Positions 1-64,000 of a DNA stretch of 64,000 bases are shown piece by piece. Every line of letters starts with the position of its first letter. The first letter of the stretch is position 1. The DNA lies in NCBI GenBank assembly GCA_013368315.1, contig JAACJM010000190.1, positions 62,001-126,000 of the forward strand, given 5' to 3'. This DNA is from Tetrapyrgos nigripes. Its lineage: Eukaryota > Basidiomycota > Agaricomycetes > Agaricales > Campanellaceae. A model generated the notes under the pieces. It searched no databases. It saw only the letters and a list, made by a program, of their open reading frames with translations, and was not told where the DNA came from. The translations under genes and the position numbers were made by a program.

Positions 1-875
1 ATTCAGGCAATGGAGGCTTTTCAGTGTGAATGCAACCCCAGGCCTCCAGTTGTGAAGAAGTCTAATAAGCGAAGATGGGGAAAGCCAGGGAAGCTGAAAA
101 CAGGACTGACCTTCAAACCTGAAGAGGTGGACCATTGAAGGGGCACATATCAGATAATGGCTGATGGTATATCTGCAGGGGGTGGTCAAACAGTAGGGGT
201 CCAGTATTGTAATTGTTGTTACTCTTTCCAATGACTTTTGTAAAAGGTTGCCAAAGAATATACCATTCTCAGAAGACTGCCACTGCTCTCAACCGACTGA
301 GACATGAGAAATGTTTTATTCAGATGGCTGGCCATGCCTCCTCTGCATTTGCTCATTGGGCCTCTCGACTCTATGAGTATTATGCAGACATAGCAACAAG
401 ACTCAAAGCGAGCAATCCAGGTCTTGTCTTCAACTTTCAGAACTCTATTTTCATGTGCTGCACTTATAATTTTGGACCCTGCACTGTATCTCTGGAACAC
501 TTCGACCATCTCAACTATATATCAGGCCTTTGTTCTATCACTTCATTTGGGAACTTTGACTATACTAAGGGTGGTCATCTGGTTTTTGTTGATTTGAAGC
601 TGGTTGTGGAATTTCCACCCTGCTGGACTTTCCTTATTCCTTCTGCTTTCATTAAACATTGTAACACCTCCATTTCCCCAGAGGAAACTAGATATTCCTT
701 CACTCAGTATACTGCAGGTGGAATCTTTAGATATGTAGAGGACAGATTTAAGATGAGAACTCAGATGTCTGTAGAGGAGTTGAGAGAGGCTGAAAGAAGG
801 CAGATGGAAAGGATTAGCTTAGATCTGAACCTGTATTCAACATTAGAAGAACTTAGAAAGACTTACCTTTCTTAA
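1..875 (+). pseudogene. TET/JBP-like 2-oxoglutarate/Fe(II) dioxygenase (5'-truncated by window edge, decayed)
   Basis: Fe(II)/2OG dioxygenases of the TET/JBP family oxidise 5-methylcytosine or thymine in DNA; in mushrooms they are expanded and sit next to KDZ transposons. The reading frame at 213-875 shows the core: an HxD iron motif (H at 498-500, D at 504-506), then GGHLVFVDLKLVVEFPP, a distal His (KHCNT) and the 2OG-contact Arg in ETRYSFTQYTAGG. Upstream, 1-190 reads in one frame as a basic stretch and then GISAGGGQT, the usual N-terminal signature, but with an in-frame TGA at 136-138. A palindrome, ACTTTTGTAAAAGG (234-247), lies where an intron would be expected. The catalytic residues survive, but the 5' part is interrupted and the gene start is outside the window. 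The family call rests on motifs only. Confidence 0.72.
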
Positions 876-1639
876 ATACAATTTCCTTTAGTTGAATATT
901 TGTTGAATGTTCTTGAATACCATTTAGGGGCTCTTTGTTAAAAAGTTGAAGATGTCTTTTGTGGTATATTGTGACCATATATAGTAGTAGTATTGGAATG
1001 GGAACAAGTATTCAATGACTTTCTAAGTCCTTCACCACATAGACTTATGACAATTGCTGGCAAAAGACATCAACTTTTTACCAAACAAGCCCTTACTGTA
1101 CTTGAATGATACTAACAGGGTATACTCATACAGGGCATTCCCCCTCACTCTGTTATCAAACACTATGTAAAACCAGTATGTGTCCAACACCAGTTCAAGG
1201 CTATATGTAAAACTTCTGTAAGATGTGTAACTGGTCATGATCAATTACTTCACTCTTCCCCCACTGATGTATATTTGATCTTTTGTATTCAAATCAAGCA
1301 TGTATTGCATTCTAGATGCCTGAATGCCCTGACTTAAAGTTTGAACTTCTCAAGACATAGGAACCACTGCTGGTGAGCACTTCAAACCATTCACATTCAA
1401 CTGAACCCAGTGGATCATCACTGACTGTTTTCTTCAAGCTTTAGTGTATTGTGTACATTTTACTATGGTATTGAAAGCCACATATATATGCCCTCACACT
1501 GGACTGTATGTTGGGTTGAGTGTCCCTTTGTTCTTAGAAGTTTATGGTGTGGTAACCACTTTTGCAAAAGTCTTCATCCAGGTATGTCAATTCAATGTCA
1601 AACAAGACAAACAGAGGGCACATGTATGTTCAAAACTTA
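876..1639. other. AT-rich spacer, no gene seen
   Basis: No convincing coding region on either strand. One perfect 14-bp palindrome, ACTTTTGCAAAAGT, lies at 1558-1571. Confidence 0.5.
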
Positions 1640-2190
1640 GTTGCCGTCTTCCATCATGTCCCAGCATGATCACATCCTTGGGTGCTCCCCTTTCTTCAAC
1701 ACACAAATTGGATATCATGGCATTGAAGACCAAACATACAAATACTATGTGATCTTCAATGGACCACAAGCTGCAATCTACCATTTCTGTATGTTTCCAA
1801 TGTCAGTTCACATGTCACTACAGAAAGATTGCCTCATCACTTGCCCATGACTTCAAACCCACCCAACCTGACCCCAAAGGCTTCACTGAGGGCCAGGAGG
1901 CCACTATTCTACACAAGTGAAGTGTCAACTGCCAGAACATTCACCAACACCCACCAGAGGAACGAAAACCAATGGTCAGCCCCTTCACAGACTCTGGTGC
2001 CACTCCCAGTCTGACTGAGATCGTTCTATGTCATTCTTTACAATGGAGGAGGACCTGATGTATATACCAACCAGTAAGCTCTGCTTTGCTCACTTTTTGG
2101 GTCAGTACTCAATGTTGTACAGGAATGAAGCTGCTGAAGCTTTCATGTCAGCATATGAAAGATCTCTGAACCCCAAGATCTGAATGACAT
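1640..2190 (+). pseudogene. possible remnant of a viroplasmin/RNase-H1-N-like hypothetical gene
   Basis: Two short stretches, YYVIFNGPQAAIY (about 1740-1785) and FYVILYNGGGPDVYTN (about 2023-2070), resemble the YxVxxxGxxxGIYxxW strand of the small viroplasmin/RNase H1 N-terminal fold that is common in mushroom hypothetical proteins. The second is followed, one frame away, by YSMLYRNEAAEAFMSAYE, similar to the family's A/AxxY helix. Stops and frame changes break the reading. The resemblance is weak and could be chance. Confidence 0.25.
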
Positions 2191-2452
2191 TAGTCCAGCG
2201 ATTCTGACTCTGTGGCTTTCAGAAGAGAATCTTTAGGCTCCTTGGTATGTTTTACAAAGGTTGATCTGTGTTTTTGTAAAAGTGGATTCCCATTTTTGAA
2301 AAAGTTGTACAAATATTTCCATTTTTGCAAAACTTGTACATGTTTTGAAACTGTTCAGTACTTACCCATGTCAGTCAATTCAAAGGCTTTGAATAGCTTG
2401 GGTAAGATTTTTCAAACTTGACTTTGTCTTTTTCTATCCATGGTCTCATGCC

Positions 2453-3719
2453 ATGTCAGCACCTGTGCCACCTAAAAAGCGGCAGGAAAGGGAGCAGTTC
2501 AATGTTCTGTCCAGTGTCTCCTCCTTCTCTGGACCTGGTGTTTCCTTCAATGAGCCCAACGACCTTGTCACCAACGTGCCCCACATTTCAGAGGATGGAA
2601 GAAGAGTCTACAATACCACCTCAACAGTCCCTAGGCTACCCCACCATAGAACCCAACCCAATTGGGATGACTCTGGGAAGGATGGGAGGATATTGGGCCA
2701 GCAAGAACTCAGTTTCTCTACCAGGTGAAGAAGGGCCATGTGTCATGAGTACGTTTGAAAAGAAAACTGTTTGCCTTGGTGAGTTTTGTAAAAGCTGATT
2801 AGGAAATTTTCTTGCTGATGAAATTCACTCTAAGGATTGACCCATGCAGGTGTATCTTTGTCATAGAGAAGAATATCTGGCTGTGACAATGATTCTCAGG
2901 GGTTGTGGAGACCATGTCATGGATCAATGTCCAATGTGTCTGCCTGACTGTGAACAAACCACTCCCTTGTTTTGCTGCAAAGATTGCTTCCATGGGGAAT
3001 GGTCTGCCAGGATTGTTGTGTTCAACTGCACAAGAGTAATCCACTGCATTGCATAGAGGTAAGTATCCCAAAAGCATCACTTTTGTAAAGGTTGTCGATA
3101 TCATGGTACTTTTACAAAAGTCTCTTCCTGACTTTTGTAAAAGTAACAGGACAACTTTTGTAAAAGTTATTTACATCCTATTGTTTTTGCAGTGCTGGAA
3201 TGGAAAATTCTTTGAGAAAGTCTCCTTGAGAAGACTTGGCCTCATCATTCAGCTGGGGCACTCAGATGGCTCTGATTGTCCTTCTCCCATCACTGGACCG
3301 TCCAAATTGATGGTCATTCACACAAATGGTCTTCATTGAGTTCGTTTGAATTATTATGGCTGCATTCAGTCAGTGTCCACCTCGACCAGCATGCATCAGC
3401 AAAAGTGGGAGCAGCTGATGCGAGCACAGTGGTTCCCTGGAACACATGCCTGGCCAAAAACAGCAGTTACATTCAAAAATCTCAATCTGTTTCAAATGCT
3501 GAATTTGTGTGGGAAGACTACAGTTTTTGACTATTACAAGTGCTTGGAGAAATTGACTGATAACACTGGTGTCAAGATACCAGTATGTCCCTGTTCCTCT
3601 GTTCCAGTGAATGTATAGTGCTCACATTTCTATTTCAGAATCGATACCCAACTCTACTGGATGTGGAGGGCAAGGGAATGATGGAGAGAGAAGTATAGCC
3701 AAAACAAAGCCTGGTGAAC
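2453..3719 (+). pseudogene. KDZ-family transposase, 5' half (CxC2 cysteine-cluster region)
   Basis: KDZ (Kyakuja-Dileera-Zisupton) transposases move DNA transposons of fungi and often carry an N-terminal cysteine cluster (CxC2). Exon-like blocks read: a polar N-terminus from the ATG at 2453; HREEYL with GCGDHVMDQC and paired cysteines at about 2848-3059; the LGLIIQLGHSDGSDCPSP block at about 3194-3339; then WFPGTHAWPKTAVTF and LTDNTGVKIP up to about 3590; and KTKPGEL at about 3695-3718. An in-frame TGA at 3337-3339 breaks the third block. The intron between the second and third blocks holds four copies of the ACTTTTGYAAAAGT palindrome. The gene is cut at 3719/3720 by a Ty3/gypsy element and resumes at 11891 in the same frame. 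Confidence 0.8.
3079..3167. repeat. four-copy cluster of the ACTTTTGYAAAAGT palindrome in a KDZ intron
   Basis: Copies at 3079-3092 (one mismatch), 3108-3121 (ACTTTTACAAAAGT), 3131-3144 and 3154-3167. Start-to-start spacings are 29, 23 and 23 bp. All lie inside the intron between two conserved KDZ coding blocks. Confidence 0.85.
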
Positions 3720-4362
3720 TGTAAAGCCTATGCCTTTTCCCAACTCCTTCCGAATGTTTCTGAATAGTTCCGACTCTCCCCTTTCATTCCATTTCATTTC
3801 TGATTCATATCTGAGTTGCCACAAATCCGTTTAGTTCACAATTCCCACCGGATTCTATCCAAGTCATATCAGATACTAACCGGACAGCTTGTATTCATAT
3901 TTCTCACATTTCCGTTTCATATCTCATAGCACCATGTGCTCCCCTTTCCTTTTCTTTCCAAAGGGTTTCCACACAATGATAGCAAATTGAGTGTTCCTTT
4001 TGTCAATACTTATTTTAGTTATATTATCTTTCCTTTCCAATCCTTTCCTATCTTGTTTCTGTTCCATTCTGATGTAGTACTTAAGCTAGCAACTTTGTAG
4101 TAGATAGCTTAAGTCTAAAATCGATTTAGCTGGTCTCCTATTCTTTCTGATTGATTCCGACTAGACAACTAGTGAGATGGTACTAATGGTGCCATATACT
4201 TCCGTCTTAACTTTCCGGTTGTCCTGACTGGATACCCTCTCTTCCTATCTATTCTTTTCCTGTCCGGTTCCATCCGGATTCATCATTGTTCCCATCTTTC
4301 CTATAAACCCCTCTGCCCAGATCTGAAGTTTTCTTAGCACTAAGGTTCACCCAGACTTAACA
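3720..4362 (+). repeat. 5' LTR
   Basis: 643 bp, TG..CA ends, matching the 3' LTR at 11246-11885. No clear tRNA primer-binding site is recognised just after it (GTATTTTAGACTTTTC), so the priming tRNA is unknown. Confidence 0.92.
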
Positions 4363-4413
4363 GTATTTTAGACTTTTCATCTCCAAGTTGTCTACTATGT
4401 CTCAAAGGTCTCA

Positions 4414-5788
4414 ATGCACACCCTCTCCCAAATCCAAACTATCCATTCTGGAATCTCCGTTCAAAAAACCATACTTCTCCAAATTCATCAGCACAGGTGC
4501 TCCGGTAGCATCTTTGCTCATCCAAGTCCTAGCAAACCCTGTCCCAGTCCTTTCCAGGATTTCCTTGACAACTGGGATCCTGACATTCTGGTTGACTCAG
4601 GTACAATGACCCAAACCCAGACTCGTACTCATACCAACCTTCAAACCAATCAAGGTTCATCCCGTGCTCTGCCTGTACCTCTGCCCCAGGATCCCGATGA
4701 TGACTTCCATGCCGGACCTAGTCAGCACAGAAAGGGTCAGGATGACAATGACAGAAGTGGGGATGGTGGAGGAGGTGGGGGTGGTGGAGATCTGAATGAT
4801 CCTGATGGTGGTGGTGATGGTGATGACGATGATTCTGATTCTGATGAGGAGCAAGCACAATTCATTACTGCACTCCAAAGTTTCAATGATGTTCTCAGAA
4901 GACTCACACCCGGATCGAGTGGGAAAACCGACGTAAAGAAGCCTGACACTTTCAATGGATCCAATCTGAAGAAACTCTGTCCTTTCCTCATCCAAGTCCA
5001 AATTAACCTTCAGAATCGTCCCCATGCATATTCCACTGACTCCACTAAAATCAGCTTCACGCTTTCCTACCTCTCTGGTACCATGCTTGAATTTTTTGAG
5101 CCAGATCTGAGGATCCCGCTCCTTGGACCCTAGACTTCACTATTTTTATCAAGGAGTTGAAGGATAATTTCGGGGTTTATGATGAGGTCAGAGATGCAGA
5201 GGACCGACTGGAAAACCTTCATATGAAGGATTCTGATTGGGCCACGAAGTATTGCATCCACTTCCAGCAACTTGCGTCACAGGTTGCATGGGATGAGCAT
5301 TCCCTCCAACACTTCTTTAAGAAGGGTTTAGCTTCCTGCATCAAGGATGCTCTTTCCCTTGTTTCCGAGGAAGAACGACTCTTCCGCCTTAAAGCCCAAG
5401 TCCTCCACATCAATTCCCATTACTGGTGTCGTCAAGCTGAAAAGAAGTGAGAAATGGGAACTGGGGCAAGGGTAACAGTGATGGAAAAGGTTTGGGGGGA
5501 AATGGTGGATCTGGAAAACCTTCGGGCTCCTCCAGAAAGTCTACCAAGTCTGGGAAGTCCAATTCCAATTCCAACTCTAACCCTTCATCCTCTGATAACT
5601 CTCAATCGTCGTCTTCGTCCTCTTCTGGTCAGAACCCAAAACCCTGGGCTAACAAGCTTGGGAAGGATGGGAAACTCTCTCAGGCTGAGAAGGACCGCCG
5701 CAAACAGAAGAATTTATGCATGTTTTGTGGTGGAAAGCATTCCATGGATGACTGCAACAAATGCAAGGCGGCTAACAAAGCTCACAGC
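4414..5788 (+). pseudogene. gag: gag polyprotein of the Ty3/gypsy element, frameshifted
   Basis: Gag forms the virus-like particle that packages the retrotransposon RNA. The N-terminal part has a Gly/Asp-rich linker (about 4755-4850) followed by the capsid start, including KPDTFNGS (about 4940). Capsid continues in a different frame at 5157-5450 (LKDNFGVYDEVRDAEDRL, then WATKYCIHFQQLASQVAWDE). A Ser/Asn-rich tail leads to a zinc knuckle of the form CxxCGGKHxxDDC at about 5719-5755, ending at 5788. A stop before 5133 and a stop after 5447 split the frame, so no full gag can be made without frameshifting. Confidence 0.8.
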
Positions 5789-5963
5789 TGAGCAGCTTCC
5801 ACCTCTAACAACATGGGTAGCACCGCATCCAGCACTGCTTCTGAGCAGTCCCCAAAATAGTCTGCAGCTCTGATACCTCGGCACAAGATTGGAGTTGCAT
5901 TGACTGGGATCGTGTCATACAAGAGGTCACTCTCAAAACCACTGCTCTTTCCATGAAATCCTT

Positions 5964-6310
5964 ATGCTTCTGTTGAAAATATGCCATACTAACAATCCAA
6001 ACATTTTCCTTTCTTTTCCATCACTTTTGGACTCTGGCTCATCAGATTGTTTTATCGATTCCCTATACGTTTCCGAACATTCCCTACCTACCGTTCCCAT
6101 TTCTCCTATTTGTCTACATTTGCTTGATGGTTCTGTCCCCTGTACAATCAATAAAGTATGCTCTGTTTCAGTGTACTTTCCGATGGGGGAGTGAGTTTCC
6201 CTTGACTTTTACATCACTAATCTTGACTCAACTTGTAAGGGCATCCTAGGATATAGTTTTCTTTCCCGCCACAACCCATTGGTTGACTGGGTAAAAGGAA
6301 ACATTGCATT
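5964..6310 (+). pseudogene. retropepsin-like protease region of pol
   Basis: Retroviral-type aspartic protease that processes Gag-Pol. The active-site loop is seen as LLDSGSSDCFIDSLYV (about 6020-6073), with the downstream GILGYSFLSRHNPLVDW block at about 6240-6290, the usual flap-to-C-terminus signature in fungal Ty3 elements (L..NP..DW). A TGA near 6192 and the lack of an open frame to the RT show decay. Confidence 0.75.
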
Positions 6311-6660
6311 CCGCAGGCCCGAGCCAGTTGCTGTCTCCCCAAGCTCTGGACCCTGTGTGTCACCACTTGTCGCTGACCTGGGTCCTACAGTTTCCACACC
6401 ACTTCCAGCTTCAAAGCCATCCACTCGCTCCAAGAAACCTTCCTGGCCAAACGAACCCATTTATTCCTATCCTTCCATCATGCAAATGGCGTCTTCTGTT
6501 GATGACACCCGTATCACTATCATTGGAGCAGCAGCTTTCCATCGCTGTTGTAAACAAGATCAGCTGGATTCGATGGTTCTCTGACTCAATCCGGAACCAG
6601 AGGTACAGGCTCAGGCCGCATCCACATCAAATTCGGAATCCAAGCCTGGTCTGAAAGCTC

Positions 6661-8005
6661 CTGAATATCTAGCTGACTTTTCCAATGTTTTTGACAAAGG
6701 ACTCTCAGATAAACTGGCTCCACATCATCCCTACGATCTCAAAATCGATTTGGTCGATGGTGGATTTATCTGGTATCCGATCAGGAACTAGGGGAATTAT
6801 GAAAATTTGTCGACAAACATCTTGCCATGGGTTTTATCAAACCCTTGTCCTCTTCCTTCGCGGCTCTGGTCCTCTTTGTGAAAAAGAAAAACAGAGAGCT
6901 TCAGCTCTGTGTTGACTTCCATGGCCTCAATGCCATCATGAAGAAGGATAGGTACCCACTTCCACTCATTTCCGAGCTTTTAGACACTCCTAGGCACACA
7001 AAGATCTATACCAAGCTGGACTTACATCATGCTTACCACTTGGTCCACATCACTGAGGGAGACGAATGGAAAACCGCTTTCCGGACCCGCTACGGTTCCT
7101 TTGAATGGAAAGTGATGCCTTTTGGTCTCAGTAACGCTCCCGCCGCTTTCCAGCATTTTATCAACAATATATTCAAGGATCTCCTCAACATTACCGTCAT
7201 CATATATCTGGACGATGTCCTGATTTATTCAGAAAACAAGGAGGATCACTGGAAGCATGTACAAGAAGTGTTCTGCCAGCTCCGTAAGCACGAACTTTTC
7301 GTTAATCCTGAAAAATGCTTCTTTTCCGTTGATACCGTGGAGTACCTAGGCTACATTCTTTCTCCAGAGGGTCTTACGATGGATACCACTAAAATCTGCA
7401 CTATTCTGGACTGGCCCGTTCCTCAGAAAGTCCAGGATATACAGCCTTTCCTCAGATTCTGTAAATTTTACAGGCAGTTCATTTATAACTACTCTGATAT
7501 TGTTGTACCCCTCACCTGTCTTACCTGAAAAGCTATCCCATGGAAATGGACGCCAGCATGCCAACAATCCTTTGAATACCTTAAGCACGCCTTCACTTCT
7601 GCTCTGGTCCTTGGTCATTGGGTACCAAACCAACAAATTATTGTTGAAACTGATGCTTCTGACTATGCTATCACAGCTATCCTGTCCCTCCAGTACAATT
7701 CCAGTGAAATCCATCCCATCGCATTCCACTCCCGGACCCTTCACGCTGCTGAACTCAATTACAACGTCCACGATAAGGAATTGCTCGCAATCTTTGAAGC
7801 ATTCTGTATTTGGTGGCATTACCTGGAAGGCTCCAGATCCCCTATTGACATCGTCACCAATCACAAGAATTTGGAATATTTTTCAACCACCAAAATTCTT
7901 ACTCGACAACAAGTACAGTGGTCCGAGTACCTTTCCAGATTCAATCTCATTATTCAGTTCCGACCAGGTAAATTGGATGCCAAGCTGGATTCTCTTACTA
8001 GATGA
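6661..8005 (+). pseudogene. pol: reverse transcriptase and RNase H regions of pol
   Basis: Copies retrotransposon RNA to DNA and removes the RNA strand. RT starts in the PEYLADFSNVFDKGLSDKL block (about 6660) and, after stops near 6790, runs open from 6827 to 7528 with LCVDFHGLN, DLHHAYHLV, MPFGLSNAPAAFQ and the catalytic IYLDDVLIYS (YxDD at about 7204-7230). After a frame change at about 7528, RNase H follows with ETDASDYAI (about 7650), HDKELLAIFEAF (about 7770-7805) and the RPGKLDAKLDSLTR end (about 7963-8002). At least three frame breaks make this copy inactive as it stands. Confidence 0.88.
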
Positions 8006-9610
8006 TGGGGGATAGTGGCTATGCCAAGGTCAATCCGCAGAATTTCCGTCCAGTTTTTATGCATGAACAACTTTCTGAGTCACTCCGAGCCTCTTTCCTG
8101 GAAGGTCCTACACTCCATGCATCAATTATCATGGATATTGAGCAACTCCATTCCACTATTCAGGAATCCTATGCTTCCGACCCGGAATCACAAGCTGGTC
8201 TTAAGCTTGCTCAGGATCCAGATGCATCCCAATGGAAACTTGATGAAACAGGACTTCTGCGCTTAGACGACAGGATATTCATTCCTGCGGGTTCTGACCT
8301 CCGACTTCAAGTATTGTGTCAGCACCATGACCATCCACTCACAGGACACTTCAGACAAAACCGGACTCTCAATCTTATCCAACAGCATTACACTTGGCCA
8401 AAGATCTGGGAATTCATCCGGGACTACGTGTCTTCCTGCACGGTTTGTGGTCACAACAAGCCTCGACGACATCGCCCCTATGGTCTGCTCAAACCCTTTC
8501 CCATTCCGGTCCGTCCTTGGGATTCCATTTCCATGGATTTTATCGAACAATTACCGGATTCCAATGGATACACAGCGATCCTGGTAATTGTGGACCGAGC
8601 ATCCAAACAGGGAATTTTCATTCCTACCCATGACACTATCACCTTGGAACAACTTGTGGAACTCTTTGTTCTCCACATCTTCTCTAAACATGGCATTCCT
8701 AACCACATCACTTCTGACCAGGGTTCCGAATTCGTTTCCCATTTCTTCCAGTCTTTAGGCAAAGCCTTAGACATGGAACTTCATTTCACTTCAGGTTATC
8801 ACCCAGAAGCCGATGGACAAACTGAACGTACCAACCAAACACTCGAGCAGTACATCCAGATCTATTGTTCCTACCAACAGGACAACTGGTCTTCCCTACT
8901 TCCCATTGCCGAGTTCACTTACGACAATGCTCTGAATGCTTCCACTGGAATCACCCCTTTCTTTGCAAACAAGGGTTTCCATCCAAACCTCACAGTACAT
9001 CCAGACAACAACCTCACTTCCAAGCGCACCTGGCATTTTGTCATCAATCTCAAGGAACTTCATACTTTCCTCCAGGAAGAGATCTGGGAAGCTCAGAAAC
9101 GTTACAAGGTTCAAGCCGATAAACGTCGTCTGGATTTACCAGATATCCCTATTGGTTCCAAAGTCTTCGTATCAGCCAAACATATTAAGACTATCTGACC
9201 CACTCCAAAGTTTTTCCGAAAAGTTCCTAGGTCCTTTCAAGGTCATTGCTTGTCCTAGCTCTCTGTCATATACCCTTAAACTTCCTGACTATCTCCACGC
9301 TATCCATCCCGTCTTCCATGTGTCCCAACTTGAACCTGCTGTTCCCAACACCATTCTGAATCAACATCCAGACCCACTGGCCCCAGTCGAGATTGAAGGT
9401 GAACTCCAGTATGAGATCACTGAAATCTTAGACTTGAAAATTGATCGGCGCCACCAGAAATGTCCTCTTTTATACATGGTACAGTGGTCTGGTTATGAGG
9501 GCACTGACGAGGAATTCTCATGGATTCCAGTGGATGAGCTTACAGCCGACAAAGCTATTACAGACTTTCACAAGAAGAATCCAATGAAACCCAGTCCACT
9601 TCCATTATAA
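8002..9610 (+). pseudogene. pol: integrase with C-terminal chromodomain
   Basis: Integrase inserts the cDNA; the chromodomain steers it to heterochromatin marks. The HHCC zinc domain is visible (HHDHPLTGHFRQNRT, then CTVCGHNKP, about 8320-8465). The DDE core has SMDFIEQLP, TSDQGSEFVSHFF and HPEADGQTERTNQTLEQY (about 8530-8850). The frame stops at 9198 after KHIKTI and resumes in another frame with EKFLGPFKVI and HPVFHVSQLEP, then a chromodomain (YEITEILDLKIDRR, LYMVQWSGYEGTDEEFSWIP) ending at 9610. The chromodomain groups it with chromoviruses. One frame break separates integrase from the chromodomain. Confidence 0.9.
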
Positions 9611-9839
9611 TCATTTCCGAGCACTTTCCACTTTCTCCATCTCTGTCTCATCTGTTTCTAAGTCATTTCTGAGTTAATCCAATTCATTCCCATCTTACAA
9701 TTGCATTACATGCACTCGATTCATCTTTCCTTTCAGTTCTGATCTTATTCACACCAAAAATTTCCAAGAAAGTGATTTGCCCATCTGGGTCTGGTCAAAT
9801 ATCTATTACATGCAATATCTATATACAATATTCTACAAA

Positions 9840-10963
9840 GTTTGTTCCAGCTGCCTCCGAGACATTCCCTAGTCATTGTCATCCACAGTAGCCTCCAACA
9901 TCAGCTTGCTTCAGGACCTGGTACTCTTCCACTTTCCTTTCCCTTTGACTTTCCTCCCTTTCTGCTCCATCCCTTCCAGAATCTGCAACATCACCTTTTC
10001 CCTCACGTCCTCTTCGTCATCTGTCAAATCCAGCTTGATTCCTTGCTTCTTCACCATGGCCGTGGTATACCAAGAAATAATAATGGTGTGGTGGAGGATA
10101 GTGAGCTGGATTCCAAGGATCCCTGGTTTGGACCTGAAGTTGGACCAACCACTCAAGGAACAAGAGTGCTTCTTCTCAAAGCACACTTGACACGCCTTCC
10201 AGACCATACCTGATTCCCCAGCTTCCTGATGGAAGCAAGGTTGCTTTTTCCCAGCACAAAACGTGCAAGGCTAAAGGAAATCAGCAGAGCCCACGCGGAA
10301 ACAACTTAACAACTTACCTCCTCATTCCCAATGAAGACTGCATCCTCTTCGACAGACCCGCTTCCGCGTTTTCCATACTGGCCCACTTCTTCTGAAGCTC
10401 TACCACAGGTTTAGCCTTCCCCACACTGATGACCTCTTCCTCTTCCTCATCACCTTCTCCGTCTTCCTCATCTTCTGGCTCGGCATTCTGTGTTTCCTGC
10501 TCTTTCCTTCGTTCCTCTTCTTCCCAGAGTCTTTCTGCCTCCTTCTGAGCATTCTCCTTCTCTACCCACTCTGCTAACCTCTTCACCTCTTCCACCTCCA
10601 ATTCCACCTGCTTCACACTTTCCATATCTTTCTGCTCATCTTCCCATGCCTCCCACAATTCCTGCACAGCGTCAAACTCCACCTGCAACCTGTTGTGATT
10701 GTCACAGGCTATCAAAATTCAAGTTAGAGTCCGTACTATCCATGATCATTCTGGTACTCACCTGTCGTATTCTCTTTACAGATTGTGGACTTCTCTGACA
10801 CACAAGCAGTAGGTGGGATAGGCTGTTCCACAAGTGTCAGTTCCTGTGGGACCGCAGGTTCTGGATGTTCCTCTCTCCACTTGACCATGAACGCAGAAAG
10901 AAGGGCGGAAACATCAAGAGGCTCATGAACGAGAGCAGTAGAAGAAGATGCAGTAGATGACAT
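9840..10963 (-). CDS. antisense gene inside the retrotransposon: acidic coiled-coil, Cys-rich protein
   Basis: On the strand opposite to gag-pol a spliced gene can be read. Exon 1 runs from the ATG at 10963 to a GTGAGT donor at 10762. Exon 2 starts at 10708 and is strongly charged and coiled-coil-like (LAEWVEKENAQKEAERLWEE, then a run of acidic residues), reaching a GTAAGT donor near 10318. Downstream exons contain two Cys clusters, PCTFCAGKKQPC (about 10240-10275) and KACQVCFEKKHSC (about 10160-10200). The last joins are uncertain and the 3' end is not fixed. It lies wholly between the chromodomain stop and the 3' LTR. The Cx2C...C pattern suggests zinc or nucleic-acid binding. Function is unknown. 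Confidence 0.55.
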
Positions 10964-11227
10964 GTTTGGGATTTGAATGAAGTTGAGTTTGATGGTTTCC
11001 AAGATACCCCATATTTATACCTCCCAAACTGCGCACGGACCATCCCTATTGTTTTCGAAATTCTATTTCCAAATCTGGTAACCTGACCCTGTTTCGATCA
11101 TATCCGTCGTATTCCATATCTTATTGTTCTGATTTGGGGTCCACCCTTGTTCTATTTTTGTTTTTATTGTTTCGTAAATTCGTTTCTGTACAGACCCTAT
11201 CCTTTTCCATGCCTCTCGAGGGCTCGA

Positions 11228-11245
11228 GGCCTAAGAGGGGGATAC
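11228..11245 (+). promoter_or_regulatory. polypurine tract of the Ty3/gypsy element
   Basis: A purine-rich run, AAGAGGGGGATA, sits immediately before the 3' LTR start at 11246, the position where plus-strand DNA synthesis is primed in LTR elements. Confidence 0.6.
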
Positions 11246-11885
11246 TGTAAAGCCTATGCCTTTTCCCAACTCCTTCTGAACGTTTCCAAATAGGTCCAAC
11301 TCTCCCCTTTCATTCCATTTCATTTCTGATTCATTTTCATTTCCGATTCATTTCTGAGTTGCCACAAATCCATTTAGTTCACAATTCCCACCAGATTCTA
11401 TCCGAGTCATATCAGATACTAACTGGACAGCTCGTATTCATATTTCTCTTGTAGCACCATGTGCTCCCCTTTTCTTTTCTTTCCAAAGGGTTTCCACGCA
11501 ATGATAGCAAATTGAGTGTTCCCTTTGTCAATACTTATTTTAGTTATATTATCTTTCATTTCTGATCCTTTCCTATCTCGTTTCTGTTCCATTCCGATGT
11601 AGTACTTAAGCTAGCAACTTTGTAGTAGATAGCTTAAGTCTAAAATCAATTTAGCTGGTCTCCTATTCTTTCCGATCGATTCCGACTAGACAACTAGCGA
11701 GGTGGTAATAGTGCCATATACTTCCATCTTAACTTTCCAGTCATCCCGACCAGATACCCTCTCTTCCTATCTATTCTTTTCCTGTCCAGTTCCGTCCAGA
11801 TTCATCATTGTTCCCATCTTTCCTATAAAGACCTCTGCCCGGATCTGAAGTGTTTCCTAGCACTAAGGTTTGCCCAGACTTAACA
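11246..11885 (+). repeat. 3' LTR
   Basis: 640 bp, same ends as the 5' LTR. The two LTRs differ at many positions, mostly C/T or G/A changes at CpG dinucleotides, and by short indels, so the insertion is not recent. Confidence 0.92.
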
Positions 11886-13279
11886 TGAACTTGCAGTGAA
11901 GTGTCCAGCATGTCCTGACCCTGATGTAAATCTTCCAGCCAGTTGGCCATCAGCCCCTACTGGAATGCAGTGAGTTTTTCAATAGTTCCCCTTTTTCCAT
12001 TTACAAAAGTCTCTCCACTTCTCCCAGACCTTTACAAAAGCATGGGACTTGTCTTCTCTGACTTTTGAAATAGTGATAGTGCTTACTCAACTTTTTTTCA
12101 GATTTCTTTATTTCATGTTCCTGTCTTTCAATGCTTGTTTTCATTTGAAGAGGAAACGGGTTTCAAGCTTACAGGATGGTATGGCTTATTTCATGGAGAA
12201 TACACCTTATATGCAATGGGTCAAGAAGATGGCAGATCAGAAGGAGGTAGGTTTTGTGTGCTGAGTAGGATTGTGAATGAGTTTACTTACATTTCATTAG
12301 ATGAGCAGTTGTACTGGGCTGGCCGCTCTCGATCACGTGAACACCAAGTATCATAAAGGCTATGATGAAACTGGTAAAGGTGCAGGTTCCTGTGCTCGGC
12401 ATGAGTTTATTCTCCGGAATGCTATTGTTGCCTTGCAAATAGGAGAAAGGTGAGTTTCATCATGATTTCAAACCGTGCTTTATCACTTTCCCCATTTCTG
12501 TGATACAAGTGTTCTTCAAAGTGATGACCACGCCACAGCTTTTACAAAAGCCTTTGCATTGCTGTTGAAAGTAGTTTGATGTGTCATACTGACTCTGTGT
12601 GTCCCAGATATGCAAACATGGATTATATCAAAGCATCTCTCCTAAGGCATATTCACATACTCCTCATTTTACTTGTCTCATACGATATTGTATGCCAATG
12701 GTCAAAGAATCTGATCAAAAGACTCAAGAAATTGCCCCCAATGCTACGCTTGAATCTAGCACTCCAAATCCTGATTTTTGTGATCCTGAAACTTCACATC
12801 CTTGGCCATCTCATCAAATGTCAGGAGAAATACTCCTTGAACTATGTTCCCAGAGCAGGCCAGACTGATGCTGAAGGCATTGAAAGAATCTGGGCTGGCT
12901 TGGGACCAGTGGCAATGAGCCTAAGGGAGATGGGACCTGGCCATCATCACGATACTCTGGAGGATCATATAGGTCATTGGAATTGGAACAAAGTAATTGG
13001 CTTGGGTGAGTTTTTTTGAAAAGTGGCATCATTGATTTTGGACTTGGAATAATTTTTAATATTCAGGGGCACTTTTGAAAAAACAATTGATAAATGCTGT
13101 ATCAGAATTTCAACAACACCTACAATTTTTCCTGGATTTTAGTGGAAGGCAGAGTGAGCATGCAGTGGAATGGCAGGTCATGGTTGATAACTATGAGAGT
13201 GGGCTGTCAAAAGAGAATCCTTATGAATTGCCAATCAAAGGTGAGAATGATCAGCTTCACAGAAGTCTGGCCCCTTTCT

Positions 13280-13490
13280 GTGTGACCTTTGCAAACGTCA
13301 CACATCTTCACGTGTCTTTTGCAAAAGTCATGGCCCTCTGTGTAGCTTTTGTAAATGTCACACCTCTTCACGTGTCTTTTGCAAAAGTCATGACCCTCTG
13401 TGTCGCTTTTACAAAAGACATGCCAAGAGGTGTGACTCTTACAAAAGCTACACAGAGGGCCACAACTTTTGCAAAAGCTATGGCTTCATT
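13280..13490. repeat. 60-bp tandem repeat with inverted half-copies inside a KDZ intron
   Basis: Two direct copies of a 60-bp unit (starting near 13297 and 13357) each contain GTCACACCTCTTCACGTG, a CTTTTGCAAAAG palindrome and CATGACCCTCTGTGT. They are followed by partial copies in the opposite orientation (AAGAGGTGTGAC, then ACACAGAGGGCC). The unit is a multiple of three, so the preceding exon frame reads through the repeat to 13494. Confidence 0.8.
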
Positions 13491-14544
13491 TTGATATTAA
13501 AGGCTTTGGCTGACCTTTCTTTCTGTTAGGGAAGACACTTCAAACTGTCTGTCTAGACCTCGCAAAAGAAGCTGAAAAGAAACTCTGAAAGGAGATGAAT
13601 GATGATAAGTGCAGGTTGAGAGAGCTTCAGGATGGTGATGACAGTGATGATGAAGCCAAAGATCAAATGCCTGACTTTGAGACCAGTCCTGGAGAATTTT
13701 TATTCTTTGCTCTTGAGCTGGAGCATCATCAGTAAGTTCGTTTGTTCATTTATGATTATCTCTCCCTCATAAACAGTCCTCAGACTAGAACTCAAGCAAG
13801 ATATTTGGGCTATGAAGGATCCAACCATGAAGCAGTTGACCCATATTGTGGATCAAAGAACCAGATTAGTGCAGCAGATAAAATGACTCCGTGCACTGCA
13901 ACTGGTCTAATCATCCATTTCCCTTCAAAGACTCACAATAAGGCCTCCATCTGAAACTGAGGTGGACACTGAAGATATCCCCCTGTTCCTCCCTTCTCAA
14001 CTCTCCCCAGCAGATAGAGAGTCAAGTGACTCCTACTATGCAGGACTTACAGACATAGAGATCAGGCTTCGTGACGGGCAGCTGAATGAGCACCTCAATC
14101 ATCTCTGTCATGCCCTACTGGTTAAACAACAATTACACCTGTACAAAAGGTCCAATGCTAGGTATCAGGGGTCGAAAACTAGGGCTTGAGCCCTAATCAG
14201 TAGACAGGATCAGAGGGTTGAGCTGGCAGCATCAAGCTACCAGAGGGCATGGGAGGCAAAACTCGCACTGGTTGGAGACGTGACTTGAGTTGGATGGAAC
14301 AAGCTTCTTGAGGAGCATGTTGTATGTATGGAGGATCTACAGGATGCAGAACAAAGGAAGATCAAAGCAGCAAAGTCACAAAGAGCAGAGGCAGTGCAAT
14401 GTGTCTTGGCTGGGCAGGCACCAGTTGAAGGTGCTTGAGAAAAGCATAGAGAAGTCTCCTGGATCTGGTATGGAGTTGGTGAACGAGAACTTCAGGCAGA
14501 CCAGGTTCTTTACCAAGGTATGTGAATGCCTTGTATCACTGTCT

Positions 14545-14700
14545 TTTAAAAAGGTGAGGCATCTTTTACAAAAGTGCCATAATGAGACTGACTTTTGAAA
14601 ATCTTAGAGAACAGCTTTTACAAAAGTGCATTCTAACAAAAAGTGAGTCGAGTTTTACAAAGGTCTCTCTTCCCAGAACTGACTTTTGCAAACATAGCTT
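14545..14700. repeat. cluster of degenerate CTTTTGYAAAAG palindromes in a KDZ intron
   Basis: About six related motifs (CTTTTAAAAAGG, CTTTTACAAAAGT, ACTTTTGAAAAT, CTTTTACAAAAGT, TTTTACAAAGGT, ACTTTTGCAAAC) fall between two coding blocks of the transposase, just before the exon at about 14709. Confidence 0.75.
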
Positions 14701-15279
14701 TTTTTTAGGTCTTCTTGTTGAATGGTGCAAGTCATATGCACAGGTAAAAAGATGGAGAGAAGAGATCTTGCTGCTCCAGGAAGAGATGAGACAGTGTTTG
14801 GTCACTTTTGAGTGGCAAGCCAATGATTGGGAATCCAAAGCTGATATACCAACCTTGGAAGGGGAAAGGCTTGAGGGATCTGCTGCTTACGCTCATGAAC
14901 AAGCCCATGTCAGAAGAAAAATCTCAAAGAGGTTCCAAAAACTCTGGGAAACGAATGAAGCCAAAAGGTGTCTTCAATTTGAACCAGGAAGTTTGGATCT
15001 CAATGTGCTATTGGGAGAGGTATCAACAGCCATGGATGTTGATGAGGTCATTGATGAAGGGGAAGGAGCCCAAGGTATCGCTGATCTGGAAACACCAGAT
15101 GAAGATGACCAGGATGAAGAGGAGGAGGAAGATGTAGATGAGCAAGCAGAAGGTAGGATTGAGGGTGAGGAGTCAGAGAATGAGGAGGAAGACAATCAGG
15201 AGGACGATGCTGAAGAACTAGAGGAACTGAATGTATACTAGATGTTGACAGACTTGGAGGGAGATGTTATATCATAGAG

Positions 15280-15715
15280 TCTATGTTTTACAAAAGTCAC
15301 TTGCTATCTACTGAGGCTTTTGCAAAGGCCACCCCTTAGTATGCCAGCTTTTGCAAAGGTCCCAGGTTGGCGTTTGCAAAAGCTCACCCTTGTGCAACTT
15401 CTGCAAAAGTGGTCACTTCTTGTTCAGCTTTTGCAAAAGCCATGTGAAGCTGACATGGCTTTTACTTTTGCAAAAGCTGAACAAAACATGATCACATTTG
15501 CAGAAGGGAACCACCTATTGAACCACGTGTCACTCAAAGCAGGACTAAATGTGACCAAGGTAACCCAACTATCCCATGTTTTGCAAAAGCTGAACTGAGT
15601 GCATGTATATTTGCAAAAGCTCAACAAAATCCACTCAGATTTACAAAAGTGAGCACACTTTTGCAAAAGATAGGCTATCTGTGCAAAATGGCCCAACTTT
15701 TACAAAACTGCACGG
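15280..15715. repeat. dense array of CTTTTGCAAAAG-type palindromes in the KDZ 3' flank
   Basis: Immediately after the KDZ stop codon, about fifteen copies of the palindrome in 430 bp, for example GCTTTTGCAAAGGC, AGCTTTTGCAAAGG, AGCTTTTGCAAAAGCC, ACTTTTGCAAAAGC, ACACTTTTGCAAAAGA and AACTTTTACAAAAC. Spacing is irregular (about 15-40 bp) and the intervening sequence is not repeated. A degenerate last copy (GACTTTTGCAATTGCC) lies at about 15842. Confidence 0.85.
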
Positions 15716-15902
15716 TAAAATCCAGCCGGGGTGCTGGAGATGCCAGACTACATTAAGCGACGGCATCATACCAGCTCCAGTGCCCTCTTCCATATTGGGA
15801 AAGCCCCCGGCAGGTCCCACCTCCCTGCCAAAAGTTAACGTTGACTTTTGCAATTGCCAAGATGTTAAGATAATGACAATTTTTTAAAAAGTTTTACAGC
15901 TA
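15716..15902. other. junction between the KDZ unit and the cyclodeaminase pseudogene
   Basis: No gene seen. The right edge of the KDZ-derived sequence must lie in or near this stretch, because cyclodeaminase homology begins at 15903. No clear terminal repeat or target duplication was identified. Confidence 0.5.
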
Positions 15903-16419
15903 CAGCTGAGAGGTGTCCATTCCAAACATTGTAGATTCTCCTGGACCACGCTCGACGTAGGATGCCTAGACCAAAGAGTCGACACCTTGTCTCTAAACTG
16001 TTGGTTCATTGAACAATTGATGATAAGAATTGATCTGATAGACTCCAGATAGGCTTTGAGGTATAGATTAAGGTGGGCTAGAATTTGTTGACCAGCTCCA
16101 AAAGTGATGATATGGGTGGGGTGGGTTGGCCTGATGAGGTTTGTGGAGAGCCTAGATATTGATCAATAAAATTAAAATAGCTAAGTACACAACAATTATA
16201 TGCAAGAATGGACAGAATCGAGATAAAGACTCTAAGTACATGATCTCATGATACCATCACTGAGATCAAAGCAAAACAAGCAATATCGCACTCACCAGCA
16301 GCATTCCTCAACACCGTCAACGTCCTCACATTAACAATTGCCTTAACCCCTCCTGTATCTTTATCCAACATGATAGTACTCACTGGCAGCCCACGTAAAT
16401 CACCTGGATTTATAGGTAC
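15903..16419 (-). pseudogene. ornithine cyclodeaminase-like pseudogene, downstream part
   Basis: Reverse-strand copy of the intact gene at 42407-43789, matching intact positions about 42665-43175 including the intron. It reads NPGDLRGLPVSTIMLDKDTG and ALRNAAGECDIACF, close to the intact protein. It stops at 15903, so the C-terminal half is missing, and frame-disrupting changes are present downstream of the intron. The 5' side ends exactly at intact position 42665; the adjacent bases (42584-42664) are found 6.8 kb away at 23181-23261. Confidence 0.88.
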
Positions 16420-17449
16420 AAAGGAGCAGGCCAAGGGCTGGCTATCACAATGCCAGAGCCAAATGCAGTGGGTAGTTGTGAAGACCTAGCTAATTGTGGA
16501 AGGCAGCATTTGTGGTTGGGCTGATGGCCCATGACATAAGTGCATAGCCACCTCAGAACCTGTCCGCACCCATCTGCCCACCAGTAGATGGCCACGAATC
16601 GTGGCTATTCTGTGATTAAAAGATGATATGTACATTGTAAAGACTAGAGGATACTATCATACCAATAATACCCATTTTTACGAGGGTTTTTTGCAGGAGA
16701 GTTGTGACAGTTTCGCGTGACATAACGTGTTAGTCACGGTAATTAACCAAATGTCGCGCGGAAAACTATTTACAAAAAATCGCGCGTCAGATCTCACTTT
16801 TTGGTCTAACTAAGGAGTAGATCATACTAAATACTTTCTTCTCAAGTACGTGGTCAGAGGGTTTCTCTTGTTTTGGAGTATACTAGAAAATACAACATCT
16901 AATTCCCTGCTCAAGATGATTCTATTTGAATATGACTATGCGATGTTACAGATAAAGGGCAGCTACAGTAAAATACCTGGGGCGGACATTTTTGAGTACA
17001 TTTTTGGCAGGCGGCTGGGTGGCTGTGTGCTTAATAAGTCTCCAGCGGTCCTGCAGGCATTGCCGCCCTCCACTAATTGAACTATGTGATCACATGACTA
17101 ACTAGGGTCTAGACCTCCCCCAAATCCCTACTCCATCGATACGACCAGGCTCCTTCCCAGCCCCCGATATGGCGACTGCTGATTGCTAGGAGTGAGGAGA
17201 ACGATATTTGTACTTTGTTTGTCAATATATTAAGAATTGACCAATCAGCTTGCGAGATATCAAAGGCTCCAGTCGCCATATGGGGGCTGGCACAACTGTA
17301 ACGGCAGGAATCTCGGCCATCAAATCGGAACGCGCTCCATATCACACACGCCCTCACGCGCCCCTATCCCCATACGAGCGCGACCTCTTGGCCATGGCGT
17401 CCTCTGTCCTCAGAATGCTTATCGATATTGGAACGAGTTTTGCCTAACA
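16420..17449. other. 1-kb leader of the DUF6589/RecQ unit, no gene seen
   Basis: No coding region recognised. Contains short CG-rich motifs (TCGCGTGACATAACGTG, GTCGCGCGG, TCGCGCGTC at about 16712-16790) that could be terminal or regulatory sequence of the unit. The promoter of the DUF6589 gene should lie here. Confidence 0.4.
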
Positions 17450-20222
17450 ATGATCACCCCTCAGCTTCAGTCTATCCTCTCCAAGCTTGATGAAATGGCT
17501 GCCAGTCCTGCAGACTTTCTCATTTCTCTTACTCAAAATGAGGATTTAGTACAAGAAAAAGATAACCTTCAAGCACAAGTCCACAATGTTCTAAGCACTT
17601 GGGAGTGTAGTTCTGGGTTTGCGGAAACCACAATCAATTGGGCACGAAAGAAAATGATGGACAGATACACGCAGCAGCTTCTGACTCTCATTGGCAGTGT
17701 GGCTGACCTTCGATTCTCTGCTACCAAGGCTACCAGCAAGCAATTGTCCAAGATAGATGTTGATTCCCTTGCTCAAGATATGCAGAAGCATGCCCCAGAC
17801 GTTTGGGACCTCCTCGAAGTGCTTTTGGATGCTAATCCAAAACTGGCAAAGCTGCGGAGGCAACGAAGTGAACGAAAGTTTGGCAAAAAAGATGTTGGTT
17901 CGGAAGATGTTGAAATGGTAGATGTTAGCAATGAGGAAGACGAAGAATCAGTGTACTGGACAAGACATGGGGCGAAGGACATATACAATGATGGATGGGA
18001 GGATGTGGACCCACCAACGTTAATAGAGAGTCAAGTATTGGAAAACCGGAAATCTTCCCTCATTATTGTAAGTAAAGTACTTTCTCTATTGGCCTCTCAG
18101 CAGTATAATGATTATAAACTTGATTATTTGTTCAGAAACAAGTCGTGTGCATGAGTATCATGCTTCAAAGTACCAATCAGCGCTGCAATGCATTGCAAAG
18201 CCTGATCGGACTTTTCTTACATGCATGTAATGCACCGGATACAGTCGTCGAGCTACTGGCACACATTGGGTTATCTATATCATCATCTGCGACAGATGAC
18301 GCTGTTGATAGCCTGAGTGTCGAGTCAAAGAAGCAGATCGAGGAAACAGCAAGCGCCTTGCTTAATGCATATGGGTACGATAATGTCGACATCGATTTAA
18401 AACAGGCATCCACCCTCGAAAACGCACAGCCTACCCTCATCCATTTAACCTCCGGCACTATGCTTCCATTTCAGCACAATGTGACGTTGCAGGATCTCAA
18501 CTGCGCTGACGAGATATGGGACAAGTCACCCTACAATCGCCATCGTTCATCTAATCACCAACATGTATCTGACCTTGACCTACTTCATCTTCACCCTGAA
18601 GCCCCTGATCACCCCTCTGGACTCTTACGTCGAGAGCGCTTTAATGCTTGGGTCTTTCTACGTGATCTTATCCAGCATGGACCTGTATATTTCTCCCAGT
18701 TCCGCTCCAATCTCGACAAGGAGCCACCAGAATCAATTGATTCCATCCCCATCGTTGAATCCAAGCAGGTTCATCTACGTATGGTTGATTCTGCCTGTGC
18801 TACACCTGCAGAGTACGCACAGGTCATCGAGGATTTTCTCTCCAAACAGGGAAATATTGGTGACCCGCACAACCAAGGTGTTGCTGATCCCGCCAACAAG
18901 AGACGTGTCAATGTAGGAAATCATGTTCAAATTATCTTTGGGGATTTAGGTGTGGGCGAGAGGGTAGACAGCTTGCAGAGATCACGATCAGAGGAGAAGA
19001 CACGGTGGCGGCGCCTGCAGAATCTTGTTTATGTCATTGGACTTTTCCATGTCAAGATGGCATGTGCCGATGCCCTCTGGCGCACATTAATCGAACCATT
19101 GAAATCTCGAAACGAATCTGATGATCACAGTCTCATGGCTGATATCAGGGTTCTACGACCACGAGAGACCGCAAAGATCTCGTCCAAACCTGGATTTCGA
19201 AGGATGCACGAAGTGATTCAGCAGAGTGGGATTGCAATGCGACTGAACTGTTGGGAATTGGAGGCGGCAAAATCCAACTCAAACTGGACTTCTCTTGATG
19301 ATTTTGCAGAGTCCAAACCGACATGGGATCAGCTGAAAGCATGGTCTGCACGCATCACCAAGGCATATGTTGCCGATAGCACCTTTAACGACATTCGGAA
19401 AAAGCACCAGGACCAGAGGGACGAAGTGCAGGAGAACCTTTTACTACGACATCAAATATTTCTTCTTTACGAGGAACTCTCCTATGCAATGAACGAAGGT
19501 GATATCGGCCGAGTGGAGACATGCTTCATGCCTTGGGCTTTCATCTTCCAGGCCTCGGGCAAGCATAAATACTCCACTGCCCTGCGGAAATATCTTCGAG
19601 AAGTACATTTCCACTTACCGAAAGGACTTGCGTACGTATCATTAGCTATCCCTTTTTTTGGCAACTAAATCATTTGCAGGAGAGCTATCCGTATGCATAT
19701 CTTGGTCAATCCCACTGCCAAGAAGGGTAGGTTTAGAGGTGTCGATTGGTGGATTGAACACAATAACCTTTATCTGAAAGTGAGTGATGTTACATACATA
19801 TTTTCAACAGTCTGATCTGTTACAACGACCAGCGCATCTATGGCGGGAAATTCTCTAATCATACCAAGGCTCGCATTCTCAAGGAATCACCTCTCATCGG
19901 AGTGTTCGGAAACACAAGAATTCAGGCACAGAAAATGTTCAAGATGGGGAGGAGGACCTCACGTCATTCTGGACCAAAACTCCTATCTGCTTTCCGGGCA
20001 TTAGCAGCAAGATATCGACAGCATCGCACAAACGACTTTGTTCCCGGACGAAAAACACTCTACAGTATTCCCGACAAATTAAATGATGGTATAGATATGG
20101 CATCAAGAGTGAAAGTACCTGAAGTCGTAGAAGAGGGCAAAGAGGTAGAAGAAGAGTGGGAGGATGAACTAGAGAACGAGGAAGTTGATGAGTTTGGAGA
20201 TCTAGATGTAGAGGATTTATGA
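17450..20222 (+). CDS. DUF6589-domain protein
   Basis: A large agaricomycete family of unknown biochemistry, often in many copies per genome, which suggests spread with mobile DNA. Gene model: exons 17450-18067, 18136-19631, 19680-19779 and 19833-20222, all phases consistent, giving 867 residues. Visible features: an N-terminal helical region, an acidic segment (about residues 160-190, EDVEMVDVSNEEDEESVYW), the family core (IIFGDLGVGERVDSLQ, then VIGLFHVKMACADALWRT) and the C-terminal signature VDWWIEHNNLYLK joined to RIYGGKFSNHTKARILKES. It ends in an acidic tail. There are no internal stops, unlike most elements here. It converges on the RecQ-like gene with only 70 bp between stop codons. 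The DUF6589 name rests on recognised motifs. Confidence 0.8.
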
Positions 20223-20292
20223 TTCATAGGTATGGTCGTAGATACTAAAGAATTTGAAGGTATGTACATAAGTAGCTGTAGGTACTAAAGGT

Positions 20293-22857
20293 TTAAGGAT
20301 TATGTCTATTCAGAGTGTCTAAATTAGAAGGAGTGGCAGTTACGGGCTCGGAACATAGGAGCGTAGCATGTAAGGGTGTCAGCGGTAGACGAGAGGGAGT
20401 GGAAGTACCGGAAAAGGGCGTAGCATGTAAAGGTGTCAGGGGTAAACGAGAACCAGATGGAGTGCTGGGTACATTCACTTGCAAACGAGCAGGGCATCGT
20501 TTGTTATTTTCTACGCAGAGGGTATATATATTCAACAACAACAAAACGAGAATAGATCAGGAATTTTGGACGTACTTCTATGTCCCTTTTGACCACAGCC
20601 ACTGCAAGTTTCCTGGGATTTTGTAGCAGGAACCACCGTTGACGGGAAATGCTTTTCAACAATGTCGAGAATCTTTTGACCGTATTCCCGCAGGTACTCA
20701 GCTCTCCACTGGATCTCTATGCGCAAGGCACTCAACGAGGTCAGTTTCTTCGACGCCGCACAGTCAACAATCCGATCAAGCATCTGATTTGACAAAAATA
20801 ATTGTGTACCCCACTGAGAGAATAAACTACCAAGCGCTTGAGGAACAACTTGTAGGCGCCACTCTTCCAGCGCGCTGCGAAGAGTCGCATGAGCTTCGTT
20901 CGGCTCGTACTTGGAAACCCGAATCTTACCCGTTCCACGAGTAGAACAAGCGAGAGAGACTGCCGGAATTTCACTAAACGCATTCGGACTGCATAGGTCA
21001 CAGCAACGCTCGGGTCTTTTTGGCCTACATCGTGCACAACCTGCAGGATTGTGCTCGTCGCAGAGAAGATGATAATTGTTGTCTAAAAATGAGTCAGGTT
21101 AACATGATACAGCTAACAAAAAAACCTTTGAATGATAGATACTCACTAACTCTGTCATTGGAGTAATAGAGAGTCACAACATGACGACGACAGGAAATTC
21201 CACGAGTAGGAGCGTTGATGAACTCGTCGAGAGCAGATCCTATGGGAATGGGTTCGTCTTGTTTACCTTTGGATCTTCGAGTCCTAGCACCGGTTGCGAG
21301 TTTGGCCTGGTACATGAGACGACGGGACTCATCAGTCTGTGCATAGTCCCCAACAGAAGCAGGAACAGTCGGCATCGTAGACGGAGTCAAATCGGCAGCT
21401 TGATCTGGACTGGGTATTTCAAGATTGCTGGCGTTGTGGACGCGCCGCCGTTTAGGCGGTGAGCCACCCTGCGCCTTAGCCTTCCGTTTAGAACTTGAAA
21501 AAGGCCCCGTGTTCTCTTTGGTCTCGGTGGAGGTAGCTGCCTTTGTCTTCTTCGTGCGATTATCTTGCTTCCTCAGGCGGTCGGCGTCAAAAAAAGTCTT
21601 TTCGACAAGAAAGACTGCTATTGCAGATGAGTCGGGACCACGGCCAGCACGTCCAAACCGTTGCCAAAGCGTGTTGAAGTCACAAGTGGCGCGATACTGA
21701 ACGACGATCTGGATATCCGGTAGATCAATACCCTAAAAATGAATATCATTAGACACGAGTAAAAAACCTGCAAGTAGAGGGAAAGTAAAGATGATCATAC
21801 CATTCCAAACGCGTCTGTTACCACCAAACCCCAGACTTCTCCTTTCTGAAAAGCCTCCAAGTTCTCATCTCGATACATACTCGTCATGGTGGCGTGAAAA
21901 TAACGAATTTTATCGTGATGACAGGATGGAAGAAGCTCTCGGAGAGCCTTGACAGCGTCTTCAGCATGTCGAGTATTGTCCATGAAGACAACAAACTTCG
22001 GCGGTGGCGGATCACCGTCCTTGAAATCAGGCGGTATTAAGAAGGAGAGATCTTGATATGTGTCGATAGGATGCTCCATTTGACGAACAACGACATCGAT
22101 ATTCGGACGGTCATTTGACATGGTGACATGCTCCGTACTCTTGGGCCGCAAGAGCAGCAGATCCACGACGTCGTCAAGTATTGTCTTGGGAAGGGTTGCA
22201 GACGCAATATGGAAGGGAATGGTCTTTGCGGTACGTGGGAGGAGATGTCGGATGATGCCTACATGAAGGTACTGGTCCCGAAAAGTCTTGCCCCACTGAC
22301 TGATGCAATGTGCTTCGTCAAAGACAAAGTACATGATCTTTGCGGCAAACTTGGGATTCTTGATGAGTGTCTGGCATAAATCTTCATTCAGTAGCTCAGG
22401 GCTAATGACTACGACATTATATTTAGCGGAAGCGATGTCCTGCGCATAATAGAGTTAGAAACTGAAGAATAAGATAGTAAACAGAATTACGCACTTTGTA
22501 AGTCTGAGCATTGGAGTTTTCTTTGCTCACTGCAATAGCAGAGAGGAAGGAGCCATCATTCAGCTGAATAGCATTCTGCTTCCCCAACAAATTGAGCGGA
22601 GTCACGACGACTGCGATATCATCACAACCTTCTGCTCGAGACATCATTAAAGCAATCCAGAATGACATAGTTTTCCCAGCCCCTGTCCGCGCAACTCCCA
22701 CAACATCTTTCCCATCATGGATAGCGAGAGCAGTCTTGATCTGCCACCAACACGGTTTCTTGCCAGTCTTTTCCTCAACGAGGTTTCGGATTTTCTTGAC
22801 ATCCCAGCCGGCAGGAAGCGGTGTTTTTCGAGAATGGTTGGGAAGCACAGCGGACAT
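20293..22857 (-). CDS. RecQ-like DEAH-box DNA helicase with C-terminal zinc knuckle
   Basis: RecQ-type superfamily 2 helicases unwind DNA with ATP. Gene model on the minus strand: exons 22857-22495, 21801-22439, 21147-21732, 20576-21082 and 20293-20510 with consistent phases, giving 770 residues. Motifs: Walker A GVARTGAGKT, VVVTPLNLLGKQ, the Walker B box DEAHCISQWG, SATLPKTILDDV, VVTDAFGMGIDLPDI across a splice, and motif VI QRFGRAGRG. After a Lys-rich linker comes a Cys-rich block (NYHLLCDEHNPAGCARC). The last splice creates CSGCGQKGHRKNNKRC, a CCHC-type knuckle, followed by a duplicated Pro/Thr-rich repeat (SRLPLTPLHAT, twice). It resembles the short RecQ-like helicases that are multicopy and sometimes telomere-linked in fungi. 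It looks intact. Confidence 0.85.
20325..20450. repeat. duplicated ~60-bp coding repeat in the last exon of the RecQ-like gene
   Basis: Two imperfect copies of a unit including GTAGCATGTAAGGTGTCAG (near 20362 and 20421) encode RLPLTPLHAT twice on the minus strand. Confidence 0.65.
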
Positions 22858-23041
22858 ATTAGTGTAGAGGGAAGTTTAGAGTACATTAGACATCTATAGG
22901 GAGCACTAACGCGACAGGAACGTCGAGACGGAAGACTGTCAACGACGACGCGTCGCATACCCCACATGACTACGCCGAGTATTTGGCTATAGGTTCCGTA
23001 CTATTTGGTTGATGCCGGAACGAGGTTGCCGTGACAGTTAT

Positions 23042-23170
23042 GCCAGCCCTCTGTCGTGAGGAGACAAAAAGATATCTAACAACATGATTGGTCCGCTTAA
23101 GAAATATTCCCATCCCCTCCTTCCTCCCCTTCTCCCTCGAAATCAAGTCTCCTCACGAACGAGGGCTGGG
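23042..23170. repeat. imperfect inverted repeat at the right edge of the DUF6589/RecQ unit
   Basis: CCAGCCCTCTGTCGTGAGGA (from 23042) pairs with TCCTCACGAACGAGGGCTGG (ending 23169), with a two-base mismatch in the middle and about 82 bp between the arms. It could be a small hairpin element or part of the unit's end. Confidence 0.65.
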
Positions 23171-23180
23171 TAGGAGCCTG

Positions 23181-23261
23181 CGATACGACCTGCATCGTCG
23201 TTCCCATATCACATATCTGGGAAGGCATAAGGAGGGCTTTGTGGTTCTCGGTTGGGAAGAC
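23181..23261 (-). pseudogene. ornithine cyclodeaminase-like pseudogene, upstream fragment
   Basis: Reverse-strand match to intact positions 42584-42664 (reads VFPTENHKALLMPSQICDMG). It joins at 23261/23262 to the 3'-untranslated region of a GH76 copy, a junction not present at the intact locus. The first about 59 codons are absent. Confidence 0.85.
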
Positions 23262-23912
23262 ACAAAGGAAAAAAATCCGTTGCGAAGAAAGATAGTAAAA
23301 ATGCAGAAAAGGAAGAGCACACAATGATAAAGGACGAGGACCCCATCACTGACGCACACCTCTCTACCCTCGTGCATTCCCACTAATACTTCCAGGCTCA
23401 TGATATTCTGGAGGTACTTCATCTTCTGTCCACTGCCCTGGCTGCAGCCTCTCATTCAACAACCTCACCAACTCCACTGTCGACATATTTGAATTCCATG
23501 TATCATCTCTGGTCGCAGCTGCAGGTGCTGTCGCATTGGCATTGACTGGTACTGACCCTGATCCCGATCCACTTGCAAACACAGACAAAGATGCGGCTCC
23601 TCCAGAACGTTAACCCTCCAAATTTCTCGCTAGCTGTATCCGTTCCTTCTCGCTCATATTTGCATTTTGCGAGACAGATAACAAAGACAAGGTCAAAGGT
23701 TGTGGTAGTGACGCCCCGGTATCTAGAGCCTGCGAGTCCATGTGCGAATCGGTGGAACTGGCATTGGGAGCTTCAGGTAATATGAATGGCGTTGGTACAG
23801 CGAATGCTTCATTGACTTCATCCCCTACCAAATCGATCTCGGGATGATCTTGTCGGCTTCTCTGTCTTCTTCGGAAGAGGAAGAACACGCCGACTGGTAA
23901 ACAAAGGAATGT

Positions 23913-25919
23913 CATCAGGAAACCGGTCCTCGGAAAATGAACCGAACATTTTTGCTAATATGTGGTTATTAGCACTGTTAGCGCCAGTAGCAAAGTTACC
24001 CCTAACCGTCGCTAATTACCTACCCCCCCTCTTCACATTAGCCAAAATTAGTACAAGATAGCAGGCAAATATTAGTACATTACCTGGATTACAATGCTCC
24101 TCAAAATGCTATCCTGTGCTTTCATATCCAAAACAGATATACATCGATCAATGAATGGCGAGTAGTACTTTTATTAAAACAAATCTAGGCTATGTACAGT
24201 TAAGAGTCATACAGAAATAAGTATAAAGAAAACCTCTGTACTTCGCCAGGTTACTCATCCTCCTCGTTACCGCTGGCCTGCTGCGAATCATCCTTGGCAC
24301 CATCAGATCCCACCTCTCCTTGAGCAGTAGATGACGGCATTGTAGTAAAAATGCAATAGTTAGCCGTGGGTGACCGGGGCAAGAAAACAACTGCAATATC
24401 AATTAGTATGTTTCATCAAATGAAAGAAGGCTCACAAAGCTCAATGTGACGAGCGAGAGCAGCTGTGATGGATTCAGAGCTGGTGGATGGGCCCTGGGGA
24501 GAAAGAAGAGAAGGTGAGCATATGTTTAAAGAAATGTGAAGGAAGATGGAAGACGGAATACAGAAAGAACACCTACCATCAACACAACCCTCTCCTGAAA
24601 GAAGGCTCACAAAGCTCAATGTGACGAGCGAGAGCAGCTGTGATGGATTCGGAGCTGGTGGATGGGTCCTGGGGAGAAAGAAGAGAAGGTGAGCATATGT
24701 TTGAAGAAATGTGAAGGAAGATGGAAGATGGAAGACAGAAAGAACACCTACCATCAACACAACCCTCTCCAGATCCCCTCAACTGCTTAATAGCCTAATA
24801 TTACTCTGTACCCAATTAAACGTGAACTAGAGAAGCATATGGCAAAGGTGGAGCTACATACCAACAATCTTTCTGTATGTCATGGAGGTCAGCACGAACT
24901 GTGATCTGAGGACAGGGGAAAAGAACACGCACCCCCAGAGGTGCTGGCAACAATGGTGGTCGCAATAGTGGTAAATGACCCACTGGACGTGGTAGAGCTG
25001 GTGCTGGCAATACTACCAGAAACAGTCTCTCCACTATTTGCATGTAAGACGGGTCTTCAGTAGGAAAGATCCAAACGCGAAGAAAAAATAACACATACAA
25101 ATCACCCTAATCAACATCAGCATTACCGGGTTAAGCTGGTCAACAGTTACGCCAACTTTGGATGCAAGATCTCATCAAAAACCGCAGCTTGACCTTGTAG
25201 CCTTGTACATCTTGGAACATGCCGTTCTGGAGGAGACGGGTGCGGTGGTGCCAGTGGTAGTACTTAGCTTCCACTAATGTGCTCTCAAGGAAGATGAGAG
25301 CAAAAAAGAAAATAGTTTGGTTACGAAGGAGAAGGAAAAGAGCGAAAGCTGGAGGAGCAACAGTGGACGTTAGGTGGAGACGTTGAGTAAGAGGGGAGCG
25401 GCCGCAAAAAATCAACATTGCGGTCACATGCAGCGGAGTTTGAACCGACTTGACGCGTTCTTGACCGCGCCGTTAAAATCGGGTTAGCGACGGCGCTACG
25501 GTAGTATGTTCCCTCCTTCATTACTTATCAATGAAGCCCCTACGACAGGCCTCTAGGCAGCCACAAAAAAGGACAGATGAAATTGTAGTTGCAGGAATAC
25601 CTTTAGATATGATTGTGCTTTGAAATGGGCTGGTCTGACTGTCTGTACTTCCAGAGTGGACTTCGGAGAATCTTCCCAGTGCTTGCTCATCTTTTCTAGT
25701 TAGCCATTCCATAGGATCTTGTGTAAGATGTAATATCAGATAATGTCTGCTAACAAACTGATAATTTTTCTATGCCTCCACTAAATTCAAGTAACTTTTG
25801 GTAGTGTGTCTTGGAGATATCAAATTAATGAGAAAAGCTGCCGATTATCGGAGCTACCAATGTTATTGATAATCTGAGCTAAGTTAGCGTCGCATTATCC
25901 GAGGACCAGTTCCCTGATG
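23913..25919. mobile_element. 2.0-kb TIR DNA element inside the GH76 pseudogene
   Basis: 27-bp terminal inverted repeats match at 24 of 27 positions: CATCAGGAAACCGGTCCTCG at 23913 and its reverse complement ending at 25919. Alignment to the paralogous empty site (46670-46690) places the insertion precisely. The flanks suggest only a 2-bp GT duplication, so the superfamily is unclear. It contains no recognisable transposase. Possible short spliced coding fragments lie on the minus strand (24250-24480, ending ASGNEEDE; and 25142-25330 with EAKYYHWHHRTRLLQNGM). It is probably non-autonomous with captured sequence. Confidence 0.8.
24420..24771. repeat. 176-bp tandem duplication inside the 2-kb TIR element
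   Basis: GAAAGAAGGCTCACAAAGCT recurs at 24420 and 24596 with nearly identical sequence through GAACACCTACCATCAACACA. Only a few base changes separate the copies. Confidence 0.9.
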
Positions 25920-28107
25920 GTGATACCACCGATGACACCTCCTACTATTGGTCCTATGTTGGATCCATCATCACCATCACCGTCAGTGTTCGGAAGCGTA
26001 TCGTTGGTAAGAGGAATGGCAGCGAGCAGACCACTTATAGCCGTAGTCTGATTCTCCGCGTTAAAGGTTGAATAGGGGGGTCCGACCCAGGAAGAACCGT
26101 AGATGTTGGTTTGGCCGGTGGTTGCTTGCTCGAGGATGGCATTGTACTGGTGGATGATATAAGTACCAGACTTGTTAATGCAGTCGAACTCAAGCCAACA
26201 CTCACCTGAACCCCAAGATAGTCCTTGATATAATTACGCATATCTGAAGGCGTTGTGTTCCTGTAATAGGCTGCTGATAACCCTCGGACAAGTAAACTAT
26301 CTGTGTACCAAACAGTATTAGCAGTGGGCAGACAGATGTATCGTAGAACAACTCGCCTCCATTTGTGACAACACCATCTTTTCCTTGCCATACATCATTC
26401 CTTATCGCTGCATCAACTGTTTCCCTCAGCCTGTTCATACCAGACCATCATCAGTATCATTATCATCAACCCCAGCTTAACAACAATCAACTTCGAGAGG
26501 ACGACTCACAACTGCTGCGTAGACGCATTCCCCGTAATCTGTGCCAAAATCGCCAAACCCTCAATCATCAATCCAGAATTAGACGGAAACACTCCATCCA
26601 CAATGGCACATTGCTCCTCTCCTTTCGCCGAGATGTTATCCTGCACGGCGCTTTCGATGTTGTATAAATGCGCGTGGATGAAGGAGAGGGATTGAGTGGC
26701 CGCGTTGAGGAAGGTTTGGTTAGATGTTGCTTCGGCGAGGGAGGCTGAGAGGCTGGTGTATGAATTTATGAATATGAAGATGACTCAGGACCGGGACCAC
26801 TCAAATTAAAAAGGATCTAGCGTAAGTAGTAGGATTGGCTATATTAGTAAGAGTCCGAGTCCAGGGAAGACTGTTGGAAAGGGAGGACATGATAAACTCA
26901 CCCAGTGCCCAATCCATTCAAGTGCGATTCAGCTGGATCGGTTTGCTGTTCACGTGGGATTCATCAACTTCTTTTAAAAAGAAAAATAACGAAGAATATT
27001 TACCCAAAACGTCCCACCAGCCATTGTAACTGTGCAAAACCGAAGTAAGTAAGGTCAAGATCAGAACGGCATTGCATAGACATGACTCTGACTCACTCCC
27101 TTGACAAGTCTTCGAAATCCGAAACTCCTTCACAGGTGTCGACATGGCGTTGACCTCGTTTTCTTTGAGCGTATAGTTGTACCCAGATGTCCATGAATCT
27201 ATCGCAAAGTTCAGAAAATTGTCGTCCTTGTAGGCTGCGTAGGCTCTTGTGGCGGCGTATCCGTATGTGCTGGATTTTAGCGTAAGCAAAAGTTAGGAGA
27301 AAGAGAGATCTGAGACTTACAGTCCGTAGTTGAGCTAAACGGTCCAGTGATAGTGTAACGATGGAACAGTATGAGAATGACAAGGAATTCGAATGAAAAG
27401 GGAAACTGGGAAATGCACTGACACTGGGAAGGCCACATTAACCAACCAATCAACGTTTCAGAACGACTCGGAGGAATGGGTCGGAAAATGGTAACGCAAA
27501 ACGCACAATGAACCCAAAAACAACGGATTAATACCCTCCGCACTCTGAAGATACCCCTTCAACTGATCTTTATACTTTGTCTGGTTCGTGAGTTGATCGA
27601 ATTCTGCCATTTGAGCGTAAAGGATTGCGGCTGAGCCATATGATAGACCTGGGATGCGTTTGTGGTGATGGTAGAGGTGATGGAGACGGGGACGGGGACG
27701 GGGACGGTGATGCCGAAGTTGAAGGTATTTAAAGGTAAAGGTAAAAGACCAAAGACAGACGAAGTCAGATCCAGGGAGACGTGTATAAGACGAGACAACT
27801 CACTTTCAAACTGTGCTCTATCACTCAGATTACTTATAGCCTTCTCCAAGGCCGCACTGGCAATGTTGGCTCTATCTTCCGGAGAAATCGTTATGTTGGG
27901 TTTCTGTCAAGGCCAAGGAAAAAATGTCAGCGTCAGCTACGCCTGAAATTAAAATGTTGCGTAGAAGAAAGAAAAAGAGGACTATCTACTTACCCGCCAA
28001 GCCGAATCAGATTCAAAAGATTGCGAACGGACACACTGGGCTGCATATGAAGCTACCAGCACCCCAAGCCAGAGCTTATGGATACAGCTGTACATGCACA
28101 TGCACAT

Positions 28108-28391
28108 ACACGATGGAGGTGGAACCAAGGGGGAAACTGAACAATGGGAGTGGGAAAGCATTGAAACGTTGAAAGCTTGACAACGATGTTGTACTCGAGA
28201 TCTGTAGGTACAAATCAGTAAGTGTGTAACAAACTTGAAGCCCGTGAGATCTCTGGTAGTAATTTGTTGCACTTGATCATGACTTGTTCTGTGAATAGTG
28301 TATACTTAGTTCGCGCAATAATGAGATGCTTGAAACCAATACGCAGCCTGCGCCCTTGAAAGGCATGGAAGGTGTAATACCGGATCGATGT
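28108..28391. other. upstream flank of the inverted GH76 copy
   Basis: No gene. Aligns in reverse to 44100-44440 upstream of the intact GH76 gene, so the duplicated block includes its promoter region. Confidence 0.6.
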
Positions 28392-29100
28392 TCACGTTCC
28401 TGCCAAGGCAGGAAGGCAATGCAACACCGCATTTCGCAATCTACTTTGCCGGGCATGGTACATCCAGTAGCGTCGCGTCTGCACGGCACCCCCGGCTCCG
28501 ATCAAGTTTGTTCTTGATGTAGAGCAGTTGGAGAATATGCCGTTTTGCAGCGAGAATTGGTCGAGTTGTCGACTCTTCTGTGAAAGGATATAAGTTTCTA
28601 ACTTTCGCTGCAGAAGATTCAGCACAGGCCTCCGAAGAATTCAATCGGGTTTATCGGCAACTGCGTAATGATGCTTACAAGAGATCTTGCAAGGTTCTAC
28701 ACAAAACATATTCCAGTCTCAATTGTTGCCAGAGTTTGCCTAATTCGCATTGAATGAGGTTATGTAGAGCGTGGTATAGATGTTCAAAATGGTCTTGCAT
28801 AGACATGGTAGAGAGTAGAGTGACTTTATCCAGTAAGAATTGAGCGATGGTGTTTGCACGAACGGATTTATTTTGCTTATTGGGCACAGAGTTGTCCAGA
28901 CGGTAATGTATTTGGGATAGGTCCAATGTAGACAGTTGTTGAAGGATATCAATATAGTTTTCTATTGATAGCGACAGAATACCGGGGCAAGTACTGGCAG
29001 CGCGATGAAGGGAGTCGGCGACAGTCATGGCTGTAGGTGATGAAGAAAAATGGAAAGGAACGGAACAACGTAGAAGTTCCCACTCGGAGCTGGCCGTCAA
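28392..29100 (-). CDS. unrecognised hypothetical gene or fragment
   Basis: An open frame at 28675-29100 reads with plausible amino-acid composition from an ATG near 29028 (MTVADSLHRAASTCPGILSL, later LDKVTLLSTMSMQDHFEHLY). A further coding-like stretch follows at 28470-28620 (KLETYILSQKSRQLDQFSLQ). The join between them is not convincing. The 3' end runs into the duplicated GH76 upstream block, so the gene may be truncated. No family recognised. Confidence 0.3.
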
Positions 29101-29244
29101 AATTCAAACTCCCGTTGGCGACGCCAATGTCATTCGGTAGTATGGAAGTATCCAGGCCACTCGAGAATCTTGAGTCGTACTTATCGCAAACTTATAGTAC
29201 AGAGCGTGCCAGCCCAATCTTTCTTTCAGTCGTGAAGTTTGAAC

Positions 29245-29896
29245 TAGTGATGTGCGGGCTCGGGCCTAAGCCCTAAGCCAGCCCAAACCAGGCCCCAAAA
29301 AGCCCAAGCCAAGCCAGGCCCGACACAGGGCTTGCAGGGCCTGAGGGCCCGGGCTTGAGATTTTGCAAGCCCTCAGGCCAGGGCCGGCCCTGGCCTGTGC
29401 AGCGCTATTTCCATTTTGGGAAATGGTGCAGTCAGCGACAAGTTTTCACTTTCAAGATTGGTGCAGAGTGTCTTCATCTTGACAGAGTGAAATACTACAT
29501 TACTTATATGTCTTGATCATGCTAGTAATGATAATATATGGTGGGGTAGGAGGATAGGGGTGTTTGTATATATTTGGCTAAAGCTTTTGCAGACTGAACT
29601 ACGATGCAGCTCTACGTTGGCATCCCTTCCATGCCATTTTCCCATCGGAGGTCTCCAATAGTCAGAGATGGTCCCGAGTATCCAGAGTAACCTCTTTGTG
29701 TGTATATAGTAAGTCAAAGATGACCTCGGAATATCCCGAAAAAATTCTCCAAAAAGCCCTGGCTCAGGCCCGAGCCTGGCCAGGCCTGCATCGGGCTTGG
29801 GCTCAAGGCTCGGGCCTCCATATTATCAGGCCTGAGCCCTCCAAAGCCAGGCCCAAGCCCCGGGCTTCAGGCCAAGCCCAGGCCCGCACATCACTA
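29245..29896. mobile_element. non-autonomous hAT-like element 1 (652 bp)
   Basis: Starts TAGTGATGTGCGGG and ends with its inverted complement CCCGCACATCACTA. It is flanked by a perfect 8-bp target duplication GTTTGAAC (29237-29244 and 29897-29904), the hallmark of hAT insertions. The ends are rich in GGGCTCGGGCC-type repeats. No coding capacity was seen. Confidence 0.93.
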
Positions 29897-29904
29897 GTTT
29901 GAAC

Positions 29905-30220
29905 AGATATGTAGTACGATTTGGATACAATTGGGCGTCATGATTCAGGAATCAGAAGGCGTAATTATAAGTAAACTACCTGTACGTATCTACTAAGTAA
30001 GTACATCCCGTGAAACATCAGTTACATAGTATACATACTTCAACTTCAAACTTGAAGTAGCCATCCCAAAACCGTACGCGTGCTGCAAGAATAACCAACA
30101 TTGTAAATAATAGTAACAACTAGAACCGTAACCATGATCATACTAAAGACAGATCCATTCAAAGAGGGTATCCCGAACAAAAGTACAAAAATTCTACAAG
30201 TTGTGGCCCATTATCATCAT
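29905..30220. other. 3' flank of the secreted-protein gene
   Basis: No gene seen. Shares sequence with 35190-35520, the 3' flank of the broken second copy, including GTGAAACATCAGTTACATAG. Confidence 0.6.
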
Positions 30221-30971
30221 CTAGAAGAAAGTGGCCATCTGAGCAGCATTGTACGCATTACGAACGGAGAATGGTGAAGTAGCATCGTTCCAGTTGCTAC
30301 CAGAAACAACGACAGTGTTGTGTCCTGCGTCGAGACCGCTGAAGCCAAAGTCGGTCTGTAGTAGTAATAGTAATCGAAGAGAAATGGTCAACGTATGAAT
30401 AGAAAAGAGATCGGAAGAAAACCACGCACGGTAGTAAGAGACCCAGATTCATCAACCAAGTCTCCAAAGTGACCAACAATAGCCGAATCATACCCAACAT
30501 GATGTCCAGAAACACGAAGCAAGTCGGAGCTGAATCGGGAGCTTGAGGCGAGGAATTGGTGGAAGACTACAGTCTGAGTCTCAACCTCGCAAATTTGTTC
30601 CGTAATAATCCTCTTAGCCATCTCTTGAAGGACGAGAAGTCGCTGCTGGACAATCTCGATAGAGATGGAATGGCAAACGAGGGTTTCTTGTTGCTGGACG
30701 ATGGTTTGGTCTTGGATGATACCGCAAAAGTTGTCTGAGCCGTAAAAGTTGTCGAAACCACTGAGAGAGGAGAAGCCACCCCAGTTGTCGAAGCTGTGGA
30801 TTGTGCCGCGGTGGTCTAAGTAAAGTAAGTAAGAGAAGAAGTGGATGCGTAAGGTTTAACGACTGCCAGTGCATATATATGCATGATGATGGACGTACTC
30901 AAAGGTGCTGCAAGAGTGCTACCAGCCAAAGCAGCGACGAAACCGAAAGCAAGAGCGATTTTAGAGAACAT
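30221..30971 (-). CDS. small secreted protein of a basidiomycete-specific family
   Basis: Three exons on the minus strand (30899-30971, 30430-30815, 30221-30355; phases consistent) encode 197 residues. A signal peptide is clear (MFSKIALAFGFVAALAGSTL, then AAPL). The mature part begins HRGTIHSFDNWGGFSSLSGF and contains GIIQDQTIVQQQETLVCHS, VQQRLLVLQEMAKRIITEQI and VGYDSAIVGHFGDLVDESGS, and ends SNWNDATSPFSVRNAYNAAQ. I recognise this as a recurrent secreted or wall-associated mushroom family without known function. It has no internal stops. A decayed paralogue lies at 35523-36003. Confidence 0.82.
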
Positions 30972-31638
30972 GTTGCAAGTCGTTGAGCAGTAAAGCTGCA
31001 AGATGATGGAATCAGTGCCTCAAATTGAAGTCGAACGAGTTGAATGGAACGTCGTACAGAGTAAATTCGCTTGGAACTTTAGAAATAATTATGAGAAGGA
31101 TGAAAAAGAGTCCGTAGGCTACCTGGCCGAAAAGAACGAAGAGAGGATGGAGAGAAGAAGCAAACGAAGATGTTGATGCTCTTCCAGGTCGAAGAAGCTC
31201 AGCTTTTATAGCCTTCTCTGAGAGCAGTGTCTGCCACTCTGGCGTATGGACCATGCCAGAATTCTCTGCACGAGCGTCGAGTACCGTTCTTTTGGACCTC
31301 GGAAAACAGCGAGCAGTATTACCTGTACCACAGGCCAAGCCCCCGCCCGAATGCCAAGCCCAATATCTAGCCAGAGAAAAAGCACGAGTATCTAGAGGTA
31401 TTGATCCACATCAAATAAAAGGCATACATTTTTGCTGTAAGAGCTTGTCGTACTTGACTGCCAGCTGACGGCTGACGGCTCTGCGATGCGGCATGGTACT
31501 ATGGGCGCAATTGATGGGAGGACTCCTAGTAACTGGCAAGTATGTTTCACAGATGTCTCCATCTCTCTCTGGAGTGAAGGCTTTGTGGGCCACCGCTTCG
31601 CGTGGCAATAACGAGGCCCTTATTTGATTGTTGTAATA
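30972..31638. other. upstream region of the secreted-protein gene, no other gene seen
   Basis: Likely holds the promoter. No family-like reading was found on either strand. Confidence 0.4.
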
Positions 31639-31873
31639 CTCATGGTCACGGAAAGTGACGGTCCCGTGATCCAAACGTATATAAAAAGTTCGAGTCCATC
31701 TTGCACACGCAATGTCTGCTTTGCCCCGATCTTTTGCCACAGATGGGTATTAAACATCCCAAAGATCAATGGACTGAAACTTGGGCTTAAGTTGGGTATT
31801 GTCTAGCTCAAGGTGAAGGAAAATTCTACAGCACAAAGAAGCGTGGGAGACCGTCACTTTCCGTGACCATGAG
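31639..31873. mobile_element. MITE with TA target duplication (Tc1/mariner-like, 235 bp)
   Basis: Terminal inverted repeats of about 24 bp: CTCATGGTCACGGAAAGTGA at the left and its complement TCACTTTCCGTGACCATGAG at the right, with TA on both sides (31637-31638 and 31874-31875). TA duplication plus long TIRs and no coding sequence fits a Tc1/mariner-type MITE. Confidence 0.85.
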
Positions 31874-32019
31874 TATGTAGTACGCTGAGCTTCATCGAAG
31901 CGAGGATGATGGTAGAGGACAAGAGCGGTTGTCAAGGCGGCATGGCACATGGCGTGGCGGCAATACGCCGGTATTGGCCAAATTGCATAGCCACACGCAG
32001 CCTCGTGAGTCGTAACAAA

Positions 32020-32165
32020 CATCCAGTGGTTGGAAAGAGCAAGACCACCACCACCACCACCACTGCGAGGTGAGGAATTTTTGTGGTGAGATACACAGTT
32101 GTTCTCCACTGCTGTAGGCTACCTCTTGACCACTACCACCACCACTACCATCATCACCACCACTA
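32020..32165. repeat. CCA/CAC-rich microsatellite
   Basis: Imperfect (CCA)n tracts at about 32043-32066 and 32131-32163. Confidence 0.85.
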
Positions 32166-32751
32166 TGCAAACGGCCAGTGTTGCAGGTCGTGGTTTCACT
32201 AATGCGACTGCTGTCCTTGGGGACATATTGTCAGCCCAGCAGTCTTTTTCCTCTCAAACATCCTGAACTTTCTATCAGCGTCCTTACTACCCAGACCTTC
32301 GAGACCGAGCAGCTTGCGCTAGGTTCAGGTTGCGCCACAAGGCAGCCAAACAACGCCGACGACCATCACAGAGTAGTTCTTGCCATCTGCATTCTCGGGA
32401 AGACTACAACGACTTGTACCGCCATCTTCGAGAACTGTGGTCTGCGTTTGCTGGTCTTCAAAAGGTTGTTTTTGAGCAGGCTAACATGCTCACCAAAGTT
32501 CTCCAGACTAGCTCAAAAACCAGTGACCAGCTCCTCAATAGTCTGAGAGTATACGCGCCCTTCTTGCACCGCCGCAGCGTTATTACATAAGAATGTATCG
32601 GCACGCTGCTGGCAAAGCGAACACTACTACGAAGGACTGCAAATACTAGCGAACGAGCATAATATACACCATTATTTAGTTCCTGCAGAAAATTGGGATG
32701 TAAGACTGGTCGAAACAAGGAAGAAAGCCCTCTCAGGAATTGTAGTCACCA
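32166..32751 (+). pseudogene. unrecognised coding remnant
   Basis: From an ATG at about 32166 one frame reads MQTASVAGRGFTNATAVLGD, meets a TGA at about 32265, and continues coherently (EDYNDLYRHLRELWSAFAGL, KVLQTSSKTSDQLLNSLR). A 43-nt GT..AG intron (32546-32588) would join it to NVSARCWQSEHYYEGLQILA and a stop at 32751. Composition and helix-like patterns suggest a former gene. No family recognised. Confidence 0.4.
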
Positions 32752-33049
32752 AGTAGTCACATAAGTGTGACAAGTGTGACTCTAGCTCAGAGCACACGGG
32801 TCAGATCAGTATCTCAAAGTCCTTGAGCTACCGAAAAGCCTCAGATATGCCTCTCAGATTCCTTATACCTCTTATAAGTACCTTAATTTGTCCCAATCAG
32901 TCCCAATTGACCCAAACCAACGTGATTTTCGATGTGTCATGCAGTATGCACGTGCACATTCTTATGTAATAACACTGCAGGGGTCACAGTTCAAACAGAC
33001 CCAACCAAGGGTTGGGTCTGTCTAGGAGAGACTAGCTCCTCAACACTAT

Positions 33050-34205
33050 GGCCATGGTAGCACAGAACTTGGCTTCAGTTCCTCATCCAGTCCCTCCTCC
33101 ATCATTCTTTGCAGACAGTGCTACTTATTCTGCTGACAATCATGCCCTGTCATCGTCTTCGCAGCCTTGACCATCGAGCCTAGTGATGTGTGAGCTCGGG
33201 CTTGGAGCCCTTGGCTGGCCCGAGCCCAGCTTTAAAAGCCCTGGCCCAGCCCAGCTTTTGAGGATGGCCTGGAGGGCCTGAGGGCCTGGCTTAGGTTTCT
33301 TCAAAGCCCTGGGCCCGAGCTCAGGCCACAGCTTTTGGTGACCTGCCAGTAATTTGCACTCGTGGGCAGTGGGGGTGGGGCCATGACATCACATCAGGGC
33401 ACCACTGATTTCCAAATTTGTTGCTGCATAACTGATGATACATGTGTGGCGGCGTGGCCTTCACTGTCACCTTTCGCATCTCTGTTTCTAACTACCACCA
33501 CCTTCGTCTGCTTCCTGAGCATGTCAGCAGCCAGAGAGAGAGGTATAGGTTTAGGAATAGGACCAGGGAAATAAGAAATATGATTAAAATCAGGATACTG
33601 GCAGAGAGGTATGTGCTCAAAACACTTGCTCTGAGTCAACCATATCTCAGGTTCAATCTCAACCTTCCCAGAGCCATATAATCTTATATTAGGTTTTTTG
33701 TGTCAGCGTGGTCGTTACCAACCTTGTACAGTACACAAATTCAAACTAAGTAAAATGTACCCTTACATTACTATCTTATGCTTTTTTTTAAATTTACAAC
33801 TGAGCCCAGGCCTTAAGCCCTAGCCAGCCCTACTTAGGGCTTCAAAGCTCGGCCTGGATTTGTGGCAGGCCCAAGCCCTACAAAGCCCAGTCTGGCCCAA
33901 ACATCACTAATCGAGCCCAATGTCTCAGTCAATGTCTCAGTCCCCCATGCATGCTTCCAAGGTGACATCACCAGTCGCATTATCAAATGTGCCATCTGGT
34001 AAGGGTGTTGCTTCTGGGTTACCAACTAAGGACTCCAAGTCAATCACAACAGGTATCGGTTCATTGTTGCCCAGCCTCATGTTTTCCAAAAAGCTGCTTT
34101 CCTCACCTGATTTGGAGTTCACTCTAAGAGGAGAAGGACTTCAGACAATTAATTACTTTGTTGCATTAGTATTACCATCATTCTGCTTCCGAGCACTGCA
34201 CCACT
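33050..34205 (+). pseudogene. hypothetical gene split by a hAT-like element
   Basis: A Ser/Pro-rich reading from the ATG at about 33050 (MVAQNLASVPHPVPPPSFFA) meets the hAT-like element at 33181. Removing the element and one 8-bp duplication joins the frame directly to PMSQSMSQSPMHASKVTSPV, which runs to 34205. One TGA lies just before the insertion (about 33168), so the gene was probably already damaged or has a different exon end. No family recognised. A further coding-like stretch (SKFKAYMPCTQMNDDGVLSE) at about 34345-34440 may be a downstream exon. Confidence 0.4.
33181..33909. mobile_element. non-autonomous hAT-like element 2 (729 bp)
   Basis: Ends TAGTGATGT...ACATCACTA with a perfect 8-bp target duplication ATCGAGCC (33173-33180 and 33910-33917). 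Same family as the element at 29245-29896, more diverged, with AGCCC/GGGCT-rich subterminal repeats. Confidence 0.92.
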
Positions 34206-34449
34206 GACCACCACTTTTCTGTTTTTCTTTAAATGAGCTATCAAGATAGATATTTGTCAGTATTTACCTGATCACTTTTGTGCATAGATAGTTCAATTGA
34301 TCATTTTTCATTTGGAAAGAACTTTTGAAGAAGACATGCTCAAAATTCAAGGCCTACATGCCTTGTACACAGATGAATGATGATGGAGTGTTGTCAGAGA
34401 AGCTCGAAAATTGGCACAAAGATGAATCTGTTGTGGTGAGAGCATGCTG

Positions 34450-35119
34450 GTTCCAATTGCTTTGAATTCGTTTATTTTATGTCCAAGTTGGGCCTTGGCT
34501 ATGGCCCCTGCACACCCCTCCCAGACTCCACATCCTCAGAGTCAAGTGATTGTGGAATTCGAATAAGCTAGTTTGCAACTAGTGGTAGGTAGTCGAAGTT
34601 GTAGTACAAGAACTCATAACTCAATCATAACTTGTCCCTGAAAAAATCTGAAAAAGGTAGAGTAGAAATAGAATCACATCTAGATCTAGTATTAACTGCC
34701 CCATCCCCATGCTCCCTCACCTCCCTAACCATCAAGTAAACACCCCACCATTCCCATCCACCCACCTTCCACCTTGCAATACCAAGTAGTAAGTAATAAC
34801 TCATTGGCACCCCCTCGCCAAACACCCTAAACCTCGGGCCCATCTCCACCTTGCCAACAAGCTACCCACTGCAATCCAAGTCACTCATTCGATTGGGGCT
34901 CTTTTGTCTCTGTCTTTGTCTCCTGCTTTGTCTCTGTCCCTGTATTCCTCACCATCGCCCTCATGTCCCCTGTCCCTCTCCTTTGTATTCATATTTGTAT
35001 CCCTCATCCTCCCCCCCATCCTCACCGTTGTTCTCACTATCACCCCACCCTCACCCACACCCTCGTGTCCATGTCCAACTTGAAATCAACAATGGCCCCA
35101 GTTGAGTCCCAGACTCCCA
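34450..35119. other. pyrimidine-rich low-complexity stretch, no gene seen
   Basis: C/T-rich degenerate repeats (TCTGTCTTTGTCTCCTGCTT at about 34910) and CACCC-rich sequence. Short frames here have low-complexity composition and are not supported. Confidence 0.6.
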
Positions 35120-35522
35120 ATTTGGTATAAAAGCTACTTATAGTCTTATAGTGCAGAGCACTCAGCATGGCACAATCTTTCTTTCAGTTGTGAAGTTGAT
35201 TTAGGAATCAGAAAAGGTGCAATTATAAAAACTATACTTGTACGTATCTAGTATCTATTAAGTACATCCCAGCGTGAAACATCAGTTACATAGTATACAT
35301 GACTCTACTTCAACATTTGGAAGCTTGAAGGTCCTAGAGTCTAGCCATCCCAAAAATGTATGCATGCCACAAGAATAACAAATGTTGTGGATAAGTACCC
35401 ATAACCATGAAGGAAACAAAACTGTACTAAAGACAGATCCATTCGAAGAGGGTATCCAGATTCCCAATTGCACAAAGGTACAAAAATTCTACAAGCTCAA
35501 GTGGCCCATATGTGATCATCAA

Positions 35523-36003
35523 CTAGAAGAAAGTAGCCATATCAGCAGCATTATACGCATTATGAACAGAGAATGGTGAAGCCGCATCATTCCAGTTGCT
35601 ACCAGAAACAACAACAGTGTTGTGTCCTGCTGCTCCTGCATCGAGTCCACCAAAGCCAAAGCCAGTCTGTAGTAATAGTAATGATAATCGAAGGAAGAGA
35701 AACGGTGAATGATGGATCAGTAAGTAGAGAGATGAAGAAAAAAAAACACCCACAGTAGTACATAAGAGCCCAGACCCATCAAACAAATCCTCAAAATGCC
35801 TGACAATAGCCTCATCATAACCCACATGATGCCCACTAACTTAGTAACCCTCAACAAATCCCCAGTAAACCTCAAACTCGAAGCAAGGAATTGGTGAGAC
35901 ACCACAGTCTGAGTCTCTGCCTCACAAATGATAAATTTGTTCTGTAATGATCCTTTTAGCCATCTCTTGTAAAATGAGAAGTTGCTGCTGGACAATCTTG
36001 ATA
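35523..36003 (-). pseudogene. broken second copy of the secreted-protein gene
   Basis: Homologous to exons 2-3 of the gene at 30221-30971, together with its 3' flank from about 35120. It reads GFGGLDAGAAGHNTVVVSGS and SPFSVHNAYNAADMATFF, but the middle is frameshifted (the VSGHHVGYD region). It ends at 36003, inside the VQQRLLVLQEM coding block, where it joins the kinase-like sequence. The signal-peptide exon is missing. Confidence 0.85.
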
Positions 36004-37575
36004 GCAGTATTAGCAATGAGCAGACAATGGATGTATCCAAATAGACTCAGAATTGGAGGTGGAAGGTAGAAAAGAATACAAAGTCAAGCATGACAGGGGT
36101 ACAAGGAGTGGATCATGTTTCAGTCTCCAGCAAGTCTCCAGGATAGACACTCTTGACATTCGAATTTGGGCTGGCTGGCATGAGGTCTACTCGCAGTGTC
36201 CACAAGGATCATCAATTCTGAATAAAATAAGGAAACACATATGTACACTGATAGCAATGCAAATACACTGTAATGTAATGCCAAGGTCAAAAAGTCCGTA
36301 TTGCAATGAAAAAAATAACAAATCTGTCTTGACTCCTCATTTCTTTCCTCTTGAGCTGGAGGTGGCTTTTAACTGTGACTGAGACCGTGTCACCCTCCTC
36401 CCTGTCAAGTCCCCCACAATTGCTTGGCTCTCCCTTACTCCCTTTGTGGCTGGTGAGCTTACTGGTGCATGTCTGTTCTGGGGCAGAGCCTCTGATACTC
36501 TATTTGCAACCCTACGTCTCTGCCCACTATTATCACGTGGCCCTTCCTCCTCTGCAAGAGGCCGCTGGCATTTTCTTCCCATACTGGCACCCATACCCTT
36601 GTCTGCAAAAATGCCCACTGCGATGTCATCAAGCGTGATAATACAAGGTTCAGGATAGACCAGGGGTGCTCTATCTCTCTCCTGCCCATAGAGGAGAACA
36701 TTCTCAAAGGTTTTCATCGCATATGGTTCTTTGTCATGCTGATTCTTCCAGTCCATGACTATTGGGACAGCCAGATCGCCATGAAGATGTGTTACCACAC
36801 CTACAACACTGATGAGAAGCCAGCACTGAGCCAGTGATGTTCTGTAGAACTAGAGAAAGTGGACGCACAAATCTCCATCTTCCCTGATGCTATCCACATC
36901 CTCCTCACTGGACAGTGCAAAGTTGACAAATACCACCTTGGTGATCAATGGTGCCACATGGCCTTTTCAACGAGCAGTCTCTACCAGCACATTGTTGACC
37001 CAAAGCTTGTTGTATGCAATGTGGCAGTTGTGCATTTCATGTAGACTAGGAATTAGTGTGTCAAGCTGAAAAAAAGAATGGAGGTTGTGTTAAAGGAAAC
37101 TGAAGTAACAGTTGACAAACCAAACAAACCAGCGAGAATAAAACTTCTTCATTGAGCGGTCCATACTTTTTCAATGACTCCAAAGAAGACAGAGCTACAT
37201 GCTCCACAATATGTGCAAAACATGGCTCCTCTGACCCATCTGCAGGCACATAAACCTATGGGAATGGACAAGAAACTCAGATAAGAAGGGAGCTCAAGGT
37301 TAAAACGAAAGGGGTGAAAGGGATGAACTTTGTGGAAGCCATACAATCTGGGTATGATTGTTCCTGTATTACCCATAGCAGTCAGTCAGATTGGATGAGA
37401 ATGTGTGTCATGCCACCACTCACCTTGCAAATCCTTCAGTTGTTTGTATGCACAAGCTTCATTCCATGCTATTTCAGCTCCATTACAGTAGAAAGGAAAC
37501 CTGCTTTGTTGGAATATTCTGATGATAATCTCGATGGTTTGGTCCTTGTGATGTATTCTTCCATTCCAAACCTGC
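35966..37575. repeat. 1.6-kb segmental duplication, copy 1
   Basis: Matches 61978-63581 in the same orientation with only scattered base changes. The copy includes the junction between the secreted-protein fragment and the kinase-like gene, so the fusion came first and the duplication later. Confidence 0.92.
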
Positions 37576-37826
37576 ACCCATTGACACTGGCCAGATATGA
37601 TGAAATCATCAACGTTGACCTCAGCATGAAAGTCAAAGTGTGGATCAAAGTTAACATCCCTCCAGCTCTCCAAAATGCTCAGAGTTTCAGGTTTAGAGAA
37701 GGTAGGCGGTGTTGGTTGAAGGCTGGGGAACAGCAAGGAAAAGAAAGAATCCATGGTGGTGTAGAAACAGCAGCAACTGAGGTCACCTGATTGGACAATG
37801 AGGTGCCAGTTCCAGGTTATATCCAA
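36337..37826 (-). pseudogene. kinase-like gene, decayed (catalytic motifs degenerate)
   Basis: Read on the minus strand over several exons: a start near 37760 (MDSFFSLLFPSLQPTPPTFS), then NGAEIAWNEACAYKQLKDLQ spliced to GTIIPRLYGFHK, a pattern typical of the N-lobe of mushroom kinase-like proteins. Next come CFAHIVEHVALSSLESLKK, a catalytic-loop-like block HEMHNCHIAYNKLWVNNVLV where the usual H-G-D is absent, and KVVFVNFALS where a D-F pair is expected. A TGA (about 36963) interrupts this copy between those blocks. The C-terminal part (VPIVMDWKNQH, PEPCIITLDDIAVGIFADKG) ends in a basic tail. A pseudokinase-like ancestry is an inference. Confidence 0.5.
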
Positions 37827-38671
37827 TTATTTCAATTTGTCAGAGATGACGCAGACTCCTTCCCAACCCTTGGTCGCCACGTCAATTTCCAATCTCCGCG
37901 AAAACCTTATTGCAAAATTTTAGGGCAGTTTTGCTCTCAAGGGACTGGCACCTTTCAGAGCATGCCTTGTTTGGCAATGGCATTTGAGGCCCCGGTTTGG
38001 ACAGTAAACTACCTAATCTAGAAGTAATATGTCGTCATTAAATTTTTTTTCTGTTGTGCCCTCCTTTACACCCTCCCAAGTTTTTGCCATTGAAGTTGAG
38101 ACCAGCTTTCGGGAGGTGTGAGAGTGCTGGAATATGAACATTCCCAGCAGTGCCAGGAACACAACTCATTGCAAGTATGCAGCCCAGAATCCAGATGAGA
38201 CCTTGCATTTTTGAAACAGGTCTTGCCAGATGGCAGATAGTGGAGCTTGAGATACATAGCAGCAGAGAAAGAGGGAAAGAAGTAGATTTTATTGAAGAAA
38301 TACAACTGTGACAATTTAGAGACTCTCGCACATAAGAGCTCTTCGGGAGGTAGTTTCAGCTTCCATGAAGATTTTGAGACACGAGAGGATTACAACATGG
38401 CCAATTAAGCAACCGTTGGAAGCCTTTGACAAATAAGGCATGCCCCAAAAGGTGCCAGGCAGAGGGGAGCAAAACTGCCTTAAAATTTTTCAATAAGGTT
38501 TCCATGGAGATTTAAAATTGACGGAGTGACCCAACACCTGGGAAGGAGGCTGGAGATGACATTGGGATTCAGAAATTCCTCAAATCCCCAAGCAGTTCAT
38601 CGTTCGGCGACGTAGCTCAGGCATAATCAGAGTTTCTCAGATATTGTTCAGATATAAACCTTCCTTCTCAG
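37827..38671. other. spacer; one possible small secreted-peptide ORF
   Basis: On the minus strand an ATG at 38208 opens a 56-residue frame to 38038 with a signal-peptide-like start (MQGLIWILGCILAMSCVPGT) and a basic Gly-rich end. There is no other support. The rest shows no gene. Confidence 0.25.
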
Positions 38672-38777
38672 AAATGCCCACACCGCGGGCGGCAATGGGT
38701 ATTTGCAACCCATTTTTGAGCAGGCTTAAATCTCGAATTGTTCACACAGTTTTTTCCCAGATAAAATTTGGCTTAGT

Positions 38778-39372
38778 CAGTCTTGCCGCGGTCAGGGTCA
38801 TGACCCCATTGGCCACTGACCCGCCCTGGACCGACCCCGATGACCCCATACAGCCACTGACCCTGGCCTGGCCCGGCCCTCAAGGGTCGGGTCAAGGGCC
38901 AGGCGCTGGTGAGGAGGCCGACCTGGGGTCAGCCCCCTTGGCCCTTGACTATCGAGATGGCAGGGTTTGGTAACCTAAAAAAAGTCATAGTAAATTTTCT
39001 GATGTAATTCTAGGCGTATTAACAATATAGGCATAAGTATGCATGCTGTTCGAGTTAGGTGTGAGGTAAAAGAACAGTATTCGGCATGCTCTGCAGCAAT
39101 GACTTGGATACTTTCGGCCTAAATTTAACATCAAATGCTGCATATGTAAGTCATATATGTACATACATTGAAATTAAGTACTGCTGAAGTACCTATCTGT
39201 GCTTTTTCTAAGATGTCTGAAAAATAGGTCCAGACCTGACCCGACCCGACCCGACCCTGGCCAGCAGGGTCAACACAGCCACTGGCCCTGGCCTGACCTG
39301 GCCCTCGAGGGTCGGTTCAAGGGCCAGAAAATTTGACGAGGGCCAGGCCCAACCCGGACCGCGGCAAGACTG
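38778..39372. mobile_element. non-autonomous hAT-like element 3 (595 bp)
   Basis: TIR CAGTCTTGCCGCGGTC at both ends (inverted), with near-perfect 8-bp target duplication GGCTTAGT/GGCTTACT (38770-38777 and 39373-39380). The subterminal region is rich in GGGTC/GACCC repeats. It interrupts the left arm of the fold-back element. Confidence 0.92.
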
Positions 39373-39382
39373 GGCTTACTTG

Positions 39383-39775
39383 CAAGGGGCTCCGAAAAAA
39401 AAAGTTACATACCGGGGGTCGGAAAAAAAATTAAGGACCTGGTGGAGGGAACCTACCTACCTAACCTTCTATATATAGCAATTTCACACATACTTACTTG
39501 CCTAATATAGTATCTTCACATGACCTCTGTCATGTGCACTTTCCCAAGCGGTGAGAACCTTTGGTCAATCCTGACCGGCTTGTGCTTAGAGCCTAAAATT
39601 ATTGTGGTCACAGTTGGAAAACCTTCAATATGTCTGCCGAGGTGTGGTTTTCAGAACAAAATTGCTTCTGGAAGGGGTTTGAAGCATGTTGTAGGGGGTC
39701 AAAAAAAAAATTTAGACCCCCGCTGGGGGAACCTACCTACCCCCAGTCCGGGATTTCTCGGTCCGGGCACCCTTG
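39383..39775. mobile_element. non-autonomous hAT-like element 4 (393 bp)
   Basis: Starts CAAGGGGCTCCG and ends CGGGCACCCTTG, with perfect 8-bp target duplication CTTACTTG (39375-39382 and 39776-39783). It inserted only a few bases from element 3 in the same fold-back arm. Confidence 0.88.
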
Positions 39776-40652
39776 CTTACTTGCCATTGAAATGATGAAA
39801 CTTGTATCATAAGTATTTTCTAGATTATGTTATGATCAAACATTATAATTGATTTGTGGGATAAAAACCTCCCAAATAGGATTAGATTTAGGTGGTTTTG
39901 CAAAAATGTGTTCAAACAAGTCAAGTATCTGTGCCTGATTTGGTGTGAAAATACTGAAAAATTTCTGACGCAGATTTGGCTCACATGCCTGCAAAGTATT
40001 CGCCACGCTTTTTGCATTGTGAGAGAAACCGTTTACGTAACTTTCTGTCACAGTGCAAAAAGCGTGGTGAATACTTTGTAGGCGTGTGAGCCAAATCTGC
40101 GTCAGAAAATTCTGAGTATTTTCACACCAAATCAGGCACAGATACTTCACTTGTTTGAACACATTTTTACAAAGCCACACAAATCTCATCCTATTTGGGA
40201 GGTTTTTATCCCACAAATCAATTATAATGTTTGATTGTAACATAATCTAGAAAATACTTATGATACAAGTTTCATCATTTCAACGGCAAGTAAGCCAAAT
40301 TTTATCTGGGAACAAGCTGTGCAAACAACTTGAGATTTAAGCCTGCTCAAAAATGGGTTGCAAATATCCATCGCTGCCCGCAGTGCCGAGTCTGAGTATT
40401 TCTCGTACGCGTTTTGGCAGACACCCAAAAAGGAAACTACACGTGACGAGCACAAAATTGGTGCAAAACGAGCCACTCAAGATTTGGGGAGCATTTGGGT
40501 GTTAAGACCGACTACCTATACGGTAGCAGGAATCATGTAAAATATACAGTAGGATTGTGTGTACTGATACCTAGGTAGGGGTACGGCAGGTCTGCTCTAC
40601 GGGTAGGGGTCAACGCGGGTTTCAAAATCCATACCCGTAGTACGTACCCATA

Positions 40653-41758
40653 TAGGGCTGCACACCGTACCCGTATCCGTACAAGAGCAACTGAGAATGC
40701 CCGACGGTACGGGTACGGTTACTTATACGGATTACGACCCGTAATATACGGTTGAGATTTGGGGGAAATGTTTGAAATAGTCTAATAGAGAACAAATAAT
40801 GTAGAAATTAGGAACTGAAATTTACTCCTCGTCGGAATCATCATCATCATCATTACCAGTGAGATCCTCAACTGCATGGCGCACCAAGCGAAGACGCTGC
40901 TTAACCAACATCAAAGTTTCAATAGTCTCAGGCTTAAGACTAGCTCGACGCAAAGATATCAGCGGAGTAATGAGAGAAACACTGAAATAAGATATCAGAA
41001 TGTATGCATAGTTGATAATGCTACGATCAGAGGTTGGAGAGATGTACGGGCGACACTGAACATCTTTTCCCCAGTAAGACAGCTTATTTACACAACGATA
41101 GAAATGCAGGAGACGTACTTGAAGGTGTGTGGCCTCTGTGAATGTTCAGAGGAATGTGCATGGGGTGCTGCAGCAATACCTTCGTACATTTGAGACCCTT
41201 TAAGGGTGATTCTTGACGAATGCTTTTAGAAAGCTACATACCTATCGAGATCTTCAGTGCTGGGCCATGGAGCTTGGAGACGCCACTTGAAGGAAAATGT
41301 TTCGAAAAAATGAGAATAATATTGGTCTCCAGCCAAGGAAAATGCTAGCGTAGCATGATTATTGCCGGAAGGGCACTGGCATAGTTTTGTAGTTGCTGTG
41401 AGTGACACAGACCATGTGCAGAAAATGTCAAGAGGCAGGGACAAGGACATGGTTGATAAGAAAGCAAACTCCGCCCGACGTGACCCCCGACTAAACCAAT
41501 GTGGGAAATCACACGGTCTTCTCATAAATGTATAGACAGTACAATAAAAAAAACAGGGCAGGTTGTAGCTACGCAACAGGGAAAGAAAAAATGTCTATCT
41601 AGACGGCCGTATATACGACCGTATTTCCGTATTACGGTACAAGTTGACCCGTAACCGTAACCGTACAAACCAAGCTTCGAGCCCCCGACGGTACGGTTAC
41701 GATACCCGTACATCCGTACCCGTCCAAACCGTACATACGGGTACGGCGTGCAGTCCTA
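40653..41758. mobile_element. hAT-like element 5 (1106 bp) with transposase C-terminal remnant
   Basis: TIRs TAGGGCTGCACACCGTACCC (left) and TAGGACTGCACGCCGTACCC (right, inverted); perfect 8-bp target duplication TACCCATA (40645-40652 and 41759-41766). It is an internally deleted relative of a full hAT transposon. Flanking AGGTAGGGGTAC (40573) and GTACCCCTACCT (ends about 41783) suggest it is nested in an older element of similar composition. Confidence 0.92.
40822..40984 (-). pseudogene. hAT transposase C-terminal fragment
   Basis: The minus frame reads LITPLISLRRASLKPETIET, LMLVKQRLRLVRHAVEDL and an Asp/Glu-rich end with stop at 40822. The R-x-SLKPE-x2-E pattern followed by a short helix is typical of the C-terminal dimerisation end of hAT transposases. 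The rest of the gene is lost. Confidence 0.65.
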
Positions 41759-41783
41759 TACCCATATCCGCGGTACCCCTACC

Positions 41784-42406
41784 TGTGACCCGTGGCTACC
41801 CGTGTAACCCCTGCTTTTCACTAATCGCGAACTTTCACGTATCGTCTCTTCCATTTCAAGAGAACACTCGGACTCGTGACATTCCAGTTTCAGTTTCATC
41901 GATATCAAGGAGTAGGATAGGGTGGGCCTCCCTCCTTGACCTTGGTAATTGGATTTATCATTTGGTTTTTCAGACCAGATTTTGCAAAGTACGCGCTCAA
42001 ACTTCATCAAACCAGATCGATCTTGATTATTCAAGTTGTGGTAGTTTGGAGGTAGTTTGGTGGTAGTTGGACACTAAGTACTACAACAATGACCAGGTCG
42101 ACTTCAAGAATAACAAAACTGGGTCTGAGCAGGATGAATTAACAGTCTCCTTGCCAGTGTACATGACTCGTATCATGATTCAGTACAGAAGCCTGTCAAT
42201 GTATGATGTCTCGTTCCTACCGGTGTCAGCCTTCAAAATCTTTAATCTAAAATCAGTGAGGGGTTTTGCAAGGGAAACGGAAATGGAGCTTGAGGGGAGG
42301 CCGATTCCGAGGGAAGAAGGCTGAGGAGGAGGTGGGCGATTAAATATCCGAAATGCCGGTTTAAATTACCAGCGACACGCGGCGCACGCCGTGTCTACTT
42401 ACCACC
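41784..42406. other. upstream region of the cyclodeaminase gene
   Basis: No gene recognised. Likely contains the promoter of the gene starting at 42407. Confidence 0.4.
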
Positions 42407-43789
42407 ATGTCCCCATCCCTCCTCGTCCTCACAGGAGCCCATGTAAACCGAATTACCTCTTCTTTCACTCCTGCATATCTCCAATCTCTAATGGCAGATG
42501 TTTTTGCACTAGTTTCTTCTCAATCAGAGTCCAATCCCAACAATCCCACGTCTAATCCTACCTCTTACATGCCTCAACGAATAGTCTTCCCGACCGAGAA
42601 CCACAAAGTCCTCTTTATGCCTTCCCGGATATGTGATATGGGAACGACGATGAAGATCGTATCGGTACCTACAAATCCCGGTGATTTACGTGGGCTGCCG
42701 GCGAGTACTATCGTGTTGGATCAGGATACAGGAGGGGTTAAGGCGATTGTTAATGCTAGGACGTTGACGGCGTTGAGGAATGCTGCTGGTGAGTGCGATA
42801 TTGCTTGTTTTGCTTCGATATCAGTGGTGGTATCATGAGACCACGTACTTAGAGTCTTCGATTCTGTCCTAATCATCGTGTACTTAGCAATTTTTTTTGA
42901 TCAACATCTAGGCTCCCTCCTCTCCACAAACCTCATCGGCCCAACCCACCCCACCCATATCGTCGCTTTCGGAGCTGGTCAACAAATTCTAGCCCACCTT
43001 GATCTACACCTCAAAGCCTATCCGGAGTCTATCAGATCAATTACTATCATCAATCGTTCGATGAACCAACGGTTCAGAGACATGGTGTCGACTCTTCGGT
43101 CTAGGCATCCTACGTCGAGCGTGGTCCAGGAGAATCTACAATGTTTGGAATGGACACCTCTCTCCTCGTCCACTGCTCCAAGCCAAACCGAAACACCTAA
43201 TAGCAGAAACGTTAGGCAAGCCCTCTCATCCGCATCAATCATCATAACCGCAACTCCCTCTCGCATTCCACTGTTCCCTTCCTTGTGGGTTCCTGATAAC
43301 GCCCATGTTATTTTGATAGGGAGTTATACTAAAGAGATGAAAGAAGTGGATAGGGAGCTGATTTTGCGTGCTGTCTCTTCCGAGTCTTCTGAATCACCCC
43401 GTCTCCTCGTCGACTCTGTCGACGCGTGTCTGGGAGAAGCCGGAGAACTACTAGATGCACTCGACGCTGGGTTATCCAGGAACCAGATGATGGAGATTGG
43501 AGAGGTTATTTTGGAGAGACGAAGGAAGGGGCTGGGGTTTGATGATTATTGTCTTCGTCAAGGTTTTGAAGGCGAAACGCGGACGAGCAGTTCGGATGCA
43601 AGCTCACACGACTTCCAAAACTTTAACGGCCCCATAACACTATTCAAATCCGTAGGTGTCGGGTTACAGGATGTTGCGATTGCTTGTGCGGTTGTGGATA
43701 GAGCTGAGGAGATGCGGATGCGGGAGGCTGAGGACGATGAGGTAGGGGGGGAGGTGGGGGTATTGGTGGATGGATATGATGGTGTTTAG
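42407..43789 (+). CDS. ornithine cyclodeaminase / mu-crystallin family protein
   Basis: Family members are NAD(P)-dependent enzymes that deaminate ornithine to proline or reduce cyclic imines; the exact substrate is unknown here. Two exons (42407-42788, 42912-43789; phases consistent) encode 419 residues. Seen: the substrate-domain block LVSSQ...MPSRICDMGTTMKIVSVP, TNPGDLRGLPASTIVLDQDT, NARTLTALRNAAG, the Rossmann nucleotide loop HIVAFGAGQQILAHLDLHL, IITATPSRIPLF, and the C-terminal LFKSVGVGLQDVAIACAVVD. It is somewhat longer than usual because of a low-complexity insert (about residues 40-60) and an acidic C-terminus. Fragments of an inverted copy lie at 15903-16419 and 23181-23261. Confidence 0.88.
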
Positions 43790-44459
43790 GATTTTTTGTC
43801 CAATTACAGAGTCCTTCGCTGCAGTCCGAGTCGTGAAGCCAGGAGGCTTCGAACTTTCAAGAAGCGATACATACTTGCTGCGTTACTCAAGCGGTCTGCG
43901 CACTCGCTCTAGACTACCATGGCTGACCGATGTCATAAATTGTCCCAGGGCCAGATTCACGTCGAAAAGACAAAAATATCCGCTCGACGGATAGATCACA
44001 TCACTATTACTGATATAAGATATATCTGTAAAAAAGTGTGTTTCTGTACGCCTTTCTGCCGAGCGGATATTTTTGTACTCCCGGCGTGATTGCTATCATT
44101 GCGCAATGCGGTGCTGCATTGCCTTCCTGCAAACGTTATCGTCGACGTCCAGTATTACACCTTCCATGCCTTTCAAGGGTGCAGGCTGCGTATTACTTTG
44201 AAGCATCCCATTGTTGCGCGACATAAGTATGCGCTCAAGTGCGACAAATTACTTACGACCAGAAATCTCACGGGCTTTGTTACATACTACTGACTTGTAC
44301 CTGCAGATCCCGAGAAAACCGTGTACAACATCGTTGCTAAGCTTTCAACGTTTCAAGGGTCCCACTTCAACGGTGTTAGTGATTAACGCTCTCATCATAT
44401 AAGAACCCTTTCCTACCATCATTGTTCAGTTTCTCCCCTTGGTTCCACTTCCACCGTCT
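43790..44459. other. intergenic region between cyclodeaminase and GH76
   Basis: No gene. Contains a hairpin (43970-44077). Its right half (from about 44090) is duplicated in reverse at about 28110-28450. Confidence 0.6.
43970..44077. repeat. 108-bp inverted repeat (hairpin or mini-MITE)
   Basis: ACAAAAATATCCGCTCG at about 43970 and its complement CGAGCGGATATTTTTGT ending at 44077, 17 bp perfect arms with about 74 bp between. It could be a tiny MITE or a transcription-end hairpin. Confidence 0.7.
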
Positions 44460-47283
44460 ATGTGCATGCGCGTGTCCATCTGTATCTATAAGCTCTGGCT
44501 TGGGGCGCTGGTCGCTTCATATGCAGCCCAGTGCGTCAATTCGCAATCTTTTGAACCTGATTTGGCTTGGCGGGTGAGTACATAGTCCTGTTTTTTTTTT
44601 TTTTGCCTTTTTTCTTCTGCGCAACATTTCAATTTCAGGCATAGCTGACACTGACACTCTTTCCTTGGCATTGACAGAAACCCAATATAACGATTTCTCC
44701 GGAAGATAGAGTCAACATTGCCAGTACGGCCCTGGAAAAGGCTATAAGTAATTTGACTGATAATGCACAGTTTGACGGTGAGTTGTCGCGTCTCGTACAC
44801 GTCTCCCTGGATCTGACTTCGTCTGTCTTTGGTCTTTTTATCTTTACCTTCAACTTCGGCATCCCCGTCCCCGTCCCAATCACCTCCACCATCACCACAA
44901 ACCGCATCCCAGGTATACCATTCTACGGCTCAGCCGCAATCCTCTACGCCCAAATTGCAGAATTCGATCGACTCACGAACCAGACAAAGTATAAAGATCA
45001 GTTGAAAGGGTATTTTCGGAGTGCGGAGGGTCTTTTTGCGTTGTTTTTGCATCCATTGTGCGTTTTGCGTTACCTTTTTTCCGACCCATTCCCTCCGAGT
45101 CGTTCTGAACCGTTAATTGGTTGGTTATTGAATGTGGCCTTCCCAGTGTCAGTATATTTCCCACTTTCCCTTTCATTCGAATTCCTTATCATTCTCATAC
45201 CGTTCCATCGTTACACTACCACTGTGCCGTTTAGCTCAACTACGGACTGTAAGTCTCAGATCTCTCCTTCTCCTAACTTTTGCTTACGCTAAATCCAGCA
45301 CATACGGATACGCCGCCACAAGAGCCTACGCAGCCTACAAGGACGACGATTTTCTGAACTTTGCGACAGATTCATGGACATCTGGGTATAACTATACGCT
45401 TAAACAAAACGAGGTCGACGCTAAGTCGACACCTGTGAAGGAGTTTGGGATTTCGCAGACTTGTCAAGGGAGTAAGTTCGAGTCGTGTCTATCTAGACTG
45501 GTGCCGTTCTGATCTTGACTTTACTTCGGTTTTGCACAGTTACAATGGCCGGCGGGACGTTTTGGGTAAATACTCTTCGTTGTTTTTCTTTTTGAATATT
45601 TCGCAGAGAAGTTGATGAAGCCCGCGAGGACAGACTACCGATCCAGCTGAACCGTCTCTGAATGGATTGGGAACTGGGTGAGTTTTCCAACAGCCTCCTC
45701 TGGACTCTTACTAATATAGCCAATTGTATTACATCTAGATCCTTTTTTGTGTGAGTGGTCCCGGTCCTGAGTCGTCTTCATATCCTTTATGTATTCATAA
45801 ATTCGTATATCAGCCTCTCAGCGGCCCTCGCCGAAGCAACATCCAACCAAACCTTCCTCAACGCGGCCGCCCAATCCCTCACCTTCATCCACGCGCATTT
45901 ATACAACGTCGAAGGCGTCGTGCAGGATACCATCTCGGCGAACGAAGGGGAGCAATGTGCTACTGCGAATGGAGTGTTTGCGTATAATTCTGGATTGATG
46001 ATTGAGGGTTTGGCGATTTTGGCAGAGGTTACGGGGAATGCGTCTACGCAGCAGTTGTGAGTCGTCCTCTCGAAACTGATTGTTGTTAAGCTGGGGTTGA
46101 TGATGATGATACTGATGATGGTCTGGTATGAACAGGCTGAGGGAAACAGTTGATGCAGCGATAAGGAATGATGCATGGCAAGGAAAAGATGGTGTTGTCA
46201 CGAATGGAGGCGAGTTGTTCTGCGATACATCCACTGTCTGTTCACTGTTAATACTATTTGGTACACAGATGGTTTACTTGTTCGAGGGTTATCAGCGGCC
46301 TATTACAGGAACACAACGCCTTCAGATATGCGTAATTATATCAAGGACTATCTTGGGGTTCAGGTGAATGTTGGCTTGAGTTTGACTGCAATTCCAAGTC
46401 TGATACTTACATCATCCACCAGTACAATGCCATCCTCGAGCAAGCAACCACCGGCCAAACCAACATCTACGGTTCTTCCTGGGTTGGACCCCCCTATTCA
46501 ACTTTTTACGGGGATAATCAGACTCTGGCCATAAGCGGTCTGCTCGCTGCCATTCCTCTTACCAACGATACGCTTCCGACAAACTCTCCCAGTGGCAGTG
46601 ACGGCGATGGTGAGGATGGATCCAAGAACTCACAATCCAAATCCAACATAGGACCAATAGTAGGAGGCGTCGTCGGTGGTATCGCATTCCTTTCTTTACC
46701 TGTCGGCGGGTTCTTCCTCTTCCGAAAAAGACAGAGAAGCCGACAAGAGCGTCAGTATCGTTCCGAGATCGATTTGACGGGGGATGATGCCAATGAAGAC
46801 TTCGCTGTACGAACGCCGTTTATATTACCTGAAGCTCCCAGTGCCAGTTCTACCGACTCGTACACGCACACGCATTCACGGACAAAATCCGAATTGAACC
46901 ATGAAATCCGACAGGCTCTAGATTCCGGGGCGTCACTACCACAACCTTTGTCCTTGTCTTCGTTATCTGTCTCGCAAAATGCAAATATGAGCGAGAAGGA
47001 ACGGATACAGCTCACGAGAAATTTCGAGGATCAACAACTTCAACGTTCTGGAGGCGCCACATCTTCGTCTGCAAGTGGATCGGGATCGAGGTCAGGACCA
47101 GTCAATGCCAATGCGACAGCACCTGCAGCTGCGACCAGTGATGGTGCACCGAATCCGAACATGTCGACGGCGGATTTGGTGAGGTTGTTGAATGAGAGGC
47201 TGCAGCCTGGGCAGTGGACAGAAGACGAAGTGCCTCCGGAGTACATTGAGGCTGGAAGTAGTAGTGGGAGTGCACGAGGGTAG
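44460..47283 (+). CDS. GH76-type endo-alpha-1,6-mannanase, membrane-anchored (copy 2)
   Basis: GH76 enzymes cut alpha-1,6-mannan backbones; in fungi, relatives help remodel wall glycoproteins. A multi-exon gene starts at the ATG at 44460 with signal peptide YKLWLGALVASYAAQCVNSQ. Catalytic (six-hairpin) domain blocks: NITISPEDRVNIASTALEKA, QIAEFDRLTNQTKYKDQLK, YAAYKDDDFLNFATDSW (Asp pair), FWTTDPAEPSLNGLGTG, LSAALAEATSNQTFLNAAAQ, VVQDTISANEGEQCATANGV and SDMRNYIKDYLGVQ. A C-terminal segment (IGPIVGGVVGGIAFLSLPVG, followed by FFLFRKRQRSRQ) looks like a membrane anchor with a basic stop-transfer, then a Ser-rich cytoplasmic tail with LVRLLNERLQPGQWTEDEVP. Splice joins checked by eye keep the frame. 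Poly-T lies in intron 1. Confidence 0.82.
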
Positions 47284-47548
47284 AGGTGTTTGTCATTTGT
47301 CCTTTACGTGCTCTTCCTCTTCTACATTTTCACTGCTTTCTTCGCAATGAACTTTTTTCTTTTGGGTAGGACGTATGTATCACCTGCTGAGCTCTAATAG
47401 TCATTATTAATCACGACTTAGGAAATTTGACTGCGTGAAGGGATCAAGTTAATATTATTCAGAGTGAAATTAATACTGTATGTGCATGACACTGGCGTAC
47501 AACGAAAGCTAGCAAATAAAGCCTCGTTCTATGTATGACGATGCTGCC
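47284..47548. other. 3' flank of GH76 copy 2
   Basis: The first about 70 bp are conserved in the inverted copy (to 23262). No gene seen. Confidence 0.5.
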
Positions 47549-49602
47549 TTAACATATGTTCTCAAGGTCTTCACACTTTATTAACACCACTGCGGGTTTG
47601 GTAATGCTAAAATGATCCTCTAGGGCTTCCTCAAGACTAACAATAATCTCATCGCCTGGTCTAGGCCTTCCCTCTGTCTCTACTATTTCCTTCACGAACC
47701 CTGACATCATAAAACTTGAACACGGAGAGGCTGGTAGATATTCCGACTGAGGCTCAGCTGCCTTCCCATCATTGCTGTATTCTTCCAGGAGCGCCTGATT
47801 GGACTTTATGAAGACGTAGGGCATGCCCGAACTTTCAAGACCATCACCAAAGTCAAGGATAAAAATCCATCCAAGTCTCCCCAACCCATCAGATCTTAGT
47901 CCTAGTCCTAATACACTCCTCCTCCTCGAAAACGGCGCAAAGAACCTGCTCACGAACTGATGAGACGGTAACAAGGAGAGTAATCCCAGCTGATAAAACC
48001 AATGATGCACCCAGCTCGATGTTGGTATACGACCAAGTGAAGAGCCTGCTAGAGCCATAGTTGTGTTTGCAATATGTAAACAGAGACAGGTGTCATGTTA
48101 GGCTCACGAGTAGCTTCTCTGCATTGAAAAACGGGCGACGAGATGGTTTTGTGACGATAGTCCCCAATGGCCACTGTCATTCCATGGCGATATGCAGCCT
48201 GAGCATGACTTTCAGTTCGGCTAATGAATTCCTCCTCCTCCTCCTCAGGCTCCTCTTTCTTTATCTCCTCTTTCTCTTCCGCCTCGTTCTCATGACGCCA
48301 TTTTTGATGAAGGTGATGACTTGGACAGCTGTCATCCTTGTCGACTGCAACAGAGCGGGTGAACGAGATCATGCAAATTGAAGAAAAGCGATGGAGAGCT
48401 GAGCATCAGATCATGAAGATCTTTGTCTGTGATGCTCGTATTGAGCAAGGCGAGACGAAGAAGCTGGAGTACGACATTGAGCGAGCTGACAAGGGTGGAG
48501 ACAGTGATGTTCTAATGTTCCAGACAGATCTACAGGTCTGATATCGGGGGTGATGCTCACCCATGTTTTGAGGACTCTATGGACAACTTTCTCGGAGGAA
48601 AGGGAAGGAAAAATGGAGAGGTCAAGAGTGACCCAACTGCCACTGACAAGTGTGATCTCATGCTCTAAAAACTTCACGAGCAGAGCATTTTCAGGGCTGC
48701 CGCACGACGTCCTCCAGCTAGCTTGTATCATCCATGGAGAGGCAATAGTCGGAAGTCGACAGCAGGAGCAACTGTGAGCTCGACAAGCGACGGAACACAT
48801 TCTATATGAGATGTGATGCTCAAAGACTGGACAGTGAACTACCGAGCCTTTACCCCGGCGAAAAGCCTAGAAAGCCCGTGGCCAAGCTTCTGAGAGCATA
48901 GAAGATGTCAACAGTCGAACACCGTGGAGATCGATAAGCACCTGTGCAATCCCTTCTGCAAATTTTTGTCAGAGCTGGGAGGTTCTTCATCGTCATTGAT
49001 ACTGCCTCTTTGACTACCATTATGTATATTATCTGCATGAGATTGCTCATTTTCCGACGTCCAACGTCCATCTTTCGACTGGAATAGCCTGTAGTGACGA
49101 GCGATGTATTGCCGGCAGTCGGTTGATCCGCCTGACCGAGGACCGTGGTCATAAGTGGGATCGGAATAAAGCAGAATTGAGAAGTATTTCAGCAACCGGA
49201 AGTGACAGGTACTTACCTCCGTCCCAACAACTGCCGTTAGGATCCTCAAGGTTTCTGAATCGATGCCAGCGACGTATGGCTCTTCCCGATCACCTAGATC
49301 CGTATCCCAGGCTTGTAATAGTACATGTTTGTATATGAACAAGGCTGAAGAGACATATACGGTCTCTCTCCTTTCCGACCATAGAGGTAATGTGCACGAC
49401 GTATTTCGTCTCTGATAATCTGTACGTTGTTCTTATTTTTTATAAGGGTGAGGATATTATGAGTGGCCTTGAGAGGAAGAGTGTCATTGCACGATTGATG
49501 ATGATGACCTGCTATGCAACGGTAATACGCCTCGGTACCGGTAGTTGCTGAGGGATGAGGGATCAAACGAGCGATGAAGTAGACTTGGTGTCTCTGAGCC
49601 AT
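47549..49602 (-). pseudogene. decayed 'MGQRHQ' family gene (paralogue A)
   Basis: Paralogue of the gene at 56306-59735. It starts MAQRHQVYFIARLIPH at 49602, with YYRCIAGHHHQSCNDTLPLK and IIRDEIRRAHYLYGRK. The middle has a leucine-rich-like block (LSIFPSLSSEKVVHRVLKTW) and a frame giving LHDLMLSSPSLFFNLHDLVH without interruption, which shows the empty state of the insertion in paralogue B. Later blocks change frame repeatedly and an acidic Glu-rich insert is present (about 48225-48290). The end reads PGDEIIVSLEEALEDHFSIT. Several frame breaks mark it as a pseudogene. Function of the family is unknown. Confidence 0.7.
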
Positions 49603-49822
49603 TAGAACTGGATCTAAGCCGTGTATAGTCTGCAGCTGAAAGTTACGGATAGTGTAGCGGTGAGGAAGAAGCGACGATACAACCATGATATTTGGAGAGG
49701 CAAGATGGAGAACGAAGCTCCGAGTCTCTGACTCTCTTACCGTTTTTGATAAGATACACGTGTCATGCAGAAGGCGTAGCCAAACAGTGGCAAACTACGC
49801 GTGTTTTTCTTTCTGAACCACG

Positions 49823-50850
49823 ATGACTGCCATAACTCAGAATCTCCCTTGGTTTATCCGAGACTTGGGTATATCTATCATTGGAAAGGTCCGTAGAAAG
49901 TCTAATTTTTTTCTCAATTTCTCTTATAAAGCTTTCCTAGAAATGCTATACTTCCCTAATCGAAAATCTAGATATTTCTGATGTCGACTGCATCAAGTTT
50001 TCCATCTCAAAGGGCCTCGGGATAGGCATAGTTGCAGGAGGGTCAATAATGAAGATACCTCAACTACTTTTGAGTGCGTTATTATCTCTGCTTTATTTCC
50101 TCATAACTCACAAAGCGCGTTTCACCAAAAGTCGTCAATGCCCGCTCAGCTCAGGGTCTTTCTCTCTCCGCGTATATACTCGAGACCCTTTCATACGGCA
50201 TAACTCTTGCCTACTCTTACCGCTCAGGGTTTCCCTTCTCCACCTACGGAGAAAATTTCTTCCTGACGCTCCAAAACGTCCTCATCACCGTTCTCATAAT
50301 AGCCTATTCGCAGAGTTCTTCTAAAGCAACTTTGCTTCCTCTCACTATACTCGGCCTCTCTGCAAGTGCCGTCTCTCTATACGCCGTTCCCCAATCTACC
50401 TTGGCCCTGCTCCAAATTGCCACTCTCCCTCTTTCCCTGTCCTCTAAAATCCCGCAAATTATGGAAAACGCACGAAGCGGATCGACAGGACAGCTCTCCA
50501 CGTTTGCTGTCGTTTCTCAGATTGTCGGATGCGTAGCGAGATTATACACAACGGTGATGGAAGTCAACGATCCGATTGTCAGTGCTGGGTTCTTGTTGGC
50601 GTTAGTATTAAATGCGGTGCTCGGGTTCCAAGTTTGGGCTTACTGGGGTAAAGGAAAGGCCGGCGTCAAGAAGGAAGAGAAGATTGAGGAAAAGGTCGCA
50701 GCGGAGCCATACCAGACTCAACCTAGGTATGCGACGCCAGTCGCAGAGAAGGTCTCTGCGTATGAGCCTGGGGTTTCACAAGCTCAGACTACTCGTCGCG
50801 TTGGGACACCGCCGCCTTCTGGGAGGAAGTGGTCAAGGAGGGTCGATTGA
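49823..50850 (+). CDS. MPDU1: mannose-P-dolichol utilization defect 1 homologue (PQ-loop membrane protein)
   Basis: MPDU1 is an ER membrane protein needed for use of dolichol-linked mannose and glucose in N-glycan, GPI and mannosylation pathways. Three exons (49823-49888, 49941-50073, 50132-50850; phases consistent) encode 305 residues. Seen: DCIKFSISKGLGIGIVAGGS, first PQ-loop MKIPQLL, ARSAQGLSLSAYILETLSYG, GFPFSTYGENFFLTLQN, second PQ-loop LSSKIPQIMENARSGSTGQL, and STFAVVSQIVGCVARLYTT, with several hydrophobic segments between. The C-terminal tail is Lys/Glu-rich and then Pro/Arg-rich, longer than in animals but usual in fungi. No defects were seen. It lies between the two MGQRHQ/GH76 paralogue sets. 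Confidence 0.93.
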
Positions 50851-51674
50851 AGCTTTCTGGGCTCCCGACACGCGTAGCACATTACACGTGTATTTGGCGA
50901 GTTTGGACACGTTTCGCTATTTATCACTGCGGACATTTACTGGGGCAGTTTGGTCCTGTACAATACCCGGTCGTTGTATTCGAAAGCTATTCTACCGTTG
51001 CTATAATACTCTCTTTCTTCCTTACGGTGAACTTGGTTTGGCAAGATTTTGCGCAAACTTAAGTTGGCCATGTTTGGCTGCCCCTTCTTTGACCTCTGCC
51101 GCTAGCTTCCTCCACCTTGGTCTAAGCCCGGGTAATACACTCCTCCATCCTTCCTCTGCTCTCTATCGGTTCTTGAACGACTATCTCAAGGAAGTCTATG
51201 CTTTCAAATTGTAGTCCACAGCAACGCCGAAGACAACCATCAATCAGTGTCCTAACTTCAACACCGTGGATCTTGCGTGGATCCCGTCTTGCAGCCCACC
51301 CGAATCAGGAGTTTGGCTAGAACCCAGATTATTATCTGCAGTGACACTGCAATACAAGACAAACATGAGTGCTCTTTGAGCGGATTTTCTAGGTCAACCC
51401 ACCTCCAAGTGCAAAGCTCTAGCCTCTTACTGGAACGAAACTCACATAAACAGTAGTTGTCAGCTTCACAATACTCTCAAACCATCGGGCAGTCTCGATT
51501 GCTCCCACTGTGGAATCAAACAACCTAGATAATTATATGACATTGTCATCTCGATTTCCACGCTACAGGTGTGGTACTCATCACCGCCCTAGGTTATAAA
51601 AATCCCATTAAAAATCCATCCCAAGTAGTATGATGGATCCCTGCTCGGTTTCTCCTCCCCAGCCCCAACGAAGG
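50851..51674. other. intergenic region, no gene seen
   Basis: Open frames here overlap the MPDU1 coding sequence in another frame and continue into the 3' flank; composition does not support coding. The promoter of the GH76 gene at 51675 should be near 51500-51640. Confidence 0.5.
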
Positions 51675-54236
51675 ATGTATGTTTTCTACAGCAAGCTACT
51701 CCTATGTTGGGTGCTGGTCACCTCATATGCTACCCAGTACGCCAATTCTCAATCATTTAAAAGTCCTTCGTCATGGCGAGTGAGATATCGTCTTCCTTCC
51801 TTTAAATTTCTTCAAGTTTTTCTCCAATATCGTTTACTTACTTCCAAACGGATTTGTACAGAAACCAGATATAACGACCTCCTCAGAAGATAGGGTGAAC
51901 ATTGCCAGCGCAGCTTTGGATAAGATTACTGGTGAATTGAGTGCTCAGGCGCAGTCTGAAGGTCAGATACTTCCGGTTTGACTCCTCCCCAGTGTACACT
52001 GTAAATGACCATCTGTCATAGATTTACCCTACAGCACGACAGGAAGATCCGTCTACGCACAAATGGCAGAGTTTGATCGACTTACAAATCAGACGAAATA
52101 CAAGGACCAGCTCAAAGATTACCTTGGGCGTGCGCAAAGGATTAATGCATTTTCGGATACATTGTGCGTTGTTTACACTCTCAGTGTACATTAGCTAACA
52201 AGCCTTGCAGTGTCAGTGATTGATACCCTGTCTCGTGCTCTTGTTTTCTGTTCTCACTTCACATAACCCGCTGCGTTCAGCTCAATTACGGACTGTAAGC
52301 CTCAGCCTACTCTTTTTCCGCCAATCATCCATTTACCAGCTATCGCTCACGTTACATCGTCCTCAGTGCATATGGATACGCCGCCGCATGGGCCTATGCT
52401 GCCTACAAAGATGACGATTTCCTCGATTTTGCTGCAGACTCTTGGTCGTTTGGATGGAATTATACGCTCAAACAAGACGAAGTCGACGGCAAATCGACGC
52501 CTGTCAAGGATTTTAATATTTCGCAGACTTGTCAAGGGAGTAAGTGTTTGACTATACTTAGTAGTACTGTTTTACGAGTGCTGAGCGCTGATGCTTTCTC
52601 CTCTCGATTCCTGCTGTAACAGTTACAATGGCCGGTGGAACATTTTGGGTACATTCTCCTCGCAAAGGGTGATGTATAAGTGCGTTGATTGTCATGAAAA
52701 TAGAGTACAAATCGAACTCAGGCATCTTTGAACGGATTGGGGACTGGGTAAGTTCAAGCTCTTAGCTCGTCAGTTTCCCTCATATATTACTTCGCATACT
52801 GATCAGATGTTGCTAATAGATCCTTCTTTGTGTAAGAAAAATCCTCCTGAAGTAGCTCATGCTAATGTCTCCCCGCTCCCACTCTCTCCTCCTCTTTCAT
52901 TCATATACACAGCCTTTCCGCAGCCCTAGCCGCAGTAACCTCCAACCAAACTTATCTCGATGCAGCAGCTCAATCCCTCTCATTCATCCACGCTCATCTG
53001 TACAATGTAGATGGTGTCGTGCAAGACACGATTTCAGCGAGCGAGAAGGACTCGTGTGCGACTAGCAATGGAGTATTCGCATATAATTCTGGATTAATGA
53101 TAGAAGGGCTGGCGATTTTAGCTGAGGTTACCGAGAATGTGTCCATGCAAGAATTGTAAGTAACTGGTCTCAGTTTCTTGAATGCATATGACCAGTAATA
53201 TTAATGACATTAATGCTGGAATTGTTGAACAGGCTGAGAGATACAGTTGCTGCAACGATACAAAAAAATAAGTGGCAAGGTGATGATGGCGTCATGAATC
53301 CTCCAGGTAAGCATCGGTTGTACCTGATTTTTACACGAGATTGACCAGCTTTTCGGCTACTATTATAGATGACTTCCTGATACGTGGGTTATCGGCGGCG
53401 TACAGCAGGAACACAACCCCATCTGATATGCGTGGTTATCTCAAAGACTATCTTGGAGTACAGGCGAGTCGACTTGTATCTTTGAATATCCTGTCCAGTA
53501 CTAACACACGAACTTTCATCAGTTCAATGCAATCCTTGAACAAGCGTCAAACGGCGCCAATATTTACGGCTCTTCTTGGGTCGGACCTCCGTATTCGATT
53601 TACAGTGCAGATAACCAATCTAAGGCTCTAAACGGGTTGCTCGCTGCTATTCCTCTCATCAACGATGCGCCGTCTACCAATAATACAGACTCTTTCGGTG
53701 GTGATGAGCAATCCAGTAGCAATTCCAAAAAATCCCCTATAGGACCCATAGTAGGAAGCGTCGTGGGCGGTATTGTATTTCTTTCGTTATGCCTTATCGG
53801 AGCGTTCCTCTTCCTCCGTCAAAGACAGAATCGCCGGCAGCGGAGGAAGTATCGTTCTCAAGTCAGCTTTGGTCCTTTTGATAGTATGGCTACACACACT
53901 CGTACCAACTCTGAATCGAGCCTTGTGATTCGACAGGCCGAGAACGAGAATCCGGGGATGTCTTTATTGTACACGCAGAACATGAGCGAGAAAGCGCGCC
54001 GACAACTGGCAAGACATCTCGCTGAGCAACAACTACGTTCTGCATCCCTTTCCGAGAATGACAGGACGAGTGCCACATTCAGTGCATCACCGGCGGGCAA
54101 TGCTGCATCGGATCCGCATATGTCGACGGTAGATCTCGTTAGGTTGTTGAATGAGAGGTTGCAGCCTGGGCAATGGAGAGAAGAACTTGAAGAGGTGCCT
54201 CCTGAATATATCGAGGCAGGCAGTTCGCGAGGGTAG
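51675..54236 (+). CDS. GH76-type endo-alpha-1,6-mannanase, membrane-anchored (copy 3)
   Basis: Paralogue of 44460-47283 with the same exon pattern. The start was chosen at the ATG at 51675 (MYVFYSKLLLCWVLVTSYAT), which gives a signal peptide; an upstream in-frame ATG at 51630 would bury it. Exon 1 ends at 51779, exon 2 is 51862-51961 and exon 3 starts at 52022. Blocks: QMAEFDRLTNQTKYKDQLKD, YAAYKDDDFLDFAADSW (Asp pair), STNRTQASLNGLGTG, SNQTYLDAAAQSLSFIHAHL, VVQDTISASEKDSCATSNGV and SSWVGPPYSIYSADNQSKAL. A membrane anchor (IGPIVGSVVGGIVFLSLCLI) and basic stop-transfer follow, then a tail ending LVRLLNERLQPGQW. No break was found. The conserved tail motif shared by all copies suggests a constrained cytoplasmic function. 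Confidence 0.82.
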
Positions 54237-54441
54237 CTGTTGTTCTTAATTTATTCTGTCTTTAACGGTGGACTTGATTACTTACTATAGCTATGTATTG
54301 GTACTTAGAATCAGGACAATCATCCATACTTTTAACGAAGAGAGAGAGGGAGAGATGCATTACCCGGACTCGAAGAAGTAGGTGTATTGGAATCAGCGAT
54401 GGTTAGCTGGTGAGTTGTCTACACCGTAATTATGCTTCTAC

Positions 54442-55798
54442 CTATCCCAAAGCTCGACGTTTCTCCACCCATTCCTTCGCTCTGGCACGACGAGCTTGCA
54501 TAGCAGCCTCGTCATCCTGACCTGGACCGAGTGGAGGTGGCATCGCAGTTATTTCCAACGCTTCTGCTCCTGGCTCTTCGTTTCTCATGATGTCATCCGC
54601 AGGATCGCGATCATCAGAGACACTGCCATCACTATCCCCGTAATCCACCAGTAAACCCAATCCCGGTCCAGACTTGCTCTTCTTCTGCTCTTCCTCCTTT
54701 TCAGCTTGTTCTTTCTTCATTTCTAGCCTCGTCAAGCCTCTGACAACCCCCCAAGACCGTTTCCGTTTCCACCGTCCACGTCACGTAAAAAGGCAAACCG
54801 TTTATCCCCGCCATGGTTGGCTAGAATACCCATTTCAAGTTGGGCAGGATTGGGAGAAGCGAGGATGCTTTTCGTTGTACGGCGCATGATTTCTTTCTGG
54901 GGTTCGTCAGGCTACTATAGGTGATGTAGTAAGTAGATGTCAAAAGACAGGATAATGGATAAATGCTACCTCCTCGTCACTCCCGCCCCAAACATCCTCC
55001 TGCTCAGCTGATTCGCCGTCTTCAGACATCCTTGCCTTCAAACGATCTTCTCGGACTTCCTCCATGAGTTTTCGCCGTTTTTCACGATGGAAATCTTCTA
55101 TCTCGCTTGGAGACAAGAAAAACATGTCTTCCGTGTCGGAAGGAAGGTCAGACCACCCTGACAACGAATTTGGCCGAGTTATAGTATTATGATGGGACGT
55201 TGAAGAAGGAAGGGTGTCCAGCAGAAGTCCAGCAGAAGCCGTACATCATATCTGTGAAGTAGACATTAGCTATGCCCCGAGTGTGAAGATAAAGAGACAG
55301 TGAAACCAAAGTGAAACAGAGAATGTCAAATGCTTCCTAAGTAGTACAGCTGTTAGGGTGTCGTCGTAGAAACCTTTCCATCTCGCGGACCACAAAATGA
55401 GGAGCAGAACCTTTCATTAGAGCCTAAGACATGAAACAATCGTACCTATCTACCCATATTCCTTCCGAAGTCAAGGTAGAAGGCCATGCACCGTTCTCGT
55501 TATCGTCGCCAGGAAATCCATGAGGAACGACAGCGTCGCCTCCCCATCTCATAAGCGCACTCCCAATCCCCCAATCTCTTTCAGCATCCTTCCTTTTGAT
55601 CATGACTTCTAGAGATTGCGCAGTAGCATGTCCATTGGGTCCACGTATCACTTCTGTTTCATGCGCCTGGATAAAAAGGACTGGATCTGGCGTAAAAAGG
55701 GTCACTTCTTGGTGTATCTTGTTCTGACTGCTGCTTTGTTCATTTCTGTATCGTTGTGTCCGGCTTTTGTTAGAATGTTTGTGTTTTCGTGAAGACAT
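54442..55798 (-). CDS. DRY_EERY-type (SWAP N-terminal-like) splicing regulator, with two frame-breaking micro-duplications
   Basis: SWAP-like proteins regulate pre-mRNA splicing; the DRY_EERY domain is named after its DRY motif. Exons on the minus strand: 55446-55798, 54970-55251, 54442-54911. Exon 1 starts MSSRKHKHSNKSRTQRYRN and has VTLFTPDPVLFIQAHETEVI. Splicing creates GIWVDRYDVRLLLD. Then come SDLPSDTEDMFFLSPSEIED with a charged helix, and MGILANHGGDKRFAFLRGRW. Two tandem duplications break the frame: 11 bp (55217-55227 repeated at 55228-55238) within the LLLD codons, and 5 bp (54777-54781 repeated at 54782-54786) at FLR/GRW. The frames on both sides are otherwise open. It is either a recent pseudogene or a sequence artefact. 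Confidence 0.7.
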
Positions 55799-56305
55799 GA
55801 TGGGAGTTGAAAAATAAAGAGAGGTTCAATGTGCGCTACCATCACTCTCCATGTCTCCAGGATTTCGACCATGTCATAGAATAGGTATTATGATGGGTCT
55901 CTGGAACGCATATCCATATTTTCTAGATTCCGGGCGCTTTGTATCCGCAAAACTTGAAGCTTCAAGAAGTTTGAACCAATATGTACCATCATCATGACCT
56001 TCCCAGCCTGAGTTGTCTCCATCACTGGCTGCTCGACAGGATTCGGGCGCTCTCTCGTTATTTTGACACTAGCCCTCTCGGTGCTTTCCGTACAGCAGTC
56101 GCTGGGTCCAACACGATGGAGCCAGAAGCATCGGCTTGCTGAAGAAGGAATGAGGGCTGGACCACAGGCGCGCCTGGAAAGTGGCTCATAGACTCCATTC
56201 CTACATGTGAGTGTCAAATCCTATCGTTAACGTCTGAATAACACAGTTCCAGTGAGACTCCTAATGTACAGGAGCAGCCTTGTCGTCCGCAGAATGCACT
56301 AGACT
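55799..56305. other. spacer; no supported gene
   Basis: A 109-residue minus frame (55888-56217) is Arg/Ser-rich without family features. Not supported as a gene. Confidence 0.35.
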
Positions 56306-59300
56306 CTAGTACACTTTCTCTCCAATCCACCCCAAATTCGTACGGAGCATCATCCGAAACTCCTTCTCGCAATTCCGCTTCATGTTCTTAAACTGCGTCT
56401 CGTCCATCATCTTCACCTTGAACTTTCTCGCCATCTCCTCGTAGGCGGAATCTGCGCCCGGACTGCCAGCCCGCATCTTTGCCACCAAAGACTCGTCCGA
56501 ATCCAGCGCCAGATCATCTGCACCAAGAGCCGCTTCAAAACCGACAATGGCTTCCTCGCTCGGTGCAAGCCTTCCCTCTTTCTCCATTTCCTTCGCGAAC
56601 TCTCTGACGCTATAGAGTTTGAAGACTTCTGCCGGTAAAAACACGGGATCAGGAGCGGGACTCGGACCCGAGCCCGGGCCTGAGCCTGAGTCGTCGGAAT
56701 TTGATTTTTCCTTGATGTAATTGTCAAGTCGCTCCTGGTCTGGCTTGATGAAAGCATAATCCATATGCCCTACTAGTATGCTAAATTGCGGAATGTTGAA
56801 GAAGAACATCCATCCCACTCCCACGAAACAGTCCAAAGAATGTCTTCTCGGGATAGACGTGACGGTACGTGAATTCCAGTCATCTCCTCCATCGACCACG
56901 ACTACGGGTTCGGAGACTTCCTTTCCCCTTTCATCTCTCCGAGTTGGCATGATGGTAGTACCAGCAGATAACGCAAGTGCTGGTCCTAATCCGCCCTGGT
57001 TGTACGATGAAGAAAAGAACGGATCGTCGTTCTCTGTAGAAGACAAAAAAGCCAACTGACGCGTCACAGCACGTATAAGCTGCTCTGGGTTAAAGAACGG
57101 GATGGAGGCCACAGTTTTGGCACCAAAAATTGCTGTTAGACCATGTCGGTACGCAGGATGAAGAACTTCCAACTTGACAGACGCAGACCGATGATCCCCA
57201 CTGAATTGGATACTGGTTGAGCGAAGGAAGGCGGGATGGACTAGATCGTGGAGGTGGTAGAAGAGAGCGGAGAGAAGCGGACATGAGATCGAGTACACCA
57301 CCAACCGGCTGGCATCTCGGTAGGACATTCCCACAATGTTCCTAGGACGACCTGGGGCAAACCTCAGATTGAGATTTTAACTACGTCAATTCAAGACCTA
57401 ATTCCACTAACACAGCGGCTTCTCCAGACAGGCAGTCTCCATACGACGTTTTCCCGTCCAAGACCACCTTAGATCACCCGATTGTATAAATATTTTCAAA
57501 ACGTCTTAATGAGCTTGGGTCAGTCTCAGTGAAGCAATGGTTCGCCGTTCGCGCAACGATGCCATATGGTGGATGCCTCAGTCTTACGGTGGCAACACAA
57601 GCTCTCGAGAATGCATAACTATGATATTATATTCACATGAATTACAGAGAAAAGGTATATAGCAGGGCTATAAGATAGCTTGCAACGACATATCATGACA
57701 CTAGCATAGTAACTTTGGAATGTAAAACACCAATGGATTTGGAGGGTGGACAGCAAAGTTTAAGTGACAACGTACAGAGGGATGGCTATCTGGAGAGTAG
57801 TGCCTAACTAGTCCTGAAGGATAATATTGAACCGAAGATGGAAGAATACCAAGAGAATACTGTATGCACACACCTGAGAATAATGACAATGCTAACTTGA
57901 TATGCTGCGAGACATAGAGATGGTGTCACGGTGAGAACGAGCGCTGCATTGCACTAAATTATTGCACACACCTAAGGATGAAAAAACAAAACATCCTGAC
58001 TTCGACTTAATGCAAGAAACCCCCATGCTACCAAAGTACTGCAAGTAGAGATGTCAGTAAACAAGGAAAGCTGCGGTGACCACTGGCACGCACCGTTGCA
58101 GAAGTCCATCACCTCTGAATTGCACAAGTTGAGTTGAGTTGATCTGCTGAAGGATGAAGTTGATGAAGGAAAAGCAGCGGAGCAAAATTGCATTGGCGGC
58201 TTTGTGGTTTTTCAACCAACTTGTGATCACTGCTTGAGGGCAGGATAATTGGACTTGCAGTTGCTGAGGATTGAGGACAACGATAATGTGCCCAGGAGGT
58301 TTTAAGAGTAAAGCTTGCTACGAGATGCCAGGAATGTCAGGCAAACATCGACGCGCAGTCAAAAAGCTGTTTGCTCACAACACCTTCCTGTGAGATTGCC
58401 GTTCAGGTCTTTTGCGGGGATTCCTACCATTCGAGCTTCTACGGACATTTCACAGATCTCAGAGGCACATTCTTACGTTTCATTGCACTGATATCTACAT
58501 CTCGCATCGGGAGGATCTTAAACTCGGTTGGTGGTGTAGGTCATCATCTGGAATGCCCATGTCAAGTAAGATAAGACGGAGCAACCCAGGTATGGCCTTG
58601 AGCACTTCGGCGACAGTGGAAGCGTAAATGTTTTGTTTTCCGGAAAGGTTTAGGGATTTGATGGATGGGTATGTGCTCGACAGGGCGTTGACTACACGAA
58701 GAATCTGCTCTGAGGAGAGTGAAGGGAAAGAGGAAAGATTAAGAATGAAGCGGTTGCTGTCGGAAGAGCTGAACTCGTGCTTGAGAATCTTGACGAGAAG
58801 GGATACTCCGTTATAAGGGAATGGGTTCTTCGCCATCAGCGCCTTCTTTATGAGCTCAGCTTTCCCTGGCTGCCATACCATCTCCTCTAGTTCACTGGTA
58901 TTGTCAGTAAAAAGACTACGCTCTATCGCCGGAGAAATGGACAATTCGATGAGGGAAGGAACCGGGTCTACTTCAGCTTGGTGCTTCGGGGTTGCGTTGG
59001 CTGTAGAGTTGCTACTAGTAGCCTCGGTCACACCAGCGTCAGCTTCGTATTCACGAGGCCAGGCTTCTGCGAGCATACTAGAAGTGATGACTCGAACATC
59101 TTCAAGAGCCTGGACAGCCTGAAGGACTTGATCTTTCACGGATTCTTTCAGGTCGTAGTAGCCGCCAACGTAGCCCTTCATGTCAATGGGTCCATCTCTT
59201 GGAGAAAAGACGAAGCAGTATGCGGGATCAGCAGGGTCAGTGACGTCGATGATGGTGATCCCGTCGTTATTGTCTATAGCAAGGATCAGAGTCAGTTGCG

Positions 59301-59735
59301 TTCTTTAGAGGATTCCAAGGTTCAATGCCACTCACCTCCCCCGAAACTCACCATATTAGGGCTCAAAACCCCACTATCAAGTCCAGCACCACTCATATAC
59401 GGGTGTTTCACATCTCCGAAATCGCTATCCCATGCCTGAGTCAACAAGAAAAGCGCATATGGACAAGGCATCAGAGGCATTAGTGGCCCTCGTTCGTCTG
59501 TGCCTATGACATTTCGTCCATAAACACCCTGTGCCCTCCGAATCTCATCCCTAATAATCTCTGCATTGTTTTCGTTCTTGAGGAGAGCAAGGAATCGTCT
59601 GGTGCCTTTGAGAGGAAGTGTGCCATAGCACCATTGATGGTGATGAGCTGCGATGCAGCGGTAATATGCCTGGCCGGTGGTAGATCCGTGAGGGACGAGA
59701 CGAGCGATGAGGAAGACTTGGTGTCGTTGACCCAT
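56306..59735 (-). pseudogene. 'MGQRHQ' family gene (paralogue B), split by a TA-flanked element
   Basis: Mushroom-specific family of unknown role. It starts at the ATG at 59735 with MGQRHQVFLIARLVPHGSTT, YYRCIAAHHHQWCYGTLPLK and EIIRDEIRRAQGVYGRNVIG. After introns come DNNDGITIIDVTDPADPAYC and a leucine-rich-like region (LNLSSFPSLSSEQILRVVNA, VLKAIPGLLRLILLDMG). At the TA at 58537-58538 the frame (DDDL) is interrupted by a 1.24-kb element. Coding resumes at 57293 (SALFYHLHDLVHPAFLRSTS, FSGDHRSASVKLEVLHPAYR, VFLPAEVFKLYSVREFAKEM) to a stop at 56306. A one-base difference from paralogue A just after the insertion shifts the frame, so even after excision the gene would not read through without repair or splicing. 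Confidence 0.75.
57296..58536. mobile_element. 1.24-kb element with short TIRs and TA duplication
   Basis: Ends CACCACCAACCG (57296) and CGGTTGGTGGTG (58536), flanked by TA on both sides (57294-57295, 58537-58538). Excising it with one TA restores DDLLDLM, aligning with KDLHDLM of paralogue A, which lacks the insertion. No transposase was recognised inside. TA targeting suggests Tc1/mariner or a related group. Confidence 0.8.
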
Positions 59736-60247
59736 GGGTACTGAGAGCTTAGTGACAGCGGAGTGGGGGTTGGAATCAAGTTGGAATAGAGACCACGGAA
59801 ACTTCTGACTTTATATGACGCCTACAGTGGGTTACTTTAAGCTCAAGATGAAAGGAAATGCATCAGATCATGACAGATGGGAATCTTTGGTAGAAGCGCG
59901 CGTGTCCTCGTGATCAGACAAACAACAGATCGAGTTCATTGGAATGCATAGGAATTTGGAAGTTTCATTGGAGGGCATAGGAAGTAGTCATGATGGGGGA
60001 GCATACAGGCATACAGGGCATAATCAAGAATAGTAACTCTGGTGTCAGTGGGGGTGTGAAGGAGATTGAAGATCGGAAACGGACACAGTTCTGTAAATTA
60101 AACGAAGACGAAGGAGAAAGGAAAGGGAGAAATCCAAAAATTTTCTGGTAAGATGTCTTCAACATGCAGGAGGGCATCCATTGACCAGTATATGTAGCTA
60201 AAAGATCACCAGCTCCTAAATGGCATACCCCATTCTTTCCCGACCCC
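59736..60247. other. intergenic region, no gene seen
   Basis: Holds the presumed promoter of the gene starting at 59735 (minus) and the 3' flank of the next minus-strand gene. Confidence 0.4.
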
Positions 60248-61343
60248 CTAAGCAACACCCTTTGCCTCTCGAGTGAGTTCATCCAGTTCCTCGTCCTCGT
60301 TGCCGTCCCTGCGTTCCCAGCCCAAAAACGATAACAATTTCTGCCTATGAGCTTTAGCCTGAGGAGGGATGGTAAAAGTTGCTTCTTCAGTCGGATTGAT
60401 CTCATTTGATTTGGCATCGTGGACTTGCTGCTGATGTGAGCTCTTCACCCCCTTGGTTTTGTCATCCGCCCAATGTCAAGGATTTGGAACGCCTGCCTCA
60501 AGGTCGAGAGAGGCCATGGAAGAGTGATGGGGTCTGATTGGTGATAGTGACAGGACTGATGTCGGCACTTGTGAGAATGACCTCGTTACCAGTGGTAGGA
60601 GCTGGGGATGGTGGGATTGGTTCTTCTTCGGACTTGTCAGTCTGGCCTGCGTTGGCTGCTAGTAGAGAATAAGTCAAAAATGTCAGTTTGAACGCCTGAG
60701 GAAAAATATGACGACATACCTTGGTTCTTCTTCTCCTTTTTGGAATCCTTCCTCTCCAAGAGCCCAGATAGAGTTCTCTATCTTGTGCCTCTTCCTCGGA
60801 TCCATCCCTAGCAAGTTCCAAGGATCTCACGCTGTTCATTCGCCTGACAATCCTGACCGGCTCCAGAGTAAACATCCTTGCAGTCCTCATTGTTCTTCGG
60901 CTGCCGTTGGTAGCGGTGGTAGCGTCAGCTGAAGAAGTCACTGCATGGCTGAGAAGGCAACTGGTGGTTCTGTGAGAACAAGAAGGAGCCCGACGACCAT
61001 GGCCGTACGCCTTAGCCGAGATGTGGCAGTCAGGTGGAAGATCAGCAGCACTACCTTCTCCTGTGACGATAGTCTGGTTCAGCAGTCCAGCCAAAGCAGC
61101 AAAGTTGAGTCGGTCTTCTCCATTGTAGGTACCATCGGTGCATGAAACCATGGTGGAAGTCGGACGTGAGTGCACAAAGACACCCTTTAAAGACGACGTC
61201 GGAGAACAAGGATTCTGGATTCTGAATTGTGGATCATCGGAGTCGATGCCGCAGGGGTCTTCTACACTGGAGAAAAACGTGATGGAGGCATCTTGCAGTG
61301 CAGAAGATGGGAATGAAGACGGAGATGAAGACACGTGTGTCAT
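60248..61343 (-). CDS. hypothetical Ser/Thr- and Arg-rich protein
   Basis: Minus-strand frame from the ATG at 61343 (MTHVSSSPSSFPSSALQDAS) with SCTDGTYNGEDRLNFAALAG, LLNQTIVTGEGSAADLPPDC and a basic stretch (GSWRGRIPKRRRRTK) that could be a nuclear signal. An intron probably lies at about 60660-60720 before NAGQTDKSEEEPIPPSPAPT. A last exon reads FTIPPQAKAHRQKLLSFLGW, then a Glu-rich end and stop at 60248. The joins are uncertain. No family recognised; composition suggests a regulatory or nuclear protein. Confidence 0.45.
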
Positions 61344-61977
61344 GCTGGCCAGATGAAGATTTGCTGCAAGGGATGTTAGGTTGCGAAGAGGGAAACGAAG
61401 TGAGAGCTACGCACAAGGTCTATGTACTTTGCAGCTCTGGAACAATGCGCAACGATGTCCTTTGTCAGGTGGTCCTATGGTCCAAGCGCAGACTCAGACA
61501 ATGCAAATACTGGGGATGGATTTTCCTTTCCTGGAGCACAAAACAACCACAAAATGCTAGACATGATTTCTCTAGTTGTGAAGACCAGTAATTCCAGGGA
61601 TCTGTGTATGAAAAGTCTCGGCATTGCATCTTGACTCTTGATGGCTGGAGGAGGAGCTGAAAATTGGTGAGCTGAGCGTAGGGTAAAAGGGAAGGTTGAG
61701 AGCTATTATGGGAATAGAAAACCAGTCGGAGAGCTTGACTCTTGGCTATTGAAAGCTGGACTGGACTGTTTGGAATTCCGGCGTAAGTGAGGCTGGATAT
61801 CAAGGACCCCGGACGTAGGTACATATGTAGTAAAACCAGTGAGCGCTTTCTGACGGACTGCATAACCGGCCCGGAGCAAACGATCTTGCCTCCAAGCTTA
61901 GATCGGGGGCAAGATCATTTCCGCATGACCACAACATCACATGACAAATGATGTCATGACATGTGAATCAAGTGTAA
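61344..61977. other. intergenic region, no gene seen
   Basis: Contains a small hairpin (GATCTTGCC at about 61882 with GGCAAGATC at about 61908). No coding support. Confidence 0.4.
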
Positions 61978-63581
61978 AACGAGAAGTTGCTGCTGGACAA
62001 TCTCAATAGCAGTATTAGCAATGAGCAGACAATGGATGTATCCGAATAGACTCAGAATTGGAGGCGGAAGGTAGAAAAGAATACAAAGTCAAGCATGACG
62101 GGGGTACAAGGAATGGATCGTGTTTCGGTCTCCAGCAAGTTTTCAGGATAGACACTCTTGACATTTGAATTTGGGCTGGCCAGCATGGGGTCTACTTGCA
62201 GTGTCTGCAAGGATCATCAATTCTGAATAAAATAAGGAAATATATATGTACACTGATAGTAATGCAAATACACTGTAATGTAATGCCAAGGTCAAAAAGT
62301 CCATATTGCAATGAAAAAAATAGCAAATCTGTCTTGACTCCTCATTTCTTTCCTCTTGAGCTGGAGGTGGCTTTTAACTGCGACTGAGACCGGGTCACCC
62401 TCCTCCCTGTCAAGTCCCCCACAATTGCTTGGCTCTCCCTTACTCCCTTTGTGGCTGGTGAGCTCACTGGTGCACGTCTGTTCTGGGGTGGAGCCTCTGA
62501 TACTCTATTTGCAACCCTACGTCTCTGCCCACCATTATCGTGTGCCCTTCCTCCTCTGCAAGAGGCTGCTGGTGTCTTCTTCCCATACCAGCACCCATAC
62601 CCTTGTCTGCAAAAATGCCTGCTGCGATGTCGTCAAGTGTGATAATACAAGGTTCAGGATAGACCAGGGGTGCTCTATCTCTCTCCCACCCATAGAGGAG
62701 AACATTCTCAAAGGTTTTCGTCGCATATGGTTTTTTGGTGTGCTGATTCTTCCAGTCCATGACTATTGGGACAGCCGGATCGCCATGAAGATGTGTTACC
62801 ACACCTACGACACTGACAAGAAGAAGTTGGTGCTGAGCCAGTGATGTTCTGTAGAACTAGAGAAAGTGGACGCACAAATCTCCGTCTTCCCTGATGCTAT
62901 CCACATCCTCCTTGCTGGACAGTGCAAAGTCAACAAATACCACCTTGGTAATCAATGGTGCTGCCTGGCCTTTTTGACAAGCAGTCTCTACCAGCACATT
63001 GTTGACCCAAAGCTCGTTGTATGCAATGTGGCAGTTGTGCATTTCATGTAGACTAGGAATTAGTGCATTGAGCTGAAAAAAAGAATGGAGGTTGTGTTAA
63101 AGGAAGCTGAAGTAACAGTTGACAAACTGAACGAACCAGCGAGAATAAAACTTCTTCATTGAGCAGTCCATACTTTTTCAATGACTCCAAAGAAGACAGA
63201 GCTACATGCTCCACAATATGTGCAAAACATGGCTCCTCTGACCCATCTGCAGGCACGTAAACCTATGGGAACAGACAAGAAGCTCAGATAAAAAGGGAGC
63301 TCGAGGTTAAAATGAAAGGGGTGAAAGGGACGAACTTTGTGGAAACCATACGATCTGGGTATGATTGTTCCTGTATTACCCATAGCAGTTGGTCAGATTG
63401 GATGAGAATGCATGTCATGCTACCGCTCACCTTGCAAATCCTTCAGTTGTTTGTATGCACGAGCTTCGTTCCATGCTATTTCAGCTCTGTTACGGTAGAA
63501 AGGAAACCTGCTTTGTTGGAATATTCTGATGATAATCTTGACAGTTTGGTCCTTGTGATGGATTCTTCCGTTCCAAACCTG
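61978..63581. repeat. 1.6-kb segmental duplication, copy 2
   Basis: Direct copy of 35966-37575. The left edge begins within the secreted-protein fragment (GAGAAGTTGCTGCTGGACAA) and the right edge is at CGTTCCAAACCTG (63581), after which sequence differs from copy 1. Confidence 0.92.
62391..63581 (-). pseudogene. kinase-like gene, 5'-truncated second copy
   Basis: Same exon blocks as 36337-37826. The nonsense codon present in copy 1 is absent here (CQKGQAAPLITKVVFVDFAL), and VDF is retained. The catalytic loop still lacks the H-x-D Asp (HNCHIAYNELWVNNVLV). The N-terminal exon is cut at 63581, so this copy has no start codon of its own. Confidence 0.5.
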
Positions 63582-64000
63582 TCATGAATCGTCTCCCGCC
63601 TATTCATTTTCCTTTCTATTCTTTTCCCTTTACTACCTATTTCCCACTCTAACCCCATAAACATCAACTATTTCTCATCATCGTCTATAGTTACCATCTC
63701 TCTAGATCTATGACTCATATTCCTATCTCCCCCGATTCCTATCTCCATGGACATTCTCACTGTCAATCACTCTGTGTGATCCAGTACCTTCATCTATCCA
63801 TATTTGACTTATTATTCTCTCGCCCTTGACATCTCCACATGATACCGTCCATTATTACTTACTCTTTCCCATCTGTCCATATTTTACTTATATACCTGTG
63901 ATCCTTGTAACCTATTCCTTAGTTCGTTCACTTCGTCTCCGCTCCGTACTTTTACTACGCAGTGTAGAGCCTAGTCAGCTTACTTTCTCTCTATCTCTCT
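63582..64000. other. pyrimidine-rich sequence at the window end
   Basis: C/T-rich, no coding support. Could be a promoter, an LTR fragment or another repeat that continues past the window. Confidence 0.35.

What the first reader, a model, noticed from the sequence alone, without database searches (positions are those of the whole stretch)
15903..23261. DUF6589 gene and RecQ-like helicase travel as one inserted unit inside a pseudogene
The cyclodeaminase pseudogene is split at a single point equivalent to 42664/42665 of the intact gene. The 6.75 kb between its halves contains just two complete-looking genes, tail to tail with 70 bp between stops. The halves were contiguous, so the DUF6589+RecQ pair came in as a block. 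A DUF6589 protein paired with a zinc-knuckle RecQ helicase would be a plausible, to my knowledge undescribed, type of DNA mobile element in mushrooms (DUF6589 as recombinase or transposase candidate, RecQ as partner).
Basis: partly seen in the sequence, partly recalled or inferred. Interest (0 to 1): 0.88.

Follow-up and report, generated by a model that had tools for sequence, protein, structure and literature searches.

The report
Fungal transposon with transposase and helicase
A mushroom genome carries a jumping gene that encodes its own cutting enzyme and a DNA-unwinding helicase; it is real, probably belongs to the already described AcademH type, and suggests a job, transposase, for a protein family listed as having unknown function.

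Summary
The unit is a 6,035-bp terminal-inverted-repeat transposon at 17146-23180, flanked by the 9-bp duplication CGATACGAC; a related site on contig C163 lacks the element and has that 9-mer once. Of 10 inverted pairs of these termini read, 8 have perfect 9-bp duplications, 1 matches at 7 of 9, and 1 has none. DUF6589 is best explained as a DDE transposase: the 19 best structural rows of its family model are Hermes, Tn5, ISCth4, P element, RAG1 and Transib. 26 of 53 helicase-like loci lie within 10 kb of a DUF6589 locus (1.2% expected), against 1 of 148 listed loci of an unrelated transposase family. A helicase plus 9-10 bp duplications is how AcademH is described (passage of PMC10045372). 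Reference Academ proteins could not be compared here. The useful new part is linking Pfam PF20231 to a transposase; no paper in the searched library holds the word DUF6589.

The parts
17146..23180 (.). whole transposon, 6,035 bp
   Evidence: exact ends shared with the C106 copy and with empty site C163
17146..17166 (+). left terminal inverted repeat, CAGGCTCCTTCCCAGCCCCCG
   Evidence: inverted repeat I6, 21 nt, 90% complementary
23160..23180 (-). right terminal inverted repeat
   Evidence: inverted repeat I6
17137..17145 (.). left target-site duplication CGATACGAC
   Evidence: single copy at C163
23181..23189 (.). right target-site duplication CGATACGAC
   Evidence: single copy at C163
17450..18067 (+). 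transposase (DUF6589) exon 1
   Evidence: spliced model, 867 aa in all
18136..19631 (+). transposase exon 2, with D288 and D476
   Evidence: PF20231 E 1.2e-92 on the spliced protein
19680..19779 (+). transposase exon 3, with candidate catalytic E731
   Evidence: catalytic role inferred
19833..20222 (+). transposase exon 4 and stop
22495..22857 (-). RecQ-like helicase exon 1
   Evidence: spliced model, 712 aa in all; DEAD E 5.9e-21
21801..22439 (-). helicase exon 2
   Evidence: Helicase_C E 1.6e-17
21147..21732 (-). helicase exon 3
20532..21082 (-). helicase exon 4 with Cys-rich C-terminal part and stop
15908..16419 (-). left half of the host pseudogene
   Evidence: 87% to window 43162-42665
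23181..23261 (-). right half of the host pseudogene
   Evidence: 93% to window 42664-42584
16420..17136 (.). separate, unrelated repeat insertion in the same pseudogene, not part of the transposon
   Evidence: other copies; its right-hand 56 bp also borders empty site C163

Best explanation
The feature is an autonomous-looking DNA transposon, most likely of the AcademH lineage. The DUF6589 protein is an RNase H-like DDE transposase that binds the CAGGCTCC terminal repeats, cuts the element out and joins it to a staggered target, which leaves 9-bp duplications. The convergent gene encodes a RecQ-like superfamily 2 helicase that probably unwinds DNA during excision, target joining or gap repair. 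It has also left short internally deleted copies of 197-1,059 bp that keep both ends. Shown: ends, duplications, empty site, gene pairing, ATPase/helicase domains, predicted fold. Inferred: catalytic residues, the helicase's step, present activity and the AcademH label.
Confidence: 0.82

Rival explanations
1. The element belongs to a separate, unnamed superfamily that combines a hAT-like DDE transposase with a RecQ-like helicase and 9-bp duplications.
For: No direct Academ comparison was possible; the closest solved structure is Hermes, a hAT transposase; no held paper mentions DUF6589.
Against: Helicase, duplication length and occurrence in Basidiomycota all match the printed AcademH description (passages).
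Confidence: 0.12
2. [quoted passage not shown]
For: KolobokH encodes a RecQ helicase and is known only from fungi (passage of PMC9587614).
Against: Kolobok makes TTAA duplications and has 5'-RR...YY-3' ends (passage); this element makes varied 9-bp duplications and starts CA, ends TG.
Confidence: 0.01
3. A Mutator-like element that acquired a helicase gene.
For: Nine-bp duplications are common for Mutator-like elements (recalled).
Against: No MULE profile hit in Pfam at E up to 1; the C/DxxH motif that MuDR shares with hAT, P, Kolobok and Dada (passage) reads GLFH at the position I judge equivalent, with G551 nearly invariant.
Confidence: 0.03
4. A host RecQ or telomere-linked helicase gene that happens to lie beside a transposase, brought in by ordinary rearrangement.
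For: Telomere-linked RecQ genes exist in fungi (search listing); 27 of 53 helicase-like loci here had no DUF6589 neighbour within 10 kb.
Against: The helicase lies between the terminal repeats of both long copies, and TTAGGGTTAGGG is absent from the window; pairing is far above the KDZ control.
Confidence: 0.02

Closest known systems
AcademH (Academ superfamily; Kojima 2020, Mobile DNA 11:15, seen only through citing papers)
   Same: DNA transposon with transposase and helicase, 9-bp duplications (9 or 10 stated), present in Basidiomycota (passages)
   Different: Nothing tested differs; sequence similarity to reference Academ transposase and ends could not be tested
AcademX (Academ with XPG nuclease)
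   Same: Same superfamily if the AcademH label is right
   Different: AcademX makes 3-4 bp duplications and encodes a nuclease (passage; XPG recalled); here 9 bp and a helicase, with no nuclease hit among the Pfam matches to the two proteins
KolobokH
   Same: RecQ helicase in a fungal DDE transposon (passage)
   Different: TTAA duplications and RR...YY ends (passage), not met here
hAT transposase Hermes (structure)
   Different: 12% identity; hAT makes 8-bp duplications (recalled) and carries no RecQ gene (recalled)
Pfam PF20231, DUF6589
   Same: The transposase is a strong member (311 bits against cut-off 27)
   Different: Pfam gives it no function

Membership tests
AcademH | encodes a helicase beside the transposase | tested here: met
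   definition from passages
AcademH | 9 or 10 bp target-site duplications | tested here: met
   8 of 10 terminus pairs perfect at 9 bp
AcademH | DDD/E transposase of RNase H fold | tested here: met
   predicted fold only, ranks 1-19 transposases or RAG; which acidic residue is the final E is inferred
AcademH | sequence similarity to Academ transposases | not testable with these tools
   no Repbase sequences held; Kojima 2020 not held
AcademH | terminal sequence consensus of Academ | not testable with these tools
   no reference termini held
AcademX | 3-4 bp duplications | tested here: not met
   9 bp
KolobokH | RecQ helicase | tested here: met
   best NCBIfam model recQ_fam, E 3.8e-46 on the annotated version P0121, though 157.8 bits is below its 219.8 cut-off
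KolobokH | TTAA duplications and 5'-RR...YY-3' ends | tested here: not met
   definition
Mutator-like | MULE transposase profile | tested here: not met
   no MULE family among Pfam hits at E up to 1
hAT | hAT fold | tested here: inconclusive
   Hermes is the best structural row, but other DDE folds follow closely
hAT | 8-bp duplications (recalled) | tested here: not met
   9 bp, and no 8-bp match in the five pairs

The most novel reading that the evidence does not exclude
DUF6589 transposases with RecQ-like helicases form a widespread transposon superfamily of mushrooms distinct from Academ, in which an ancient transposase-helicase partnership exists in two gene layouts, convergent and divergent (16 and 10 of the 26 close pairs, none in tandem), and the helicase helps set the 9-bp stagger.
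Probability: 0.12. Interest if true: 0.7.

Novelty: new member of a known kind. Interest (0 to 1): 0.42.

Why it matters
Pfam lists PF20231 as a family of unknown function. The evidence here makes it a DDE transposase with a helicase partner, so hundreds of 'hypothetical proteins' in mushroom genomes can be read as transposon genes rather than host genes. It also gives a compact system, one intact long copy, one broken long copy and several short deleted copies, in which the role of a helicase in cut-and-paste transposition could be tested.

Tried and rejected
Rejected: KolobokH (TTAA ends not met), Mutator-like (no profile hit), telomere-linked helicase beside an unrelated transposase (both genes lie inside shared ends), simple rearrangement (empty site and duplications).

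Led nowhere: search for ends of the more distant DUF6589-helicase pair on C29 (no terminal repeat with duplication found); PDB sequence search with the DUF6589 profile (10 weak rows, best E 0.058, not transposases); Foldseek alone (no match at E 0.001 or better); a Python look for CAGG-type termini in the 21 loci L049-L069 found TIR-like starts only in L054 and L055. Papers checked by passages without help for this element: PMC12730594, PMC12210899, PMC9970103, PMC4455052, PMC12411881, PMC10294476. The third protein search, the second structure job and the 'viral' fold library were not used.

Limits of the counts: one search merges matches on one strand less than 3 kb apart; its expectation assumes uniform placement, which is why the KDZ control was added (150 of 173 KDZ matches were listed and used). 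The contig-length matching used 73 named rows among the 120 listed of 216 DUF6589 hits and 76 named fungal rows P0123-P0199; a shared contig is not proof of adjacency on large contigs. The helicase additions (C30, C41 and C106:112200 gain partners; C12, C26 and C39 do not) were checked.

Full report
What was checked. The window is contig C185, 62001-126000, of a 98.5-Mb genome of 587 contigs. The annotated helicase P0121, 100% identical to my helicase model over 99% of its length, is named as Tetrapyrgos nigripes on a contig of 163,616 bases, the length of C185, so the genome is that mushroom.

The pseudogene. The 6.76 kb between is two insertions. The first, 16420-17136, is a separate repeat: its left 600 bp has relatives on C163, C34, C2, C24 and C128, and its right end recurs as hits of about 55 bp on many contigs. 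The second is the two-gene element.

The ends. The second long copy on C106 (97%) covers query positions that correspond exactly to window 17145-23180, broken by two nested insertions of about 2.6 and 2.8 kb. The inverted repeat I6 (17146-17166 and 23160-23180, 21 nt, 90%) sits at those ends. The 9-mer CGATACGAC flanks both ends, and on C163 the left flank (17081-17136, 56 bp; the 74-bp match is 95% identical) runs into the right flank (735 bp, 99%) with a single CGATACGAC. The left flank on C163 is short because the next homologous stretch there is 3.7 kb away.

Other copies. The pattern CAGGCTCCTNCCCAGCCC with up to 2 mismatches has 57 sites, 20 of them perfect, against 12 for the reversed control. 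Ten inverted pairs under 12 kb were read from that list: C1 (197 bp), C6 (867), C39 (262), C48 (1,059), C52 (258), C77 (338), C84 (252), C106, C185 and C368. Perfect 9-bp duplications flank 8 of 10 (C6, C39, C48, C52, C77, C84, C106, C185), C1 matches at 7 of 9, and C368, itself broken by a nested insertion, has none. The eight duplications are different sequences.

The genes. The plus-strand gene has four exons (17450-18067, 18136-19631, 19680-19779, 19833-20222) and encodes 867 aa; PF20231 DUF6589 matches residues 371-783 at E 1.2e-92. The minus-strand gene has four exons (22857-22495, 22439-21801, 21732-21147, 21082-20532) and encodes 712 aa with DEAD and Helicase_C domains; its best NCBIfam model is recQ_fam, below that model's cut-off. 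The stops are 309 bp apart. In the C106 copy one transposase exon aligns with 19 gapped bases, one helicase exon with 2, and 514 of 551 bases of the last helicase exon align, so that copy looks broken while the window copy looks intact.

Do the genes travel together? In this genome one search gives 108 DUF6589 matches and one search gives 65 helicase matches, merged to 54 and 53 loci. 26 of 53 helicase loci lie within 10 kb of a DUF6589 locus, involving 25 of 54 DUF6589 loci; uniform placement predicts 1.2% per locus (binomial 9e-36). Of these 26, 16 are convergent, 10 divergent and none tandem. A second helicase query added three convergent partners, giving 28 of 54 DUF6589 loci. As a control for transposon-rich regions, 1 of 148 loci of KDZ transposases (150 of 173 matches listed) lies within 10 kb of a DUF6589 locus; the one is in this window (Fisher p 6e-17). 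In other species, 17 of 76 named fungal helicase homologues share species and contig length with a listed DUF6589 protein, in 13 species. Four pairs have consecutive gene numbers: Cerrena QCA50_014705/014706 and 004608/004609, Trametes scf184690.g3/.g2, Tricholoma H0H92_004012/004013. Distances within the two protein sets correlate (Mantel r 0.658, 0 of 5,000 permutations as high, 18 pairs), but species relatedness contributes and nearest relatives agree for only 7 of 18.

How it probably works. The transposase binds the terminal repeats, cuts, and inserts with a 9-bp stagger; this follows from DDE chemistry and the duplications. The helicase's step is inferred. Kojima's 2023 paper suggests that the different duplication lengths of the two Academ lineages relate to the helicase or nuclease they carry (passage). 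The short copies that keep both ends were presumably moved by the full-length enzyme.

What it is called. A passage of PMC10045372 says AcademH makes 9 or 10 bp duplications and AcademX 3 or 4, in connection with a helicase and a nuclease. A passage of PMC10799480 places AcademH in Basidiomycota, Ascomycota and Mucoromycota at low copy number. PMC8290104 reports putative nonautonomous Academ elements in Marasmius oreades (passage). KolobokH also carries RecQ but makes TTAA duplications (passages of PMC9587614). The element therefore fits AcademH. The AcademH paper is not in the library, and no Academ protein could be compared, so the label rests on architecture and duplication length.

Novelty. 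A new family of a known kind, most likely. The word DUF6589 occurs in no paper of the library, so the link from this Pfam family to a DDE transposase may not be in open print, though subscription papers, Repbase and Pfam notes were not searched.

Noticed in passing
window 16420-17136: A second repeat insertion in the same pseudogene, ending exactly where the transposon's target duplication begins; no duplication of its own was seen.
   Followed up: partly
window 12606-12983 (C185:74606-74983): KDZ transposase match (Pfam PF18758); the acidic open frame at 14558-15241 may be its C-terminal part.
   Followed up: no
window 15278-15700: Dense TTTGCAAAAGC-type repeats in both orientations.
   Followed up: no
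window 24421-24770: 175-bp tandem duplication, 97% identical.
   Followed up: no
C106:236903-248320 (L003, L004): Two nested insertions in the second long copy, about 2.6 kb with a 9-bp duplication TGCGGAGGC and about 2.8 kb with an imperfect duplication of about 11 bp.
   Followed up: partly
DUF6589-helicase loci genome-wide: Close pairs are convergent (16) or divergent (10), never tandem, which suggests at least two structural groups of the element.
   Followed up: no
L049, L052, L056: A more distant helicase group shares a conserved upstream block (GATGACAGTCGATCA... in L052 and L056) that may be its terminus; ends were not established.
   Followed up: partly
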